Program-made: the position numbers and the translations under genes
The notes under the pieces: generated by a model
What the model was told of the DNA's origin: nothing
Seen by the model: the letters and a program-made list of their open reading frames with translations, nothing else
Database searches by the model: none
Part shown: positions 1-64,000 of the stretch, one piece after another
How the letters are laid out: the number at the start of each line of letters is the position of its first letter
Position numbering within the stretch: the stretch's first letter is position 1
DNA from: Bdellovibrio svalbardensis
GTDB taxonomy: Bacteria; Bdellovibrionota; Bdellovibrionia; Bdellovibrionales; Bdellovibrionaceae
DNA: 64,000 nucleotides
Direction of reading: 5' to 3'
Assembly: GCF_029531655.1 (NCBI RefSeq)
Contig: NZ_JANRMI010000004.1
Coordinates: 310,001-374,000, forward strand

Positions 1-69
1 GGCATAAGCGATATTTGAACTGATGGCGAAAAACAAACAAGCCGCAAGGGCCAAACGATAATTCAACAT
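1..69 (-). CDS. N-terminus of a secreted protein (partial, runs off the window)
   Basis: Only the first 23 codons are present, read on the minus strand from an ATG at position 69. They encode a typical signal peptide: a short start with one Arg, a hydrophobic core, and an Ala-Tyr-Ala end that fits signal peptidase I. An AGGAA-type ribosome binding site lies just upstream. A Leu-Ala-Ala-Cys string also occurs, but it is too early in the hydrophobic core for a convincing lipobox. The mature part is outside the window, so the function is unknown. It is divergent from the flavin reductase-like gene. Confidence 0.6.
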   Translation of the reverse strand, partial: MLNYRLALAACLFFAISSNIAYA

Positions 70-175
70 AGAATTTCCTTCGAAAGTTGAACCCAGAATA
101 TGCGTTGCAACAAACCACCTCAAGTCCAGTGCGTGCTTCGAGACTTTCATCCCCACCTAAATCTACAATAAACGG

Positions 176-712
176 ATGAAAAAAAGGAATTATCCACTCA
201 AAGATGTTTATCGTTTGCTGGAACCTGGCCCAGTGGCCCTTGTAACTACGTCCTACCGGGGCGAATCCAACATTATGACGATGTCCTGGCAGACAATGAT
301 CGACTTCGAGCCACCGATTGTGGCCTGTGTGATCAGCAATCGAAACCATAGCTTTGAGATGATTAGAAAAAGCAAAGAATGCGTACTCAACATTCCGACC
401 TTGGAAATTGCCAAACAAGTTGTTGGCTGCGGGAATACCTCCGGAGATTCCGTCGATAAGTTTAAAAAGTTCAAATTGACGGCTCTGCCTGCGACCACCG
501 TCAAAGCACCCCTCATTGACGAATGCTATGCCAGTTTAGAATGCAAGGTCATCGACAGTAAATTGGCCAATAAGTACAACTTGTTCTTTTTAGAAGTTCA
601 AAAAGCATGGGTGGCGCCACTTAAAAAATATCCCTCCACGCTTCATCATTTTGGGGATGGTCACTTTATGATTGCAGGTAAAACCATCAAACTCGCTTCC
701 AAAATGAAATAA
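176..712 (+). CDS. Flavin reductase-like domain protein
   Basis: A 178-residue protein of the flavin reductase-like (FMN-binding split-barrel) family, which includes flavoredoxin and the small reductase components of two-component monooxygenases. The family pattern is clear: an early PVALVTT segment, then MTMSWQ, a PPIVACVIS strand and an NIPT segment. Such proteins bind FMN and pass electrons from NAD(P)H or a partner protein; the partner cannot be told here. The ATG at 176 has no good ribosome binding site, so the start is less certain than the fold. The gene converges on the DUF2805 gene with an 8-nt gap. Confidence 0.8.
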   Translation: MKKRNYPLKDVYRLLEPGPVALVTTSYRGESNIMTMSWQTMIDFEPPIVACVISNRNHSFEMIRKSKECVLNIPTLEIAKQVVGCGNTSGDSVDKFKKFKLTALPATTVKAPLIDECYASLECKVIDSKLANKYNLFFLEVQKAWVAPLKKYPSTLHHFGDGHFMIAGKTIKLASKMK

Positions 713-720
713 CAATCCTA

Positions 721-1026
721 TCACTTCCATCCTTTGGTGGACCCGTCAGAACGCTGTCTTCTGCATTTAAAGCGCCCTTCCACAAAGGGTCTTTGCATTT
801 CATGCTTCAGATGCCCCTGTTCATTGGCGCGACGTCGCCAGCGCTTATAGGCTTTTTCATCAAGCTGCGTGCGCATGAACTTCACGACTTCATTCGGCGT
901 GAGTTGAAACTGCTCTTTAATGGCATCAAAGGCCGTGCGATCTTCCCAGGCCATGCGCACAATGCGGTCCTTATCATCCGCCGTCAAAGAGCTCCATTTT
1001 TCGCGATTACGCGCTGAGATTGACAT
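721..1026 (-). CDS. DUF2805 / TIGR03643 family protein
   Basis: A 101-residue basic protein resembling the TIGR03643 (DUF2805) family, with the characteristic stretch DKDRIVRMAWEDRTAFDAI followed by TPNEVVKFMR and YKRWRRR. The middle looks like a helix-turn-helix-type helical bundle and the C-terminus is Arg/Lys rich, so nucleic-acid binding is possible but unproven. The ATG is preceded by AGGAAG at good spacing. It lies 58 nt downstream of the photolyase-related gene on the same strand and is probably co-transcribed with it. The biochemical role of the family is unknown to me. Confidence 0.75.
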   Translation of the reverse strand: MSISARNREKWSSLTADDKDRIVRMAWEDRTAFDAIKEQFQLTPNEVVKFMRTQLDEKAYKRWRRRANEQGHLKHEMQRPFVEGRFKCRRQRSDGSTKGWK

Positions 1027-1084
1027 AATGACTTCCTATAAGCTTAAAAAAAAGATCGTTAAACCAAACAACCGAAGAAGGCGG

Positions 1085-2578
1085 TCATACCATCTCCGTC
1101 AACTCATTTTTCAAGGCTTCTCCAGCCGCAAATATCTTCTTTTTTCTGGCTGGATCCAATTTGTCCAGGTTTTTAACCATCATCGAAAGACGCGGATTTT
1201 GTGCAAAAAAATCGCGGTGCTTTTCAATAAAGCCCCAATACAGACCATCCAAACCCTCGCACCAGTCCCCGGCCTTTTCCTTACTCATTTTGCGCCAATA
1301 GTTTGAACCACAAATATAGGGTTTGGTCGCAAAAATGCCGCCATCACTGAACAAGGCCATTCCGTAAACATTCGGTCCCATTACCCAATCCGATGAATCT
1401 ACAAACATCTCCATGAACCAACGATGTGCATCCCGGGGGTCCACTTCCAGGAGTAACATGAGATTGCCCAGCACCATGAGGCGCTCAATATGGTGGCAGT
1501 AACTGTATTTGAAAACTTTCTTCAGAGTTCTTTCCAGTTGTGGAAGATGACTCCCGCCCTTGTACCACACTGAAGAAAGCTTGCGATGATGTCCCCAAAA
1601 ATTGACCGTATCCTGAGTGGCACTGAAGTTCTGGTAGATTCCGCGAACAAACTCTCGCCAGCCAATCACCTGCCTGACAAAGGCCTCCAGAGAGGCTATC
1701 GACACTTTATTCCTTTTTGCAAAATGGAGTGCCTCCTAGATAACTTCCTGAGGCGTGAGCAATCCCGTATTTAAAAAGGGAGTGAGCACCGAATGAAACA
1801 CGAAATCCGAGTGAATCGCCAGCGCATCTTCATAGGGGCCGAAAGAATTCAGTTTGTTTTTTAGAAAGTCTTCAAGCCATTGTTTGGCTTGATCGCGCCG
1901 GACCGGCAGCCAAAACTCTTCGACATCTCCTGGATGATTCTCAAAAAAAACGTCACAAACTTTTTGCACCGCTCGAACATGGGGATCTTTGGGAAAGCTT
2001 GGCAGATCCGGCGGGAAAATATCTGCAGGCAATGGCAGGCGATTTTCCTCATCAAAACTCCACTGCCCACCCGCCGGCCGCATCTCATGATCGACCAAAA
2101 TTTTAAATCTCTTACGTTGCTGTTCATAGAAGTTCTTCATGAACGGCTTTTTGTATTTCTTAAGGTAGTCTGAAAAACCAACACGACTGGTGAGAAACAT
2201 CGGAGATCTTAGGACTTCGAAATCCACCCGCAAGGTTTTAAAAACTTCCAGAATGCGCGTTTCAAAAAACTTATCCTCAACTTCAAATAGATATACTTTT
2301 TTAACCTTATTTTTTTTAATATAGAAAGCCAGGCTGTCATCATAGCTTTTTTGATCAACGCCTAACTCTTCATAGTGAACTGATCGGCCCGAATCAATCA
2401 GCTCATCTTTGTAGGCACGCATAGCCGCCAAAAAGAAAATAATTTTATGCTTGTGAAAACGAAAATATGTACACAACTCACGGTCTTCCCGCATGAATAC
2501 CGTCGTTGGCCCTTTTAAATTTTCAGGCCAGCGCGAAGGATCGAACAACTGGTTTCCCAATACCAAGATCAATTCCAC
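1085..2578 (-). pseudogene. Photolyase-related protein (DPRP/FeS-BCP type) interrupted by an in-frame TAG
   Basis: Two frames in the same register together make one deoxyribodipyrimidine photolyase-related protein of about 497 codons, close to the usual family length. The first part (1736..2578, GTG start, 280 residues) is the Rossmann-type N-terminal domain, starting ELILVLGNQLF. After a single TAG (1736-1738) the frame continues without a shift through ten codons and then the FAD-binding helical half (1085..1705), with EAFVRQVIGWREF, YCHHIERLMVLGN and DGLYW. The second half could start separately: AAGGA lies 5 nt before a GTG at 1705. The DYCxxC pair of iron-sulphur homologues is missing. 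This is either a nonsense mutation, a sequencing error, or a gene split into two chains. Confidence 0.75.
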
Positions 2579-2824
2579 ATTCTTCCTAACTTCAAAGTGC
2601 GGTCAGACTCATTCATTAAAAAAGATATAGCATTTTGGTTTTTCCACGTCCCCAAAAGACATTATCTTTTCATTCGGCTTGTTGTTTAACAAACATTTCA
2701 AAGAGCAACCTTCTCCTTGCAAAAGTATAAGAGAACTCACCTCCCCTGGCGTTGACATCTTTCAGCGCGCAACCAAAACTGCCCAGCGCATGAAACGTGA
2801 CAATTGAATTTTGGAGTACTTGTG

Positions 2825-3988
2825 GTGAAAACGCTGCTCTTTGTTTTTGGTACCCGTCCCGAAACGATCAAAATGGCTCCGCTCATTCTTAAAGCAAAAC
2901 AAGATTCCCGCTTTAAGGTGTTAGTCTGTTCGACCGGTCAACATCGTGAAATGATCAAGCCTCTGTTTGATTTTTTTGGCATCACCCCTGACTTCGATCT
3001 GGATTTGATGAAGCCCGGTCAATCGCTGACGGATATTTCCATGGGGGTCATGACTGGTGTTCACCGTATTCTTCAAGAATCCAAAATCGATGCCGTGCTT
3101 ATTCAAGGAGACACCTCAAGCTGCTTTGTCGGAAGCCTGGTGAGTTTTTACCACCGCGTGCCGGTGATGCACATTGAAGCGGGTCTGAGATCTGGAGATA
3201 TTTATTCACCCTATCCTGAGGAATTCAACCGCAAGGCCACGGGCCTGGTGGCACACACTCACTTTGCACCGACCGAGACTGCCAAAGAAAATCTTCTCTC
3301 GGAGCAATATCCAGATAGAGATATCTTTGTCACTGGCAACACTGGCATTGATGCTCTTTTCGAAGTGCGCAGAAAACTTTGTGAAGACGTGGCACTCAAG
3401 ACCCAGTTCGACCGGGATTATTCATTTTTGCACACCGACAAAAAGCTGGTTTTAGTAACGGTCCACCGCCGTGAGTCCTTTGGACTTCCTATGGAAGAGG
3501 TCATGCGCGGACTGATGGAACTATCAAAGCAGGATGACATTGAACTTTTGATTCCTTTGCATATGAATCCACAAGTTCGCAAGTCTGCGGAAAAGATTTT
3601 TGGCGCACAAGCGCAGTGGGTTGATAAGGGAGTGCCTCCCCGATCAGGTGAAACCAAGATTTGGCTGTGCGAGCCGGTGGATTATGTTCCCTTCGTTTAT
3701 TTGATGAATCGTGCGCACTTAATCATTACGGACTCTGGCGGCGTTCAGGAAGAAGCGCCCTCATTGGGGAAGCCTATCTTGGTGGCCAGGGAGAAAACAG
3801 AACGTCCCGAGGCTATTGCTGCCGGGACTTCCAAACTCATTCCCCTGGAGCACAAGGCCTTTTTAAATACGGCGTTGGAGGTCCTGCGTGATCCAAGCAT
3901 TTACAGGAACATGTCGGAGGCAAAAAATCCCTTCGGCGACGGCACCTCCAGTGAAAAGATTCTCTCTTTGGTGGCCGAAAGAATATAA
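2825..3988 (+). CDS. wecB: UDP-N-acetylglucosamine 2-epimerase (non-hydrolysing)
   Basis: A 387-residue cytoplasmic enzyme that interconverts UDP-GlcNAc and UDP-ManNAc for surface polysaccharide or cell-wall glycopolymer synthesis. The N-terminal FGTRPETIKMAPL, the HIEAGLRSGDIYSPYPEEFNRK region and TDSGGVQEEAP are hallmark WecB/MnaA motifs. The acidic residues and His corresponding to E. coli Asp95, Glu117, Glu131 and His213 are present in QGDTSS, HIEAGL, PEEFNR and TVHRRES. Start choice: GTG codons at 2822 and 2825 both follow GGAG at 2812-2815; the upstream TTG at 2804 has no ribosome binding site. A thioesterase gene follows after 40 nt on the same strand. Confidence 0.93.
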   Translation: MKTLLFVFGTRPETIKMAPLILKAKQDSRFKVLVCSTGQHREMIKPLFDFFGITPDFDLDLMKPGQSLTDISMGVMTGVHRILQESKIDAVLIQGDTSSCFVGSLVSFYHRVPVMHIEAGLRSGDIYSPYPEEFNRKATGLVAHTHFAPTETAKENLLSEQYPDRDIFVTGNTGIDALFEVRRKLCEDVALKTQFDRDYSFLHTDKKLVLVTVHRRESFGLPMEEVMRGLMELSKQDDIELLIPLHMNPQVRKSAEKIFGAQAQWVDKGVPPRSGETKIWLCEPVDYVPFVYLMNRAHLIITDSGGVQEEAPSLGKPILVAREKTERPEAIAAGTSKLIPLEHKAFLNTALEVLRDPSIYRNMSEAKNPFGDGTSSEKILSLVAERI

Positions 3989-4028
3989 AATGCTCCCCAA
4001 TTGCTCAAAATCGTTCTAGAGTCTTGTC

Positions 4029-4454
4029 ATGATCTGGATGCAAAAACCGACTCTTGAAGCCCTTCAAAAAGCCTGCAAAAACACCATGTGCGATCACCTC
4101 GGCATGGAGTTCACTGATGTGGGAGACGACTACTTGGTCGCAAAGATGCCGGTCGATCAACGTACGAAGCAGCCCGCTGGATTACTTCACGGTGGAGCCT
4201 CGGTTGCGCTTGCTGAAACGCTCGGCAGCGTGGCCTCATTGTTCTGCATTCCTTCAAATCAAAAGATGCCCGTGGGCATTGAAATCAACGCCAATCATTT
4301 GAAATCTGCCACTTCAGGCTTTGTTTCCGGGAAGGTCACTCCTATCCGCGTAGGTCAAAACCTTCACGTTTGGAATATTGAAATCCATAACGAGAAATCA
4401 GAATTGGTCTGCGTGAGCAGACTCAGCGTGATGATCGTCGACAAGAAACAATAG
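4029..4454 (+). CDS. menI: Hotdog-fold acyl-CoA thioesterase, MenI/YdiI-like
   Basis: A 141-residue hotdog thioesterase that closely resembles E. coli YdiI (MenI), which hydrolyses 1,4-dihydroxy-2-naphthoyl-CoA in menaquinone synthesis. The near-identical stretches are MIW at the start, MPVD-RTKQP, GLLHGGASV and EINANH. The catalytic Glu of the ALAETLGS segment and the upstream Gln and His are all present. No other menaquinone genes are nearby, and YdiI-type enzymes accept several aryl- and acyl-CoAs, so the substrate is not certain. The start matches the family N-terminus although the ribosome binding site is weak. Confidence 0.87.
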   Translation: MIWMQKPTLEALQKACKNTMCDHLGMEFTDVGDDYLVAKMPVDQRTKQPAGLLHGGASVALAETLGSVASLFCIPSNQKMPVGIEINANHLKSATSGFVSGKVTPIRVGQNLHVWNIEIHNEKSELVCVSRLSVMIVDKKQ

Positions 4455-4538
4455 ACAAGAAATAACGCAGTCGCGACCCCCTAAGTGTGTCCGTACTTTC
4501 TACGTTCTGCTAAAAATTACATGCTACTCACATTTGAG

Positions 4539-4553
4539 AGCCCTGATAGGGCT
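4539..4553. other. Short perfect hairpin between thioesterase and subtilase genes
   Basis: AGCCCT and AGGGCT form a 6-bp stem with a 3-nt loop. No T-run follows, so it is a weak terminator candidate at best. A second inverted repeat (GATATA at 4596-4601, TATATC at 4614-4619) lies just before the subtilase gene and could be an operator or leader element. Confidence 0.3.
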
Positions 4554-4669
4554 TCAGCCCCTTAACGACACCAAAATAGTCGGCATGTTTCTTGAGATAT
4601 AGCCCCCCTGTGGTATATCAGTGCCTTTGATTGGGCCCATTATGCCACTACAGAAGAAAGGCCACCGAC

Positions 4670-7600
4670 ATGCAAGCACGCAACTCTAGATTCTCTCGCC
4701 AGTTTTCACTTCTCTTTGTATCTGCGCTTTTAATGGCTGGATGTAACTCGGCGAAATCGCCAATGAGCAACTCTGTGAATGCGGAGTTCTTGGATGGTCT
4801 TTACTCCACCCGCCCTACTTTGAGCGAACCCATGGTCGCAATTCTTAAATTGCAAAACCCGGCTCTTCTGGAAACCTCAGAAAGACAAAATGGCAAGCTT
4901 GTCGTTGACAAGAAATTACTCAAGGCGATTCAAGCAGAGCAAGAGGCAACGATTCAAGAGTTGCAAAAAATCTCTCCCGACATTCGCATTCTTATTCGCT
5001 ACAAATTCGTTTTGAATGCGGTCACGATCTGGGCCCCTGCTGATGCGTTCGATAAAATCAAAGCACTTCCAAACGTGACTCTTTCAGAAAAATCAGCACC
5101 CTTTGCGCGTCCTTTGCCTATGGCTAAAGAAAAACTCAAAGGAATAGTCGGTGCCAACACTTCTGTGAAATTCATTGGCAGCGAAGCCGCCTATCAACAA
5201 AACATCCGCGGTGAGGGCATGAAAGTCGGCATCATCGATACCGGCATCGACTACACTCATAAGATGTTCTATGGCGAAGGCACGGAAGAGGCTTACAATG
5301 CCGTGGATCCTTCAAAACCAAACGCCGGCTTTCCGAACAAAAAAGTTGTAGGTGGCATTGACCTGGTCGGTAGCGACTACAACACTTCTTCCGCAGACTA
5401 CAAAAAACGTATTCCCGTTCCAGATGCCAATCCTTTGGATGAAGCAGGCCACGGAACTCACGTTGCCGGAACTGTTGCCGGTATTGGTGATGGCGTAAAT
5501 ACTTATGATGGCGTTGCCCCTGCCGCTGATCTTTATGCGATTAAAGTCTTTGGTGCCAAAGGCTCAACCAGTGATGAAGCGGTCATTGCGGCGCTAGAAT
5601 ACTCTGTGAATCCATCTGGCGACATGACCTTTGACGATCAGCTGGATGTCGTGAATCTTTCTTTGGGTAGCGGTTACGGCAGCGCCCATATTATGTACAA
5701 CCACGCCATCAGAAACTTGGTCCGTGGTGGAACGATCGTCGTCGCTTCTGGCGGTAACTCTGGTGATAAGAGCTTTATTGTGGGAGCACCCGGCGTTTCA
5801 GACGATGCAATTTCAGTCGCTTCAAGCATCGACAATATGAACCACAACATTCAATTCCCAACGGCGCAATTCTCTGTAGGCGACAAATCCGTCAGCGCGG
5901 AAGCGATTGAAGGATCTATCACCAAAAAACTTGCCGACATTGCTGAGCTCAAAGGCGAAATCATTGCATTGGGTTACGCCGATGCTGACTTTCAATCTCC
6001 ATTGAAGGAACAAATCAAAGGCAAAGTGGCCTTTATTGATCGTGGTAAAGTGGCCTTTGCAGATAAGATCAAAAGAGCTCACGAAGCTGGTGCAATTGCC
6101 GTGGTCGTCGCTAACAATGCCGATGGCGATCCCTTCATCATGGGTGGCGATGGTTCTTATGACATCCCTTCTGTTATGATCTCTTTGAAGGATGGCAATG
6201 CTCTTAAAGAACTTCTAAAGCTAGGTGCCGTCAGCGTTAACCTTAAGCCAGAAGCTTTGATTGAAAAAGCATGGCTGGTTGATACGATTTCTCCATTCTC
6301 TTCTCGCGGTCCGCGTTCGGAAGATGGTTTGATCAAACCTGAAATTGCGGCTCCAGGGACTAATATTATTTCTGCGGATATCGGCGGTGGCGCTCAAGGT
6401 GTGACGATGTCAGGAACATCCATGGCCGGTCCACATATCGCAGGCGTTATGGCTTTATTGAAACAAAAACACCACAATCTCAATCCTTACGAGTTGAAAT
6501 CCGTTCTTTTGGGTCATGGCAAAGTGATCGCAGATGCTGACAAAAAAACCTATACTGTCAGCCGCCAAGGTGCTGGTCGCGTGCAAGTAGCCGAGTCTTT
6601 GAATGCAAAGCTTGTGACTGTGCCATCAACGCTTTCATTCGGTATCACCGACGTTGAAAAACAAAAAACCCTGGTTCAACAGATCACATTGAAGAACATC
6701 AGTTCCGAGACATTGAATCTGAAACCACAATGGAATGGCTCTGCCGCTTTGCAGGTCAACGCGCCCAGCGTGACTTTAGCTGCCGGTGAAACAAAAACAA
6801 TCTCAGTCACTGCTAAAGTGGTTGCGTCTTTGATGAAAAGCGCTAACGACGAACTCGATGGCTTCTTGAAGTACACAACCGATAAAGAAATGATCGTGCA
6901 ACTTCCAGCCTTGGCAGTGGCTCGTCAGATCTCACAAATCAGCGCGAAGTCCTTGGTGGTTCACTCCACTTCCGCCGCAGACAGCGCTGGCAGTCTGGCG
7001 GAAGTTGTGATCCAAAATAAGGGCCTCAATAAGGGTGAAGCTTATTTATTCAATCTTTTGGCGACGGACTCCCGTAAAAAGGACAGCAAGCCTGACTTGG
7101 CTCACAATAGAAACTGTGACATGCAGTCTGCGGGCTACCGCGTGATTGAAAAAGACGGTCAACGCCTGTTGCAGGTCGCGGTGAAGCTCTATGAGGGTAT
7201 GACTACCTGGAATCGTTGCGAAGTGAATGTGCAAATTGATTCAAATAACGACAATCAAGCCGACCAGGAACTTGCGGGCCTTCCGCAATCAAGCTTGCCT
7301 GGATTGAAAGGCGAGGAATTCGTCAGCCTTCTTCTGGATGGCAATCAGGCTCGAGAAATGCGCAAACAATATGAAACTGATTTTGCCGCAGATCCTGAAA
7401 AAGCGACGGAGGATTATACTCAGGCTGTCGTGGATCAAAGAGGCATGGGAGTTTTCGACAACTCGACTCTCGCAATTGTTGAAGCCGATATTTCACAGTT
7501 GGCTATTTCTGACACGGGCGAGTTGAGCATTAAGGTTTCAACGACCCATGAAGATTCTGGTGCCATTGAGTACGACGATTATCTGGATAAACAGGAGCAA

Positions 7601-7816
7601 ACTTGGCAGAAGATTTCCGTCGAAAAAATGGGAGCTTCTTTTGCTCAGATGCCGGAAGTGGTTGAATTGAATGGCCATGACAGTATCACAGTTCCTCTCT
7701 TGAAAGGTTATGGATCCAGCGAGCTCATTCTTTATGCTCCCCAAAATAAATCTGTGCGCGACGTCTTGCTTGAAGACACGCAATCGCAGATTGTGCCTGC
7801 GACTTACGAAGAATAG
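4670..7816 (+). CDS. Large subtilisin-like (S8) serine protease lipoprotein
   Basis: A 1,048-residue exported protease. The N-terminus is a lipoprotein signal ending LLMAGC (Cys25), so the mature enzyme should be membrane anchored. A prodomain-like region follows (about 40-150). The S8 catalytic domain carries Asp190 in IIDTGID, His261 in GHGTHVAG and Ser584 in SGTSMAGPH. A PA-type insert (about 440-520, KGKVAFIDRG then AGAIAVVVANN) sits between His and Ser, as in Vpr and lactocepin-type subtilases. About 450 residues after the catalytic domain look like beta-sandwich repeats. The ATG at 4670 follows GAAAGG at good spacing and gives a clean signal peptide; upstream in-frame codons do not. A role in digesting prey or external protein is inferred. 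Confidence 0.92.
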   Translation: MQARNSRFSRQFSLLFVSALLMAGCNSAKSPMSNSVNAEFLDGLYSTRPTLSEPMVAILKLQNPALLETSERQNGKLVVDKKLLKAIQAEQEATIQELQKISPDIRILIRYKFVLNAVTIWAPADAFDKIKALPNVTLSEKSAPFARPLPMAKEKLKGIVGANTSVKFIGSEAAYQQNIRGEGMKVGIIDTGIDYTHKMFYGEGTEEAYNAVDPSKPNAGFPNKKVVGGIDLVGSDYNTSSADYKKRIPVPDANPLDEAGHGTHVAGTVAGIGDGVNTYDGVAPAADLYAIKVFGAKGSTSDEAVIAALEYSVNPSGDMTFDDQLDVVNLSLGSGYGSAHIMYNHAIRNLVRGGTIVVASGGNSGDKSFIVGAPGVSDDAISVASSIDNMNHNIQFPTAQFSVGDKSVSAEAIEGSITKKLADIAELKGEIIALGYADADFQSPLKEQIKGKVAFIDRGKVAFADKIKRAHEAGAIAVVVANNADGDPFIMGGDGSYDIPSVMISLKDGNALKELLKLGAVSVNLKPEALIEKAWLVDTISPFSSRGPRSEDGLIKPEIAAPGTNIISADIGGGAQGVTMSGTSMAGPHIAGVMALLKQKHHNLNPYELKSVLLGHGKVIADADKKTYTVSRQGAGRVQVAESLNAKLVTVPSTLSFGITDVEKQKTLVQQITLKNISSETLNLKPQWNGSAALQVNAPSVTLAAGETKTISVTAKVVASLMKSANDELDGFLKYTTDKEMIVQLPALAVARQISQISAKSLVVHSTSAADSAGSLAEVVIQNKGLNKGEAYLFNLLATDSRKKDSKPDLAHNRNCDMQSAGYRVIEKDGQRLLQVAVKLYEGMTTWNRCEVNVQIDSNNDNQADQELAGLPQSSLPGLKGEEFVSLLLDGNQAREMRKQYETDFAADPEKATEDYTQAVVDQRGMGVFDNSTLAIVEADISQLAISDTGELSIKVSTTHEDSGAIEYDDYLDKQEQTWQKISVEKMGASFAQMPEVVELNGHDSITVPLLKGYGSSELILYAPQNKSVRDVLLEDTQSQIVPATYEE

Positions 7817-7846
7817 TTCGTATTTTGTAATTTCTTAAAGGTTTTC

Positions 7847-7878
7847 AAAACCACCGCTTAAAAACCGGTGGTTTTTTT
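7847..7878 (+). terminator. Rho-independent terminator after the S8 lipoprotein gene
   Basis: AAAACCACCG (7847-7856) pairs perfectly with CGGTGGTTTT (7866-7875) over 10 bp, and the right arm runs into a seven-T tract. Confidence 0.9.
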
Positions 7879-7922
7879 GTTTTAGGGCCGCTAGGCTTCA
7901 AGTAAGTCTTTTAGGGGGTCAT

Positions 7923-8291
7923 ATGAAGGAAAAAGTCGCAATTCTAGGTGCCAGCAACAAGCCGGATCGTTACGCCTACAAGGCTCTCAAGATGCTGCAA
8001 GAATATGGGCACACTCCCCTGCCTGTGAACCCTGCATTCGATGAAATTGAGGGCGTTAAAGTTGCGAAATCTTTGGATGAACTCTCTGACATCGATACGG
8101 TCACTCTTTATATGAATCCTCACCGCCTTGAAGAGCAAGTGGACCGTCTCATCAGGCTCAAACCTAAACGAGTTATCTTTAACCCCGGGACTGAGTCCAA
8201 AGAGATCGAGCAAAAACTTAAGGCTGCGGGTATTCAGACGACCGAAGCTTGTACCCTCGTACTTCTACGCACAAACCAATTCGAAGAGTAA
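7923..8291 (+). CDS. CoA-binding protein, YccU-like
   Basis: A 122-residue single-domain Rossmann protein of the CoA_binding_2 family. It has the VAILGASNKPDRYAYKAL nucleotide-binding loop, the LPVNP segment and FNPGTES near the C-terminus, as in YccU-type proteins. The family binds CoA, but the physiological role is not settled. AGGGGG precedes the ATG at suitable spacing. It lies between a strong terminator and ilvE and may have its own promoter. Confidence 0.85.
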   Translation: MKEKVAILGASNKPDRYAYKALKMLQEYGHTPLPVNPAFDEIEGVKVAKSLDELSDIDTVTLYMNPHRLEEQVDRLIRLKPKRVIFNPGTESKEIEQKLKAAGIQTTEACTLVLLRTNQFEE

Positions 8292-8375
8292 GGTTTTCAG
8301 GGCAATTAAAGGCATGACTTTGCCCTCAAAATCATATATTTAGGGCGCTTATAAGTTAAGGAGTAAGCCTACTCA

Positions 8376-9440
8376 ATGAGCGATATCAAAACAACCCTGA
8401 CAACTGCGCCTAAAGCCCTTCCACCCTCTGATCAACTTGGATTTGGTCAATACTTCACCGACCACATGTTCGTTGCCAAGTATATGGAAGGCAAAGGCTG
8501 GTATGATGCTCAAATTCTTCCTTACGGCCCACTTCCATTGGATCCTGGTGCCTCCGTATTTCACTACGGTCAGGCCTTGTTTGAAGGCATGAAGGCTTTC
8601 CGTCAAGCTGATGGCAAAATCGTTTTCTTCAGACCTGAATTCAATCATGACCGTATGGCTCAAGGTGCGGAACGCATGTGTTTGGAAGCTCCGCCATTGG
8701 ATCTTTTCATGCAAGGTCTTCATGAGTTGGTGAAAGTGGATCAACGCTGGATTCCCCATGAGCCCAACACAGCCTTGTACATTCGCCCAACCCTGATTGG
8801 GACTGAATCCTTCTTGGGTGTGCGCCCTTCGCGCGAAACCATGTTCTTTATCCTTCTTTCTCCGGTCGGTTCTTATTACTCCGAGGGCACGAAGCCAGTT
8901 AAAATTTGGACGGAAGAAAAATATCTTCGCGCAGCCCCGGGCGGTTTGGGAGCAGTGAAAGCCGGAGCCAACTATGCTTCCAGCTTGAAAGCGGCACTTG
9001 AAGCGAAGAAAAAAGGCTATGCCCAAGTTCTTTGGTTGGATGTCGAGCATCAGGGCATTGAAGAAGTGGGCACGATGAATGTGTTCTTCGTCTTCAAAAA
9101 TGAAATCGTAACGCCGGCTTTGAATGGCAGCATTTTGAATGGCGGAACTCGTGATGCAATCATCGAGCTTCTTCATTCAAAAAATCTTCCGATCGTCGAA
9201 AGAAAAATCACCATCACTGAAGTTGTAGAACGTCTGCAAAAAGGCGAGCTTTTGGAAGCTTTTGGTACTGGCACTGCAGCTGTGATCTCACCAATTGGCG
9301 AGCTTCACTATCAAGGCAAAGACTGGGTTATCAACGGTGGCCAAACTGGGGAACTCAGCACGAAGCTTTACAACGAAATCACTTCGATTCAACGCGGGCA
9401 AATGCCGGACACTCAAGGTTGGATCACTCCACTCGTTTAG
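8376..9440 (+). CDS. ilvE: Branched-chain amino acid aminotransferase
   Basis: A 354-residue fold-type IV PLP enzyme that catalyses the last step of Leu, Ile and Val synthesis (and the first of their breakdown) with glutamate or 2-oxoglutarate as partner. Visible features are FHYGQALFEGMKAFR near residues 62-76, the PLP lysine Lys195 in GAVKAGANYASS, and the EVGTMNVFFV and GTGTAAVISP segments typical of the eukaryote-like BCAT subgroup. AAGGAG sits before the ATG. Length is normal. No other branched-chain genes are adjacent. Confidence 0.94.
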   Translation: MSDIKTTLTTAPKALPPSDQLGFGQYFTDHMFVAKYMEGKGWYDAQILPYGPLPLDPGASVFHYGQALFEGMKAFRQADGKIVFFRPEFNHDRMAQGAERMCLEAPPLDLFMQGLHELVKVDQRWIPHEPNTALYIRPTLIGTESFLGVRPSRETMFFILLSPVGSYYSEGTKPVKIWTEEKYLRAAPGGLGAVKAGANYASSLKAALEAKKKGYAQVLWLDVEHQGIEEVGTMNVFFVFKNEIVTPALNGSILNGGTRDAIIELLHSKNLPIVERKITITEVVERLQKGELLEAFGTGTAAVISPIGELHYQGKDWVINGGQTGELSTKLYNEITSIQRGQMPDTQGWITPLV

Positions 9441-9476
9441 TCTTTTAGCCTAATAACTATCCTCGACTTTCGAATC

Positions 9477-9513
9477 AAACCCCTCTGCAATTAGGCACAG
9501 GGGTTTGTTTTTT
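9477..9513 (+). terminator. Rho-independent terminator after ilvE
   Basis: AAACCCCT (9477-9484) pairs with AGGGGTTT (9499-9506), followed by a T-rich tail. The loop of 14 nt may pair a little further. Confidence 0.85.
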
Positions 9514-9563
9514 ATGTCCAAGTTCTGCAAATTGGCCGACCATAAAATAGCGAGGAGGTTCCT

Positions 9564-10034
9564 ATGGAACGAAAGGCTTCAGCCTATTGGCGAGGATCTC
9601 TGCTACGCGGTCGCGGGGACGTCACGACAGCCAGCGGAGTTCTAAAAAATATCCCCTATTCTTTTGCTACTCGTTTTGAAAATGCCCCAGGAACAAATCC
9701 CGAAGAACTCGTCGCTGCAGCTCACGCGAGTTGCTTTTCCATGGCTTTGTCGGGGGCCCTCAACAAAGCGGGCTATGAAGCAAAAGCCTTAGAGGTGTCT
9801 GCCACGGTGACTATTGAAAAAGAGGGCGCCGGATATACTGTGAAGTCCTCGAAGCTGAAGCTGCGGGCGCAGGTTCCCGGAATAGACGCAGCTCTTTTTA
9901 GCACCCTCACCGAAGATGCGAAAAAGAATTGTCCTATTTCAAAATTGCTCAACGCCGAAATTACTTTAGAGGCTCGTTTGGAGGGCTCGCAAACGGTGTC
10001 CCCAAAGCCTAACCAGCAAAGCTCCGCTGTTTAG
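9564..10034 (+). CDS. osmC: OsmC family peroxiredoxin
   Basis: A 156-residue OsmC-type thiol peroxidase that reduces organic hydroperoxides. The two catalytic cysteines are visible: Cys57 in AHASCFSMALS and Cys123 in KNCPISKLL, with the usual NPEELVAAAH before the first. The C-terminal Gln/Asn/Ser-rich tail is a little longer than usual. GAGGAGG lies just before the ATG. The gene converges on the dehydrogenase gene and the two stop codons overlap by four bases (TTAG). Confidence 0.92.
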   Translation: MERKASAYWRGSLLRGRGDVTTASGVLKNIPYSFATRFENAPGTNPEELVAAAHASCFSMALSGALNKAGYEAKALEVSATVTIEKEGAGYTVKSSKLKLRAQVPGIDAALFSTLTEDAKKNCPISKLLNAEITLEARLEGSQTVSPKPNQQSSAV

Positions 10035-10975
10035 TGAGGAATATCGCTCTCTAGATCCATACTGCGATCTCTATTCAGCAGACTGGAACTCTGATCGATG
10101 ATGCCAGCGTTATCGGCGGCTAACTTTCCGAGAGCGCTGAGATCCATCTGCCCCAATCCACGAGCCATGGCGGTGACCACCTGATCATGCACCAAGCTCG
10201 CCATCGGCAAGGGACTTCCCGCATTGGCGGCAGCCTCTTGGGCCAGGCGAATATCCTTGAGTGCCAGAGGCATTCCGAAGCCGTTCTTTTTGTTGTAAGC
10301 CTTCTCGATAATCATCCCACCATAGTTCTTAAACAACGGCGCCGAGAACAACGAGCTGGTCATGGCTTCCAAAAAGATTTTTTGATTGAGCCCGGATTTT
10401 TCCGCCAAAGCCAGGGCTTCAGACAGTATTTGAACATTTGAGACCAGCATGAAATTACCCAGGATTTTCATCAGGTGAGCATGGGCCGGATTTTCGCCGA
10501 CGTGATAAACTTTTTGCGCTAAAGCGGCAAAGACCCTTTTACAACTTCTTAAAACCTGCTCATCGCCTCCAGCCATAACAAACAGCTTTCCAGCCTCTGC
10601 TGATTCTGGTCGACCAAAAACCGGGGCTCCGACCAGAAAGCAATTCACCATTTGATGATCGATATCCATGTGCTCGGCCAACGAGGGACTGATTGTACTC
10701 ATCGAAATATGGATCGTTCCGGGTTCAACATGCTTCAGGAAACCACGATCACCGTAAACCACGCTTTCAACCGCCTTGTCATCTGAGAGCATTGAGATGA
10801 CGATATGACAGTCGTGCAAATCAGCGGGGCTTTCCACAAGCTTTGCCCCTTGGGAGACCAATTCCTTCGCGGCAGCTGGGGTGCGATTGTAGACGCTCAG
10901 TTCAAATCCTGCCTGAAGAATCCTTGCGGCCATTTTTGAACCCATGTGACCGAGTCCCATAAATCCGATTTTCAT
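10031..10975 (-). CDS. NAD(P)-dependent beta-hydroxyacid dehydrogenase family oxidoreductase
   Basis: A 314-residue member of the 3-hydroxyisobutyrate dehydrogenase / glyoxylate-succinic semialdehyde reductase family. The dinucleotide loop GFMGLGHMGS is at residues 4-13. The catalytic Lys170 sits in HLMKILGNF with the family Asn four residues on, and the helical C-terminal domain contains SEALALAEKSGL. The exact substrate cannot be read from the sequence; the length and the MGSKMAARIL start fit the glyoxylate/succinic semialdehyde reductase branch at least as well as HIBADH. An AAGGAGG-like ribosome binding site precedes the ATG. Confidence 0.85.
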   Translation of the reverse strand: MKIGFMGLGHMGSKMAARILQAGFELSVYNRTPAAAKELVSQGAKLVESPADLHDCHIVISMLSDDKAVESVVYGDRGFLKHVEPGTIHISMSTISPSLAEHMDIDHQMVNCFLVGAPVFGRPESAEAGKLFVMAGGDEQVLRSCKRVFAALAQKVYHVGENPAHAHLMKILGNFMLVSNVQILSEALALAEKSGLNQKIFLEAMTSSLFSAPLFKNYGGMIIEKAYNKKNGFGMPLALKDIRLAQEAAANAGSPLPMASLVHDQVVTAMARGLGQMDLSALGKLAADNAGIIDQSSSLLNRDRSMDLESDIPH

Positions 10976-11025
10976 TGCAGCCTCCTTCTCTTTCCCTCTA
11001 GCATATTAACATGATGGGAGATTCT

Positions 11026-11592
11026 ATGTACCAAAGAGCAAACAAAACATGCAGCCATAACCTAAAATGGCATTTGGCTTTAACTTTCTCTTTCGTAATC
11101 TTGACGGGCTGTGCGACTCTTCGTCCAACAAATATTAGTAATGTGCCAACAATCAACGTGGCGAACGTCAAAGTTCCACCACTTAAAAATATTCCGCAAA
11201 AGACCGTCAGTGTGAATATCTTGGACAACCGTGATTCACAATATCGCGAGAATACGGAAGCCCTTCAGCGCGAACTCCGCAGAGCCGTGACCCTTTCCTT
11301 GAAGTCTCAAGGCATTGCCGTGAACTCCACGTCTACGAATGTTCTTTTGATGTCCGTCCAAGACCAACAAGTGGGTGAATACAAAGATGGCTGTGTGAAA
11401 ATGAATGCGATGCTGGCGATTCCACAAGTCGCAAATCTCTACTCCGATGCCACTTCATGCTTTGAGATGAAAAGTCCTGTGAGCGATGTCTCTATGGGCA
11501 GTGACATCAATCAAGCCTACGAAATGGCTTTGAGCACGGTCTTCCAGAATTTAAGTACAAATTTACTCAAATTGACGGCTGTGAAAAAATAA
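11026..11592 (+). CDS. Putative outer-membrane lipoprotein, possibly YajG-like
   Basis: A 188-residue protein with a lipoprotein signal peptide ending VILTGC (Cys29). The mature part contains VSVNILDNRDSQYRENT followed by an amphipathic helix and a beta-rich C-terminal half, a layout that loosely resembles YajG-type lipoproteins. That match is tentative. GGGAG at 11016-11020 stands 5 nt before the ATG at 11026, which decides the start over the two ATGs at 11011 and 11014. It is divergent from the dehydrogenase gene and upstream of ppk2. Confidence 0.75.
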   Translation: MYQRANKTCSHNLKWHLALTFSFVILTGCATLRPTNISNVPTINVANVKVPPLKNIPQKTVSVNILDNRDSQYRENTEALQRELRRAVTLSLKSQGIAVNSTSTNVLLMSVQDQQVGEYKDGCVKMNAMLAIPQVANLYSDATSCFEMKSPVSDVSMGSDINQAYEMALSTVFQNLSTNLLKLTAVKK

Positions 11593-11651
11593 ACTTACCG
11601 CACAAGCGATTTCAAGATTTCAATCTATTTCAATCTAATGGAGGCGATGCC

Positions 11652-12491
11652 GTGACTAAAGAGAAACACTTCTTCTTAGGAAATAAAAGACTCGCCTCCT
11701 TTCCCACCAAGGGTGAGCAATTTGTAAAGCTCAATAACGAAGACCTGGAAACAAAAACTCATCACCTCGGAGAACGCCTCGCCGATCTCCAAGAAGTTCT
11801 CTTCGCAGAGAATAAATATAAAATATTGATCGTCCTGCAGGGTCTCGACACTTCCGGCAAGGATGGCACGGTGAAACATGTTTTTGGAGCGACCAACCCC
11901 CAAGGCGTCCGCGTCGTCTCATTCAAGGCTCCGACTGAACTGGAACAATCCCATGACTATCTTTGGAGAGTTCACAAAGCTCTGCCCGCCAACGGCGAAA
12001 TGGTGATCTTCAACCGCAGTCATTATGAAGATTATGTTGTGCCGAAGGTGCACAAATCTCTTCCGGCGAAAACAACAACTCAAAGACTGAAAGACATATA
12101 TGCCTTTGAGAAAATGCTCACCAATGAAAACACCGTGATTTTTAAGTTCTTTCTGAACATCAGTTTGGATGAACAAGCGCGCCGTTTGCAGCAACGTCTT
12201 GAAAATGACAATAAGCACTGGAAGTTCTCACTCAGTGATTTGACCGAGCGCCGCTATTGGAAAGAGTATCACAAGGCTTATGAGGAAGTGATTCGCGCCA
12301 CGCATAGCAAAGAAAGTCCGTGGGCGATCATTCCCGCAGACAATAAAGGGATCCGCAACTATATCATTTCAAAAATTTTGGTAGATCGATTGGAAAGTCT
12401 TCACCCGAAACTTCCCAAATTTGACTCGAAGGTCATTCGCCAACTTAAGGCCGAAGCCGATCGTATTTTACCTAAGCAAAAGCCCTTGTAA
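11652..12491 (+). CDS. ppk2: Polyphosphate kinase 2 family protein
   Basis: A 279-residue PPK2 enzyme that moves phosphate between inorganic polyphosphate and nucleotides. The P-loop GLDTSGKDG is at residues 64-72, the lid/Walker B-type FNRSHYED at 120-127, and the conserved ERRYWKEYHKAYEE helix follows. Length and motifs suit class I or III; the preferred nucleotide cannot be told. Translation starts at a GTG with GGAGG 7 nt upstream; the nearby ATG at 11647 is out of frame and stops at once. Its stop codon lies inside the loop region of the terminator. Confidence 0.93.
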   Translation: MTKEKHFFLGNKRLASFPTKGEQFVKLNNEDLETKTHHLGERLADLQEVLFAENKYKILIVLQGLDTSGKDGTVKHVFGATNPQGVRVVSFKAPTELEQSHDYLWRVHKALPANGEMVIFNRSHYEDYVVPKVHKSLPAKTTTQRLKDIYAFEKMLTNENTVIFKFFLNISLDEQARRLQQRLENDNKHWKFSLSDLTERRYWKEYHKAYEEVIRATHSKESPWAIIPADNKGIRNYIISKILVDRLESLHPKLPKFDSKVIRQLKAEADRILPKQKPL

Positions 12492-12510
12492 AAAGGGCTT
12501 TTGCTTTTTA
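12474..12510. terminator. Strong terminator overlapping the end of ppk2, probably bidirectional
   Basis: AAGCAAAAGCCCTT (12474-12487) pairs perfectly with AAGGGCTTTTGCTT (12493-12506). A T-run follows on the plus strand and A residues precede it, so it can serve ppk2 and the convergent Rieske/FAD gene. Confidence 0.9.
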
Positions 12511-14112
12511 AGGACTGGGTTCGAAATAGTTGGGCGTAGGTGTATGCTTGCTGTGCAAACGCCGTTCATAGTCCAAAAGAGTTTCCTGAACTTTTTTATT
12601 ATCAAAATGGGTGATGGCGTCTTCGATCAAAAGACTTTCGCGATCTCTTCCCACCGTCAATAAAGCAGCGACACGTTCGTCATCATAGAAAGCCACGGCG
12701 AAATCATTCTTACCTAAATCTCCGAAGACTTCCATGCGATCAAAGTCCCCGCCATTGCCGACATACCCCAAGCTGGTGTCATAGTGCTGTGTCCAGAAGA
12801 ATGGCACCTCCTGGAACTTCACTCCATCACCAAGCATATTCAAAGCAGCAATCTGCCCCTGGCGCTCCGCCACCTCCCAGTGTTCAACACGAATATGCTT
12901 ATTGCTGTGAGGATCGGGCCAGCGCGCAATATCCCCTGCTGCATAAATCCCCGGAACCGAGGTTTCCAGATACTCGTCAACCAGGACACCTTTATCCACT
13001 TTGCATCCTGCTTGCTCTGCCAACAAGGTGTTCGGGCGCACTCCTGCCCCGACGATCACAAAGTCACAGGCGACCGAGGTCTTATCATCCAGCACGATAC
13101 TGCGAGCTCTGATTTCTTTGATTCCGTGGCCCAAGTGAAAATGCACGCCGTGCTCTTCATGCAACTTCTTTAAGTAGCTGCCAACATGAACGCCGACCAC
13201 TTTGATTAGCGGCAAATCTTCCGGAGCGACAATATGCACTTCCAAATTTCTTGCGCGCAAAGCCGCCGCCGCTTCGAGGGCAATAAAGCCTGAACCGATA
13301 AAGGCGACTTTCTGCGCCCAACTAGTGCGGTCGATGATATGACGACAGTCTTTGAGGGAACGAAGCATATAGACATGATCCTGCTCAATGCCGGGAATAG
13401 GCGGCTTCACCGGAGTCCCGCCCGTGGCAATCAAGCATTTATCAAACTTCAAGGAACGGCCATCCGCCAAAAACAAATGCTTACGATGGCCATCAATTTT
13501 CATAACCTTCGCGTTGAGTTCCAATTTAATATCATGCTTGCGATAGAACTCTTGCCCCCATAAGGGGATCCATTCTTCGGGGGCATTTCCTGCAAGATAG
13601 TCCTTTGATAAATTCGTGCGATCGTAAGGAAGTGCCTCATCTTCACTGAGTAAATGAATCGAACCAAGAAAGCCTTTTCGACGAAGCATCACTGCCGCGG
13701 CGGTTCCGGCAGCCCCACCGCCGACAATCACAAACTGTTGTTTTTCAGTTCCAGCTCGAGGTTCCACAGCCGCTTTTCTTTTACCGGTCACAAAAACTTT
13801 GTCATCACGGACTTCGATGCTCCAGCAAGATACGGGAGTCAGTGCCGGTGCTTTCAGAGCCTCCCCGGTTTTTAAGCTAAACACCGCGTGATGCCACGGA
13901 CAGTGAACTGTCTCCCCTGTGATCAGCCCTTCATTCAAAGGACCACCGTAGTGAGTGCAATGGGCGCCTATGGCATAAAACTGATCTTCAATTTTACTTA
14001 AGAGAATGGCCTTATCACCAACATGCCCAAGTATACTTTCGCCTTCGGCAATGAGTTCAACCGATACGCCTTTGGAAAAATCAGGTCCTGAGACTTCCGC
14101 ACTGATGGCCAT
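12508..14112 (-). CDS. Rieske [2Fe-2S]-FAD/NAD(P)H pyridine nucleotide-disulphide reductase fusion (AIFM3-like)
   Basis: A 534-residue fusion. The N-terminal Rieske domain binds a 2Fe-2S cluster through Cys52, His54, Cys71 and His74 (HCTHYGG and HCPWHH). A ferredoxin-reductase-like flavoprotein follows, with the FAD loop VIVGGGAAGTAA at about 128-139, the NAD loop VAFIGSGFIALEAA further on, and the second FAD motif GIYAAGDIARWP. The same order is found in AIFM3-type proteins. It probably moves electrons from NAD(P)H through FAD to the cluster; the acceptor is unknown. AGGAGG is 5-6 nt before the ATG at 14112, which is preferred to the longer frame. Confidence 0.9.
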   Translation of the reverse strand: MAISAEVSGPDFSKGVSVELIAEGESILGHVGDKAILLSKIEDQFYAIGAHCTHYGGPLNEGLITGETVHCPWHHAVFSLKTGEALKAPALTPVSCWSIEVRDDKVFVTGKRKAAVEPRAGTEKQQFVIVGGGAAGTAAAVMLRRKGFLGSIHLLSEDEALPYDRTNLSKDYLAGNAPEEWIPLWGQEFYRKHDIKLELNAKVMKIDGHRKHLFLADGRSLKFDKCLIATGGTPVKPPIPGIEQDHVYMLRSLKDCRHIIDRTSWAQKVAFIGSGFIALEAAAALRARNLEVHIVAPEDLPLIKVVGVHVGSYLKKLHEEHGVHFHLGHGIKEIRARSIVLDDKTSVACDFVIVGAGVRPNTLLAEQAGCKVDKGVLVDEYLETSVPGIYAAGDIARWPDPHSNKHIRVEHWEVAERQGQIAALNMLGDGVKFQEVPFFWTQHYDTSLGYVGNGGDFDRMEVFGDLGKNDFAVAFYDDERVAALLTVGRDRESLLIEDAITHFDNKKVQETLLDYERRLHSKHTPTPNYFEPSP

Positions 14113-14363
14113 AGTGACCTCCTCAAAGTAGACCAATCTTTTGAATAGACAGAAACATTCTAGTTTTTTTCCGCGACAGACTGCAGGACTGGCAAAGAGT
14201 TGTGCATAAAAACATCACTTCACCAGACCTAGAGCCAGAGGACTTCGTCTCACTTTGAGAATGAAAAAATCTCGGCAAAGAATCCTCAATCTTAGTTCCT
14301 CATATTCCGAAATGAAGAGGTACATCTATATATTAGTATCCAAAGCCAACCCGGAGGCTGACG

Positions 14364-15473
14364 TTGAAACAGTGGGTAAAAAAACTTGTCGACCAACTTG
14401 ATATGGACTGGGGCTCATCAAATGGAGCGAAAAAGCCAGAAGGCCCTGTTTTATCTGAAGAGCGCGCCACCATCGTGTATATGTTGGATATCTACAATAA
14501 AAACCTCTTTGAGATTCCGAAACATCAAGTGCGTAAAGTCCGCGCTAAAATTGACACCTTTGCCAAAGACATTGTCCATGCGCAAAACCAGGAATCATTG
14601 AACGACACTCTTTTTGAGCTTCGTCAGTTTTTTTCAAGCTACCGCATTGATGAGTACTCTTTTGTGCAAAACACCATTGATGATTTCAAACGAATCATCT
14701 GGGAGTTCGCTGATCATTTGAGCGAAGAGGTCAATTCCGAAACCTACGCGCAAAGCGATATGGATAAGAGTTTGGCACAGCTGCGTGAAGCGGTGGAATC
14801 AAATTCAGTGGAAGAACTGCGCGCGAAGTCCCGCGAATTTATTGATTTGTATTTAAAAAGCCAAACGACTTCCAATGAACGCCGATCAAAACGCATGGAA
14901 ACGGTTAAAAAGAATCTTTCCAGCGTCAAACGTCAGCTCATGGAAGCCAATCAAACGATGCGCCGTGATCACCTCACCGGGGCTCACAATCGCCGTAGTT
15001 ACGACGAGCAAATCAAGCGCTACTTGCAACTGAATGAACTCGATAAAGACCCTATCACCTTGGTGATGCTCGATATCGACTTCTTTAAAAAGATCAACGA
15101 CAACTACGGCCATGATATTGGCGACTTTATCTTGCAAGAGGCTGTGCGCATGCTGCAGGAAAGCTTCTCTCGCGAAGAGGACTTCATTGCCCGTTTAGGC
15201 GGTGAAGAGTTCGCGGTGATCCTACCCGGCTGCGATGCCAAAGCGGCTTCTAAGATTGTCGACGATGCGATGGCAAAAATCCGCAAGGAAGTCTTCATCC
15301 ACGGTGATCACCAGATTCGCTTTACTGTCTCTATGGGTATCGCTCAATTGATCCCTGGGGAAACTGCGGATACCTGGTATAAAAGAGCCGACGGCGCCCT
15401 CTATGAGTCGAAGTCCACAGGTCGCAACAAATACACAATTGCCGGCCCTACTGCGACCAAGAAAGTGGCCTGA
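14364..15473 (+). CDS. Diguanylate cyclase with GGEEF active site
   Basis: A 369-residue cytoplasmic protein. The C-terminal GGDEF domain has the active-site GGEEF at residues 279-283 and an RxxD inhibitory site (REED) exactly five residues before it, so it should make cyclic di-GMP from GTP with product inhibition. DHLTGAHNRRSYDE and MLDIDFFKKINDNYGH are also standard. The N-terminal 190 residues are mostly helical with a predicted coiled coil (about 120-200) and match no sensor domain I recognise. Start is a TTG with GGAGG 6 nt upstream. Cyclic di-GMP controls gliding and prey invasion in Bdellovibrio; which process this one serves is not known. Confidence 0.92.
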   Translation: MKQWVKKLVDQLDMDWGSSNGAKKPEGPVLSEERATIVYMLDIYNKNLFEIPKHQVRKVRAKIDTFAKDIVHAQNQESLNDTLFELRQFFSSYRIDEYSFVQNTIDDFKRIIWEFADHLSEEVNSETYAQSDMDKSLAQLREAVESNSVEELRAKSREFIDLYLKSQTTSNERRSKRMETVKKNLSSVKRQLMEANQTMRRDHLTGAHNRRSYDEQIKRYLQLNELDKDPITLVMLDIDFFKKINDNYGHDIGDFILQEAVRMLQESFSREEDFIARLGGEEFAVILPGCDAKAASKIVDDAMAKIRKEVFIHGDHQIRFTVSMGIAQLIPGETADTWYKRADGALYESKSTGRNKYTIAGPTATKKVA

Positions 15474-15514
15474 TCAACTTATAGACAGGCGTCTAAGGAT
15501 AGATAGTGACTACA

Positions 15515-15545
15515 AAAGCTTGGACACCCGTCCGGGCTTTTTTTA
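15515..15545 (+). terminator. Rho-independent terminator after the diguanylate cyclase
   Basis: AAAGCTTGGAC (15515-15525) pairs with GTCCGGGCTTT (15530-15540), 11 bp with two G-T pairs, a 4-nt loop ACCC, and a T tract. Confidence 0.88.
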
Positions 15546-15641
15546 TGTTTAAAAGAATCTAGACAGTCATGGCGTTTTTTCAGACGAGGGCCATTTAAAG
15601 ACAGTCTCAAGGTGGTCCACTCGTTGCTCTAGTGATAGAGC

Positions 15642-16562
15642 ATGAAGACAAACGTAAAAGTAGCCAACATTTTTATCGCCCTTCTACTCACCTCTTCCTC
15701 ATTCACCGCACCGGCGCAGGACATCAAGGACAAAGACATCGTGATTGCGATCATCGATACAGGGGCGGAAGTCACTCATCCGTTGATCAAGGAAAATATC
15801 TGGGAAAACCCGCGCGAAATTATTAACGGCATCGATGATGACGGCAATGGATTTGTCGACGACGTCCATGGATGGAATTTTGTTGCTCATAACAATGAGC
15901 TCACCGACAACAACGGGCATGGAACTCACATTGCCGGAATCATTCAACAGCGCACTCAAAATGCCCATGTGAAATACATGATCCTTAAATATTATGACAG
16001 TGGCAAAACCGGCGAGGACAATGTCAGCGCAACGGTGAAGGCTATTCAGTATGCAACAAAAATGAAAGTAGATATTATCAACTACTCCGGCGGTGGTTAT
16101 GACCGCAACCCTACGGAAGAAAAAGCTATTCGCGAAGCCCAAAAGCAGGGAATACTTTTTGTTGCAGCTGCCGGGAATGGCGGCTTGAACACGGACACCT
16201 TTGGCTACTACCCTGCCAGCTATAAAGTGAGCAATATCATTTCTGTGGCGGCTATGGATTCTCAAAAGCGTCTTATTGCCAGCAGCAACTACGGCTCCAG
16301 CTCCGTCGACATTGCGGCTCCGGGTAAACGTATTCTGTCGTCATTGCCAGGGGGACAATACGGCTATATGACCGGGACCTCGCAAGCCACTGCATGGGTG
16401 ACTGGTTTGGCGGCAAATCTCATGCTGCAAAAGAAAACCTATGTTCCCGAAGAGATAAAGCGCCAACTGGAAGTTCAAGGCACTCGAGATTTATCTTTGG
16501 CGAACAAGACAAAATCTCAGGTGCGCATTTCCGCTTTACAAGAATCGGTCCCCAGCCTATAA
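15642..16562 (+). CDS. Secreted subtilisin-like (S8) serine protease without prodomain
   Basis: A 306-residue secreted subtilase. A signal peptide (about 1-26, ending PAQ) leads straight into the catalytic domain. The triad is Asp39 in IAIIDTGAEV, His93 in NGHGTHIAG and Ser247 in MTGTSQATAW, with the oxyanion-hole Asn179 in AAAGNGG. There is no room for an I9 prodomain between signal and catalytic core, which is unusual for a secreted subtilase. GIDDDGNGFVDDVHGWNF is typical of a bacterial subtilase group with a calcium-binding loop. A methyltransferase gene follows after 7 nt. Confidence 0.92.
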   Translation: MKTNVKVANIFIALLLTSSSFTAPAQDIKDKDIVIAIIDTGAEVTHPLIKENIWENPREIINGIDDDGNGFVDDVHGWNFVAHNNELTDNNGHGTHIAGIIQQRTQNAHVKYMILKYYDSGKTGEDNVSATVKAIQYATKMKVDIINYSGGGYDRNPTEEKAIREAQKQGILFVAAAGNGGLNTDTFGYYPASYKVSNIISVAAMDSQKRLIASSNYGSSSVDIAAPGKRILSSLPGGQYGYMTGTSQATAWVTGLAANLMLQKKTYVPEEIKRQLEVQGTRDLSLANKTKSQVRISALQESVPSL

Positions 16563-16569
16563 AACAGAC

Positions 16570-17256
16570 TTGAGCCTTCTCAAGTTTGACCCCACGGGGC
16601 CCTTTCCTTTAGTCACCTACGATGAATGCAGCTATCAAGAAGCGCAAGAGCACTCTGTTGAAATAGACAACTGGTTGGGATTTCAAACCGCGGACGTCGA
16701 AAAAAAACTCCTCACCTCGCAGGACTACAACGTTCAAGCAGACAAAGATATTCCTGTGCAGTGCTGGCGCGGACTTCCCGTTCAGGCATTGCAGACTCCT
16801 TACTCTGAGATTCGCTGGATCTTAAACCTACTCAATTTAAAGCCCCAGGAAACCATTGTGGATCTTGGCTGTGGTTATGGGCGCATGGCCTTTGTTGTGG
16901 GAAGACATTATCCTGATAACAAATTCGTTGGCTATGAACTGGTTGCTGAACGAGTCGCAGAGGGCAATCGCATTCTTCGGAATTTCAATTATCCAAATGC
17001 CAAAATTCTGACTCAGGATTTAACCGCTCCCGATTTTATTCCTGAAAAGGCTGAACATTATTTCTTATTCGATTTCGGAAGCGCCCCAGCCATCGACAAA
17101 ACTTTGGACGATCTTAAAAGAATCGCTCGCGGTCGCTCGATTAACATTGTCGCTCGCGGCCGCTACATTCGACATCGAATCTATCAAGCTCATCCGTGGC
17201 TTTCATCAATCAATGAGCCGCAGGTTCACGAGACATTTACTATCTTTACTTCCTAA
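16570..17256 (+). CDS. Class I SAM-dependent methyltransferase
   Basis: A 228-residue protein with a Rossmann methyltransferase domain. Motif I is VDLGCGYGRMAFVVG, followed by the motif II acidic residue in FVGYELVAERVAEGN and a DF-type motif (FLFDFGSAP). The DOT1-like run around EGNRILRNF suggests a protein or small-molecule methylase, but the substrate is unknown. The 90-residue N-terminal extension is not recognised. The start is uncertain: the frame opens with a TTG 7 nt after the protease stop and no ribosome binding site is visible, so it may be translationally coupled. Confidence 0.75.
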   Translation: MSLLKFDPTGPFPLVTYDECSYQEAQEHSVEIDNWLGFQTADVEKKLLTSQDYNVQADKDIPVQCWRGLPVQALQTPYSEIRWILNLLNLKPQETIVDLGCGYGRMAFVVGRHYPDNKFVGYELVAERVAEGNRILRNFNYPNAKILTQDLTAPDFIPEKAEHYFLFDFGSAPAIDKTLDDLKRIARGRSINIVARGRYIRHRIYQAHPWLSSINEPQVHETFTIFTS

Positions 17257-17326
17257 GCGTTGTTTTCCAGCACAATGAACTCACGCTGACTTGAAGATCC
17301 CTGAGGATTCTCGCGATAATAACCCC

Positions 17327-17728
17327 ATGGATGTAAATGGCGTGGGCGGAATCTTTATAAAGGCAAAAAATCCCGAAAAACTTTATACGTGGTATGAGAA
17401 GAATCTGGGTTTACAGCGCGACGACAAGGGTGGATTTATCATCCCGGTCGAAAGATTATTGCCCGACTATACGCTCGTCAGTTTTTTGCCCGTGGATACG
17501 TCTTACTTTTCCCCCTCGCAGGCTCCGTGCATGTTGAACTTTCAGGTGAATGACCTCGCCCCGGTGCTAACGAAGCTTGCCGAAAATGGAGTGCGCATCG
17601 AAGATCATCTTTCCGAAAGTGAATATGGAAAGTTTGCTTGGGTCTTTGATCCCGAGGGAAACAAAATTGAATTCTGGGAGCCACGGCCACTCTTCTATAA
17701 CCCAATTGACATTGGTGAACCCGACTGA
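17327..17728 (+). CDS. VOC superfamily (glyoxalase/bleomycin resistance-like) protein
   Basis: A 133-residue single-module VOC protein. It has the two beta-alpha-beta-beta-beta halves, beginning GGIFIKAKNPEKLYTWYEKNLGL and ending with the FAWVFDPEGNKIEFWEP strand that supplies a Glu metal ligand. VOC proteins include glyoxalases, dioxygenases and drug-binding proteins, so no reaction is assigned. The ATG at 17327 gives a normal VOC N-terminus; a TTG at 17291 would add 12 residues and neither has a strong ribosome binding site. Confidence 0.82.
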   Translation: MDVNGVGGIFIKAKNPEKLYTWYEKNLGLQRDDKGGFIIPVERLLPDYTLVSFLPVDTSYFSPSQAPCMLNFQVNDLAPVLTKLAENGVRIEDHLSESEYGKFAWVFDPEGNKIEFWEPRPLFYNPIDIGEPD

Positions 17729-17840
17729 ACATTTTTTTGACAGCCCGGTAAAAGACTCTCGGGCGAACCGTCAAAACTCCCTCAGGGTTCTCTCTGTCGC
17801 CACACCTTCGATCTGACTGCTTAAATTTAAGGAACCACTT

Positions 17841-17860
17841 GGCAAAGCATTTGCTTTGCC
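17841..17860 (+). promoter_or_regulatory. Hairpin directly upstream of the papain-like protease start
   Basis: GGCAAAGC (17841-17848) and GCTTTGCC (17853-17860) form a perfect 8-bp stem with an ATTT loop, ending 7 nt before the ATG. The only Shine-Dalgarno-like string, AAGGAA at 17829-17834, lies before the hairpin and 33 nt from the ATG. Folding would bring it to an effective 13 nt. Confidence 0.45.
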
Positions 17861-17867
17861 TCAGTCC

Positions 17868-18698
17868 ATGAAAACTATATTCCGCATTCTTCTTCTGACT
17901 GCCACTCTGCTTTGCTCCGCTCTTTTGGAAAGTGCCCTTGCTGAGCAAGTGGATCTTCGCCCTCAACAAACCGAAGTTAAGAACCAGAAAAATCGCGACA
18001 CCTGCGCTTATTTTGCTGTCTCTGCATTGGTGGAAAGCACACTTAAGGGCTTCAATGGGAAAGAATACGACATCTCTGAAGAGTTCGAGGTGTTTCGCAA
18101 TAAAATCATTTATTCATGGCGCCCCGAAGTTGAGTTTGGAAATACCTACGAAGTTCTTCAGAATATGATCAAGGATGGATACGTATATTCCGAACTCAGT
18201 CTTCCTTATCAGGAAAAGAGCATCGACTTCACCAAGCCTTTGAGTGCTGGGGACGAAGCCTTCTTTGATTTACGAAAACAGAAGATCTCACGCACATCAT
18301 TTTTTAGCATGAAATTCAAACAACTCACTCAGATGTGGGTGCGCAAGCCTTGGTCTTTACAAGCCCTGGACGAGTTGAAACAAAAACGCTCCGTGGTTGT
18401 GACTCTGAAGGTGGCCCTTCCCTACGTGGATGATAAAAAGGGAACCTTTAGAATGAGCCCAGAGATCGACGCGGAATGCGCCAGCGGCAAGATTTCCTGC
18501 GGTGGCCATGCTGTTTTGCTTGTGGGATATGACAGTGAAAAGAAAGTCTTTCTATTCAAAAACTCCTGGGGAAATGAGTGGGGTAATCAAGGTTACGGCT
18601 ATGTGACCTTTGATCACGTGGACAACTATTCTGACCAGTTGTTGACTGCGTATTTTGACAAAATGTCCTACCCTATCGTGAGAGAAAGCGTTCAGTAA
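17868..18698 (+). CDS. Secreted papain-like (C1) cysteine protease
   Basis: A 276-residue protein with a signal peptide (about 1-26, ending ALA). The mature enzyme has the C1 layout: oxyanion Gln and catalytic Cys in KNQKNRDTCAYFAVSALVES, catalytic His in CGGHAVLLVGYD, and catalytic Asn in FKNSWGNEWGNQGYGYV. The prodomain is absent or very short, since the VDLRPQQTEVKNQ start of the mature domain follows the signal directly. It probably acts outside the cytoplasm on prey or environmental protein. The start has no normal ribosome binding site and an RNA hairpin lies just upstream. Confidence 0.9.
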   Translation: MKTIFRILLLTATLLCSALLESALAEQVDLRPQQTEVKNQKNRDTCAYFAVSALVESTLKGFNGKEYDISEEFEVFRNKIIYSWRPEVEFGNTYEVLQNMIKDGYVYSELSLPYQEKSIDFTKPLSAGDEAFFDLRKQKISRTSFFSMKFKQLTQMWVRKPWSLQALDELKQKRSVVVTLKVALPYVDDKKGTFRMSPEIDAECASGKISCGGHAVLLVGYDSEKKVFLFKNSWGNEWGNQGYGYVTFDHVDNYSDQLLTAYFDKMSYPIVRESVQ

Positions 18699-18712
18699 CT
18701 TAAAATAGGACG

Positions 18713-19372
18713 ATGGAACCAATGACAACTGAGACTCAATTCAATGAAAAAAAGTGGTTTGAGCTTTTCAGCAACAAAGCTCGCGTCATCTATCCTCATT
18801 CCGATCCTTCCCACGATTACCTGCATATTTTGCGAGTGGTCCATACCGCGAAGTCCTTATGTCTTGCTGAAAAAGCCAAGTGGGAGGTTGTCATGCCCGC
18901 GGCGTTCTTTCACGATTTCGTAAATATCCCAAAGGGCGACCCACGCCGTCCTTACGCCTCACGCATTTCCGCAGAAGCGGCATTGGAATATCTGCGCTCG
19001 GTTCACTATCCTGAAGAGTATTTCGAGGAAATCCGTCACGCCATCGAAGCGCATTCCTACAGCGCCAATATTAAAGCGGATACTCTTGAAGCAAAGATCG
19101 TACAAGACGCAGATCGCTTAGACAGCCTTGGAGCCATCGGCATCGCTCGTTGCTTTGCCACTTCGACGCTTATGAGTCGACCGTTTTATTCAGAGCAAGA
19201 TCCTTGGGCGACAGGCCGGGACCTGGATGACAAGAGCTTTGGTATCGATCACTTTTACACCAAGTTGTTTAACCTGGTTGAGCACCTGAATACCGAGACG
19301 GCAAAAAAAGAAGGCGAACATCGCGTCGCCTTCATCAAAACATATCTCGCACAAATTAAACGAGAGATTTAA
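18713..19372 (+). CDS. HD-domain phosphohydrolase, YedJ-like
   Basis: A 219-residue HD-superfamily metal-dependent phosphohydrolase. The metal ligands appear in order: His in SHDYLHILRV, the HD pair in AAFFHDFVN, His in IEAHSYS, and Asp in QDADRLDSLGAIGIAR. This matches uncharacterised YedJ-type hydrolases; the substrate is not known. The frame begins 14 nt after the protease gene with TAGGA before the ATG. Its stop overlaps that of the convergent MarR gene by four bases (TTAA). Confidence 0.87.
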   Translation: MEPMTTETQFNEKKWFELFSNKARVIYPHSDPSHDYLHILRVVHTAKSLCLAEKAKWEVVMPAAFFHDFVNIPKGDPRRPYASRISAEAALEYLRSVHYPEEYFEEIRHAIEAHSYSANIKADTLEAKIVQDADRLDSLGAIGIARCFATSTLMSRPFYSEQDPWATGRDLDDKSFGIDHFYTKLFNLVEHLNTETAKKEGEHRVAFIKTYLAQIKREI

Positions 19373-19875
19373 CTTTTATATTCGTCGAACATGGGAGCTA
19401 CTGAACCGTCGACGATTCCGGCTTTCTGAACGAACTCCTTCATGAGTTTCGCCAGAGCCACCGTTTTTTCATTTGGCATATTGAGCAAGGTCTCAATCAT
19501 ATCTTCCTGAAGAGCCCGTGGAATCTTCGCCAACTTCCCTGCACCTTCCTCCGTCAAAAACACCACCACCTTGCGGGAGTCTTGCTTCGACGTCGATCGT
19601 TGCACGAGCTTCTGTTCTTCAAGTTTTTTCACAACCACAGAGACCGAGCTTTGATGAGTCACTGTTCTATTGGCAAGTTCGTTGATGGACAAGCCCGGTT
19701 CGTCTTTGAGCTTCTTCAGCACAAAAACCTGCGCGGCACTCAGACCGAGATCTTTTTCAAACTGACTGGAAGAGACGCGAAGGGCTTTGAAGATATGACG
19801 GATATAATCCATAACCTCTCCAACTTCGGGGCGAATTTCAGGACTGCGATCGGCTACAGAATCATTATGCTTCAT
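19369..19875 (-). CDS. MarR family transcriptional regulator
   Basis: A 168-residue winged-helix regulator. The recognition region LSINELANRTVTHQSSVSVVVKKLEEQKLVQR is followed by the wing STSKQDSRKVVVFLTEEG, as in MarR proteins. N- and C-terminal helices supply the dimer interface. The start is placed at the ATG giving MKHNDSVADRS; an open frame extends 49 codons further but its sequence does not look like a MarR protein. The target is unknown; the pseudouridine synthase gene upstream on the same strand ends about 130 nt away. Confidence 0.87.
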   Translation of the reverse strand: MKHNDSVADRSPEIRPEVGEVMDYIRHIFKALRVSSSQFEKDLGLSAAQVFVLKKLKDEPGLSINELANRTVTHQSSVSVVVKKLEEQKLVQRSTSKQDSRKVVVFLTEEGAGKLAKIPRALQEDMIETLLNMPNEKTVALAKLMKEFVQKAGIVDGSVAPMFDEYKS

Positions 19876-20002
19876 GAATATTAATTTAGAACCATCGTTG
19901 AAATACAAGCAAGGCCATTTTTCCATGTGCTCACATACATGAAGTTTAACAAAGTGGCCAAAAAGAATAGTGCGATCATATTGAAAAAGTGGAAGCCCTT
20001 CT

Positions 20003-20695
20003 CTAAAGGGCTGGAATAACAATCTTCTTAGGCAGACTTAGAGCCTCTGCTCCAGGAGTCTGGGCGAAATCAATCGCGTAAGAGCGAAGCGCAATTGAAT
20101 CGTTACTTTTCCAACTCACCTTCGAGCCATACAGGGCGTCGCCCACAATCGGAAAACCATGGCGACTTAAATCGAAGCGCAATTGATGCGAGCGACCTGT
20201 AACCGGCTGTAGATCCCACTGTAGATAATGTTCGTTGTTGCTGTCGGACTCACCCAAATAGGTGACTAAGGTGAGGCTGGGTTTTCCTTGAGCATGCTCG
20301 TAGGCTCTGCGCTTTCCCCGTAACAAGCGGCTCTTCCACTCGAAATTCAAACCTGGTTGGAGCTCAATCGGTGTTCGAGGATTAGTGATGTTGCTGGGAA
20401 TATGCGCGAAGTCCTGTTTTGTCGTCAGTGCTCGGTAGGTCTTCTGCACCTGCTTCATCTCAAACCAGGCATTGGCTTTGCGATGAGCATCCGGATTTTT
20501 TGCATACATCACCAGACCAGATACTTCATAGTCCAAACGATGTACCGGATAAATTTGAATCTTGAGATGTTCTTGCAAAGCGGTGCCCAAACAAAGTCGA
20601 GCATCCTCTTCCTCAAAACGACTGGGCGTTGAAAGAACCCCACTGGGCTTATCACAAACCACAAAATGAGAATTCTCAAAAACGATCTCAATCAT
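20003..20695 (-). CDS. RluA family RNA pseudouridine synthase
   Basis: A 230-residue pseudouridine synthase of the RluA/TruC type. The catalytic Asp is in YPVHRLDYEVSGLVMYAK, and GRSHQLRFDLSRHGFPIVGDALYG is the other family signature. There is no S4 domain. The RNA target (rRNA or tRNA) cannot be told. The start codon overlaps the stop of rlmE in an ATGA, so the two RNA-modification genes are translationally coupled. Confidence 0.9.
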   Translation of the reverse strand: MIEIVFENSHFVVCDKPSGVLSTPSRFEEEDARLCLGTALQEHLKIQIYPVHRLDYEVSGLVMYAKNPDAHRKANAWFEMKQVQKTYRALTTKQDFAHIPSNITNPRTPIELQPGLNFEWKSRLLRGKRRAYEHAQGKPSLTLVTYLGESDSNNEHYLQWDLQPVTGRSHQLRFDLSRHGFPIVGDALYGSKVSWKSNDSIALRSYAIDFAQTPGAEALSLPKKIVIPAL

Positions 20696-21282
20696 TTCTT
20701 GCTGATCCCTACCAAGAAGATCTCTTTTGAAATTTTGCGAGTCGAATCGGGTTTCACCGCTTCACATTTTGCAAAACTTTTTTTGATTTCATCGCGAAGT
20801 TTACCGAAGTCGTCGCTGTGGAAGAGTTTGCAAACAAAATGGCCGTCCTTCTTCAAGAAACGTCTGGCAACATCCAAAGCCAACTCACAAAGCTCCATGG
20901 AGCGCGCCTGATCGGTCATGCGAATGCCCGTTGTTTTAGGGGCCATATCTGACATCACCAGATCAAAGGGCGGCTGAAAGCCATGCTCTTTGAAAATGTC
21001 CTCCAAATTCAAGTCACGCAAATCAGCCTGAATAAATACTGCATTATCCAGCTTCACAGTCACAGGGCTCAAATCCACACCCAACACCCGACCTCCTGGG
21101 CCGACCATTTTGGAAGCGTATTGAGACCAGGAACCTGGAGAGGCTCCCAAATCAAGAACTGTTTGATGAGGCCTAAAGATCTTGTATTTCTTGTCGATCT
21201 CTTCGAGCTTGAAAACAGAGCGGGCCGCAAAGCCCTCTTCTTTTGCTTTTCTGAAGTATCTATCGCGCGGATTGTAAGTCAT
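20692..21282 (-). CDS. rlmE: 23S rRNA 2'-O-ribose methyltransferase RlmE (FtsJ)
   Basis: A 196-residue FtsJ-type methyltransferase expected to methylate the ribose of U2552 (E. coli numbering) in 23S rRNA. The KDKE tetrad is in place: Lys in ARSVFKLEEID, Asp in VMSDMAP, Lys in FVCKLFHS and Glu in RKISKEIFLVG. The SAM loop is LDLGASPGSWSQYA. Length is normal. It leads a two-gene unit with the pseudouridine synthase. Confidence 0.94.
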   Translation of the reverse strand: MTYNPRDRYFRKAKEEGFAARSVFKLEEIDKKYKIFRPHQTVLDLGASPGSWSQYASKMVGPGGRVLGVDLSPVTVKLDNAVFIQADLRDLNLEDIFKEHGFQPPFDLVMSDMAPKTTGIRMTDQARSMELCELALDVARRFLKKDGHFVCKLFHSDDFGKLRDEIKKSFAKCEAVKPDSTRKISKEIFLVGISKK

Positions 21283-21385
21283 ATCCGTGGGTTATGTCGT
21301 GTTAAGCGCCCAAAGTCCAATACAAAGTTTTACATTCACTTTTGCGAAAGCCTATACTAGAAAAGATACACCTTTGGAGGCCACT

Positions 21386-21586
21386 TTGGACATTGTTCTC
21401 GCCATGAGTATTTTCTTTGTCGTCGTTACCATGATCTTTGTGGCGATTGCGTTCCTCATGCCGGAATTAATGGGTATCACAGGCAAAAAGGCCAAAAAGA
21501 TCATCGAAGACCAACGCGAACAAGGAGAGAAGCCGAAAAGTGATCCGGCTTCAGATCAAAAAGAAGAGTCTGAAAAAGAGCTATAA
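21386..21586 (+). CDS. Small single-pass membrane protein with PExxGITGKxA motif
   Basis: A 66-residue protein: one membrane helix (about residues 3-25), then MPELMGITGKKAKKI, then a charged Glu/Lys/Ser-rich tail. The start is a TTG at 21386, with GGAGG at 21376-21380 five nucleotides before it; a longer frame has no ribosome binding site. I do not recognise the family, but a second protein in this window (44056..44232) shares the layout and the PExxGITGKxA motif. The gene converges on the MFS gene with a 6-nt overlap. Function unknown. Confidence 0.7.
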   Translation: MDIVLAMSIFFVVVTMIFVAIAFLMPELMGITGKKAKKIIEDQREQGEKPKSDPASDQKEESEKEL

Positions 21587-22837
21587 GGCCGCGCGAGGCT
21601 CTTTAACCTTCGCCAAGAGCCAGCCGCCGCTTATAAACAGAATTAACAAGCCAACCATTCCCAGCCTTGAATTGCCCGTCACTGTGACTCCCACTGCCAC
21701 AACTAAAGGGCCCAAAATCGAAGCAAAGCGGCCGACCAAATTGAATAAGCCAAAGTATTCTCCACTTTGTTCTTTAGGGGCCATTCGCGCAAACAAGCTT
21801 CGACTGAGTGCCTGCACTCCCCCTTGAACCATCCCAATGACCATCGCCAACAAATAGAAATGCCATGCCTGACTCATCATAGTTGCGGCGATCACGGTCA
21901 CACCGTAAATACCGATACAAAACAAAATGGGCCCTTTGGTCCCCCAGCGCTTGGTCACGGTCCCGAAATAATAGGCGCAAGGGAATCCGATAAACTGAGT
22001 GATCAAGAGTGCTGCGATCAGGTCTTTGGATTCCAAACCAATCGCCATTCCGAAATCAACAGCCATCGTCATCACGGTATAGACACCGTCGATATAAAGC
22101 CAATAGGCCACCATATAAGTCAGTAGATTTTTCTCATGCAAAAGCTCTTTAAAGGTCACCCGCAAAGTGCGCACACTCTGAGCGGTTAACTTCCAAATGC
22201 TGTCTTTGGAAATCACTGTCTCGGGCTCTGGGACATTTTTGGCCAGCGGATAAGAAAAGACAAACCACCACAAAGCCACACTCAGAAAAGAAACCTGCAC
22301 GCCCTGGATACCATCGCGTAAGCCAAACCATGAAGGATTCAGATACATCAACACATTAATCAAAAACAAAATCCCGCCGCCCAGATATCCCAATGAATAA
22401 CCCAGCGCCGAGGCATAATCCAAATCACCGACGTCCGCGACAAAAGGCAAGAGGGCTTCATAGAAAACACAGCTGGCATTAAATGCCATCATCGCAATCC
22501 CGTAGGCAATGATCGCACTCCACCAATCTCCGGCTGGAATGAAAGACATCCATGCACAAGAAAAAACACCAACAACCATAAAAACCAGGCACAAAAGTTT
22601 TTTAAAACCACGAAGATCGGCGATCACACCCAAGGTTGGACTGAGTAACGCGACAATGAGACTTGAAACAGAGATCGCAGTTCCCAGGCGAGCGGTGGTT
22701 GTCACGGCATCAGCACCCTGGCTCCAAAAGCTCTTAAAGAATACGGGAAAAAATCCCGCCATCACTGTGGTTGAATAAGTGCTGTTCGCCCAGTCATAAA
22801 GGGCCCAACTAAAGATTTTCTTTTTCTTTGGATCCAT
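21581..22837 (-). CDS. MFS transporter, UMF1/Atg22-like
   Basis: A 418-residue inner-membrane carrier with about 12 hydrophobic helices. The N-terminus KKIFSWALYDWANSTYSTTVMAGFFPVFFKSFW is the hallmark of the UMF1 (Atg22-like) branch of the major facilitator superfamily, with a GVIADLRGFKK loop between helices 2 and 3. Substrate unknown; yeast Atg22 exports amino acids from the vacuole. The ATG at 22837 follows AGGGACGGGA and is preferred to the ATG at 22876. It overlaps the end of potC and is likely part of that transcript. Confidence 0.88.
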   Translation of the reverse strand: MDPKKKKIFSWALYDWANSTYSTTVMAGFFPVFFKSFWSQGADAVTTTARLGTAISVSSLIVALLSPTLGVIADLRGFKKLLCLVFMVVGVFSCAWMSFIPAGDWWSAIIAYGIAMMAFNASCVFYEALLPFVADVGDLDYASALGYSLGYLGGGILFLINVLMYLNPSWFGLRDGIQGVQVSFLSVALWWFVFSYPLAKNVPEPETVISKDSIWKLTAQSVRTLRVTFKELLHEKNLLTYMVAYWLYIDGVYTVMTMAVDFGMAIGLESKDLIAALLITQFIGFPCAYYFGTVTKRWGTKGPILFCIGIYGVTVIAATMMSQAWHFYLLAMVIGMVQGGVQALSRSLFARMAPKEQSGEYFGLFNLVGRFASILGPLVVAVGVTVTGNSRLGMVGLLILFISGGWLLAKVKEPRAAL

Positions 22838-23654
22838 TCCCGTCCCTGCTTTTCTTGCTTTCTCCAAAGAGAACATAGAAAGAAGGCGAACGGAAGAGGA
22901 AAATCAACACGAACAAAGTCATTAAAAACATCAGGCTGGATAAGGCATTCAGCTTGGGACTAACCCCCATCTTCATCGCCGTATAGAGTTTCACTGGCAA
23001 GGTATCCTGCCCCACACCGTTTACAAAGTAGGTGATCAAAAAATCATCGAAGGACAGCAAAAAGCTCAAGATAAAACCACCTACAATGGCTGGCTTCAGA
23101 AGCGGCAAAATCACGGTTCGTAAGACCGTCCACTCACCCGCCCCTAAATCCCTTGCTGCATCTTCCAACGAAGAATCCAAGGTCACCAGGCGAGAGTTCA
23201 CCGTCATCATCACATAAGAAAGCGAAAAACTCACATGGGCAATAATCACCGTCTGCAAACCCATTTCCATTTTCAAAACGAAAAACCAGGAAAGCAAAGA
23301 AAGAGCAAAAACAATTTCCGGGAAGATTAAGGAGACCATCGACAGCCCTTCCATCACTCCACGCAAACGAGAACTGCTGCGATAAAGTCCCACCGCGGCG
23401 GCTGTTCCCAACAGGGTTGAAAGCACACTGGAGAACAAACCCACGAGGAGGCTGTTTTTTAAGGCTCCCATCAGATTATCGTCCGCGAATACCTCAACAA
23501 ACCAATGCAAAGTCGCAGAGACCTGTCCTTCTTTCACTTCTAAGAACGATCCCATTAACATCACTGCTATCGGCAGATAAAGAAGAGCAAGCACAACCCA
23601 CAACAAAATCTTCGCAGATAAGGGTGCCGCTGGCCGAGAACGTTCATGCGCCAT
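22809..23654 (-). CDS. potC: Spermidine/putrescine ABC transporter permease PotC
   Basis: A 281-residue inner-membrane permease with six hydrophobic helices and the cytoplasmic EAA loop LEDAARDLGAGEWTVLRTVILPLLKPA that docks on the ATPase. The sequence fits the PotC/PotI branch. The start is set at an ATG preceded by ACGGAG; it overlaps the end of potB by 11 nt. It works with PotA, PotB and the divergently encoded PotD. Confidence 0.88.
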   Translation of the reverse strand: MAHERSRPAAPLSAKILLWVVLALLYLPIAVMLMGSFLEVKEGQVSATLHWFVEVFADDNLMGALKNSLLVGLFSSVLSTLLGTAAAVGLYRSSSRLRGVMEGLSMVSLIFPEIVFALSLLSWFFVLKMEMGLQTVIIAHVSFSLSYVMMTVNSRLVTLDSSLEDAARDLGAGEWTVLRTVILPLLKPAIVGGFILSFLLSFDDFLITYFVNGVGQDTLPVKLYTAMKMGVSPKLNALSSLMFLMTLFVLIFLFRSPSFYVLFGESKKSRDGNGSKEKENL

Positions 23655-24504
23655 GCTTGGCTCCGTTCTTTCGGTAATAAATAAAAACAATCATCAACAG
23701 CAGGGAAATCATCAACACCGACAATGCGGATCCCAAAGGCCAATTGCGAGATTTCAAAAATTCCTCTGTGATCAGATTTCCATAAAGCATATTCTTTGCG
23801 CCGCCCAAAAGATCCGGGATCACATACTCCCCCAAGGAGGGAATAAAAACCAGAAGGGCCCCACTGGTCAAAGCTTTGCGCAAATTCGGCAAAATCACAG
23901 AGACCAAAATCTTCCAGGGCCCCGCACCCAAATCCTGCGCCGCTTCGACCAATGAGAAATCAAATTTCTCAAAGGCACCGTATAAAGGCAGCACCATGAA
24001 AGGCAAATAGGTTGTCACCATTCCATAAAACACCAAGAATTTATTCTGGCTTAATACAAAAGGGTCAAAACTCACCCCAAGGCTTGTTAACACAACTTGC
24101 AATGGTCCTTCGTAGCCCACAAACACACGAAGAGCATAAATGCGAATGACTAAGTTCGTAAGAAAGGGCAAGGCCACAGCACAAACATAAAAATGCCGAT
24201 GGCTCGCCGGGGCCGCACTCATCGCCCACGACATAAGAATTCCCAAAACGGCACAGCTTAATGTGGTCAGAAAGGCCAACTTCAAACTTTCAAAAAGAAT
24301 TCCAAGATAAGACAACGAGAAGGCGCGACTGTAGTTCTCCACGGTCCACGTCCACTCGATTCCGCCATAAGTACCGCGAGTGGCAAGGCTCACCGCCGCC
24401 ACAATTAATAGAGGTACTAAAATAAAAAAACCGAACCACAACAAAGTAGGAAAGGCCAACGAGATTCTGGAGTGGCTTTCGGAAAGAGGCCCATGCGATT
24501 TCAT
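23644..24504 (-). CDS. potB: Spermidine/putrescine ABC transporter permease PotB
   Basis: A 286-residue inner-membrane permease with six helices. The EAA loop is VEAAQDLGAGPWKILVSVILPNLRKA, and the NLVIRIYALRV segment is typical of PotB/PotH. It shares one base with the end of potA (TAATG), so translation is coupled to the ATPase gene. Confidence 0.88.
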   Translation of the reverse strand: MKSHGPLSESHSRISLAFPTLLWFGFFILVPLLIVAAVSLATRGTYGGIEWTWTVENYSRAFSLSYLGILFESLKLAFLTTLSCAVLGILMSWAMSAAPASHRHFYVCAVALPFLTNLVIRIYALRVFVGYEGPLQVVLTSLGVSFDPFVLSQNKFLVFYGMVTTYLPFMVLPLYGAFEKFDFSLVEAAQDLGAGPWKILVSVILPNLRKALTSGALLVFIPSLGEYVIPDLLGGAKNMLYGNLITEEFLKSRNWPLGSALSVLMISLLLMIVFIYYRKNGAKHGA

Positions 24505-25445
24505 TAGTCGCGATTTTCCAAAGTTTTAGAATCGATCTTTAAATCCAAAACCTGAGCATCATGAATTTGTGAATCCAGACGATTAAAAACCATTGCTTTA
24601 CGAACATAGGTATCCAAGCTCATCCCCAGGCGAATTTGTTCGGAAGGGATATTAAATCGTCCCCGTACCAAACTGCCATCACTCAGCCGAACTGTCGCCA
24701 GATCTTGACTGATTTCGACCAACTCCCCTTGCAACAAACTCGTTGTCCCCAAAAACTGGGACGCAAAAATGGTCTCTGGATTTTCATAGATCTCACGCGG
24801 AGAATTGACCTGCACCAACTCGCCCTTATTCATAATCCCAATCCGATCTGAAAGCGCCAAGGCCTCTTCCTGATCGTGGGTCACATAAATAAAGGTCAGA
24901 CCCAACTTTTGTTGTAAAGCGCGCAGTTCTTTTTGCATATGTTCGCGCAGTTTTTGATCCAAGGCAGACAGTGGCTCATCCAAAAGCAAAACTTTAGGAC
25001 GATTCACCAATGCGCGTGCAATGGCTATGCGCTGGGCCTGCCCGCCCGACAAGGTCTCAGGGCGGCGATCACGAAATTCAGACATTTCAACCAGAGCCAG
25101 GACTTCAGCAATCCGTCCTTCAATTTCGTTCTTGGACAATTTCTTGAGTTTGAGGCCATAAGCAATGTTCTCTTCCACAGTAAGATGTGGGAACAGGGCA
25201 TACTTTTGAAAAACCATATTGAAAGGTCTTTGCGCGGCACTCAGCTGATCCACACGCTCGCCATTTAGAACGATCCTGCCTTCTGTCGCCGACTCCAAGC
25301 CGGCGATAATACGCAAAAGTGTTGTCTTTCCACAGCCACTGGGCCCCAGGAGCGAAAAGAACTCCCCTTCGCCAATAGAAAGATTCACAGCCTTTAAGGC
25401 TGTTTGACTCGAAAAACTTTTGCCGATATTTAGAAGTTCAAGCAT
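24504..25445 (-). CDS. potA: Spermidine/putrescine ABC transporter ATPase PotA
   Basis: A 313-residue ABC ATPase. Walker A is GPSGCGKTT, the Q-loop follows in MVFQKYALFPHLTVEENI, the signature is LSGGQAQRIAIARAL and Walker B is VLLLDEPLSALD, with the H-loop in YVTHDQEEAL. A C-terminal TOBE-like regulatory domain (about 240-313) completes it. It powers the PotBC channel. Only 28 nt separate its start from the divergent potD, so both promoters must reach into the opposite gene. Confidence 0.92.
   Translation of the reverse strand: MLELLNIGKSFSSQTALKAVNLSIGEGEFFSLLGPSGCGKTTLLRIIAGLESATEGRIVLNGERVDQLSAAQRPFNMVFQKYALFPHLTVEENIAYGLKLKKLSKNEIEGRIAEVLALVEMSEFRDRRPETLSGGQAQRIAIARALVNRPKVLLLDEPLSALDQKLREHMQKELRALQQKLGLTFIYVTHDQEEALALSDRIGIMNKGELVQVNSPREIYENPETIFASQFLGTTSLLQGELVEISQDLATVRLSDGSLVRGRFNIPSEQIRLGMSLDTYVRKAMVFNRLDSQIHDAQVLDLKIDSKTLENRD
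25404..25432 (+). promoter_or_regulatory. Candidate sigma70-type promoter for potD inside potA
   Basis: TTGACT (25404-25409), a 17-nt spacer and TATTTA (25427-25432) would start transcription near 25439, about 35 nt before the potD ATG. The elements lie within the first codons of the divergent potA. Confidence 0.55.
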
Positions 25446-25451
25446 GCCTTA

Positions 25452-25480
25452 ACAATAAGAAGGAAATGAAAAAATGTCGA
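25452..25480 (-). promoter_or_regulatory. Candidate promoter for potABC overlapping the potD start
   Basis: On the minus strand TCGACA and TATTGT are separated by 17 nt. The start point would fall at or next to the potA ATG, giving a nearly leaderless message. The -10 match is only moderate. Confidence 0.3.
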
Positions 25481-26532
25481 GAATATTGATGTCCCTCTTT
25501 GCCTGCACATTGCTTTTCGCAGCTTGCACAAAGAAAACCAGCGAGAACACAGCCACAGCACCCAAAGAAGAACAAGTTGTGAACTTGTCAATCTGGGGCA
25601 ACTATCTGTCGCCGGAAATGCAAGCAAAGTTCGAGAAAGAAACAGGGCTCAAACTCAACATCTCCAATTACTCTTCCAGTGAAGAGCTGCTGGCGAAAGT
25701 ACAGATGGGATCTTCCGGCATTGATGTCGCCGTACCCTCTGATTACATGGTCGATATCATGATCAAAATGAATTTATTAGAGCCTTTGAAAGCTGAACTT
25801 ATTCCCAATAAAGCTCTGCTCTCACCGCAGTTCTTGGCACAAAGCTATGACAAGGAAAATAAGTTTTCATTACCCTATACATGGACGACGATGGGAATCG
25901 CTGTGAATCGCAGCCTCTACAAGGGCTCTCTTAAGTCGTGGAAAGAGTTATACAATAATTCCGACCTCAAGGGAAAATTCGCCCTGCTCGATGATGTCAG
26001 AGAAACCATTGGCTCAGCCATGATTGCTAACGGCGCCAGCGTGAACAGCACCAATCCGGCTGAATTAGCGAAGGCCAAAGCCACACTTCTGGGGGCCAAA
26101 AAGAACGTGAAGATGTTTACATCAGACACTGTTGATATTTTGAAAAACAAAGAAGTGGTCGCAGCTCAAGCTTACTCATCAGATGCTCTTCAAGCGGCAA
26201 TGCAGAATAAAGATATCGAGTACTTCATTCCTGAAGAAGGTGGCACGATTGCCATCGACAATCTGGTGATCATCAGAGGCTCAAAGCACCCTGAGGCGGC
26301 TCACAAGCTTGTGAACTTCCTCATCAGTCAGGAAGCCGACCTTAACAAGGTTCAAGTCATTCGTGGTGGCCCGGTTCTTAAGGGCACTCAAGAAAAACTG
26401 CCTCAGGATCTGCAAGCCAATAAAAGTCTCTTTCCGGAAGCCAAAGTCATGAAGAAACTCGAAGCTATTCATGACTTGGGAGACAAGAACAAACTTTGGG
26501 AAGAGCTGTGGACTGAGATTAAAACTCACTAG
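25474..26532 (+). CDS. potD: Spermidine/putrescine-binding lipoprotein PotD
   Basis: A 352-residue substrate-binding lipoprotein for polyamine uptake. The signal peptide ends LFAAC with lipid-modified Cys18, so the protein should be membrane anchored rather than free in the periplasm. The mature part begins VNLSIWGNYLSPEM and contains GIDVAVPSDYMVDIM and LPYTWTTMGIAVN, as in PotD/PotF. It is transcribed away from potABC, unlike the single potABCD operon of E. coli. The stop overlaps the next, convergent gene by four bases (CTAG). Confidence 0.9.
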   Translation: MSRILMSLFACTLLFAACTKKTSENTATAPKEEQVVNLSIWGNYLSPEMQAKFEKETGLKLNISNYSSSEELLAKVQMGSSGIDVAVPSDYMVDIMIKMNLLEPLKAELIPNKALLSPQFLAQSYDKENKFSLPYTWTTMGIAVNRSLYKGSLKSWKELYNNSDLKGKFALLDDVRETIGSAMIANGASVNSTNPAELAKAKATLLGAKKNVKMFTSDTVDILKNKEVVAAQAYSSDALQAAMQNKDIEYFIPEEGGTIAIDNLVIIRGSKHPEAAHKLVNFLISQEADLNKVQVIRGGPVLKGTQEKLPQDLQANKSLFPEAKVMKKLEAIHDLGDKNKLWEELWTEIKTH

Positions 26533-26819
26533 CCCTGGTCAAGGTTAGAGCCTTCGTGCTTTCCCTCTCTGGCGCCATCCGGCGCCAAGGGAGAAGACTG
26601 ATAGCTAGGATCATCCCCTCCACGCGCAGAGAATTGACGATAAAGATTAATTGCGCCCACGGCGGTCAGCACCAGCCCCGAGACAAAATAAATCATCACA
26701 AGTTTTCTGCTTTGGTTAAAGACGAAGTTGAATCCCGCGATAATGATCAACAAGGGTCCAACAACCACTAAGGACGACACGATCTGCCGGAGAGCGAACT
26801 CTCCCAATTCCGAATACAT
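26529..26819 (-). CDS. Small two-helix membrane protein of unknown function
   Basis: A 96-residue protein with two hydrophobic helices (about 10-34 and 43-60) separated by a short basic loop (NQSRKL), then a polar Gly/Ser/Asp tail. No family is recognised. The start is set at the ATG giving MYSELGEF, after a GGCGGGG stretch; a start six codons earlier is possible. Convergent with potD, four-base overlap. Confidence 0.6.
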   Translation of the reverse strand: MYSELGEFALRQIVSSLVVVGPLLIIIAGFNFVFNQSRKLVMIYFVSGLVLTAVGAINLYRQFSARGGDDPSYQSSPLAPDGAREGKHEGSNLDQG

Positions 26820-26963
26820 AACCCCGCCTACGTTCAAGATATTGGTTATATTCGTAGAACTTATCGGCAGGACTTTGGGCTACTTAATGAGTTATTTGTT
26901 CTTAATCAAAAAATATATAACTCTGGATTCGCTGGAATTGCTTCCTGGCTCTTCCAAAATGCT

Positions 26964-27758
26964 CTATGCGAAAATGTTTAGATAATTGTCTACTTTTGAA
27001 ACAATCGTGAGGTGATTGAGGTTCTCAACTATTAGAACATTTGCTGAGGTCTGAGCGAAAATCTCTCTTTGCTTCTCCGCCACAACCACTTCATCCAAAG
27101 CCCCCGTCACGACAGTCAGCGAAGGTTTTAACTCTTGAAGCTTTTCAACGAGGTCATCGGCAGCATGCACTGCCCTTAAGTACTCTGCGCTGTAGTGCAA
27201 TTTTTCATGCCCTGTGCGCATCACTTCTGGATAGTTCACCGTGAAGCTTCCATCGGAATCAACACTGATCCAACCACCAAAGTTTGGCTGATTGGCATTC
27301 AAATGCAGTGGCAGATGAGGAGCCAATGCGATGAACTTAGAGAACTGCTTGCGCAGATCTGAGACGGCAATCCGCAAAGCAAAGCCTCCACCCATCGAGT
27401 GGCCGGCTAAGGTTATGCGTGAAACCGCCTTCTGCATTTTTATATGGATTAAAAGTTCTTCCAGATCTATTTCAAGCTGGTTTTTGGATATTTTGTCACT
27501 GTTCCCAAGGCTTACACCGTGGCAGCGAAAATCAGGAGTGATGACACTGGCAATTCCCTGACCCGCAATAGCGGCCGCCAAAGCACACATATAACGGCTG
27601 TCACTGCCCGCACCGTGATAAAGAATCACCAGATCCTCGGACCATGCAGGATATGAACGATAGGAAAGGGTGTCTCCTTGACGGGTGCGAAACTTTTCCA
27701 CCGGGGCTAACTTCCCCAGCGGAATTTTAAAGTCCTTTAAGTTGATCCCCGAATTCAT
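26964..27758 (-). CDS. Alpha/beta hydrolase
   Basis: A 264-residue alpha/beta-hydrolase-fold enzyme. The nucleophile elbow is LAGHSMGGGFAL, the oxyanion region is ILYHGAGSDSRYM, the acid is the Asp of VTGALDEVV and the His is in VENLNHLTIV. It looks like a serine esterase or lysophospholipase-type hydrolase; the substrate is unknown. No signal peptide, so it is cytoplasmic. It begins 3 nt after the stop of the ABC-F gene and is probably read from the same transcript. Confidence 0.85.
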   Translation of the reverse strand: MNSGINLKDFKIPLGKLAPVEKFRTRQGDTLSYRSYPAWSEDLVILYHGAGSDSRYMCALAAAIAGQGIASVITPDFRCHGVSLGNSDKISKNQLEIDLEELLIHIKMQKAVSRITLAGHSMGGGFALRIAVSDLRKQFSKFIALAPHLPLHLNANQPNFGGWISVDSDGSFTVNYPEVMRTGHEKLHYSAEYLRAVHAADDLVEKLQELKPSLTVVTGALDEVVVAEKQREIFAQTSANVLIVENLNHLTIVSKVDNYLNIFA

Positions 27759-27761
27759 TCT

Positions 27762-29390
27762 TTAGGAATTCGCTTCCTGATGCTTTTTATGAGTGTAGTA
27801 GTCGTAATCACCCTCATAGATACGAAGTTGATTTTTATCCACTTCAAACACTCGGGTGGTCACTGCGCGCAAGAAGTGACGGTCATGCGATACGATCATA
27901 ACAGTTCCTGGGAACTCTTTGATTGCATCGAGCAAGACTTCACGAGATTTAATATCCAAGTGATTCGTCGGCTCATCCAGAATCAAAAGATTCACCGGCT
28001 GCGCAAGAATCGTGGCAAGAACCACACGCGATTTCTCACCACCCGACAAGATCGAGATCTTTTTATCTGCATCGTCGCCTGAGAATTTAAAGGCCCCCAG
28101 CAAACTGCGCACAGTTCCCAAACCCGCCGTCGGCATGCGCGAGTGAACTTCGTCGATAATGGTCATCTTAGGATCTAAGACATCCAAAGAGTTTTGCGAG
28201 AAGTAGCCCACGTTGATCGAGGCACCCAAAGCAATTTTACCTTCAGTGGCTTCTGCATCTCCGGCGATAATTTTCAACAGCGTCGATTTACCAGCACCAT
28301 TCACGCCCACGACCGCAATACGATCCAGGCGTTTTACCAGGGCATTAGCGCCACGGAATACCAATTTTTCTTTATCGTCACTCTTCCAAACTTTAGAAAG
28401 ACCTTCGAAACGGACAACCTCTTCCCCGCCACGTGGAGGAACCGGCCAAACGAATTTGATATCTGCTTCTTCATCAGGAATTTCAATACGGTCAATTTTT
28501 TCAAGCTTCTTTACACGCGATTGCACTTGCGCTGCATGCGAGGCCCGAGCCGCAAATCGAGCGATAAACTCTTCTTCTTTGGCCAGCATATCGTCTTGGC
28601 GCTTCGCTGCTGCAATCAATTGCTCTTTACGGATATCGCGCTCTTTTTCATAGAAATCGTAGTTGCCGCCGTAAACCGTGATGGTCTTATTAGCGATCTC
28701 AACGATTTTCGAAACAATGCGATTCATGAATTCACGGTCATGGCTTGTCATCAGGATGGCGCCCTTAAAGTTGGACAACCACTCTTCAAGCCAAATGATC
28801 GATTCCACGTCCAAGTGATTCGTTGGCTCGTCCATCAACAAAACTTCAGGATTCAAAACCAGGATTTTAGAAAGAGCGATACGCATCTTCCAACCACCCG
28901 AGAAGCTCTCCGTAGGACGATGATAGTCTTCAGGACCGATGCCAAGACCCGTCAAAATTTCCGCAGCGCGCGATTCAAGATCATAACCGCCAAGGCGTTC
29001 GAAATCGGCTTGGAGTTCTCCGTAGACCTCAAGGATCTTCGTCATCTCATCAGGATCCAAATCAGGATCACAAAGCTTTGCTTCGTATTCCTGCATGCGT
29101 GCTGCCATATCACCAATATTGCCGACAGCTGATTTCACTTCTTCAAGAGCTGAGCGCCCCTTCATTTCTTCGATATTTTGCGAGAAATAGCCAATAACTG
29201 TGCGATCTGATTTAGAAACCGTCCCGCCGTCGATGCCCTCTTCGCCCGTGATGATACGGAAGATTGTCGTCTTTCCCGCGCCGTTTGGCCCAACCAGGCC
29301 GATCTTCTCTCCAGTGTTGATCTGGAAAGAACCGTTGCGATAAAGAATTTTATTACCCTGCTGCTTAGTGATATTTGATAAGTGAATCAT
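27762..29390 (-). CDS. ABC-F family ATPase
   Basis: A 542-residue cytoplasmic protein with two ABC domains and no membrane part, which places it among the ribosome-associated ABC-F proteins. Domain 1 has GPNGAGKTT, FSGGWKMR and LLMDEPTNHLD; domain 2 has GVNGAGKST, LSGGEKSR and LILDEPTNHLD. The charged linker between them (about residues 240-320) contains the FIARFAARASHAAQVQSRVKKL segment. Both sites look active. Which subfamily (Uup, YheS-like or other) is not certain. AAGGGA precedes the ATG. Confidence 0.9.
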   Translation of the reverse strand: MIHLSNITKQQGNKILYRNGSFQINTGEKIGLVGPNGAGKTTIFRIITGEEGIDGGTVSKSDRTVIGYFSQNIEEMKGRSALEEVKSAVGNIGDMAARMQEYEAKLCDPDLDPDEMTKILEVYGELQADFERLGGYDLESRAAEILTGLGIGPEDYHRPTESFSGGWKMRIALSKILVLNPEVLLMDEPTNHLDVESIIWLEEWLSNFKGAILMTSHDREFMNRIVSKIVEIANKTITVYGGNYDFYEKERDIRKEQLIAAAKRQDDMLAKEEEFIARFAARASHAAQVQSRVKKLEKIDRIEIPDEEADIKFVWPVPPRGGEEVVRFEGLSKVWKSDDKEKLVFRGANALVKRLDRIAVVGVNGAGKSTLLKIIAGDAEATEGKIALGASINVGYFSQNSLDVLDPKMTIIDEVHSRMPTAGLGTVRSLLGAFKFSGDDADKKISILSGGEKSRVVLATILAQPVNLLILDEPTNHLDIKSREVLLDAIKEFPGTVMIVSHDRHFLRAVTTRVFEVDKNQLRIYEGDYDYYTHKKHQEANS

Positions 29391-29711
29391 AGGTCCCTTA
29401 TATAGCTCGAATCTGCTCCAGATGCGCGGAATATTTTTAAATATTGTGCCCTATTATTAAGCACTTCGCGATCTTCAATTTTATCGACGATCACAGATCT
29501 GGACGAACTCTTCTTAACCCACATTTGCGCCAGGAAAGTGAGCTTAGTTTCAGAGTGGAACCACTTGGATGCCCCCTTCGTCTGGGGCTAGTAAGTGTTT
29601 AACTTTTGTAGCTTTTGGCAAATAGTTCATTATTGGGGCACAAGCAAAATAGTACGGGCTTTTACTTTTGTAATCGTTTATCTTGCGAGCACTATTTTCT
29701 GAAAGGTATTC
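29391..29711. other. Gene-free stretch: leader region of the DEAD-box helicase gene
   Basis: About 320 bp between two divergent genes. It contains a near-perfect palindrome AATATTT-TT-AAATATT (29430-29445) and two short hairpins close together: AGTGG/CCACT (29554-29565) and GCCCC/GGGGC (29571-29588). No convincing coding frame, tRNA or clear promoter was found. A structured 5' leader for the helicase is possible, as long leaders occur on helicase genes elsewhere. Confidence 0.4.
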
Positions 29712-31706
29712 ATGACTCCTCCATTAACTACTGTTGATAGTTTCGAAAGCTTTGGTCTTAGCGCTCCAATCATGGAAGCGATGAAAGACATGGGCTACTC
29801 GACACCAACGCCCATTCAACAACAAGCGCTTCCGATTCTTTTAGCTGGAGCTAATGACTTCATTGGTCTTGCTTCTACAGGAACAGGCAAAACAGCTGCC
29901 TTTGGTATTCCACTGGTCGAGAACATCGACACGACTATCAAAGACACTCAAGCCTTGGTTCTAAGTCCTACACGCGAATTGGCCCTTCAAGTGGCTGAAC
30001 AACTTGCCTTATTGGGCAAGAAAAAAGGTCTTCGCGTCGTTACAATCTACGGTGGCGCAAGCTATCGCACACAACTTGACGGTGTAAAACGTGGTGCCCA
30101 CATTGTGGTGGCTACGCCAGGCCGTTTGGTCGATTTCCTTGAGCAAAAAATGATCAAGCTTCAAAGTGTTCAAACTGTGGTTTTGGACGAAGCTGATGAA
30201 ATGCTCTCTATGGGCTTTAAAGACTCTCTTGATTTCATTCTTTCTGCTACACATTCTGATGATTCTAAATCTGAAAGAGCGGCATGCCGCACTTGGCTCT
30301 TCTCTGCCACTATGAGCGGCGAAGTAAAAAGACTTTCTGAAAAGTATTTGGAAAAACCAGAAATGGTTCAAGCCAACAAAGTCGGTTCAACGGCTTCAAC
30401 TATTGAGCAAGTTTACTACACGGTTAAAAATTCCGGTAAAATGGAAGTTATCAGCCGTCTCTTGCAAACATTGCCTGAGTTCTACGGTATCATCTTCTGT
30501 CAAACTAAGATGGAAGTGGCTGAACTTGAAGACTTGCTGACTCAACGTGGATTCCCGGCGGATTCACTTCACGGTGATAAAAACCAACAGGAACGCGAAG
30601 CGACTTTGAAGAAATTCAAACAACGCCAAATCAAAGTCGTTGTTGCGACTGACGTGGCCGCTCGTGGTTTGGACATCAAAGACCTTACTCACGTCATCAA
30701 TCACTCTCTTCCTTGGGATGTGGAGTCTTATGTTCACCGTATCGGTCGTACCGGCCGTAATGGTCAAAGCGGAACAGCGATTACTTTGGTCAATCCAGAG
30801 CAATTGAATCTTCTTCGCCGAGTGATGCAATCTACCAAGGCTGTGATGGTTAAAGGTGTGATTCCTTCAGCGGACGAAGTTGCTGGTCTTAAGATCAAAG
30901 ACGTTTTGGACAAAGTCAGCACAATGAAAGAAGATGACGTTGCATTGAACCTTGCGAATGATTTGATTCGCGTGTTGATCACTGCTGGCGATACAGATCT
31001 TTCTGGCTTCACTAAAGAAGACTTGCTGGCTCGTTTCATCGCAGCTTACTTCCCTAAAGTTTTCGTTAAAAAAGACTTGATGCTCGACTACATGGGTGAC
31101 CGTGTTCCTCGTGAGCTTCTTCCTCGTGATCCTAACGACAACCGCTTCACTAGCAGCCGTGGTGATCGTGATGGCGGTGGCCGTGGTGGATTCCGCGGTG
31201 GTCGTGGCGGTGGTTACCGTTCTGACCGTGGCGGCTATAGCCCGGATCGCTCTTCTTCTGATCGCGGTGACCGTGGTGGTTATAGCGCGGAACGCGGTTC
31301 AGGATACAGCCCTGATCGTTCTTCTTCAGATCGTGGTGGCTACACTCCACGCAATGATCGCGGTGGTTATAGCGCGGAACGCGCTTCAGGATACAGCCCG
31401 GATCGTAGCGCTTCTTCAGAAGCTCCTCGTCGTTCTTTCCGCAGTGATGATGGTGATTCACGTCCAGCCCGTACTGAAAGCCGTCCGGAAGCTCGCGCTC
31501 CTCGCGCGGATTTCAACGAAGCACCGGCACCTCGCGGTTTCCGCAGACGTGACGATGCTGCTGGAGGCGATTCTCGCCCACCTCGCCGTGAATTCAATGG
31601 CGAGCGTTCAGAGCGCAGCGACCGTGGTGGCCGTCCTGGCGAACACAGCGGTATCAAACGCGTGCGTCCTGGTGGAGCTAGCGCTTCCCGTCGCTTCCGC
31701 GACTAG
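29712..31706 (+). CDS. DEAD-box ATP-dependent RNA helicase with long Arg/Gly/Ser-rich tail
   Basis: A 664-residue RNA helicase. The motifs run in order: Q-motif around [11 protein letters not shown], Walker [29 protein letters not shown], then ARGLDI and HRIGRTGR in the second RecA domain. Residues 380-470 form a helical extension. From about 475 the protein is low complexity, with GGRGG, GGYS and DRSSSDRG units and a final basic segment, probably disordered and RNA binding. The layout fits DeaD/CsdA-type helicases in ribosome assembly or mRNA turnover. The tail DNA holds 45-bp direct repeats. Confidence 0.92.
31275..31406 (+). repeat. 45-bp direct repeats in the helicase tail
   Basis: The stretches at 31275-31319 and 31362-31406 differ at only a few bases and both encode GGYSAERxSGYSPDR. 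They lie in the low-complexity coding tail. Confidence 0.7.
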
Positions 31707-31751
31707 GCGATTCCTGAATCATCAGGGAACAAAATATTTTGAATTTCGTTG

Positions 31752-31784
31752 CAGGGGTGACATAAAGTCGCCCCTGTCTATTTT
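31752..31784 (+). terminator. Rho-independent terminator after the DEAD-box helicase
   Basis: CAGGGGTGAC (31752-31761) pairs with GTCGCCCCTG (31767-31776) across a 5-nt loop with one T-G pair, followed by TCTATTTT. Confidence 0.8.
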
Positions 31785-31856
31785 CTAGACAGTCTATTTA
31801 GTTAAAACAAATTTTATCGCACTTTGGGACGGCATCATTCCTGCTTTAGATTCAAT

Positions 31857-32603
31857 ATGATGCGAACTTTCAAACACCTCCTCATCGCTATAGTCTGCCT
31901 ATTGCCTTTTGGCACTCAGGCTAACAACAGAAGCCTTGTCACTGATGGCAGTGTGCGTTCTGTTCAATTTGAAGCAACAGCCCCCTGCCTCAACTGCTCT
32001 ACCCAAGAAAATAAGACTGAGAAAAGCGCCCGTGATCTTCGTAATACCCTGACGGCCCAAGCCACGGCTGAGCAAATCTCTGCCATTAGCGAAAAGATGA
32101 ACTGGGGCGATGCCTGCGAAAACTTCACTTACGACGACGAGTTTGGAAAATGGGCTACCATGATTATGAAAGAGCTTAAAAGCAACGAAGCTGAAGCCCT
32201 TTTAAGAGGATCTGACGATCTTCTTCGTTTGTGCCCAGGATATAAAAGTTTGAAATTGGAAGGTCGTCAAAACGTTTGGGTGCTTATCTTCAATGCGATG
32301 GCCTTCTATGAAAGCACCTGCGATAAAGACAGCAAGGCCAAAGGTCCCAATGGCTCTTTGATTGGTCTCTTGCAGCTTCACCGCGGTAAAGAACAAGCTT
32401 ATGCACCCAACTGCAAAAAGGGAGATGGCAATACTCCGGCGGGAACCTTCCGCTGTGCCATTTCAATGCTGAATTCACAGCTTGAGCGTGGAGAGAACTT
32501 GTTCAGCCGCAAGTCCTACTGGGATGTTCTTCGTCCTCAAGCACGCTCAAAGAAATATGCTAAGATTCAGAAGGCAATCAAGTCCTTCCCTCTTTGCCAC
32601 TAA
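31857..32603 (+). CDS. Secreted lytic-transglycosylase-like protein
   Basis: A 248-residue exported protein with a signal peptide (about 1-22, ending TQA). In the second half, FNAMAFYESTCDKDS followed by GPNGSLIGLLQLH resembles the SLT (lysozyme-like) active site, with Glu of FYES as the candidate catalytic acid and the GxxGLxQL strand after it. Six cysteines in the mature part suggest disulphides. It may cut peptidoglycan, which would suit a predator that remodels prey wall, but the match is by motif only. Starts at ATG 31857 or 31860. Convergent with the cytochrome gene, four-base overlap (CTAA). Confidence 0.65.
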   Translation: MMRTFKHLLIAIVCLLPFGTQANNRSLVTDGSVRSVQFEATAPCLNCSTQENKTEKSARDLRNTLTAQATAEQISAISEKMNWGDACENFTYDDEFGKWATMIMKELKSNEAEALLRGSDDLLRLCPGYKSLKLEGRQNVWVLIFNAMAFYESTCDKDSKAKGPNGSLIGLLQLHRGKEQAYAPNCKKGDGNTPAGTFRCAISMLNSQLERGENLFSRKSYWDVLRPQARSKKYAKIQKAIKSFPLCH

Positions 32604-33241
32604 TCTTTTTTTCCACCGTTAATCATATCAGAAACCAAACCTTGATCGCCGCGCAATTCGGCGATCACCACTCCCAAGATATGACCGACGACAAAAACAA
32701 CGAAGAACCACATAAGAAGCTCATGGGTTTCCTTCAACACGTCTTCCAAGCCTTCACTGACATGCAAAGCTTCTTCGAAATGCATGGCCAACCCTGAAAG
32801 CACCATGAACAGACTCACTAGATAAAACAGTGCATATCCAGACTTTACCAGAGTGTAGTGAATCGCTTTTATTTTAGTTTCGGGAGGAACTTGCGCCAGA
32901 CTCAATGCACTTTTGGCGGCATGGGTTGCCGGGCATTCTTTTTTAACAAAGATACCAATCAGAACCCGTATCAACAGAAAAGCACCCATCGCATAGCCTA
33001 AGATGTAATGCCAATCCCACATTTGATCGCGCATTGTTTGCGCAATCTTCTTGGCAACATCTACTTCAATGGTGCCTCCAGCCTCTTGAATTCGATTTTC
33101 AATGAGAGCCGCATTAGCTCGCCAACTTAAAAAGGTTTTTCGAAGAAACACTGTGGCTAACAAACCTAAGATCACAAGAGCATTGAACCAATGCCAGACG
33201 CGCAAACTCACAGGTTGAAACTTCTTAAAGCTATAGTTCAT
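32600..33241 (-). CDS. Membrane cytochrome b (b561 / hydrogenase-type)
   Basis: A 213-residue membrane protein with four to five helices. Candidate haem ligands are His in SLRVWHWFNAL, WDWHYILGYAMG, THELLMWF and VVGHILGVVIAE, the pattern of Ni/Fe-hydrogenase-type b cytochromes and prokaryotic cytochrome b561. It would pass electrons between the quinone pool and a partner; no hydrogenase or dehydrogenase is nearby. AAGGTGG stands before the ATG at 33241, which is preferred to a start four codons earlier. Confidence 0.82.
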   Translation of the reverse strand: MNYSFKKFQPVSLRVWHWFNALVILGLLATVFLRKTFLSWRANAALIENRIQEAGGTIEVDVAKKIAQTMRDQMWDWHYILGYAMGAFLLIRVLIGIFVKKECPATHAAKSALSLAQVPPETKIKAIHYTLVKSGYALFYLVSLFMVLSGLAMHFEEALHVSEGLEDVLKETHELLMWFFVVFVVGHILGVVIAELRGDQGLVSDMINGGKKD

Positions 33242-33325
33242 ACGTACACCCACCTTAAAAATTGTATGCTCTTAAATCATCGTCGACTTCATAACGTCTG
33301 ACAACATAGACAACAAAAGATTTAC

Positions 33326-34600
33326 TCAAAGAGTCCAAAACATAGCGCCAACGGCAAAGACCATCACCACAACTGCCCCCCACCCCAAAACACATAACTT
33401 CCTTCTGATGACAAACTCACCCATAATGTCTTTGCGCACAGCCATGAGCATCATCACTATCATAATGGGAACAGATATAATTCCATTCAAAACGGCACTC
33501 CAATAAAGCGCCTTCAATGGATTGATTTCAGTAAAGCCTAAAGCCACACCAACCAGAGTTGAGAGAGCGATAATTCCATAAAACTTTTTAGCCATATAGG
33601 GTTTCAACTCAAGACCACTCTTCCACCGAAAGGCTTCAGCAACGGCATAGGCGGCCGAACCCGCCAATACTGGAATTGCAAGTAAACCTGTTCCGATAAT
33701 GCCTAGACTGAAAAGTACAAAGGCAAAATCTCCAGCCAGTGGGCGCAGCGCTATTGCGGCTTGAGCCGAAGTTTGAATCTCTCCAGCTCCATGTAGATGA
33801 AGGGTCAATGCCGTCGTCAAAACAATAAAAAATGCGACGAGATTCGAAAAGCCCATCCCCACATAGGTATCTACTTTAATCCTTTGCAAAGCCGCCTGAG
33901 CCTCATCGGGATGCCTCCGTAAAGCATGGGCTGATGGATCCTTCTTTTCTTCTTCGACTTCCTGGGAAGCTTGCCAGAAAAACAAATATGGACTGATGGT
34001 TGTTCCAAAAACGGCGACAACGGTGGTGAGGTACTCGGAGCGCCAGGTGACTTCGGGCAATAATGTACTTTTAAATACTTCAACCCAGGGAACCTGGATC
34101 ACCATGGCCGTGGCAAAGTAAGCCAGCAACGACAAAGTCAGCCATTTCAAAAAGAAGACGTAGACATGATAAGGAATAAAGACTTGCAGCAAGAGTGAGA
34201 CCAGGCCAAACAACAAGGCATAAAGCTGCCCCGAGCCCCCCAGCATTAAGACCATCGCATCACCCATCGCAGAAATATCAGCCGCGATGTTGATTGTGTT
34301 TGCGACTAACAGAAGGCCCACAATGAAGTGCAACAATGAGCGGGGGTAATGTCTTCGGATATTCGCAGCCAGTCCCCGCCGACTTACACGCCCAATTCGC
34401 GCACTCACTATTTGAATACCGACCATCAACGGATAGGTAAAGAGCACAGTCCAAAGCATGTTCAGGCCAAATTGCGCCCCTGCTTGGGAATAAGTGGCAA
34501 TACCGCTGGGGTCATCATCTGCCGCCCCGGTTATCAACCCAGGCCCCAGTTTCCGAATCCATTCTTTGAGAGCCTTGAGAGACTGTGCCTCTTCCTTCAT
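33326..34600 (-). CDS. NRAMP-family divalent metal transporter, divergent binding site
   Basis: A 424-residue inner-membrane protein with about 11 helices. It begins with the NRAMP-type GPGLITGAADDDPSGIATYSQAG helix. The canonical TM1 DPGN is replaced by DPSG, and the TM6 MPHN motif that gives the metal-binding Met is replaced by an ISPYLFFW segment. Loss of that Met points to a substrate other than Mn or Fe (for example Mg), as in NRAMP-related Mg transporters; this is inference. GAGG lies before the ATG. The DUF2892 gene ends 13 nt upstream, so they probably form one transcript. Confidence 0.85.
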   Translation of the reverse strand: MKEEAQSLKALKEWIRKLGPGLITGAADDDPSGIATYSQAGAQFGLNMLWTVLFTYPLMVGIQIVSARIGRVSRRGLAANIRRHYPRSLLHFIVGLLLVANTINIAADISAMGDAMVLMLGGSGQLYALLFGLVSLLLQVFIPYHVYVFFLKWLTLSLLAYFATAMVIQVPWVEVFKSTLLPEVTWRSEYLTTVVAVFGTTISPYLFFWQASQEVEEEKKDPSAHALRRHPDEAQAALQRIKVDTYVGMGFSNLVAFFIVLTTALTLHLHGAGEIQTSAQAAIALRPLAGDFAFVLFSLGIIGTGLLAIPVLAGSAAYAVAEAFRWKSGLELKPYMAKKFYGIIALSTLVGVALGFTEINPLKALYWSAVLNGIISVPIMIVMMLMAVRKDIMGEFVIRRKLCVLGWGAVVVMVFAVGAMFWTL

Positions 34601-34613
34601 TCCGCCTCACTAA

Positions 34614-34823
34614 CTACGGGTGAGACGGTTTATTTTTATTTTTGGTATTGATTCCCAGCGCTTGATAAATCGGGCACCAATCAATCACTCCAGTTGCAAC
34701 AGGGATCAACCCCAAAAGAAACCAGGGATTTGCCGGCCCTACAAAAGCGAGGGCGATAAAAACCAGGCCCGCAACAATCCGAATGACTCTTTCCGTGTTA
34801 CCAATATTTTTGACGATTTTCAT
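34614..34823 (-). CDS. DUF2892 (YgaP-like) small membrane protein
   Basis: A 69-residue protein with two hydrophobic helices in the DUF2892 pattern: NIGNTERVIRIVAG, a second helix LLGLIPVATG, then DWCPIYQALGI. It corresponds to the membrane part of YgaP without the rhodanese domain. The Cys of WCPIY is conserved in the family. AGGAGC precedes the ATG and a promoter with a perfect TATAAT lies about 30 nt upstream. Confidence 0.87.
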   Translation of the reverse strand: MKIVKNIGNTERVIRIVAGLVFIALAFVGPANPWFLLGLIPVATGVIDWCPIYQALGINTKNKNKPSHP

Positions 34824-34850
34824 AAGAGCTCCTAGTCATAACTTGCTCTT

Positions 34851-34877
34851 ATTATATCGCTTTTTTTCCCTGACAAA
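34851..34877 (-). promoter_or_regulatory. Promoter for the DUF2892-NRAMP pair
   Basis: Read on the minus strand there is a perfect TATAAT -10 box. The best -35 candidates are TTTTGT at a 16-nt spacing or TTGTCA at 14 nt. Transcription would start about 20 nt before the DUF2892 ATG. Confidence 0.55.
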
Positions 34878-34898
34878 ATATGACTGCCGACATGTTTA

Positions 34899-35261
34899 CT
34901 AGGCAACTTTGCCAAAAGAAATCAAGGCTGCACGTAAGTCTTCGGTCACTTCCATGCCGCGAACAACCCCCATTCGAACCAGCTTGTCTTTGATGCTCTC
35001 TTTCAGGGAGCACAGGCGAAGCTCCAGACCGCGGGAACGTATCTCTCTTTGCATTTGCGCAAGAACTGGGATGGCCTCCGGTGAAACGAAGCCCACTTGT
35101 TGAAAATAAAAGACGACACACCTGACATCTTCTTTTGATTGGATTTCCGAACGACAGGCCTCTAATCCAGGAAGCACCACCGAACTCAACTCGCCCGTAA
35201 AAGTGACCACGAGCATCTTGTTTTTATGACTCAGCGTATAGCCGAACGACTTCTGATCCAT
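34899..35261 (-). CDS. STAS domain protein
   Basis: A 120-residue STAS-domain protein of the anti-sigma-factor-antagonist kind. It has the VVTFTGELSSVVLPGLEACRSEI opening, a central CVVFYFQQVGFVSPEAIPVLAQM (Ser in the position phosphorylated in SpoIIAA-type proteins) and GLELRLCSLKESIKDKLVRMGV. No kinase or sigma-factor partner is next to it. Start: ATG at 35261, or the TTG one codon earlier, after AGGAG. Confidence 0.82.
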   Translation of the reverse strand: MDQKSFGYTLSHKNKMLVVTFTGELSSVVLPGLEACRSEIQSKEDVRCVVFYFQQVGFVSPEAIPVLAQMQREIRSRGLELRLCSLKESIKDKLVRMGVVRGMEVTEDLRAALISFGKVA

Positions 35262-35488
35262 CAACGTACAACTCCTAGAAATCGACTTTGAATGACTCTA
35301 CTTTAGCACTCTCCACATGAGGATTAAACCTTTGGAACTCATATGGCTCTCAATGAAACGAGCATACCTAGGTCAAAATTTGATCAAATGTGAAGTCCCT
35401 TAGGGCTACGAAGATTCTCTTTAAAAACAAGGGTTTGACAAGCCTGTCAGAGGGGAATAATTCTCATCTTCTCAGAGGGGGAATCTGC

Positions 35489-36874
35489 ATGAAATGGGCA
35501 CTCATCAAACGACAACTTTCCGTGGGCGTCTTTGCCATGGGTCTGGTGATTTTCTCATTCTCAGCAACATTTGCAGCACCGATCAAACAACCAGCGGTTG
35601 TTAAAATCAACCCCGATTCTTTGAAGACTTTGTTGCTTGAACAAAACATCTCTTTGATGCTTCAGCTGAATAAGGTTTATCAAGCCAAAGAGCAGGTGAA
35701 CTTAAGCCGAGCCCAACTTTTGCCATCTATCAATTTGGGTTCGGTGATCTCCAGCGGACCTAGCTTTGCGCTGACAACAGTTTCCATGCTGTTGCCGTTC
35801 CTTATGCCAAGCAACTGGTTTGACCTGAAAGAAAGTCAGCATCTGCTGAACGCGCAAGCGACTTCCTATTACATCGCCCAACTCAACACCTACTCTTCTG
35901 CATATTCAGTTTATGCCACAGTTGTCGGCGATATGGAGCTTCGCGAAGTTCTTTACAAGCAATACTTGAACCACCGTGAGATCGAAGAGCTGATCGCTCT
36001 GGCTGTTGATGCGGGCATGATGCAACAATCTGATCTTTTGCAGGCGCAGGCGCAGACACAGCTTTCATCTATTCAAGTTTCACAAATTGATGATCTGCTT
36101 CAACGTGAGAAATCAGCGATTCGCGAAATGCTGGCACTCCCCCTGGCACAGGAAATCGTCTTTGATAAAGTTCATCTGACACCATCTCCAAGTGAACTGC
36201 TGCCAGCCCAAGTTCTTTTGGATCGTGCGACAGCCAAGGCGCCAGAAATCAAACAAATGAACTCTATGATTTCCGCTGCAAACACGGCGAAGTGGAGCAA
36301 AGGTTTCAGCTTCCTGACCGGAAGCTCTTTAGGTGCTTCTCGCAGCGGCCGTGGCTCTGCCTTTGGATCCATCACACAAACAGGTTCTGTGAACCTTGGC
36401 TTTGGCTACTTCCCTGCTTTGAAACTCACTGATTATAATATCGATGAATTGAAATTGCAGAAAACCCAGCTGACTTTCGATCAAGCGCAATTGATTGAAT
36501 CAACTTTGGGTTCCTTGGCCGAAGCGCAAAAACAAATCAAGCTCGCACAACAAGCTGAGACCAGCCTTGAATTGGTTTATCAAGGTGAAGTTGAAAAATT
36601 CAGAGCGGGCTTAACAGATCTTCTGCATGTTCTTTCTGCCGCCAATTCTTTGACAACAGCACTGACGAACAAAGTGAAGGCGCAGGCGAATCTTGACACT
36701 CTTCGCGTTAGCTTGAATCGCATCATGCTTGAAGAGCGCTTCGCACTTGTGGGAGCTTGCCAGCTTGAACGCAAAGGCACTGGTGGTATCACCGGTCGCC
36801 TTGGCAGAGTCTTCAACCCTAAGAAAGATCAAGTGTCCTTGGACGAGGCTTGTGGGCCTCAAACCGTTAATTAA
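35489..36874 (+). CDS. TolC-like outer membrane efflux protein
   Basis: A 461-residue outer-membrane factor with a signal peptide ending FAAP. Two OEP-type helical repeats are visible: VNLSRAQLLPSINLGS and later the SLAEAQKQIKLAQQAETSLELVYQGEVEKFRAGLTDLLHVLSA segment, typical of TolC second repeats. It would form a trimeric channel across the outer membrane. No membrane-fusion or inner-membrane pump gene is adjacent, so it is an orphan here. AGAGGGGG precedes the ATG at 35489; the longer upstream frame has no signal peptide. Convergent with the oxidoreductase, four-base overlap (TTAA). Confidence 0.87.
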   Translation: MKWALIKRQLSVGVFAMGLVIFSFSATFAAPIKQPAVVKINPDSLKTLLLEQNISLMLQLNKVYQAKEQVNLSRAQLLPSINLGSVISSGPSFALTTVSMLLPFLMPSNWFDLKESQHLLNAQATSYYIAQLNTYSSAYSVYATVVGDMELREVLYKQYLNHREIEELIALAVDAGMMQQSDLLQAQAQTQLSSIQVSQIDDLLQREKSAIREMLALPLAQEIVFDKVHLTPSPSELLPAQVLLDRATAKAPEIKQMNSMISAANTAKWSKGFSFLTGSSLGASRSGRGSAFGSITQTGSVNLGFGYFPALKLTDYNIDELKLQKTQLTFDQAQLIESTLGSLAEAQKQIKLAQQAETSLELVYQGEVEKFRAGLTDLLHVLSAANSLTTALTNKVKAQANLDTLRVSLNRIMLEERFALVGACQLERKGTGGITGRLGRVFNPKKDQVSLDEACGPQTVN

Positions 36875-37872
36875 AATTTGATTACTATTTTTCCTACTGT
36901 TTTTTCGGATTCTAACATTTCGTGGGCTCGCTCGAAGTTCTTCGGAGTGAAGCCTTCGAAGATGTGGTTGATGGTGGTTTGAATCTTTCCTGTATCTATG
37001 AGGTCTGCCACCCTTGCAAGTAAGTTTCCTTGTTCTTGCATATCTGCGGTCTCGAACAAGGATCTGGTGAACATGGATTCCAAATGGATCCCGACGCTTT
37101 TTCTTTTGAAGGGAATGACGTCGAAGGTTTCCGGGTTGTCGATGAAGCAGATATGGCCCTGGGGTGCTATCAGGGCTTCCATGCTGGCCTTGTGCTGTTC
37201 CGTGTGCGTAACGCTAAAAATATACTTCACTTCGTCTATGCCCCTGGATCTTAACTGGGCGTGGATGTCTCGGTTATGGTCTACAACCAAATCGGCACCA
37301 AGTTTTTTACACCACTCTGTGGAATCAGGTCTTGAAGCAGTGGCAATGACTTGCAGATGGGTGAGCTTTTTTGCAAGTTGGATCGCCATCGAACCGACTC
37401 CCCCGGCTCCGCCAAAAATAAGGATGCTCGCTGGTTCGTTGACCAGGACATTCAATCTCTCAAATAAGGTTTCGTAGGCTGTGATTGTCGTGAGTGGTAG
37501 GGCCGCGGCTTCTTCATAGCTGAGCTTTCTTGGTTTCAAGGCTGTGATTCTCTCATCTACCAATTGCAATTCGCTGTTCGAGCCTGGACGGTTGATACTG
37601 CCTGCATAGTAAACCTCATCACCCACTTTAAATTTTTCCACCTTGCTACCAAGTTTTTCTACGATGCCAGAAGCGTCCCAACCCAGAATTTTGAGCTCAC
37701 CATTGTTTGGTTTCGAATTTTTCCGAACTTTTAGGTCCACCGGATTTACAGAGACTGCTTTGACTCGCACCAAGATATCATTTGGACCTGGTGTGGGCTC
37801 AGAAAGCTCAGAAAGAATGAGAGAACTATTTTTGCTGGAATCTTGAGGTTCGAAGTAGCCGATGACTTTCAT
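36871..37872 (-). CDS. MDR-superfamily zinc-type alcohol dehydrogenase-like / quinone oxidoreductase
   Basis: A 333-residue medium-chain reductase. It has the GroES-like N-terminal domain (VKAVSVNPVDLKVRKN, GWDASGIVEKLG, VGDEVYYAG) and a Rossmann domain with the dinucleotide loop ILIFGGAGGVGSMAIQLAKKL. The Cys/His ligands for structural and catalytic zinc are absent, so it is probably an NADPH-dependent quinone or enone reductase despite the usual zinc-type family name. The start is the ATG after AAGGAG. Confidence 0.87.
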   Translation of the reverse strand: MKVIGYFEPQDSSKNSSLILSELSEPTPGPNDILVRVKAVSVNPVDLKVRKNSKPNNGELKILGWDASGIVEKLGSKVEKFKVGDEVYYAGSINRPGSNSELQLVDERITALKPRKLSYEEAAALPLTTITAYETLFERLNVLVNEPASILIFGGAGGVGSMAIQLAKKLTHLQVIATASRPDSTEWCKKLGADLVVDHNRDIHAQLRSRGIDEVKYIFSVTHTEQHKASMEALIAPQGHICFIDNPETFDVIPFKRKSVGIHLESMFTRSLFETADMQEQGNLLARVADLIDTGKIQTTINHIFEGFTPKNFERAHEMLESEKTVGKIVIKF

Positions 37873-37933
37873 GCGAACTCCTTGAGAAACGTTATCCCAA
37901 GGTTAGCTGTCTTTGAATTCAGAGGCTTGGCAA

Positions 37934-37949
37934 AGCAGCTTCGGCTGCT
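37934..37949. other. Hairpin with TTCG tetraloop upstream of the oxidoreductase gene
   Basis: AGCAGC and GCTGCT form a perfect 6-bp stem around TTCG (plus strand), between the flagellin terminator and the oxidoreductase start. It may be a leader element of the oxidoreductase transcript or a second stop for flagellin read-through. Confidence 0.35.
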
Positions 37950-37969
37950 ACATCACAAGAAATAATTTG

Positions 37970-38016
37970 ATAAAAAACAGATTACAAGCCACTCCCTGCG
38001 GAGAGAGAGTGGCTTG
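37970..38016 (-). terminator. Terminator of the flagellin gene
   Basis: CAAGCCACTC (37985-37994) and GAGTGGCTTG (38007-38016) are perfectly complementary over 10 bp. On the minus strand the stem is followed, after a few bases, by a six-T run. Confidence 0.75.
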
Positions 38017-38027
38017 ATAAAGTCGCA

Positions 38028-38861
38028 CTAGCCGATCAGCTTGAGTGCTAATTGATTTGATTGATTCGCTTGAGAAAGCACCGAGGTCGCTGCTTGCATC
38101 AAGATATTGTTGCGGGTCATCTCGCTCGATGTGGCCGCGATATCTGTGTCACGAATTCGACTGTTTGCTGCAGAAAGATTTTCCTGCGTCACGCCGAGAT
38201 TATCAGCTGTCGAAGTCAGACGATTTTGCAAAGCTCCCATGACAGCTCTGGTTCCGTTGACATGCGTTTGCGCATCATCAAGTTTCGCCAAGGCTTCACG
38301 TGAACCTTCTTTGGTTGAAAAATCCAGACCTTCCAAACCCAAAGCCGCTAAAGTTGCAGAGTGAGCGCCAGCATCGAAAGAGATTCTGTCAGCCTCTGGA
38401 TTGTTGCCAATCCCGACTTGAAAATCAAATTGCGGCGCGGAGCCATCTAACAATTTCGTCGTACCCCACGTTGTGGTTTTAGAAATGCGTTGAATTTCAT
38501 CTCTCAATTGTACGACCTCTTTATTGAGCATTCCTCTTTCAGTTTCTCCGACAGTGTCAGAGGCCCCTTGGATTCCCAATTCACGAAGACGAACAATGAC
38601 ATTACCAATTTCATTCAATCCGCCCTCAGCAGTCTGAATCAAAGAAATACCATCGTTGGCATTTCTTTGTGCCTGACTTGAAGAACGAATTTGCGCTTTC
38701 AATCTTTCAGAGATCGCGAGACCGGCTGCATCGTCTGCCGCTTTATTAATGCGACTTCCTGAAGCAAGCTTTGCCATCGAATCGTTAACGACTCTTTGTG
38801 TGCCCATCAAATTTCTTTGAGCATTGATGGCTGCAATGTTTGTATTTATTCTCATTCCCAT
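38028..38861 (-). CDS. fliC: Flagellin
   Basis: A 277-residue flagellin, one of the filament subunits. The N-terminal D0/D1 region starts MGMRINTNIAAINAQRNL and includes LASGSRINKAADDAAGLAISERL and NANDGISLIQTAEGGLNEI; the C-terminal half ends with RDTDIAATSSEMTRNNILMQAATSVLSQANQ. The variable D2/D3 domains are almost absent, as in other Bdellovibrio flagellins. GGAG is 6 nt before the ATG at 38861. The gene stands alone, with its own terminator; other flagellin genes are probably elsewhere in the genome. Two hairpins lie in the leader side. Confidence 0.95.
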   Translation of the reverse strand: MGMRINTNIAAINAQRNLMGTQRVVNDSMAKLASGSRINKAADDAAGLAISERLKAQIRSSSQAQRNANDGISLIQTAEGGLNEIGNVIVRLRELGIQGASDTVGETERGMLNKEVVQLRDEIQRISKTTTWGTTKLLDGSAPQFDFQVGIGNNPEADRISFDAGAHSATLAALGLEGLDFSTKEGSREALAKLDDAQTHVNGTRAVMGALQNRLTSTADNLGVTQENLSAANSRIRDTDIAATSSEMTRNNILMQAATSVLSQANQSNQLALKLIG

Positions 38862-39205
38862 CTGCGTCTCCGTTAAGTTCTCAAATTCATAGCGCGGGCC
38901 TCCCTGTGAAGTTATAGCTGGCATCCGAGCCAACCTTTGCAAAACCGAGATGCTGACTTTTCGGGAAAGTCAGCAATCACTTCACGAGACCATTGGTGTA
39001 TTTTTTAACCAATTCTCCACAAACTAGACGCCTTTTCAGAGCGCCCCATCTACGCTTCTCACTCTGAGATGGGGAGCTTATCCACCCCTCTCTACCATGA
39101 TCCTGAACTATGCTTTTCTTCCTCTGCACTAGCCTGCAAGGGCACTAGGGAACAGAATGATTTCAACCACACAATTAAAAACTTACTCACAATTTGGAGG
39201 TTTTT
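38862..39205. other. Gene-free stretch between flagellin and ASH-domain gene, with two inverted repeats
   Basis: About 340 bp separating divergent genes. It holds a perfect 9-bp hairpin (GCTGACTTT/AAAGTCAGC, 38952-38974) and an 8-bp inverted repeat with a 15-nt loop (CCCCATCT/AGATGGGG, 39044-39074). Neither is followed by a T-run. I could not find a clear sigma28-type promoter. Both repeats lie on the flagellin leader side and could be operators or mRNA-stabilising structures. Confidence 0.45.
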
Positions 39206-39604
39206 ATGAAAGCATTGGCGGCTCTTTTGATGACAGGCGCACTCTCTCTATTCTCGCAAAGTACTTTTGCGAAAAGTGATTTTGTATTACCCATGGATGC
39301 CACTCAAGGAACGATTGATTTTGGCGAACTTGCTGTGGGCTATTATGACTACGACGATATTGATGTGGTTGCAGGAAATGAAGACCTGACATTAGATATT
39401 GCCTTGACCGGTTCTGATATGTTCGCAATCGCCCACAACTGCCCTGCCACCCTAGCCGCCGGCAAAACCTGTCATATCTTTGTGATCTTTGAACCTACCG
39501 CTGAAGGTGACTACACTGGGGAAGTGAGCGTAAACACTAGTAAGGGTGACTACCTCTTCCACCTATTGGGCACTGGCTACTTTGAAGAGGACGAAAAGCA
39601 CTAA
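39206..39604 (+). CDS. Secreted single ASH/choice-of-anchor-D-like domain protein
   Basis: A 132-residue exported protein with a signal peptide (about 1-22, ending TFA). The mature part is one immunoglobulin-like domain of the ASPM-SPD2-Hydin / choice-of-anchor D type: IDFGELAVG, then LTGSDMFAIAHNCPATLAAGKTCHIFVIFEP, then GDYTGEVSV. The two Cys in that segment probably pair. It may be a periplasmic or surface protein; partners are unknown. GGAGG stands 5 nt before the ATG. Confidence 0.75.
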   Translation: MKALAALLMTGALSLFSQSTFAKSDFVLPMDATQGTIDFGELAVGYYDYDDIDVVAGNEDLTLDIALTGSDMFAIAHNCPATLAAGKTCHIFVIFEPTAEGDYTGEVSVNTSKGDYLFHLLGTGYFEEDEKH

Positions 39605-39605
39605 T

Positions 39606-40553
39606 CTAAAACTGAATTTTTGCAGACCAAGCTGCAAACCAGGAGCTAGGAATATATGCTGTCCCCGTCTCCTTACGACCTAGCCCCTGTCCTTCATAGA
39701 AAGAACGATCAAAAGCCTGGCCCACTTGCAGTTCAGTGAAAACCAACTTGGCAAGAAGGAATCGTGTGCCCACAAAAACTTTCTTTTCATCGAAGTAAAG
39801 TTTGTTGTCGGAATTTTTAACATCGTATCGAAGCCAAGTCTGTTGATTCCAATCAAAGCCAACCATCGCCTGAGCGACTGGAGGACCATAGGACAATTCG
39901 GTTTTTACAATGGTTCCCAGATCAAAGAACGTGAAAGCCCATGGCTCCTCGGACGGTGTCCATCGCAGAAAGACGAAGGGAATACCGACGGCCCCCATGA
40001 TTTTATCTCTTTTGAAGAAGTAGGCCACCGAAGGAACCGGACCTCTAAAAACCGGGCTGTTATTTGAATAGAACAACGCCCAAATCCAACGATCGTTTTT
40101 CTCCGACGGCAAACTGTAAAACACGTTCGCACTGACCGCGATAGAGTCCTTTGACGCAAACAAACTGTCACTGGCAGAACCATAACTGAATCCCGCGCCC
40201 AGAGTCTTCTCCCCTTCAAGCTTTTTGGTATATTGCAAGCCGGCTTCAAGTGACGAAAGCGACTCTGGAACTTCAATCAAATCACTTCCAGGAATATGAA
40301 CGCCTTTGGGAACAGATAGATGACTTCCCTTGACGGACATTCTCAAGGTGTCTGTTTCTGAAAAATACAGGGGAATCTGGACACCCGCACGATTGAAGTT
40401 CATCGGCTCAACAGGTTCTGTCCATCCCGAATAGTCGATCTTAATTTTATTGGATGGGAATCCGTTCATATTATCGAAAGGTAGATCCATCGCGAAAACC
40501 TGTTGCGTCACCAAGAGGGAGGTCAGAGAGAAAAAGAATCTAAGTTTCATCAT
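39606..40553 (-). CDS. Putative outer-membrane beta-barrel protein
   Basis: A 315-residue exported protein with a signal peptide ending FAM. The mature part is rich in alternating aromatic/polar strands (for example LRYDVKNSDNKLYF, VFVGTRFLLAKLVFTELQVG) and ends in Phe, as outer-membrane barrels do. It resembles DUF6268-type proteins, but that is a weak assignment. Its stop is 1 nt from the stop of the convergent ASH-domain gene. Function unknown. Confidence 0.65.
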   Translation of the reverse strand: MMKLRFFFSLTSLLVTQQVFAMDLPFDNMNGFPSNKIKIDYSGWTEPVEPMNFNRAGVQIPLYFSETDTLRMSVKGSHLSVPKGVHIPGSDLIEVPESLSSLEAGLQYTKKLEGEKTLGAGFSYGSASDSLFASKDSIAVSANVFYSLPSEKNDRWIWALFYSNNSPVFRGPVPSVAYFFKRDKIMGAVGIPFVFLRWTPSEEPWAFTFFDLGTIVKTELSYGPPVAQAMVGFDWNQQTWLRYDVKNSDNKLYFDEKKVFVGTRFLLAKLVFTELQVGQAFDRSFYEGQGLGRKETGTAYIPSSWFAAWSAKIQF

Positions 40554-40715
40554 TGTCGTATCCTACGGGAGCAACTGCCTTTCGACAAGTTGAGCTTTCA
40601 ATGAGCCCCCCATAGCACCGTACCATTCGGGAAAAACTCTCTGGACTTTGGGCCTTCAAATTTGTGAAGCATGTCCTCCCTTAGTTCGATCAAAGTTTAA
40701 TTTTTATCACTCTGG

Positions 40716-40744
40716 TTGATCTCTCCCCGGTCCGTGCATAGTCT
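40716..40744 (+). promoter_or_regulatory. Candidate promoter for the yceI-like gene
   Basis: TTGATC (40716-40721) and TAGTCT (40739-40744) are 17 nt apart, giving a start about 35 nt before the ATG. Confidence 0.4.
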
Positions 40745-40787
40745 TTGTTGGCAGACAACATTGTTTACACTTCTTAAAGGAGATCAA

Positions 40788-41378
40788 ATGATCAAATCAA
40801 TTTTCGCGGCCCTTGTCCTTGTCATTGCAACAACAGCTCATGCTGACACCTACAAACTGGATACAAAAGCAAGTTCAGTAGGCTGGAAAGGTTTCAAGAA
40901 AACAGGAAGCTCACACAACGGCGCGATCTCAATTAAAGATGGCGAAGTGCAAGTTGATAAAAAAGGCCAATTAACTGCCGGTGTTTTCACGGTGGATATG
41001 GCGACAATTTCCAATGAAGACTTGAAAGACAGCGCTGAATACCAAAAGAAACTTGTTGGCCACCTTGCCGGCCCTGATTTTTTTGATGTTACAAAGTTTC
41101 CAACATCAACTTTCAAATTAACTAGCATCACGCCAAAATCAAAAGACGAAGTCTTGGTAAAAGGTGAATTGACTATGATCGGCAAAACAAATCCGATCGA
41201 ATTCCCTGCCAAAGTGACAACGACTAAAGGTGTTATGACTGGTGAAGCTCTGGTAAAAATCGATCGTACAAAATGGGGCCTTAAATACGGATCTGGCAAT
41301 TTCTTCAAAGAATTGGCTGCCGATAAAATCATCAGCGACGAGTTTGAATTGAACTTGAAGCTGGTTGCTAAAAAATAG
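40788..41378 (+). CDS. YceI family periplasmic lipid-binding protein
   Basis: A 196-residue secreted lipocalin-like protein with a signal peptide ending AHA. It shows the YceI pattern: DTKASSVGWKGFKKTGSSHNGAISIK, later HLAGPDFFDVTKFPTSTFKLTSI, then GELTMIGKTNPIEFPAKV and the C-terminal FELNLKLVAKK. Family members bind isoprenoids such as polyprenyl chains. AAGGAG precedes the ATG at 40788; the longer frame is discarded. It is monocistronic, with its own promoter and terminator. Confidence 0.93.
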   Translation: MIKSIFAALVLVIATTAHADTYKLDTKASSVGWKGFKKTGSSHNGAISIKDGEVQVDKKGQLTAGVFTVDMATISNEDLKDSAEYQKKLVGHLAGPDFFDVTKFPTSTFKLTSITPKSKDEVLVKGELTMIGKTNPIEFPAKVTTTKGVMTGEALVKIDRTKWGLKYGSGNFFKELAADKIISDEFELNLKLVAKK

Positions 41379-41398
41379 TCATCTTTTAGAGACCTCCC

Positions 41399-41431
41399 AA
41401 GCCCCTCTTCACAGGAAGAGGGGCTTTTTTT
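41399..41431 (+). terminator. Rho-independent terminator after the yceI-like gene
   Basis: AAGCCCCTCTTC (41399-41410) pairs perfectly with GAAGAGGGGCTT (41415-41426) over 12 bp with a 4-nt loop, then a T-run. Confidence 0.95.
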
Positions 41432-41559
41432 GCCCAAATTCACAATAAGCCCCTCCGACGTCTTTCAGGCCCTGGCCGATTGTCTCCCCCACTGGTTATT
41501 TAGTAAAAACATAGTGATAGCTATTGCAGAATTCTCTGCTTCAATGCTATTTAACTGCC

Positions 41560-43155
41560 ATGATTAGCACTTCGAATGTCAGTTTAAGATTTGGTGGAAA
41601 AAAGCTTTTTGAAGACGTGAACGTCAAGTTCACTCCGGGCAATTGTTATGGCCTGATTGGCGCCAACGGCGCTGGAAAAACCACTTTCCTGAAGGTCCTT
41701 TCAAAAGAGATCGAGCCTAATACTGGCGAGATCATCATTCCGGGCAAATTGCGCCTATCGGTCTTAAAACAAGATCACTATGCCTATGACTCCGTCCCCG
41801 TTTTGAAAACGGTTCTGATGGGCAATGAGCGCCTCTATAAGGTGATGCAGGAAAAGGATGAACTCTACGCGAAAGCGGAGTTCACCGAAGAAGATGGTGT
41901 TCGCGCCTCTGATCTTGAAAGTGAATTTGCGGAACTTAATGGCTGGGAAGCTGAATCTGAAGCCGGTGTGATGCTGGCCGGGCTTGGTATTTCTGATGAA
42001 CTTCACACGAAGTTGATGAGCGAGCTGGATGCAGGCGACAAAGTGAAGGTGCTTTTAGCACAAGCTCTTTTTGGACAGCCTGATATTTTGTTGCTGGATG
42101 AGCCGACGAATCACTTGGATATTTATGCAATTCAATGGCTGGAAGAGTTCCTCTATAACTTCCAAAACACTGTCATCGTTGTGTCGCATGACCGTCACTT
42201 CCTGAACAAAGTCTGCACTCACATGGCGGATATTGATTTTAATAAAGTGACCATTTACTCGGGCAACTACGAATTCTGGCGCCAGGCTACAGAGCTCAAC
42301 CAAAGACTTCGCTCCGACCAAAGCAAGAAGAATGCAGACAAAGCGGAAGAGCTTAAAAGCTTTATTCAGCGCTTTAGTGCGAATGCCTCCAAATCCCGCC
42401 AGGCCTCTTCCCGTCAAAAACAACTTGAGAAATTGGATCTTGGTGAATTGCCAGTTTCAACCCGCCGTCAACCTTTTGTCGGCTTTGATCCTAAACGTGA
42501 AGCTGGCAACGATCTTTTGACTGTCAGTGGTTTGAACAAAACTATTAACGGCGAAGTGATTCTTAAGAATGTCAGCTTCACAATCAAAAAAGGCGACAAA
42601 GTTGCCTTGGTTGGACGAAATGACGTCGCGAAGACATTGCTCTTGGATATTCTCGCTGGCGAGGTGGAGCCTGACTCTGGAAGCATCGCTTGGGGTATCA
42701 CCACCACTCGCAGCTACTTCCCGACTGACAACTCAAAATATTTCGAAGTAGATGCCAACAGCCTGGTGGACTGGCTTCGTGAATACTCTGAAGACAAAGA
42801 TGAATCCTTCTTACGTGGCTTCTTGGGGAAAATGCTTTTCAGCGGTGAAGACGCTCTAAAAAGACCCCGCGTGCTTTCAGGGGGCGAAAAAGTTCGCTGT
42901 ATGCTTGCGAAGATGATGCTTTCTGGCGCCAATGTATTGCTCTTTGACGGTCCAACGGCCCATTTGGATTTGGAAAGCATCTCTGCCGTGAATGAAGGCG
43001 TAAAGCGCTTTAAAGGCACTGTGCTTTTCACCTCTCACGATCATGAGTTTGTACAGACTGTTGCAAACCGTATCATTGAGCTGGATGTCACAGTGACTGA
43101 AGATATGACTTGTTCATACGACGAGTATCTTGAGGCAAAAAAGCCGACTGCCTAG
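41560..43155 (+). CDS. ABC-F family protein, YbiT-like, with degenerate second ATPase site
   Basis: A 531-residue two-domain ABC-F protein. Domain 1 has GANGAGKTT and LLLDEPTNHLD, with a non-standard signature (ELDAGDKVKV) resembling that of E. coli YbiT. Domain 2 keeps LSGGEKVR but its Walker A reads GRNDVAKT and its Walker B reads LLFDGPTAHLD, so the catalytic Glu is Gly and one Walker A Gly is Ala. The second site may bind but probably not hydrolyse ATP well. The start is the ATG at 41560 (MISTSNVSLRF), the usual ABC-F beginning. An AraC regulator begins 4 nt after the stop. Confidence 0.88.
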   Translation: MISTSNVSLRFGGKKLFEDVNVKFTPGNCYGLIGANGAGKTTFLKVLSKEIEPNTGEIIIPGKLRLSVLKQDHYAYDSVPVLKTVLMGNERLYKVMQEKDELYAKAEFTEEDGVRASDLESEFAELNGWEAESEAGVMLAGLGISDELHTKLMSELDAGDKVKVLLAQALFGQPDILLLDEPTNHLDIYAIQWLEEFLYNFQNTVIVVSHDRHFLNKVCTHMADIDFNKVTIYSGNYEFWRQATELNQRLRSDQSKKNADKAEELKSFIQRFSANASKSRQASSRQKQLEKLDLGELPVSTRRQPFVGFDPKREAGNDLLTVSGLNKTINGEVILKNVSFTIKKGDKVALVGRNDVAKTLLLDILAGEVEPDSGSIAWGITTTRSYFPTDNSKYFEVDANSLVDWLREYSEDKDESFLRGFLGKMLFSGEDALKRPRVLSGGEKVRCMLAKMMLSGANVLLFDGPTAHLDLESISAVNEGVKRFKGTVLFTSHDHEFVQTVANRIIELDVTVTEDMTCSYDEYLEAKKPTA

Positions 43156-43159
43156 AGCC

Positions 43160-44059
43160 ATGAGCAGCGGCGCAAACAAACTCAAAAAAATGCATCCGAT
43201 TGAATCACTTGGTATCGCTCCGGCATCACGGGGCGATATCCGTATTGAACGATTGGAAGACCGCTTAACTCCCAAGGTCCCTTTTCCGCACAAGCATAAT
43301 TTTTTTCAGATTGTTGTGATCATGTCTTCAAGTGGAAGACATGAAATTGACTTCAAAAGTTATCCCGTCAAAACAAGACAGGTCTTCGTCATCAAACCCG
43401 GACAAGTGCATGCATGGCAGCTTTCAACGAAGACCAAAGGGTTTATCATCGAATACACAGAGGATTCATTCTCTGCTAAAAAGGTTTCCAACAGCTCGCT
43501 TCGCAAAGACAACCCGGCCAAGCGCAGTCGATTGCTTCCGGATCACTTTAAGTTTGCAGTCAGCGATTCTCCGCTCTCTTTGAATTTCCTGGAGTTGATG
43601 GAGTCTGAGTACATTCAAAAGAATGAAAATTACGAAGCCTGCTTGCAGAACTATTTAGAGATCTTTCTGATTCATCTTTTGCGAGTGACGCAATCTGAAG
43701 TTCACCGTCATTCTAAACAGGAAGATCTGGTCGCAAAATTTATGGATTTGGTGGAGGCTCATTTTCACGAGGAACATCATGTTCAGTTCTATGCTGATCA
43801 CTTACAGCTCTCAGCCAAGTCCCTGTCTGTGCGAATTCAAAAAATCTTAGGGAAGCCTGCGAAAGAGATAATTTTGCAACGCTGTCTTTTAGAGGCCAAA
43901 AGACTCCTCGCCAATTCGCAATTATCAGTGGCCGATATTGGCTATGAGTTGGGCTTTGATGATCCTAATTACTTTAGCCGATTCTTAAAGCAAAACATGA
44001 CAGTCAGTGCGATGCAGTTCCGGAAACAAAAGCGAACTGCACCTCGTAACAAAAACTAG
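43160..44059 (+). CDS. AraC family transcriptional regulator
   Basis: A 299-residue regulator with an N-terminal cupin ligand-binding domain (about 15-120, including FPHKHNFFQIVVI and VIKPGQVHAWQL) and a C-terminal double helix-turn-helix ending SVADIGYELGFDDPNYFSRFLKQNMTVS. The ligand and targets are unknown. It starts 4 nt after the YbiT-like gene and is probably co-transcribed. Its stop overlaps that of a small convergent membrane-protein gene by four bases (CTAG). Confidence 0.92.
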   Translation: MSSGANKLKKMHPIESLGIAPASRGDIRIERLEDRLTPKVPFPHKHNFFQIVVIMSSSGRHEIDFKSYPVKTRQVFVIKPGQVHAWQLSTKTKGFIIEYTEDSFSAKKVSNSSLRKDNPAKRSRLLPDHFKFAVSDSPLSLNFLELMESEYIQKNENYEACLQNYLEIFLIHLLRVTQSEVHRHSKQEDLVAKFMDLVEAHFHEEHHVQFYADHLQLSAKSLSVRIQKILGKPAKEIILQRCLLEAKRLLANSQLSVADIGYELGFDDPNYFSRFLKQNMTVSAMQFRKQKRTAPRNKN

Positions 44060-44232
44060 AATTTATCCGTGATATGTGGAGGAGCTTCTTCCCCCTCAAT
44101 ATGGCTTCGCTCAGTCATCAATGCAACCTTGCCTGTGATCCCCACCCATTCTGGGAAGAAGAAAGCCAGGATGGCATAGGCCAAAAAGCTAAATATCGTA
44201 ATTGTGATGCCGCCGATGATAATCCATTCCAT
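44056..44232 (-). CDS. Small membrane protein (58 residues) with PExxGITGKxA motif
   Basis: A short gene that is easily missed. It encodes one membrane helix (about residues 3-26), then FFPEWVGITGKVALM and a polar acidic tail. GAGGT lies 6 nt before the ATG at 44232, and the stop overlaps the convergent AraC gene by four bases, the same arrangement seen at five other convergent pairs here. It aligns with the 66-residue protein at 21386..21586 with a one-residue shift over the helix and the motif. The family is not recognised and the function unknown. Confidence 0.7.
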   Translation of the reverse strand: MEWIIIGGITITIFSFLAYAILAFFFPEWVGITGKVALMTERSHIEGEEAPPHITDKF

Positions 44233-44470
44233 AAATGACCTCTGATTCTGAGTTCAGACTACTGGAAAATCAGGGAAAATTCCATGGAAGAACCGCTCAG
44301 GAAATAGCACAAATTGCCACTTCCCCCGCGCTTAAGGCCCTTCGGTCGGTAAATAATGCCAAAATCCCGCCATAACCTTGATTTCATAAGACATTTTCTA
44401 GGCGCCCCGAGCCAAATTCTGGTAAGACAGAGGGGCACTTTTGTTATTTTTTGTACTACTGAGGTCCGCC

Positions 44471-45865
44471 TTGAACTCTACTGACTTTTCATCCCTAGCC
44501 TTATCCCCTGAATTGCTTTCTGTTGTCCAAGAACTGGGCTACGAAGAGCTGACACCAATCCAGGCGGCAAGTATTCCATTGCTTTTGGATGGCAAGGACA
44601 TCATCGGACAATCAAAAACCGGCAGCGGAAAGACCGCGGCTTTTTCTTTGCCGATCTTAAATAAACTCGATCTCTCTAATCAAAACATTCAAGCCTTAGT
44701 CATCTGTCCTACCCGCGAACTCGCAACTCAAGTGGTGGGTGAGATTAGAAAATTGGGACGTCGACATGTGGGCCTGAAGGTTCTGCCTTTGATCGGAGGC
44801 CAAACCGGTCGTGAGCAAGCTCAGTCTTTGGAAAAAGGCGTCCATATTGCCGTGGGAACTCCGGGTCGCATCCTGGATCATATGAACCGCGAGCGCATTG
44901 ATCTCAGTGACCTCGCAACAGTGATCTTTGATGAAGCTGATAAAATGTTAGAGATGGGCTTTGAAAAAGAACTTCGCGCCATCATGAAAGATGTGCCCGC
45001 AAAGCGCCAGACCGCTCTGTTTTCTGCAACCTTCCCCGAGGCCATTCAATCTTTGAGTCGTCGCTATCAACGAAATCCTATGCAGATCATCGTTGCTGAA
45101 CCTGAAGGCCAAAGTTCTTCGATTGAGCAAATTGTGTATGAGACAGAAGCCGAATACAAAACCAACACTTTAATGCGCATTCTTCAACAGCATCCTTCCA
45201 ACTCAACGATCGTGTTCTGTAATATGAAAGCGACCGTGAATGAGATCACGGAAACAATTCAAGAAAATGACGTTCCGTGCGCAAGTCTGCACGGCGATTT
45301 GGATCAACGCGAACGGGATCGAGTCATGGCGATGTTCCGCAATGGCAGCATTCCATTACTGATTGCAACGGATGTTGCCGCACGCGGCTTGGATATTGAA
45401 AATCTGGAGATGGTTGTGAACTACGATCTTCCGGCACAACCTGAAACTTACGTTCACCGCATCGGTCGTACCGGCCGCGCGGGTCGTACGGGGACGGCCG
45501 TCAGCCTCGCGGGACCGCGCGACACCTTGAAGCTGCTCGAACTTGAAAAACTCACGGGTGGTAAATTCCTTCGCCCTGCTTTGGGATTTAAGAATCAGCA
45601 TGGCTTGAACAAATTTGCACATCAAGCGGCCATGCAAACGATTTCCATTTCCGGCGGACGCAAAGACAAACTCAGACCCGGCGACATCTTAGGAGCGTTG
45701 ACGGGTGCCGCTGGCGGTCTGACTGCGGCCGACGTGGGTAAAATTGAAATGCACGATAAGTTTACTTATGTCGCCATCGCTGCCAACGTCGTTGACCAGG
45801 CTTTAGACCGTCTTCGTACAGGTAAAATCAAAGGCAACAAATACCAAGTTAAAATGATGAAGTAA
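44471..45865 (+). CDS. dbpA: ATP-dependent RNA helicase DbpA
   Basis: A 464-residue DEAD-box helicase with all motifs: SKTGSGKTAA, PTRELATQ, TPGRIL, DEAD, SAT, ARGLDI and [11 protein letters not shown]. The C-terminal domain (about 385-464), MQTISISGGRKDKLRPGDILGALTG...GKIEMHDKFTYVAI, is the DbpA RNA-binding domain that recognises hairpin 92 of 23S rRNA, so a role in 50S assembly is expected. Start is a TTG with GAGGT 5 nt upstream, matching the E. coli DbpA length of 457; an earlier TTG at 44441 lacks a ribosome binding site. Confidence 0.94.
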   Translation: MNSTDFSSLALSPELLSVVQELGYEELTPIQAASIPLLLDGKDIIGQSKTGSGKTAAFSLPILNKLDLSNQNIQALVICPTRELATQVVGEIRKLGRRHVGLKVLPLIGGQTGREQAQSLEKGVHIAVGTPGRILDHMNRERIDLSDLATVIFDEADKMLEMGFEKELRAIMKDVPAKRQTALFSATFPEAIQSLSRRYQRNPMQIIVAEPEGQSSSIEQIVYETEAEYKTNTLMRILQQHPSNSTIVFCNMKATVNEITETIQENDVPCASLHGDLDQRERDRVMAMFRNGSIPLLIATDVAARGLDIENLEMVVNYDLPAQPETYVHRIGRTGRAGRTGTAVSLAGPRDTLKLLELEKLTGGKFLRPALGFKNQHGLNKFAHQAAMQTISISGGRKDKLRPGDILGALTGAAGGLTAADVGKIEMHDKFTYVAIAANVVDQALDRLRTGKIKGNKYQVKMMK

Positions 45866-45885
45866 GATGTTCTTTGTTCGCTTTA

Positions 45886-47400
45886 TTAAGCGGCTCGCGT
45901 CCTTGTAAATTGAGCCGCCTGCAGCGAAGGCTCGTCGCCCTCACCGCCATCAATCAAAACACCCAATTCATGTATTTGGCCTTGGACTGCTTCGCTTTGT
46001 GACGCAATTTCTGCCGCCGTCGATGAAACTTCTTCTGCAGAAGAGGCATTGCTTTGAGAAGAACTATCCAGAACTTCCAGGGCCTGCGACAGTAAAAGGA
46101 TACGCTGAGTCTGCTCTTCGCTTCCATGAGCAATTTCGTTATTAAGAGTCATCACCTTATTGATATTCTCACAAATCGAACGCAAGACTTCACTACTCAC
46201 CTGACTGGCTTTAACACCCTGATCCACCTGATTTGCTGATGTCGAGATCAACTGATTGATATCTTTGGCGGCCTCGGCACTTCGCTGCGCTAAAGTACGA
46301 ACGGCATCCGCGACGACTGCAAAGCCCTTGCCTTGTTCTCCAGCCCGGGCGGCTTCGACAGAGGCATTCAAAGCCAAAAGGTTTGTTTGGAAAGCGATAT
46401 CGTCGATGACATCAATGATATCCAACATCTTTTTTGAGGATTTTGAGATGCTTTGCATGCACTCAAATAAATTCTTTAGTTCCTTTTCTCCACTGCTCGC
46501 CGTCTCACTTGATAAGCGCGCCAGATCCGAAGCCTTCTTCGAGCTCTCAGAGTTTATACTCACCTGGGCACCGATTTCTTCAACCGTTGCCACCGCTTCC
46601 TCTAAAGACGCTGCCGTTCTTGTGGAAGATTGCGCCAGCTCATTACTTGCTGCCGACAGTTGTTCGATAGCGACAGCCACCTGAGTACTGGCAGCTTCAA
46701 CAGCATGCGAAGTCAGAGAGACTTTCACGACGATCCTGCGCCCCAGAAGAATCAATAGCATTGCAACCCCGCCGCCCATCAGGACTGTTGCAACAATCAG
46801 AAATTTGACAACTCTTGATTCTGTGGCTTTAGCTAACTTCCGGTCGGCCTCTGCATTGGCATACTCCTGACTGATTACTTTATCAGAGTATTCGCCGACT
46901 ACTTTGTTCAGATCATGAATGCGACCGTCCATAATTTTTTTTACAGAGAGAAGGTCCGCTGGATTTTCTGATATCAGTAAGGTTTGAATTTGTTTCGCCA
47001 AAGAGAGATACTCTTTTGTATCTTTCTCTACCGTGGGAAAATGTTCTTTTTCAAATGAGTCGAAAGAAGTTTTCTTATAACTTTCTACGGCCTCTTGAAT
47101 GTTCGCAATGTCCGCAGTTAAATCTTTGGCCATTTCGGTGCGAGAATTTATATCATTTTCGTGAGCTAAAGCCTCCCAAACATGGCCGTTTAAAGACTCC
47201 CGACCTAAGTCAAAAGCGGCGATACTTTCAATGCTAGGGACAAGGCCTTGATGCACGCTATCAAGAAGCTCATTTAACGATTGGACATCTTTGTATGAGG
47301 AATAGCCAGTAAAGCTAAAGCCGGCGATAGGCAGAAAGGCCAACATCAAAATTTGATATTTTAAGGATTGAAATTTTCTTAACGTCCCAGCACTCAACAT
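45886..47400 (-). CDS. Methyl-accepting chemotaxis protein
   Basis: A 504-residue transducer. One N-terminal helix (about 14-32) and a second at about 188-210 frame a helical periplasmic sensor of the four-helix-bundle kind. The cytoplasmic tip carries the invariant hairpin IDDIAFQTNLLALNASVEAARAGEQGKGFAVVADAVRTLA. No standard HAMP domain can be seen between the second helix and the signalling coil; the RRIVVKVSLTSHAVEAAS stretch is too short. Ligand unknown. The start at 47400 (MLSAGTLRK) is chosen because it places the first membrane helix near the N-terminus. Confidence 0.9.
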   Translation of the reverse strand: MLSAGTLRKFQSLKYQILMLAFLPIAGFSFTGYSSYKDVQSLNELLDSVHQGLVPSIESIAAFDLGRESLNGHVWEALAHENDINSRTEMAKDLTADIANIQEAVESYKKTSFDSFEKEHFPTVEKDTKEYLSLAKQIQTLLISENPADLLSVKKIMDGRIHDLNKVVGEYSDKVISQEYANAEADRKLAKATESRVVKFLIVATVLMGGGVAMLLILLGRRIVVKVSLTSHAVEAASTQVAVAIEQLSAASNELAQSSTRTAASLEEAVATVEEIGAQVSINSESSKKASDLARLSSETASSGEKELKNLFECMQSISKSSKKMLDIIDVIDDIAFQTNLLALNASVEAARAGEQGKGFAVVADAVRTLAQRSAEAAKDINQLISTSANQVDQGVKASQVSSEVLRSICENINKVMTLNNEIAHGSEEQTQRILLLSQALEVLDSSSQSNASSAEEVSSTAAEIASQSEAVQGQIHELGVLIDGGEGDEPSLQAAQFTRTRAA

Positions 47401-47617
47401 GAAAAACTCACTTTCATTTACAATCGAGCTGCATTTATCGGCTCCTCTCAAAAGAAAATTAGTCAATTTTCGTTTACATATCACAACTATATCGATGCAG
47501 CTCTGACCTCCTGCTGCCACATTTTTTTAATGCAATCTCTGTCTGGACGAAGGATCCTATACCTCGTCACTTGCCTGGACTAAGTTTCTCCACCTAGAAT
47601 GGAGGAGCCTCATTAAT

Positions 47618-49708
47618 ATGCAGCTTAAGAAGGACCCTATGAAATCAGCAAAAAAAGTGAAGACTCCCCTCGCGGCACCTGTTGCTCCGAAATATCCAAA
47701 GACTTTTAAAAATCATAACGACGTTCGCGTCGATGACTACTTCTGGCTTCGCGATAGAAAACATCCGGAAACGATGAAGTACCTGAATGCGGAAAATAAG
47801 TACTTTGAAAATCATATGAAGCCTTTGCAGACTTTGAAGAACAAGCTCTTCAAAGAAATGAAGTCACGCATCAAGGAAAATGACTCCACCGTTCCCGCTC
47901 CAGATGGCAACTATCTTTACTCTTCTAAATTCAAAAAGGGTAAACAGTACGCGATCCACGTGCGCAAACCTAAAAAAGGTGGCAGCGAAAAGGTCATTCT
48001 TGACGGCAACGTTCTTGCCAAGGGAAAAGAGTATTTCCAGCTAAGCAGCATGAATTTGGCTTATGATGAAAATCTATTGGCCTATGGCGTGGACTTCGAT
48101 GGTTCCGAGCGCTACGCCCTTCACTTTAAAAACTTGAAAACTGGAAAGACTTTGCCGGAAGTGATCAAGAACACCAATGGTTCTTGTGAATGGGCGAAAG
48201 ACAGCCAGACATTTTTCTATGTGGTGCTGGATGCGAATCTTCGTCCTTTCCAAGTTTATCGCCATACTATGGGTGACAATCCTAAGAAAGACACTTTGGT
48301 CTTTGAAGAAAAAGATCCTCAGCATTTTGTTGGTCTTTATCAATCGCAATCCAAAGACTATATCTACATTCATACCGCTGGCAAAGTGACCTCGGAAATT
48401 TGGTACTTGAGAGCTGACGATCCAAATGGAAAGTTTAAATGCTTTGAAGCTCGTAAGGAAAACATCGAATACAATGTTATGGACCGCGAAGGCCATTTCT
48501 GGATTCATACGAACTACAAAGCGACCAACTTCCAAATCATGAAAACGCCGCTTGAGAAAACCGGCCGCAAGCACTGGAAAACCGTATTCAAAAATTCAGA
48601 CAAAGTGTTGCGCGAAGGTTTTTCTGTCTTTGCCGACTACTTGGTTATTTCAGAGCGCGAGGCGGGCCTGCCACAAATTCGCATCTATGATTTTGAAAAG
48701 AAAAAAGATCATCTGATCTCATTCTCTGACGATGCTTATGATGTGGAAGTTGGTGGCGGCAATCGCGAATACCATACGGACTTACTGCGTATTGCCTATT
48801 CCTCCCCGATCACTCCGGATTCAGTCATTGAGTACAACATGAAGACCCGCAAATCGAAGGTTCTAAAGACCAAAGAAGTGAAGGGTCATAAGAAGTCGAA
48901 TTATGTCTGCGAGCGTGTGTGGGTGAAGTCTCATGATGGCGTGAAAGTTCCTCTGACTTTGGTTTACAAAAAGGGCTTTAAGAAGAATGGCAAAGCGCCC
49001 GGCTATCTTTACGGCTACGGTTCGTATGGCATGAGCATCCCTGATGCCTTCCCGGTCCGTCGTGACGTTTTCCGTTTGATTGATCGCGGCTTTGTATATG
49101 CCTTGGCACATCCTCGCGGTGGCTCTGAAATGGGTCGCTCTTGGTATGAAGACGGCAAGTTCTTGAAAAAGAAAAACACCTTCAAAGACTTTATCGCTTG
49201 CGGCGATTACCTCGTGAGCAATAACTGGGTGGCGAAAGACAAACTTGCCGCTTGCGGTGGCAGTGCCGGTGGTATGTTGATGGGTGCTTGCATGAATATG
49301 CGCCCTGATCTGTTCACAGCCGTAGCGGCTCACGTGCCTTTTGTGGATGTTATCAATACGATGTTTGATAAAGATCTTCCTCTGACACAAATTGAATACA
49401 AAGAGTGGGGAAATCCTGCTGACAAGAAATACTACAAGTACATGAAAAGCTACTCCCCTTACGACAATGTCGAAAAGAAAGCTTATCCGAACTTGTTTGT
49501 GACTTGTGGCTTGAACGATCCACGCGTGACTTACTGGGAACCGGCGAAGTGGGTGGCGAAACTACGTGAACTCAAAACGAATGACAACGCTCTCGTCTTT
49601 AAGACGAATATGGGCGCCGGTCACTTCGGTGTGTCCGGTCGTTTCGACCATCTTTGGGAGCAAGCCGAGGAGTTTGCGTTTATATTGAAGACTTTTGGTT
49701 TGGCTTAG
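47618..49708 (+). CDS. ptrB: Oligopeptidase B (S9A prolyl oligopeptidase family)
   Basis: A 696-residue serine peptidase that cuts short peptides after basic residues if it behaves like oligopeptidase B. The N-terminal seven-bladed propeller begins after VDDYFWLRDR; the alpha/beta-hydrolase domain has the nucleophile Ser549 in ACGGSAGGMLMG, the acid in CGLNDPRVTYWEP and the His in MGAGHFGVSGR. No signal peptide, so cytoplasmic or non-classically exported. Two starts are possible: ATG 47618 (GGAGG 12 nt upstream) or ATG 47639 (AAGGA 4 nt upstream). Confidence 0.9.
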   Translation: MQLKKDPMKSAKKVKTPLAAPVAPKYPKTFKNHNDVRVDDYFWLRDRKHPETMKYLNAENKYFENHMKPLQTLKNKLFKEMKSRIKENDSTVPAPDGNYLYSSKFKKGKQYAIHVRKPKKGGSEKVILDGNVLAKGKEYFQLSSMNLAYDENLLAYGVDFDGSERYALHFKNLKTGKTLPEVIKNTNGSCEWAKDSQTFFYVVLDANLRPFQVYRHTMGDNPKKDTLVFEEKDPQHFVGLYQSQSKDYIYIHTAGKVTSEIWYLRADDPNGKFKCFEARKENIEYNVMDREGHFWIHTNYKATNFQIMKTPLEKTGRKHWKTVFKNSDKVLREGFSVFADYLVISEREAGLPQIRIYDFEKKKDHLISFSDDAYDVEVGGGNREYHTDLLRIAYSSPITPDSVIEYNMKTRKSKVLKTKEVKGHKKSNYVCERVWVKSHDGVKVPLTLVYKKGFKKNGKAPGYLYGYGSYGMSIPDAFPVRRDVFRLIDRGFVYALAHPRGGSEMGRSWYEDGKFLKKKNTFKDFIACGDYLVSNNWVAKDKLAACGGSAGGMLMGACMNMRPDLFTAVAAHVPFVDVINTMFDKDLPLTQIEYKEWGNPADKKYYKYMKSYSPYDNVEKKAYPNLFVTCGLNDPRVTYWEPAKWVAKLRELKTNDNALVFKTNMGAGHFGVSGRFDHLWEQAEEFAFILKTFGLA

Positions 49709-49718
49709 TGTTTTTTTG

Positions 49719-49748
49719 AAACTGTGCGGACTCTCTTCCGCACAGTTT
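49719..49748 (+). terminator. Hairpin after ptrB, probable terminator
   Basis: AAACTGTGCGGA (49719-49730) and TCCGCACAGTTT (49737-49748) form a perfect 12-bp stem with a 6-nt loop. The T-run after it is short. The left arm alone recurs at 55614-55625, next to the second direct repeat. Confidence 0.65.
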
Positions 49749-49753
49749 AGAAT

Positions 49754-49795
49754 CCCAGCTCATCGCATCGCAAAAAGGTACGGCGTACCTCTAAA
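49754..49795. repeat. Direct repeat, left copy (flanks the fibre gene)
   Basis: A 42-nt unit matching 55627-55668 with one mismatch. It contains the palindrome AGGTACGGCGTACCT (49776-49790). It follows the ptrB hairpin. Confidence 0.85.
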
Positions 49796-49978
49796 TAATA
49801 TCTTGGAAAATCTCTCAGACCATAAACCACTCTAATCTCAACTTAGGGAATGCAACCTCATTTTTAAATAAAGTCCGGCTCACAATAGCGTGTGCAAATT
49901 AGGAAAACTCCGCAGTTTCACCCAATTAGCATGATGTGCATTCAAGAATTCATTATTAAATGCCGAGAAGTTATATCA

Positions 49979-52900
49979 ATGGAACGTCTCATGAACTTTT
50001 TTGGCATAATAGCGCAAAAATCAGATCTGCTTAAGCAGATGATTAAACAGCCGCTTCTATTGAAGCGCCTACGCCTCTCCATTGCCTTCAGCACAAGCGT
50101 ACTCTTTTTCTTTTTCCTTCCTTTAACGAAAACACATGCTGCCCCTGCCGTTCTGACTTACCAAGGCAGAATTCTAAATACCAATGGAACCCCTCTGGAA
50201 TACAGTAGCGTTTCTTTCTTGTTCCAGATCATGGACCCCTTGGGGCAATGTCTTATCTATCAGGAGCAACTGAGCGGCATTAACATGGTGAACTCGGGGG
50301 GTGTATTTGATGTGCCCATCGGGACAGGTTCGATACAATATCCTTTGGGGGCGACGAGCATTCTCAATGCCTTTAATAACACCTCCCTTCTCAGTTGTGG
50401 CACGTGCACTCTGAGTGGCGCCACTTACTCCTGTTCAAACAGCTCAAGTACCTACCAGGCATCTTCAGGTGATTTAAGAAAACTGCGTGTATCATTTTAT
50501 GACGGTTCATCTTGGAAAACGATCGCTCCCGATAATGTTATTCGCTCGGTTCCATTTGCTGGATACGCCGCTTCTGCTGAAAAGCTTGGGACCAATGTCG
50601 CCACTGATTTTTTGACTAAAGCAGGATTGCCAAATTGTTCAGCTGGTACTTTCTTGTCTTGGAATAGCTCGACCTCCACTATGACCTGTTCCGCGGCCGG
50701 TGGCGGAACTATTACCGGAGTGACCTCAGGAACGGGGCTGAGCGGTGGTGGCACTTCAGGCAACGTGACCATCGACCTTGCGAACACGACAGTGACAGCC
50801 GGCACCTACGGTTCTTCAACATCAGTTCCAACTTTCACAGTCAATGCTCAAGGGCAACTTACCGCTGCAGGTAGCGTCACCATCAGCGGCGTCGCACCCG
50901 GCGGAGGTGCCAGTGGTGACCTCTCGGGAACCTATCCAGGTCCTACAGTGGCAAAGATTCAAGGCATCGCAGTGAGCTCAACAACTCCCTCCGCCATTGG
51001 ACAAGTTTTAAGATATGGCGGAACACAATACTCTCCCGCATTCTTGGGAATCGGCGATATTCGCTCGACGGTAACACCTTTTGGCGGTGCTTTTACTGCA
51101 ACAGCTTGTTCGATCAGTCAGACATTGTATTATCAATCAGCCACTGACACCTTCCAGTGTCAGTCTATTGGCGGTCTTCCTGCCACAGCTATTACTTCGG
51201 GAAGTTTTGCCGCGGCTCAAATGCCGGCCTTCACTGGAGACGCAACCTCCCCTGCCGGTTCGACCAATTTGACATTGGCAAACTCAGGCGTCACCGCAGG
51301 AACTTATACATCGGTGACTGTGAATGCAAAAGGTCTCATCACAGCGGGAAACAGCCCGACGACTCTTGCCGGTTATGGCATCAGCGATGGGATTCAAAAC
51401 ATTGGCGGCACTCCAAGTGTGCAAACTGGAACATTTGCATCTCGCCCAGCTTTTGGAATAGCGGGAAGACTTTATATTGCTTCGGATAATAACACTCTTT
51501 ATCGCGACACGGGTTCTGCTTGGGTCGCCATTGGTGACGGTGCCGGTACAGGTACGGTGACTTCAATCACTGCAGGAACTGGCTTAACTGGTGGTACTAT
51601 TTCGACTTCGGGTACTATTGGCTTGGGTACAGAGTTGACGGGATTGAACGGACTTTCAACGACGGGTTTTGTTAAACGTACTGGCGCAGGTACTTACACT
51701 ACTGCTGCCGCAAGTTTAACGGGCGATGTTTCAGGGATCTTGCCGGTTGCAAACGGTGGTACAAATTCTTCGACAGCCTTAACTGGTAACAAAGTAATGG
51801 TTTCAAGTGGTGGCGCGATTGTTGAGGCAACTGCAATTACCGCGAACAGAGCCTTGATCTCGGATGCGAATGGAATTCCAACTCACTCTACAGTGACCAA
51901 TACAGAACTCGGTTACTTATCAGGTGTGACTTCAGCGGTTCAAACACAAATCAACGGCGCGGCTCTATTGGCGGGTCGCACTGGCGGTCAGGTTTTAAAT
52001 GGTGGAACTGCCGCAAGCAACAGCTTGACATTAGACTCTACGGCGAACGCCACGAAGGGATATGTATTGCTAAATCCTACCGGTGGCAATGTTGGTATCG
52101 GAACCGCAACTCCGGCGATCAAACTTGATGTCGCTGGTGCGGTTCGGGTTGGTACGGATGCGACTGTCTGTGCAGCTGGAGTCGCGGGTGCGATCCGCTA
52201 CAATGGTGGCAACGTCGAGTATTGTAACGGAACATCGTGGACTGCTTTTGCTGCAAGTGGCTCTGGCATTACTTCACTAAATGGTTTGACTGGAAACACA
52301 CAAACTTTTGCCATTGGCACAAGTGGGAACTCGCCTGCATTCAGCTCTGCGACAACTACACACACCTTAAATATTCCGATGGCGTCAGTTGCTTCGGTAA
52401 CTGCGGGTCTCATCAGTAAAACTGACTATGACAACTTCAATACAAAGCTGGGAACAGCGTCGACATTCTCTGGTGACGTTTCAGGAACTTCCAGCACGAT
52501 GTCGGTGGATAAAATTAAAGGCAAAGCAGTTAGTGCAACCGCACCAACGGATACTCAGTTCCTCGTCTATAACAATGGTGCAACTCAATATGCTCCGGTG
52601 AGCATGTCGGGCGACGCAACGATGGCGAATACGGGTGCTGTGACTTTGAAGAACACCGGTACTGCTGGAACTTATACTAAGGTCACAACGGACGCTCAAG
52701 GTCGCGTGACTTCTGGCACTACTCTTGTTGCGGCGGATATTCCGGGTCTTGATTGGGCTAAGATTACATCCGGAAAGCCAACTACACTCGGTGGCTATGC
52801 AATTACTGATGGCGTGCAAAACAATGGCGGCACACCAAGTATGCAAACGGGAACTTTGGCTGCTCGCCCTGCATTTGGAACAGCCGGAAGATTGTATATC

Positions 52901-55603
52901 GCTTCAGATAACAACACTCTCTATCGCGATACGGGTGCAGCGTGGATTGCAATCGGAGATGGCGTTGGTGCAGGAACTGTGACATCGATCACAGCCGGAA
53001 CTGGCCTAACCGGTGGTACTATTACGACTTCAGGTACTATTGGTTTAGGAACAGAGTTGACGGGATTAAACGGACTTTCAACCACGGGTTTTGTTAAACG
53101 CACTGGCGCTGGTGCTTACACTACTGCCGCTGCAAGTTTGACGGCCGATGTTTCTGGAGTCCTGCCGATTGCCAATGGTGGTACAAACTCATCAACAGCA
53201 TTAACCAACAACCAACTGATGTATTCAGGGGCAGGTGCGATCAAAGAACTGGGCGCGATGACTGACGGTCAAATCGTTGTCGGTAAAAATGCCAGTGCCC
53301 CACAAATAGTTACCATGAGTGGCGACGTGACTGTTTCGAATACCGGTGTGACGACGGTTGGAAAAGTGAATGGCACCACCGTTACGGGTGTAGGCTTAGC
53401 CAATAACAATATTCTGCAGAACACTTCTGGTTCTGCAATTACGGCGAATAATGTTTTATTGAGCAACGGAACTGCAACAGGTGTTACCGCATTGACGAGC
53501 CCCGCTAGTGGTGTGTTGACTTCTTCAGGGACTGTGCCGACCTGGTCTGCATCTTTGCCAGCGACTATGGGTGGCACGGGACAAACTAGTTTTGCGGTTG
53601 GTGATTTGCTGTATGCCTCAACAACGACAGCGATGTCCCGATTGCCGGCCTCAACATCTGGCTATGTTTTAACTAGTAATGGCGTGGGAAGCGCTCCTAG
53701 TTGGCAGGCCTTTTCAGCTGGAGATTTCAAATCCGACGGTTCCATCAGCATGACAGGCCCCCTTAAGGCGTCTACGGGAACTGCAACGGATCCATCCATC
53801 ACCTTCAGTTCAGATGCGAATACTGGCTTGTACTCCGGTGGAGCTGGTCTGTTGGAAATGACTACAGCTGGAGTACTCAGATTTGAAGTCAGCAGCGTGG
53901 GTTTTCTTTCTCCGAGTGTAAATGGCCCCAAGTTGACTTCCGCAGCGGGAACAGCGGCGCTTCCCGCCTTTGCCTTCAATGGAAATACCAACTCTGGTAT
54001 GTGGTCTCCTGGTGCAAATGCCTTGGCATTTTCTTCCAATGGTGCAGAACGCGTGAGAATTGATTCCACTGGCAATTTTGGGATTGGTACAAATGCGCCT
54101 GCTGCCTTATTAGATATAAGTTCTTCTAACAGGACTAAAATTGGTTTTACCAACACTAGCGCGGCCAGTGGCTCTCGAGCTTTCGCAATAGAAAACTCTG
54201 GCGATATGCTGAAATTTAATGCTACTTCGGATGACTACAACACCGCTCAGGGTGCGCTATTCCTTAGCCGAAATAGAAAGATTGCCATTGGTCCCATCGT
54301 TGGCGCATCTATTCCTTACGATCTGACTCTTTCGGGATATTCGGCCAATAAAACTATTGGTATTGAAAGAACCGCGAACTCCACTCAAAATGGAGGAAAT
54401 GGTAACGGGATCAGTCTTCTTGCTGGTGGCGCCACTGCGGGATTGACAGATAAAGATGGCGGCAGCCTGATCTTCTCAACCGGAATATCGACGGGAGCCG
54501 GCAGCGCATCGATCACTTTTAAAACAACACCTAGTGGGGCTACTGGAGCGACTGACAATAATCCCGCAACTCGCATGATAATCGACGGCGCCGGCAATGT
54601 GGGAATGGGCACCACTGCGCCCTCTTATCCTCTGGATGTAACCGGCAATGTAGGAACAGGTTCACGCATTGCTATGGATCGAGATGGCGCATTGAATTCT
54701 TTCATTAGAGCGCGTGGTACAGATACAGAGCCAGCCAGTATCGCCTATGGATTTCACTCCACTGCCACAGGGACTGTGGACAAGTTGATGCTCCAAACCA
54801 GCGGCGTACAACGTATGACTGTCGATTCTTCGGGAAATGTTGGAATTGGAACAACGGCTCCATCTACTCTTCTTAGCGTCGACTACCCATCCGCTGCGAA
54901 TGGCGCAAATACGAATATCGCAAGATTTAGCGGCGGAACCGATGCCACTCTGGGCCCCTTGGGATTGGCAATTTGGGTCAGTCCATCGGCAACAGCCACC
55001 AACCGGGTTATTGGTCTTGGTGTTGGTGACTCCACCGGTGCAAGAAGTCTTGCTCTGAATGTGAATTCCAATGGAGCCGCAGGCATGGTGGGTATTGGAA
55101 CGGCAGCGCCCAGTTACACTCTTCACGTGGTCGGCAGCGCAGGTTTAAGTTCTGGAACAGCTTGGATCAACGCTTCTGATATTCGCTTAAAAGATATCCA
55201 AGGCGACTATGAATATGGGCTTAAGGAAGTCTTAAAACTTCACACGGTTCGCTATAATTATAAAAAAGGAAATGCGCTGGGACTTCCTTCAGATCAGAAC
55301 AAAACAGGATTTATCGCTCAAGAGGTTCAATCGGTAATTCCGGATGCGGTTCATCGCAGAATTGATGGCTATCTGGAACTCAACGTGGACCCGATCCATT
55401 GGGCCGTAGTGAATGCCATCAAGGACCTATATCGCAAGTATCTCGCCCCACTCATGGCAAATGATCAGACGCAAGATCGAAAGATTGCTTCCCTCGAAGC
55501 TCGTGCCGAGAAAGCAGAAAAAGAAAATACTCAATTGAAACAAAAAAATATCGAACTTGAAGATCGACTGACCCGAATCGAAAAGATTTTGAAATCTAAA
55601 TAA
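49979..55603 (+). CDS. Giant phage-fibre-like surface protein with C-terminal S74 chaperone (candidate mosaic adhesive trimer)
   Basis: A 1,874-residue exported protein. After a hydrophobic signal segment ending THAAP it has an N-terminal [16 protein letters not shown] domain, then about 1,500 residues of fibre-type repeats ([47 protein letters not shown], GNVGIGTxAP). It ends with an intramolecular chaperone/peptidase S74 domain whose catalytic Ser1733 lies in ASDIRLKDI, then a coiled coil. S74 domains trimerise fibres and then cut themselves off. This matches the mosaic fibre proteins known in Bdellovibrio for prey recognition. Starts at 49979, 49991 and 50039 are all possible; none has a strong ribosome binding site. 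Confidence 0.88.
50025..50040. other. 16-bp perfect palindrome at the fibre gene start
   Basis: ATCTGCTTAAGCAGAT is its own reverse complement and overlaps one candidate ATG (50039). If that ATG is used, the palindrome could be an operator or a structure over the start; otherwise it is coding. Confidence 0.4.
51360..51789 (+). repeat. Internal fibre duplication, first copy
   Basis: About 430 bp encoding YGISDG...TNSSTALT. The protein is highly similar to the second copy (52780-53212), but the DNA differs at many third codon positions. Confidence 0.8.
52780..53212 (+). repeat. Internal fibre duplication, second copy
   Basis: About 433 bp encoding YAITDG...TNSSTALT, the partner of 51360-51789. 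[17 protein letters not shown] and [20 protein letters not shown] are shared unchanged. Confidence 0.8.
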
Positions 55604-55626
55604 GCTCTTTCTGAAACTGTGCGGAA

Positions 55627-55668
55627 CCCAACTCATCGCATCGCAAAAAGGTACGGCGTACCTCTAAA
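55627..55668. repeat. Direct repeat, right copy (flanks the fibre gene)
   Basis: Matches 49754-49795 over 42 nt with one mismatch and contains the same AGGTACGGCGTACCT palindrome (55649-55663). Its last bases supply the stop codon of the convergent methyltransferase gene. Confidence 0.85.
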
Positions 55669-56506
55669 GAAAACTCTCGATAGTTTTTGGGGATGGCGCA
55701 TGGCCAACTCGGTAAAGATGTCCGTAATCTGCGGGTACAAAGATATCTTCAATCTTAGTTGATATATCTTCAAAAGCCGCAGAATAGGTATTGTGAATCC
55801 AAAAAGCATTAACACCGGAGATGTCACAACAAACCAATCTGTAATCATTGGCAACCAGGGTCTCATTAAAATCAGTCAAAGAAGCACCGAAGTAGTCGCT
55901 GCCATCCCACTGAAATTGCGGATTATATTTCACACGAAACTTCACTGGTGGCGGAAACTTTCCATTGTATTCACAAATTATAACAGCAGGACGTTTCCCT
56001 TTCGCCATTAGGGCTTCCAGGATATAGATATCTACCCCATCCAGATCGATACTAAATATATCAACATCAGATAACCCCATTCTTTCGCAAGCTGAATCAA
56101 ACAGCGCATTGGCATTTTCTGCTGTGATCCAACTCTTTATATAAGTAAGCTTTTTACTGTTCAAAGGAATAGTGATTGCCAACTCATCAGCCCCCACCCA
56201 AGCGCCACGATGACCATGAACCAATAAATTTACTGTATTGTTTTCGAGACCACTGTCGGCCCCGAACTCAAGAAAGGTGATTGGTCGCTTTAGATTCAAT
56301 CTTCGAATGATCTCCAGCAAGATTCCATCCTCACCATTTTGAGAAAAATACTTTTCAGAGTGTTTAAGAAGAGGATTCTTGTGTTTCAACTCAAAGGAGC
56401 GGCGAATCTCTCTTTGACGGCTATTTAAGAAAGGTCGAAGTCCAAGTCCATTAAACGCTTGGACATTCGCTGTGAACATTGCCTGTGAAATCTCGTTTGG
56501 ATTCAT
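55664..56506 (-). CDS. FkbM-like methyltransferase domain protein
   Basis: A 280-residue cytoplasmic protein with a Rossmann-type core. FLEFGADSGLENNTVNLLVHGHRGAWVGAD resembles motif I of FkbM-type methyltransferases, preceded by SEKYFSQNGEDGILLEI and followed by DIFSIDLDGVDIYILEAL. FkbM proteins often methylate glycans or small molecules; the substrate here is unknown. The stop codon falls inside the right-hand direct repeat, so the C-terminal end may have been set by that repeat. The ATG follows an AAAGGCAGG stretch. Confidence 0.75.
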   Translation of the reverse strand: MNPNEISQAMFTANVQAFNGLGLRPFLNSRQREIRRSFELKHKNPLLKHSEKYFSQNGEDGILLEIIRRLNLKRPITFLEFGADSGLENNTVNLLVHGHRGAWVGADELAITIPLNSKKLTYIKSWITAENANALFDSACERMGLSDVDIFSIDLDGVDIYILEALMAKGKRPAVIICEYNGKFPPPVKFRVKYNPQFQWDGSDYFGASLTDFNETLVANDYRLVCCDISGVNAFWIHNTYSAAFEDISTKIEDIFVPADYGHLYRVGHAPSPKTIESFL

Positions 56507-56833
56507 GCTGCCTGCCTTTACCTATATGGGCGAATTAATAAATACCCATCACTAAAACGGTTATTTATTTATCCCATTTAGGCAAGACAAAGATTAGCCC
56601 CAACGCGAGAGTATACAGATCAATCATCGCAAAAGTCTGGGTGCCCGCTAAATGTCAGCGATCTTTGCGACATCGATTACAGCCAAAGAATTCAGTCAAA
56701 ACCGGCTGCCATATCTCATAAATTTCATCTGAGCATGGGCCAAAAACTTGCTCAACTGCGATTTGAACAATTACTTCGCAAAACAAAACTTCCTAAATTT
56801 AGGTAACTATGCTATCCTCAGAAGGGACGTCGG
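56507..56833. other. Gene-free stretch upstream of the toxin-antitoxin-like pair
   Basis: About 330 bp with no convincing gene. It contains a perfect 12-bp palindrome CCTAAATTTAGG (56792-56803), 30 nt before the first gene of the pair and next to TATGCT/TATCCT strings that could serve as a -10. This is a natural place for an autoregulatory operator. An imperfect inverted repeat (ATGGG...CCCAT) lies at 56526-56549. Confidence 0.45.
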
Positions 56834-57124
56834 GTGTATCGACGATATGAAATCAATGTGCGCTTTAATGGTATTCCTTACTCCGAGCTTTGGATTGACC
56901 CTCATTATGAGGAAAAACATAAAGGCAGCATTGATGATGAACTCATACAGCAACTGGTCCAGCAATCAGACAATTGGCTGCTAACTTTAAACGCAAAGAT
57001 TCAGGGCTTCGAGTTTTATGAAGTCGATGGTGAATATGATGGGAAGACCTATCGATTGATACTCGTAGTGCCCCCTAACCATGAATACTTGGGGGTCAGA
57101 AATGCTTACAGGAGGTCCAAGTGA
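56834..57124 (+). CDS. Putative toxin of a type II toxin-antitoxin pair
   Basis: A 96-residue protein of mixed alpha/beta type. The KHKGSIDDELIQQLVQQ helix is followed by a beta-rich half, GKTYRLILVVPPNHEYLGVRNAYRRSK, reminiscent of compact RelE/HigB-like or DUF4258-like toxins with a basic C-terminal strand. This is a resemblance, not a firm family match. Start is GTG at 56834. Its stop overlaps the start of an HTH protein gene in GTGA, the coupling expected of a toxin-first (higBA-like) module. Transcription may be controlled by the palindrome just upstream. Confidence 0.5.
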   Translation: MYRRYEINVRFNGIPYSELWIDPHYEEKHKGSIDDELIQQLVQQSDNWLLTLNAKIQGFEFYEVDGEYDGKTYRLILVVPPNHEYLGVRNAYRRSK

Positions 57125-57471
57125 AGAAAGTTTCAAAAAAGCCAAGTAAAATAAGTAAAGCTCCGCCACCGGGCTGGCCTTCAGAAGAAGTTGTTAAAGA
57201 GTTTGAAAAAAAGACGAGAAAATCTTTAGTGACAAAACTACTCCCCCCCAATCCTGGACTTGTTGAGTACACAAAGCAGACTCTTTGCGAGCACTTCATT
57301 CGCTATCGTCGCGACGAAAATATCACTCAGCGTGAACTGGCAAAGCGCCTAGATGTAACAGAAAATAGAGTCAGTGAGATTTTACATTATCACCATCAGA
57401 CCTTCACGATAGATAGACTGATTGAACTATTGAGCCGAATAAAGCCTGACGTGAGAATCAAGGTTGCCTAG
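57121..57471 (+). CDS. XRE/HTH_37-type antitoxin-like regulator
   Basis: A 116-residue DNA-binding protein. A basic, Pro/Lys-rich N-terminus and a coiled stretch (about 20-50) precede an XRE-family helix-turn-helix: ITQRELAKRLDVTENRVSEILHYHHQTFTIDRLIELLSRI. This is the HigA-2/HTH_37 pattern seen in antitoxins encoded after their toxin. AGGAGG is 5 nt before a GTG start that overlaps the upstream stop. Likely role: neutralise the upstream protein and repress the operon; inferred from context. Confidence 0.72.
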   Translation: MKKVSKKPSKISKAPPPGWPSEEVVKEFEKKTRKSLVTKLLPPNPGLVEYTKQTLCEHFIRYRRDENITQRELAKRLDVTENRVSEILHYHHQTFTIDRLIELLSRIKPDVRIKVA

Positions 57472-57482
57472 CTTATGGCAAT

Positions 57483-58430
57483 CTAAAAATATATACTCAA
57501 ACCAACGCTTGCCACTTTGCCTGAATTTGTTTTCATATTCATCGTGGTACTGCCCGTTGTTATCTGAACCGACTGCAATAGCTGATCAAGTTCGATTTTA
57601 GTGTCTAGCACCACACTCTCGAAGAAACTGAAACCGAGCCCAAGAGCCATTACTCCTTGAGAGTATGAGCTAGATTTTGTTACCGCTGAAGTCACTTCAT
57701 TCTGATATTGCACTTCCCCCAGATTCTCGCTTCCCAAGATCAAGTCGAAGTAAAATGCCTCTGCAATATTCCATCGTTGAATAAGCTCTAGACGAGAATT
57801 TGTTGACGACTCATACCTATAGGCAGCAGAGTCATCGACATTTTTTTTCTTCATAGGACCATTCAGCGTTGCTCCCAATTTCAACATTGCCTCATAAAAA
57901 GAAAACTTTTTGTAAAGAGCCACTTGAACAGTAGATAACGTGCCGCCTCTCTTCATATCTCCATCTTTACCGGCAACCGCAGCACTCCCATAACTACCAC
58001 TACTGGTATCTGGAGAGTATGCGCACTCTAGAAGCAAACCTCCACCTCCGTCGCCCCCAGAACCTAGAATACGCCATGAAAATCCAACGAATGGATCAGT
58101 CGCACCCGCTGAGTTTTGCTTTACTTCAGTACTATCTACAGCGGTTCTCAATTTGTTGGTGCCGGTCGCAGCCCCTGCCGAAATTGCAAAATCCTTGAAT
58201 ATGCCCAGTTTTGCTTCAAGTGCGAGGAGTGATTGGTTGGCGTATGTATTCACAGTTGAACCGCTTACGAATCCAGAGAGGCCTGACTCAGAATTGACGT
58301 TTAAGAAGCTTGCTGAAAATTGACCTGGATGATTGATATAGCTTAGATCGAGAAGGCTGTTTTCAGAAGCAACTCCAGGTGATTCAAAACAGAGACTCGC
58401 CATCATTAGAGAAATCCAGAATTTAAACAT
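57483..58430 (-). CDS. Putative outer-membrane beta-barrel protein
   Basis: A 315-residue exported protein with a signal peptide (about 1-22, ending VAS). The mature part is beta-rich, with alternating strands separated by polar loops (KDFAISAGAATG, KKFSFYEAMLKLGATLNG) and a terminal Phe in SIYF, as expected for an outer-membrane barrel. No specific family is recognised. The ATG at 58430 follows GGAGG by 5 nt. It converges on the HTH gene with an 11-nt gap. Confidence 0.65.
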   Translation of the reverse strand: MFKFWISLMMASLCFESPGVASENSLLDLSYINHPGQFSASFLNVNSESGLSGFVSGSTVNTYANQSLLALEAKLGIFKDFAISAGAATGTNKLRTAVDSTEVKQNSAGATDPFVGFSWRILGSGGDGGGGLLLECAYSPDTSSGSYGSAAVAGKDGDMKRGGTLSTVQVALYKKFSFYEAMLKLGATLNGPMKKKNVDDSAAYRYESSTNSRLELIQRWNIAEAFYFDLILGSENLGEVQYQNEVTSAVTKSSSYSQGVMALGLGFSFFESVVLDTKIELDQLLQSVQITTGSTTMNMKTNSGKVASVGLSIYF

Positions 58431-58627
58431 CTCAACCTCCATCTCTTAAGATAGAGTGGCGCATCCGACCCGAAAAACAAATATTTTTGTTTATAAACAA
58501 TAATAAATGTATAAATCACTTTTAAAGTCTTGGGTTGAGTTCAACAAGGAGAGTTCAACGTACGCAGAAAAGAGGTCATTGAGTTAAAAAAGTTATCTTC
58601 CAGCATTCTTGAAAACGTCTACTTGCG

Positions 58628-58644
58628 GGCGGAATTAATCCGCC
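58628..58644. other. Inverted repeat downstream of the SNF2 gene
   Basis: GGCGGA and TCCGCC form a perfect 6-bp stem around ATTAA in the 270 bp between the SNF2 gene and the barrel gene. On the minus strand no T-run follows, so termination is uncertain. Nothing else was seen in this gap. Confidence 0.4.
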
Positions 58645-58702
58645 ATTTTCATGCAAAACATACATCACCGAGCTAAGGCTGGACTTTTTTTCAACGACCG
58701 GA

Positions 58703-61700
58703 CTATTTGAGCCCGAGTAAAAGATCGAAGTCGGCTTTGCTGAGGGCGGCACTGCCGGTTCCGATTTCGACGTCTTTTTCGGTATTGGCGAAAAGAGTTT
58801 GGAACTTGCGGTCTTTGCGGTCTTTCAGGATTTCGATTTTTTCTTCTAGCGACTCATGCATGATATAGCGGAAAACTTGCACGGCTTTGCTTTGCCCCAA
58901 ACGATGGGCGCGGTCCGTGGCTTGGTTTTCGACTGATGGATTCCACCAAGGCTCGAGATGGAACACGTAGCTGGCTTTCGTTAAATTCAAGCCTACACCG
59001 CCCGTTTTCAAGGTCATCACCAAGACAGCTCCGCCCTGAACTTTATTGAAGTCAGAGAGGATCTTTTGTCTTTGCTTAGTTGGGACCCCACCGTGCAATA
59101 CGAACACTGGAATATTGGCAGTTTTTAAGATGGAAGCTGTGTGTTCAAGTGTTTGCAGGAACTGCGTAAAGACCAGGGCGCTTTCGCCGGACTCCACGAT
59201 CTCTTTCAATGAGTCTAACAAGGCCTCTAATTTTGGAGGAACTTTCTCGTAGCGAACGTTCGGCAAGGCAGCCGGGTCTGAACAAGCCTGACGCAATCTT
59301 AAGAGGGCCGTCAACATTTGCAGTTGCACGCTCGCCTCTCCTTGCGCCATGAAGGTCTCTTGAACCTTTTGGTTATAAGACAATGCGATATCGCGATAGA
59401 TCTCTTTTTGACGTTCTTCAAAGGCAATGCTGACCTTGGTCTCTTGCTTTTCCGGAAGCTGATCGAGAATTTCTTTTTTGGTACGACGAAGCAGCAAAGG
59501 TTTGATTTTTAGTTTCAGATCTTCCATCTCTTCGCGGGTTACCATTTCGGTATTTACGAATTGACGACGGAAGTCTTCGATTTTTCCCAAACTGCCAGGC
59601 ACCAGGATATCCACCAAAGAGTAGAACTCTCCGTAGTGATTTTCCATCGGCGTTCCTGTCAGACAGATTTTAAACTGTGCAGTCAATGACCGAGCGGCGC
59701 TGGTTCGCTTGGTTGTTATGTTCTTAAGATTCTGAGCTTCGTCAAAAATCAGGATTTTGAACTTATACTGATTGAGAAAATCTTCATGCTCCATCAAAAG
59801 ACCGTAGGTCGTAATGACCACCAGCTCTTCTTTTAGATCCAAACGCTTACCGACGGCATCGCGATCTTTGTTTGAAAAGACTGTGAGCGGTATCTTCGGA
59901 GTGAACTTTTCCACTTCACTTTGCCAGTTGAATATCAACGACGAAGGTACAACGATCAAGACTTGGCCCATCTCCCCTTTTTCCCGGAGGTCATCCAAGA
60001 AGGTCAGGGTTTGAAGGGTTTTACCAAGACCCATATCATCGGCCAGCAAAGCGCCCAAGCGAAGCTTGTAAAGATCTTGCAGCCACAAAACACCTGTCTC
60101 TTGATAAGGCTTCAATTCCGCCTTTACTGAGGAAGGAATTTTGAATTCACGGCTCTTTGTTCCCAATTGATCATAGAAAGCGCAAATCTCGTCCCACTCA
60201 TAGCTGCCACGAATGGCCACACCCGAAGAGCGCAAGGCCAAGAGTTCAAGAATTTGATGGCGCGGAAGACGATAAAACTTATCTCCATTTTCCTTCTTAC
60301 TGGCTTCGCCTTTTCCTTTTTGCAGTTTCTGCCAAAAGTTTTCAAGACGACGCAAAGAAGGCATTTGTTTGCGCGGAACCAAATAAAGTTTTCCGTTGTA
60401 CTCGACAACACCATTTCCGCCGAAGCTTCCCATATTGTCTGGATCAATCTCTTCCCCACGCAGGAAGAATCTTGGATTGAGCTCAAACCAATTAAAGAAC
60501 TTTTCCTGAGCATCGGTTTGAAGAACAAAGTCGATATGAAATTCATCTTCGTTCAGTTCTTGCAAAGGCTGCCCTTTGAAGAAGATCTTAAATCCATAAG
60601 GAATCAAAGCCTGCAGGGCTTCGAGGGTCTCATGCATTTGCGAGGCATCTTTACTGGATTTCGGAAAATGGAAAGTACCCTCATTCAAGTGAGTGTCTTT
60701 TTCAGCATCGCCAGTCCAAATTTTTGCCAAGAATGAAGTGCGCGACTTCTTGAAAGCTTCACCACCAGAGGACAGAGCCAACTTTTTAAGAAGCTCATAG
60801 ATCACACGGAACTCACGTTCCACAACACCCTCAAGAACGACTTCGCCCTGCTCTGAATAAAAGGCCTCGCTTTTAGTCAAGGTTTCGAGGGTTTTAGTCA
60901 CGAAGTCTTCAAAATAGAACAAAACAGACTTCGAGCACAGCTCTGTCAAAGTCATATCTCGAGCTAGCACAACGCCAGTTCCAGAAACCAACAAAGCTTG
61001 AATCTTTTCATGCAGAGTTGGGAAAATCTCTTCTTTCTTAACCGGGGTTCCGTCCGTCAAAGTGCCATCAAAATGGAAGGATAGAATCTCCAGCATCAGG
61101 TACTGCAACACGCCCAGATTTCTAAGAAGCTTTAGATCCCAGTCTCTTTTTCCCCGAGCCCGGGTAGCAACGTCTTTCGCCTCCGTATTAAGCAAATAGG
61201 GAAGGCCTTGGGACAAGGTCTGCAAATAAAGTTCTGCTCTTGGCGTCCAGCCTTTGCGAGCCAGATCCTTTTGTCCCATAACACGTGCGGTCTGCTGCAG
61301 GAAGAACTCCCCACCTTCGCTCAATTGAATTTCTGTCTGACTTTGGTGAGCCCCCAAAGTTCTGGATTCACCCGAAAGTTTTACGGGAATGGTTCGACTG
61401 CGCAAATATTTTAAAATAATTTTAGATTCCAGTTCACCGGTCACTGTGATTGTCGGCATGGGTTCCGCTCTGAAACTTAAGTCAGAATCCTTTTCTGGAA
61501 TTCCTGACAAAGTCTCTGTCAGCTGACTCCATTCTCGGAACCAGGGATGAACCAAAATAACGCCTTCTGTTTTCTCCACGGCAAAAGAGTCAAAGAAATA
61601 CAACGGCTGCTTCCGGAAGCTCATCAACTTAAATTCAGCCTCGAGATCTTTCTTCTCTACAAACTCTACCCGCCAATCAACTTCATTGTTCGGATCAAAC

Positions 61701-62680
61701 TCAATCGACTGCACCCGCATCGCTTTGGTTGGATGATTCTTCGTTTGAACATAGAGCTCGATTTGACCTTGACGCAGACTACGGGCCACATTCGCCAATA
61801 ACGTTTGAATGATCTCTTCCAGCTCTTTGAGAGCCTGGCTGATAAAATGATTGTCTTTTTGTTGAGTCAAAGGCCACTGTGCAAAAACAGATTCCGGTTT
61901 TTTCGGCAATGGCAGCAATTCACGCGGCACCTGTCTTTGCAACGGGTGACGTAAGATCTCGCGGGCACTGATTTGCATACCATTGCTAAAGTTATAGCGC
62001 AAAATATTCGCCAAACGCGTCTGCTCATTCACCTCATTGAAATAGTGCTCTGAATAAGCTGTCAGCTTACGACGGAAAACTTCCGGCATATTCCAAAGCT
62101 GCGGCGAAAGAAGCTGCATGGTATTGGTGACTTCATGGGCTTTGTATTTGCTAAAATTGATGTCCAGTAAAGTTCCTAAAGGTGCTCCCTTTAAAAGGGG
62201 CGCATCTTCAAGAAACAGGCTTATCGAATCCAATTTCGTGCCGGCCAAAGACGCAAAGGGGTCTTCGTCATCCTCCTGCGGTGGAGCAACTTCACGCTCT
62301 TTCAATTTTTTAGAAAGTTCTGCCAATTTGTGATTGGCAATTTGCGAGGTTTCCAACGTCATTGCCTGCCACAACAAAATAAAAGAACCCCATTGATGTT
62401 CACAGGTGTCACGAGACGTGTCAGAGGTTCCGCAGTGCTCGCAACGAAAATGAACTGCGCCATTCCCCGCCTGCTCAGAAACTTCCACCAGCACACCCTT
62501 GGAAGCGCTTTTATCATTCCAGAAAATTTTTAATTGTAAATTGGGGGTCGCTGGAAGCAGCTCGTAACCCTCAAAGGCACCATCTTCAATCAATGCCATG
62601 GCATCTTCGTATGGATAGCGTTCGCCAAGAGGAACTCTTTCGCTAGGGTTACGAAGTTGGGAAACATTTAAAAGCGTCAT
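58703..62680 (-). CDS. SNF2/SWI2-family helicase-like ATPase with N-terminal zinc-binding segment
   Basis: A 1,325-residue cytoplasmic SNF2 ATPase. Near residue 80 lies a SWIM-like CEHCGTSDTSRDTCEH cluster, then about 750 residues of little-known sequence. The motor occupies the C-terminal 480: motif I LADDMGLGKTLQT, motif II DEAQNLKN, motif III LTGTPMENHYGE, then LVFTQFLQT, LKTGGVGLNLTKA and QATDRAHRLGQ. Such proteins move along double-stranded DNA to displace bound proteins; bacterial examples include RapA-like and SWIM/SNF2 proteins. The precise role is unknown. The start at ATG 62680 is not supported by a ribosome binding site. Confidence 0.9.
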   Translation of the reverse strand: MTLLNVSQLRNPSERVPLGERYPYEDAMALIEDGAFEGYELLPATPNLQLKIFWNDKSASKGVLVEVSEQAGNGAVHFRCEHCGTSDTSRDTCEHQWGSFILLWQAMTLETSQIANHKLAELSKKLKEREVAPPQEDDEDPFASLAGTKLDSISLFLEDAPLLKGAPLGTLLDINFSKYKAHEVTNTMQLLSPQLWNMPEVFRRKLTAYSEHYFNEVNEQTRLANILRYNFSNGMQISAREILRHPLQRQVPRELLPLPKKPESVFAQWPLTQQKDNHFISQALKELEEIIQTLLANVARSLRQGQIELYVQTKNHPTKAMRVQSIEFDPNNEVDWRVEFVEKKDLEAEFKLMSFRKQPLYFFDSFAVEKTEGVILVHPWFREWSQLTETLSGIPEKDSDLSFRAEPMPTITVTGELESKIILKYLRSRTIPVKLSGESRTLGAHQSQTEIQLSEGGEFFLQQTARVMGQKDLARKGWTPRAELYLQTLSQGLPYLLNTEAKDVATRARGKRDWDLKLLRNLGVLQYLMLEILSFHFDGTLTDGTPVKKEEIFPTLHEKIQALLVSGTGVVLARDMTLTELCSKSVLFYFEDFVTKTLETLTKSEAFYSEQGEVVLEGVVEREFRVIYELLKKLALSSGGEAFKKSRTSFLAKIWTGDAEKDTHLNEGTFHFPKSSKDASQMHETLEALQALIPYGFKIFFKGQPLQELNEDEFHIDFVLQTDAQEKFFNWFELNPRFFLRGEEIDPDNMGSFGGNGVVEYNGKLYLVPRKQMPSLRRLENFWQKLQKGKGEASKKENGDKFYRLPRHQILELLALRSSGVAIRGSYEWDEICAFYDQLGTKSREFKIPSSVKAELKPYQETGVLWLQDLYKLRLGALLADDMGLGKTLQTLTFLDDLREKGEMGQVLIVVPSSLIFNWQSEVEKFTPKIPLTVFSNKDRDAVGKRLDLKEELVVITTYGLLMEHEDFLNQYKFKILIFDEAQNLKNITTKRTSAARSLTAQFKICLTGTPMENHYGEFYSLVDILVPGSLGKIEDFRRQFVNTEMVTREEMEDLKLKIKPLLLRRTKKEILDQLPEKQETKVSIAFEERQKEIYRDIALSYNQKVQETFMAQGEASVQLQMLTALLRLRQACSDPAALPNVRYEKVPPKLEALLDSLKEIVESGESALVFTQFLQTLEHTASILKTANIPVFVLHGGVPTKQRQKILSDFNKVQGGAVLVMTLKTGGVGLNLTKASYVFHLEPWWNPSVENQATDRAHRLGQSKAVQVFRYIMHESLEEKIEILKDRKDRKFQTLFANTEKDVEIGTGSAALSKADFDLLLGLK

Positions 62681-63058
62681 AGGGGCAAGAAACACTATTT
62701 TGTCCTTTGAGAACCATTAAAAAGGCATCAGTTAGTATCGGCTACATCTGCTAAATTGTCACTATAAGAGAGACCTTTCCCTCAGAAATGAGAAAAGCGG
62801 ACGATTTCCAGTCTCCAAGTGGCAAAATAAACTGGATTGGAAATTAAAGGGTGTGTTTCCGCGGCCTCTTCTGCTATGCTGTCCAGTCGCCTCGCGATCA
62901 TTCTCTTGTTGAGCAAATACTGCCATTTCCCAGTGGCAAAACCCAAAATCAATCCCTTCAACGAACCAGTGACGGACCATCACTTCACAACTTCATTTTG
63001 TTGCATTACACTCTTCACCAGCTTTACAGACAACTGCCCCTACGGAGAAAATTCAGAT
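62681..63058. other. Gene-free stretch between the SNF2 gene and the sensor gene
   Basis: About 380 bp between divergent genes. I saw no supported small gene, tRNA or clear promoter; short open frames here lack ribosome binding sites. A GGAG at 63044-63047 serves the sensor gene. Confidence 0.4.
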
Positions 63059-64000
63059 ATGTCTAGACTGGAAAATAAACTCATGGCATTTCCCGGACAC
63101 CTCACCGTAGCTTCACTTTGCGGAGCCTTTTCACTTCTTATTGGCAGCCTTGCCTTAATTGGTTGGTCATTTGATATATCCCTTCTCAAGACAGTCCACC
63201 CCCAATTTGTTGCGATGAAAGCGAACACAGCCGCGTGCCTCGCACTTCTCGGGCTAAGCATTCTGTTTTTATCTGGGCGAGAATCTAAATATTTTTATAG
63301 ACTTTTTGCTCGGTGTTTCTTGAGCATCACGTTATTCATCGGCCTGCTTACAATTGTAGAATATGTCGGAGGATACAATTTCGGAATCGATGAACTCTTC
63401 TTTAAAGATCAGGGCGAAGCTGTCTTAACGATTTTTCCAGGGCGAATGGCCGTTGTCGCGGCTTCTTGCTTTGTCCTTCTATCTGGAAGTCTGCTGCTTC
63501 TTTCAATTAAAACTCTTTCAGCACGCGAACGCAACTTTATAGACATAGGAGCCTTCGCCACCATTGCATTGCTGGTTCCGTCAATCCTGGGATATATCTT
63601 AGGCCTTCAACGAAACACATCCTTCTATCCCTATGCACAAATCGCACTTCACACTGCATTTGCTTTACTTCTGTGTGCCGTTGGCATCATTGCTCTAAAC
63701 TCACTGGGTTTTGTTCATCAAGTCGCAACCTCAAAAACGATTGGCGGAAGAAACTTTAGGACCCTCACTCCTGCCCTGATCTTAGCTTTAGTGACTGCCA
63801 AGTTTTTGATCTCCTATGGAGAAGTACATGGATATTACGACTCAAAATTCTCACAAACTCTTTTTATCTCGACTGCCATTTTTGAAATTGTTGCCATTTC
63901 TTTACTGCAGTTCTTTTCCCTCAACAAACTCAATTCAGAAATCATTGAGTCGGACCGCAAGGCGCAAAGCGCCGAAGCCAGGTTAAAATACAACGAAACC
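63059..64000 (+). CDS. Membrane sensor protein, N-terminal part (partial, runs off the window)
   Basis: An open frame of 314 codons with no stop to the window end. It encodes about eight hydrophobic helices in the pattern found at the N-terminus of sensor histidine kinases and PAS/GGDEF proteins: LIGWSFDISLLKTVHPQFVAMKANTAACLALLGLSIL, later VEYVGGYNFGIDELFF and FPGRMAVVAASCFVLL. The last residues (NSEIIESDRKAQSAEARLKYNET) begin a coiled helix that usually leads to a PAS or kinase domain. Output domain and signal cannot be told. GGAG stands 11 nt before the ATG. Confidence 0.7.
   Translation, partial: MSRLENKLMAFPGHLTVASLCGAFSLLIGSLALIGWSFDISLLKTVHPQFVAMKANTAACLALLGLSILFLSGRESKYFYRLFARCFLSITLFIGLLTIVEYVGGYNFGIDELFFKDQGEAVLTIFPGRMAVVAASCFVLLSGSLLLLSIKTLSARERNFIDIGAFATIALLVPSILGYILGLQRNTSFYPYAQIALHTAFALLLCAVGIIALNSLGFVHQVATSKTIGGRNFRTLTPALILALVTAKFLISYGEVHGYYDSKFSQTLFISTAIFEIVAISLLQFFSLNKLNSEIIESDRKAQSAEARLKYNET

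Follow-up and report, generated by a model that had tools for sequence, protein, structure and literature searches.

The gene at positions 49979–55603 (+ strand) of the window, by which we refer to the whole 64,000-nucleotide stretch of Bdellovibrio svalbardensis DNA considered here, encodes a protein of 1,874 aa (plus stop) that matches both NF053851 and PF13884. We assign a probability of about 93% to the reading that this is a chromosomal mosaic adhesive trimer (MAT) fibre of the S74 subgroup, from a non-HD100 Bdellovibrio species, which owes its length to shaft blocks shared with its paralogues and works in the manner outlined below. The preliminary description, in which the same reading frame was interpreted as a very large mosaic fibre and a candidate prey-recognition adhesin of a type known from Bdellovibrio, is supported in its essentials, as judged from sequence, and is not new, as the protein belongs to the published MAT superfamily. 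The gene itself is a solid addition to a known family, and the most novel lead is an element at its start site, described in the last paragraphs.

MAT fibres have been put forward as a means by which Bdellovibrio recognizes diverse prey. The superfamily was described in 2024 in B. bacteriovorus HD100, where it comprises 21 fibres, 13 of them with S74, and family experiments revealed surface display, trimers, S782-dependent self-cleavage of Bd3182 and a glycan-binding tip (PMC10769870). Our analysis of the HD100 genome (G006) likewise found 13 S74 ORFs, equal to the published count, together with an ORF of 922 aa whose catalytic serine falls at residue 782, precisely the position published for Bd3182. 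In the B. svalbardensis genome (3.90 Mb, 10 contigs), 22 MAT N-domains were found, 16 with S74, as compared to 21 and 13, respectively, in HD100. The present protein shares with the S74 subgroup of HD100 a signal-peptide-like start, the MAT N-domain, a beta-fibre shaft and an S74 chaperone with SDxxxK. Across the phylum, the N-domain is present in 103 of 291 sampled genomes, and in 0 of 14 control genomes. A scan of genome contigs returned one relative, from a Bdellovibrionaceae MAG (L033), and the search of viral contigs returned one relative of the S74 fibre and none of the N-domain.

The mechanical ORF call begins upstream, at GTG 49892, rather than at the ATG at 49979 that was chosen in the preliminary description. 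The ATG is the better choice, as it is preceded at a distance of 10 nt by a FliA-like promoter, an arrangement shared with sister genes, and this start therefore entails a long leader of 54 residues (49979–50140, +). Where a signal peptide had been proposed, inspection of the sequence reveals a basic region, an FFFFLP hydrophobic core and then THA|A, a signal-peptide-like N-terminus with probable cleavage at THA|AP. A conserved beta-rich domain of ~130 aa directly after the signal peptide is a trait of the MAT superfamily, and such a domain (Bdello_MAT_N, NCBIfam NF053851.1) is present here, scoring 196 bits against a cut-off of 60. The profile match spans residues 43–215, of which the mature domain is assigned to residues 55–215 (50141–50623, +). 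A PDB sequence search with the N-domain profile gave no match, in agreement with the literature, which reports no structural homologues, and the AlphaFold model of this domain, built from a two-sequence alignment, was weak (pLDDT 53).

The N-domain is followed by a proximal shaft (residues 216–463; 50624–51367, +) and by a set of shared shaft blocks (residues 464–1370; 51368–54088, +) that make up 907 aa, or 48% of the protein. The phage-tail-like repeats noted earlier are borne out by matches of the shaft to PHROGs tail-fibre families (E 2e-20 and 4e-17) and by one internal duplication, the two copies of which (51386–51819 and 52808–53241, both +) are 81.1% identical in nucleotides across 434 bp. 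The distal fibre (residues 1371–1600; 54089–54778, +) resembles the beta-helix of Bd2133, the structure of which (PDB 8ond) matches residues 1346–1576 at E 7e-5. Next comes a tip of the Bd3182 beta-helix type (residues 1601–1732; 54779–55174, +; crystal structure PDB 8ojn, E=2e-9), in which two VGIGT.AP....L loops lie at the positions of the Bd3182 capping loops. The protein ends with 142 residues of S74 chaperone and C-terminal coiled coil (residues 1733–1874; 55175–55600, +), 58.5% identical to Bd3182 from S782 on. Within this part, PF13884 (Peptidase_S74) matches residues 1733–1792 at 45.5 bits against a Pfam cut-off of 22. The SDxxxK motif that characterizes the S74 subgroup is intact as SDIRLK (S1733/K1738), as had been stated. 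Together with the N-domain score above its cut-off and the homology to 8ojn and 8ond, these matches bear out the earlier assignment to the chimeric-fibre family.

Homology to the trimeric 8ojn suggests a trimeric intertwined beta fibre, and the intact motif predicts self-cleavage before the catalytic S1733; an AlphaFold monomer model of the tip, again from a two-sequence alignment, failed (pLDDT 38.5). We propose that the FliA-type promoter would drive the gene in the attack phase, that the protein would be exported, and that three chains would wind around one another to form a long beta fibre, guided by the S74 chaperone at the C-terminus. This chaperone would then cut itself off at S1733, exposing the C-terminus of the Bd3182-type tip, the conserved N-domain would anchor the fibre to the surface of the predator, and the cleft of the tip beta-helix would contact a prey-surface glycan. 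Domain order, family membership, catalytic motif, promoter-like site and shaft sharing are observed directly, and expression phase, export, trimerization, cleavage, surface location and glycan binding are expected by analogy. Bd3182 is of the same tip type and has the same catalytic motif, equivalent capping loops and a part of its shaft that is related to that of the present protein. It differs, however, in length (922 aa as compared to 1,874) and in its N-domain, which is of the divergent TYEGLL type rather than the YQGR type found here. As only 35% of the tip beta-helix is identical between the two, ligand specificity cannot be transferred from Bd3182.

Bd3182 also raises the question of when such a fibre is used. 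One could suppose that the present MAT fibre acts after attachment, in bdelloplast handling, porthole sealing or vesicle positioning, and not in first prey recognition. Indeed, Bd3182, which has the closest characterized tip, forms a late focus in the bdelloplast (120–180 min) that needs its catalytic serine, and no significant predation defect was reported for its deletion (PMC10769870). However, every C-terminally tagged MAT tested was already on display at the surface of attack-phase cells prior to any contact with prey (PMC10769870), and the promoter found here is of the attack-phase type. We thus regard a post-attachment role as a less probable reading that nonetheless deserves attention, and a role in first prey recognition as likely but not certain, given the late appearance of Bd3182 and the reported outcome of its deletion. 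The label of prey-recognition adhesin has its basis in the family-level experiments (PMC10769870). As the family is redundant, a single deletion mutant may show little.

The claim that the fibre is unusually long holds when it is compared to HD100 and most congeners but not within its own genome. Frame lengths were measured from stop to stop, which slightly overstates protein length. For the 16 S74 frames of the B. svalbardensis genome, the median is 1,868 aa and the longest frame has 4,029, compared to 1,297 and 2,771 for the 134 S74 ORFs found across nine other genomes of the genus, and to a median of 1,381 aa in HD100. At least 1,874 aa are reached by 8 of the 16 frames at home, versus 2 of the other 134 (Fisher p about 1e-7). 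At home, this gene ranks 8th of 16 among S74 fibres and 10th of 22 among MATs, and is therefore long for the genus but ordinary in its own genome.

The source of this length was sought by comparing the protein, piece by piece, with the 21 paralogues of the same genome. The N-domain and proximal shaft are nearest to L032 (62% and 54% aa, respectively), a gene that lies on the same contig at a distance of ~50 kb. Residues 464–660 are nearest to L029 and L099 (89% and 87% aa), residues 661–1246 to L099 and L029 (92% and 89% aa) and residues 1247–1370 to L098 (83% aa), while the S74 part is nearest to L031 and L028 (70% and 67%). With the very long paralogues, DNA identity is 79–87% in the shaft blocks and far lower in the N-domain and tip. 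At fourfold-degenerate sites, identity between paralogous shaft blocks is 0.51–0.62, a value that strong codon bias in repetitive shafts could inflate, as compared to 0.17–0.41 for N-domain and tip between home paralogues and 0.34–0.36 when two conserved genes are compared between this genome and its closest relative, G005. The 586-aa block at residues 661–1246 has five further near-full-length copies in three sister genes at home (75–92% aa); in 23 other Bdellovibrio genomes, no full-length copy was found, the best match being 70–71% over 170–224 aa. The simplest reading of these comparisons is that shaft blocks have been exchanged and duplicated between paralogues within this lineage. On this account, ~907 residues of blocks exchanged or duplicated among L029, L099 and L098 would have been added to an otherwise ~970-aa fibre; indeed, removal of residues 464–1370 would leave about 970 aa, the usual MAT size. 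Exchange and duplication of the shaft among sister genes with diverged N-domains and tips would offer a way for fibres to grow, nearly doubling their length in one lineage. As the lengthening is lineage-specific, the role of fibre reach in predation becomes testable by comparing species.

Two observations on other fibres of this genome should be mentioned here. L029, L099, L098, L019 and L027 are giant MAT fibres, with frames of 3,152–4,029 aa, far over the HD100 range, and contain large internal and mutual shaft duplications. L021 (S74) and the adjoining L096 (non-S74), at C1 803600–814700, are 87% identical in DNA over their first ~947 residues and have different tips, so that tip swapping has likely been caught in sequence.

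The exchange of shaft blocks between paralogues could also suit a silent reservoir gene, kept mainly as a donor or acceptor of blocks for other MATs. As the 1,874-codon frame, the catalytic motif, the promoter-like site and the start-site element are all intact, we consider this very improbable and favor a working MAT fibre. Hardly any weight is left for a tail fibre of a resident prophage, for despite the PHROGs matches and an identical 12-residue stretch in the S74 fibre of an IMG/VR contig, the signal-peptide-like N-terminus, the MAT N-domain and the scatter of the 16 S74 ORFs across five contigs argue against it, and it was rejected when 0 of 8 neighbours matched a phage structural family in a Pfam scan. 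The phage S74 tail fibres and endosialidase chaperones (K1F 3GW6, T5 4UW8 and the phage contig L189) do resemble the protein in having a C-terminal S74 chaperone on an intertwined beta fibre and the cleavage-site motif. They differ in that the gene studied here is chromosomal, encodes a signal-peptide-like N-terminus and a MAT anchor domain, and has no phage genes found nearby. The fibre on L189 (IMGVR_UViG_3300045017_000039, 1894–3678) is 594 aa long, and it is with this fibre that the present protein shares the 12 identical letters.

The neighbours with Pfam matches encode a prolyl oligopeptidase, a chemotaxis receptor, an SNF2 helicase, a DEAD helicase and an HTH regulator. The prolyl oligopeptidase and SNF2 genes that flank the fibre gene are widely separated in G005, and neither is beside a listed S74 fibre; there is therefore no positional orthologue in that genome. 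Next to the fibre gene, at window positions 56834–57471, a 96-aa ORF with no Pfam match is followed by an HTH_37/HTH_3 protein, a pair resembling the HigB/HigA type of toxin-antitoxin system. A convergent 280-aa ORF at 55664–56506 (−), also with no Pfam match, appears FkbM-type methyltransferase-like by eye only.

The observations on the 5' end cover window positions 49942–49987 and loci L100–L119, L190–L209 and L017–L032. The FliA (sigma28)-type promoter (49942–49968, +) consists of TCAAG (49942–49946), a 16-nt spacer and CCGAGA (49963–49968), and thus departs from the published attack-phase consensus TTAAG-N16-CCGATA (PMC3627812) by one mismatch per box, with exact spacing. When at most one mismatch to CCGATA is allowed, such a box lies 7–12 nt before the start in 33 of 42 MAT genes of three genomes, mostly at exactly 8 nt, and at 10 nt in this gene. 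For the FliA-driven small RNAs APsRNA6 and APsRNA7 (PMC3627812, Table 2), the published 5' end lies exactly 8 nt past the box, and for APsRNA3, the third FliA-marked small RNA of that table, 12 nt past it. From these spacings, MAT mRNAs are predicted to have no 5' leader or almost none. An earlier FliA scan with other spacing rules gave 7 hits, where shuffles gave 3.1 on average and 7 at most, and the pattern became clear only once anchored at the start codon; a sigma-70 promoter scan was uninformative. The class II MATs of this genome (e.g., L027, L028, L029 and L098) have no box; by eye, what lies upstream of them resembles the terminal part of a different gene, with a Shine-Dalgarno-like stretch.

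Just inside the ORF, the gene carries an ACGT element (49984–49987, +), lying within ATGGAACGT, that is conserved just within MAT genes in various reading frames. In 30 of the 33 boxed MAT genes, ACGT occurs no more than 22 nt past the start codon, as compared to a mean of 8.8 and a maximum of 16 in 1,000 trials in which the same peptides were encoded by random synonymous codons, a null that is approximate as codon choice was uniform. Both the threshold for the box and the rule for ACGT were set on these first three genomes and applied unchanged to two held-out genomes, where ACGT was found in 16 of 18 genes (null 5.0, maximum 12 in 2,000 trials). In the first set, 9 of 31 first ACGT sites are out of frame with the codons, and ACGGAACGTATTT is common to L101 and L197 in different frames; the signal therefore lies at the nucleic-acid level. 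Attack-phase small RNAs were considered as antisense partners, and TACGTTC was found in 0 of 8 stretches; APsRNA5 contains GTACGTA, which is too short to carry meaning.

We see about even odds that the MAT genes make up a regulon whose members share a stereotyped 5' arrangement, both parts of which the present gene carries, in a lineage where fibre length is also evolving by shaft-block exchange between paralogues. In such a regulon, a FliA −10 box would place the transcription start no more than about two bases from the start codon, giving a leaderless mRNA, and an ACGT-centred DNA or RNA element just inside the ORFs of MATs and certain large exported lipoproteins would be read by a novel regulator, methyltransferase or small RNA. 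If functional, the shared element would offer a way into the question of how a predator keeps its entire set of adhesins coordinated. The box-to-ATG layout is found 184 times in HD100, compared to 58 in a backwards control, and only 23 of the 184 carry ACGT (4 in the control). Nine of these 23 are at MAT genes included in the present analysis, and one lies just before Bd3182. Among those checked, the full box-ATG-ACGT layout also precedes three genes (L162, L165 and L171) whose product starts resemble those of large exported lipoproteins; the ACGT element may therefore extend beyond MAT genes.
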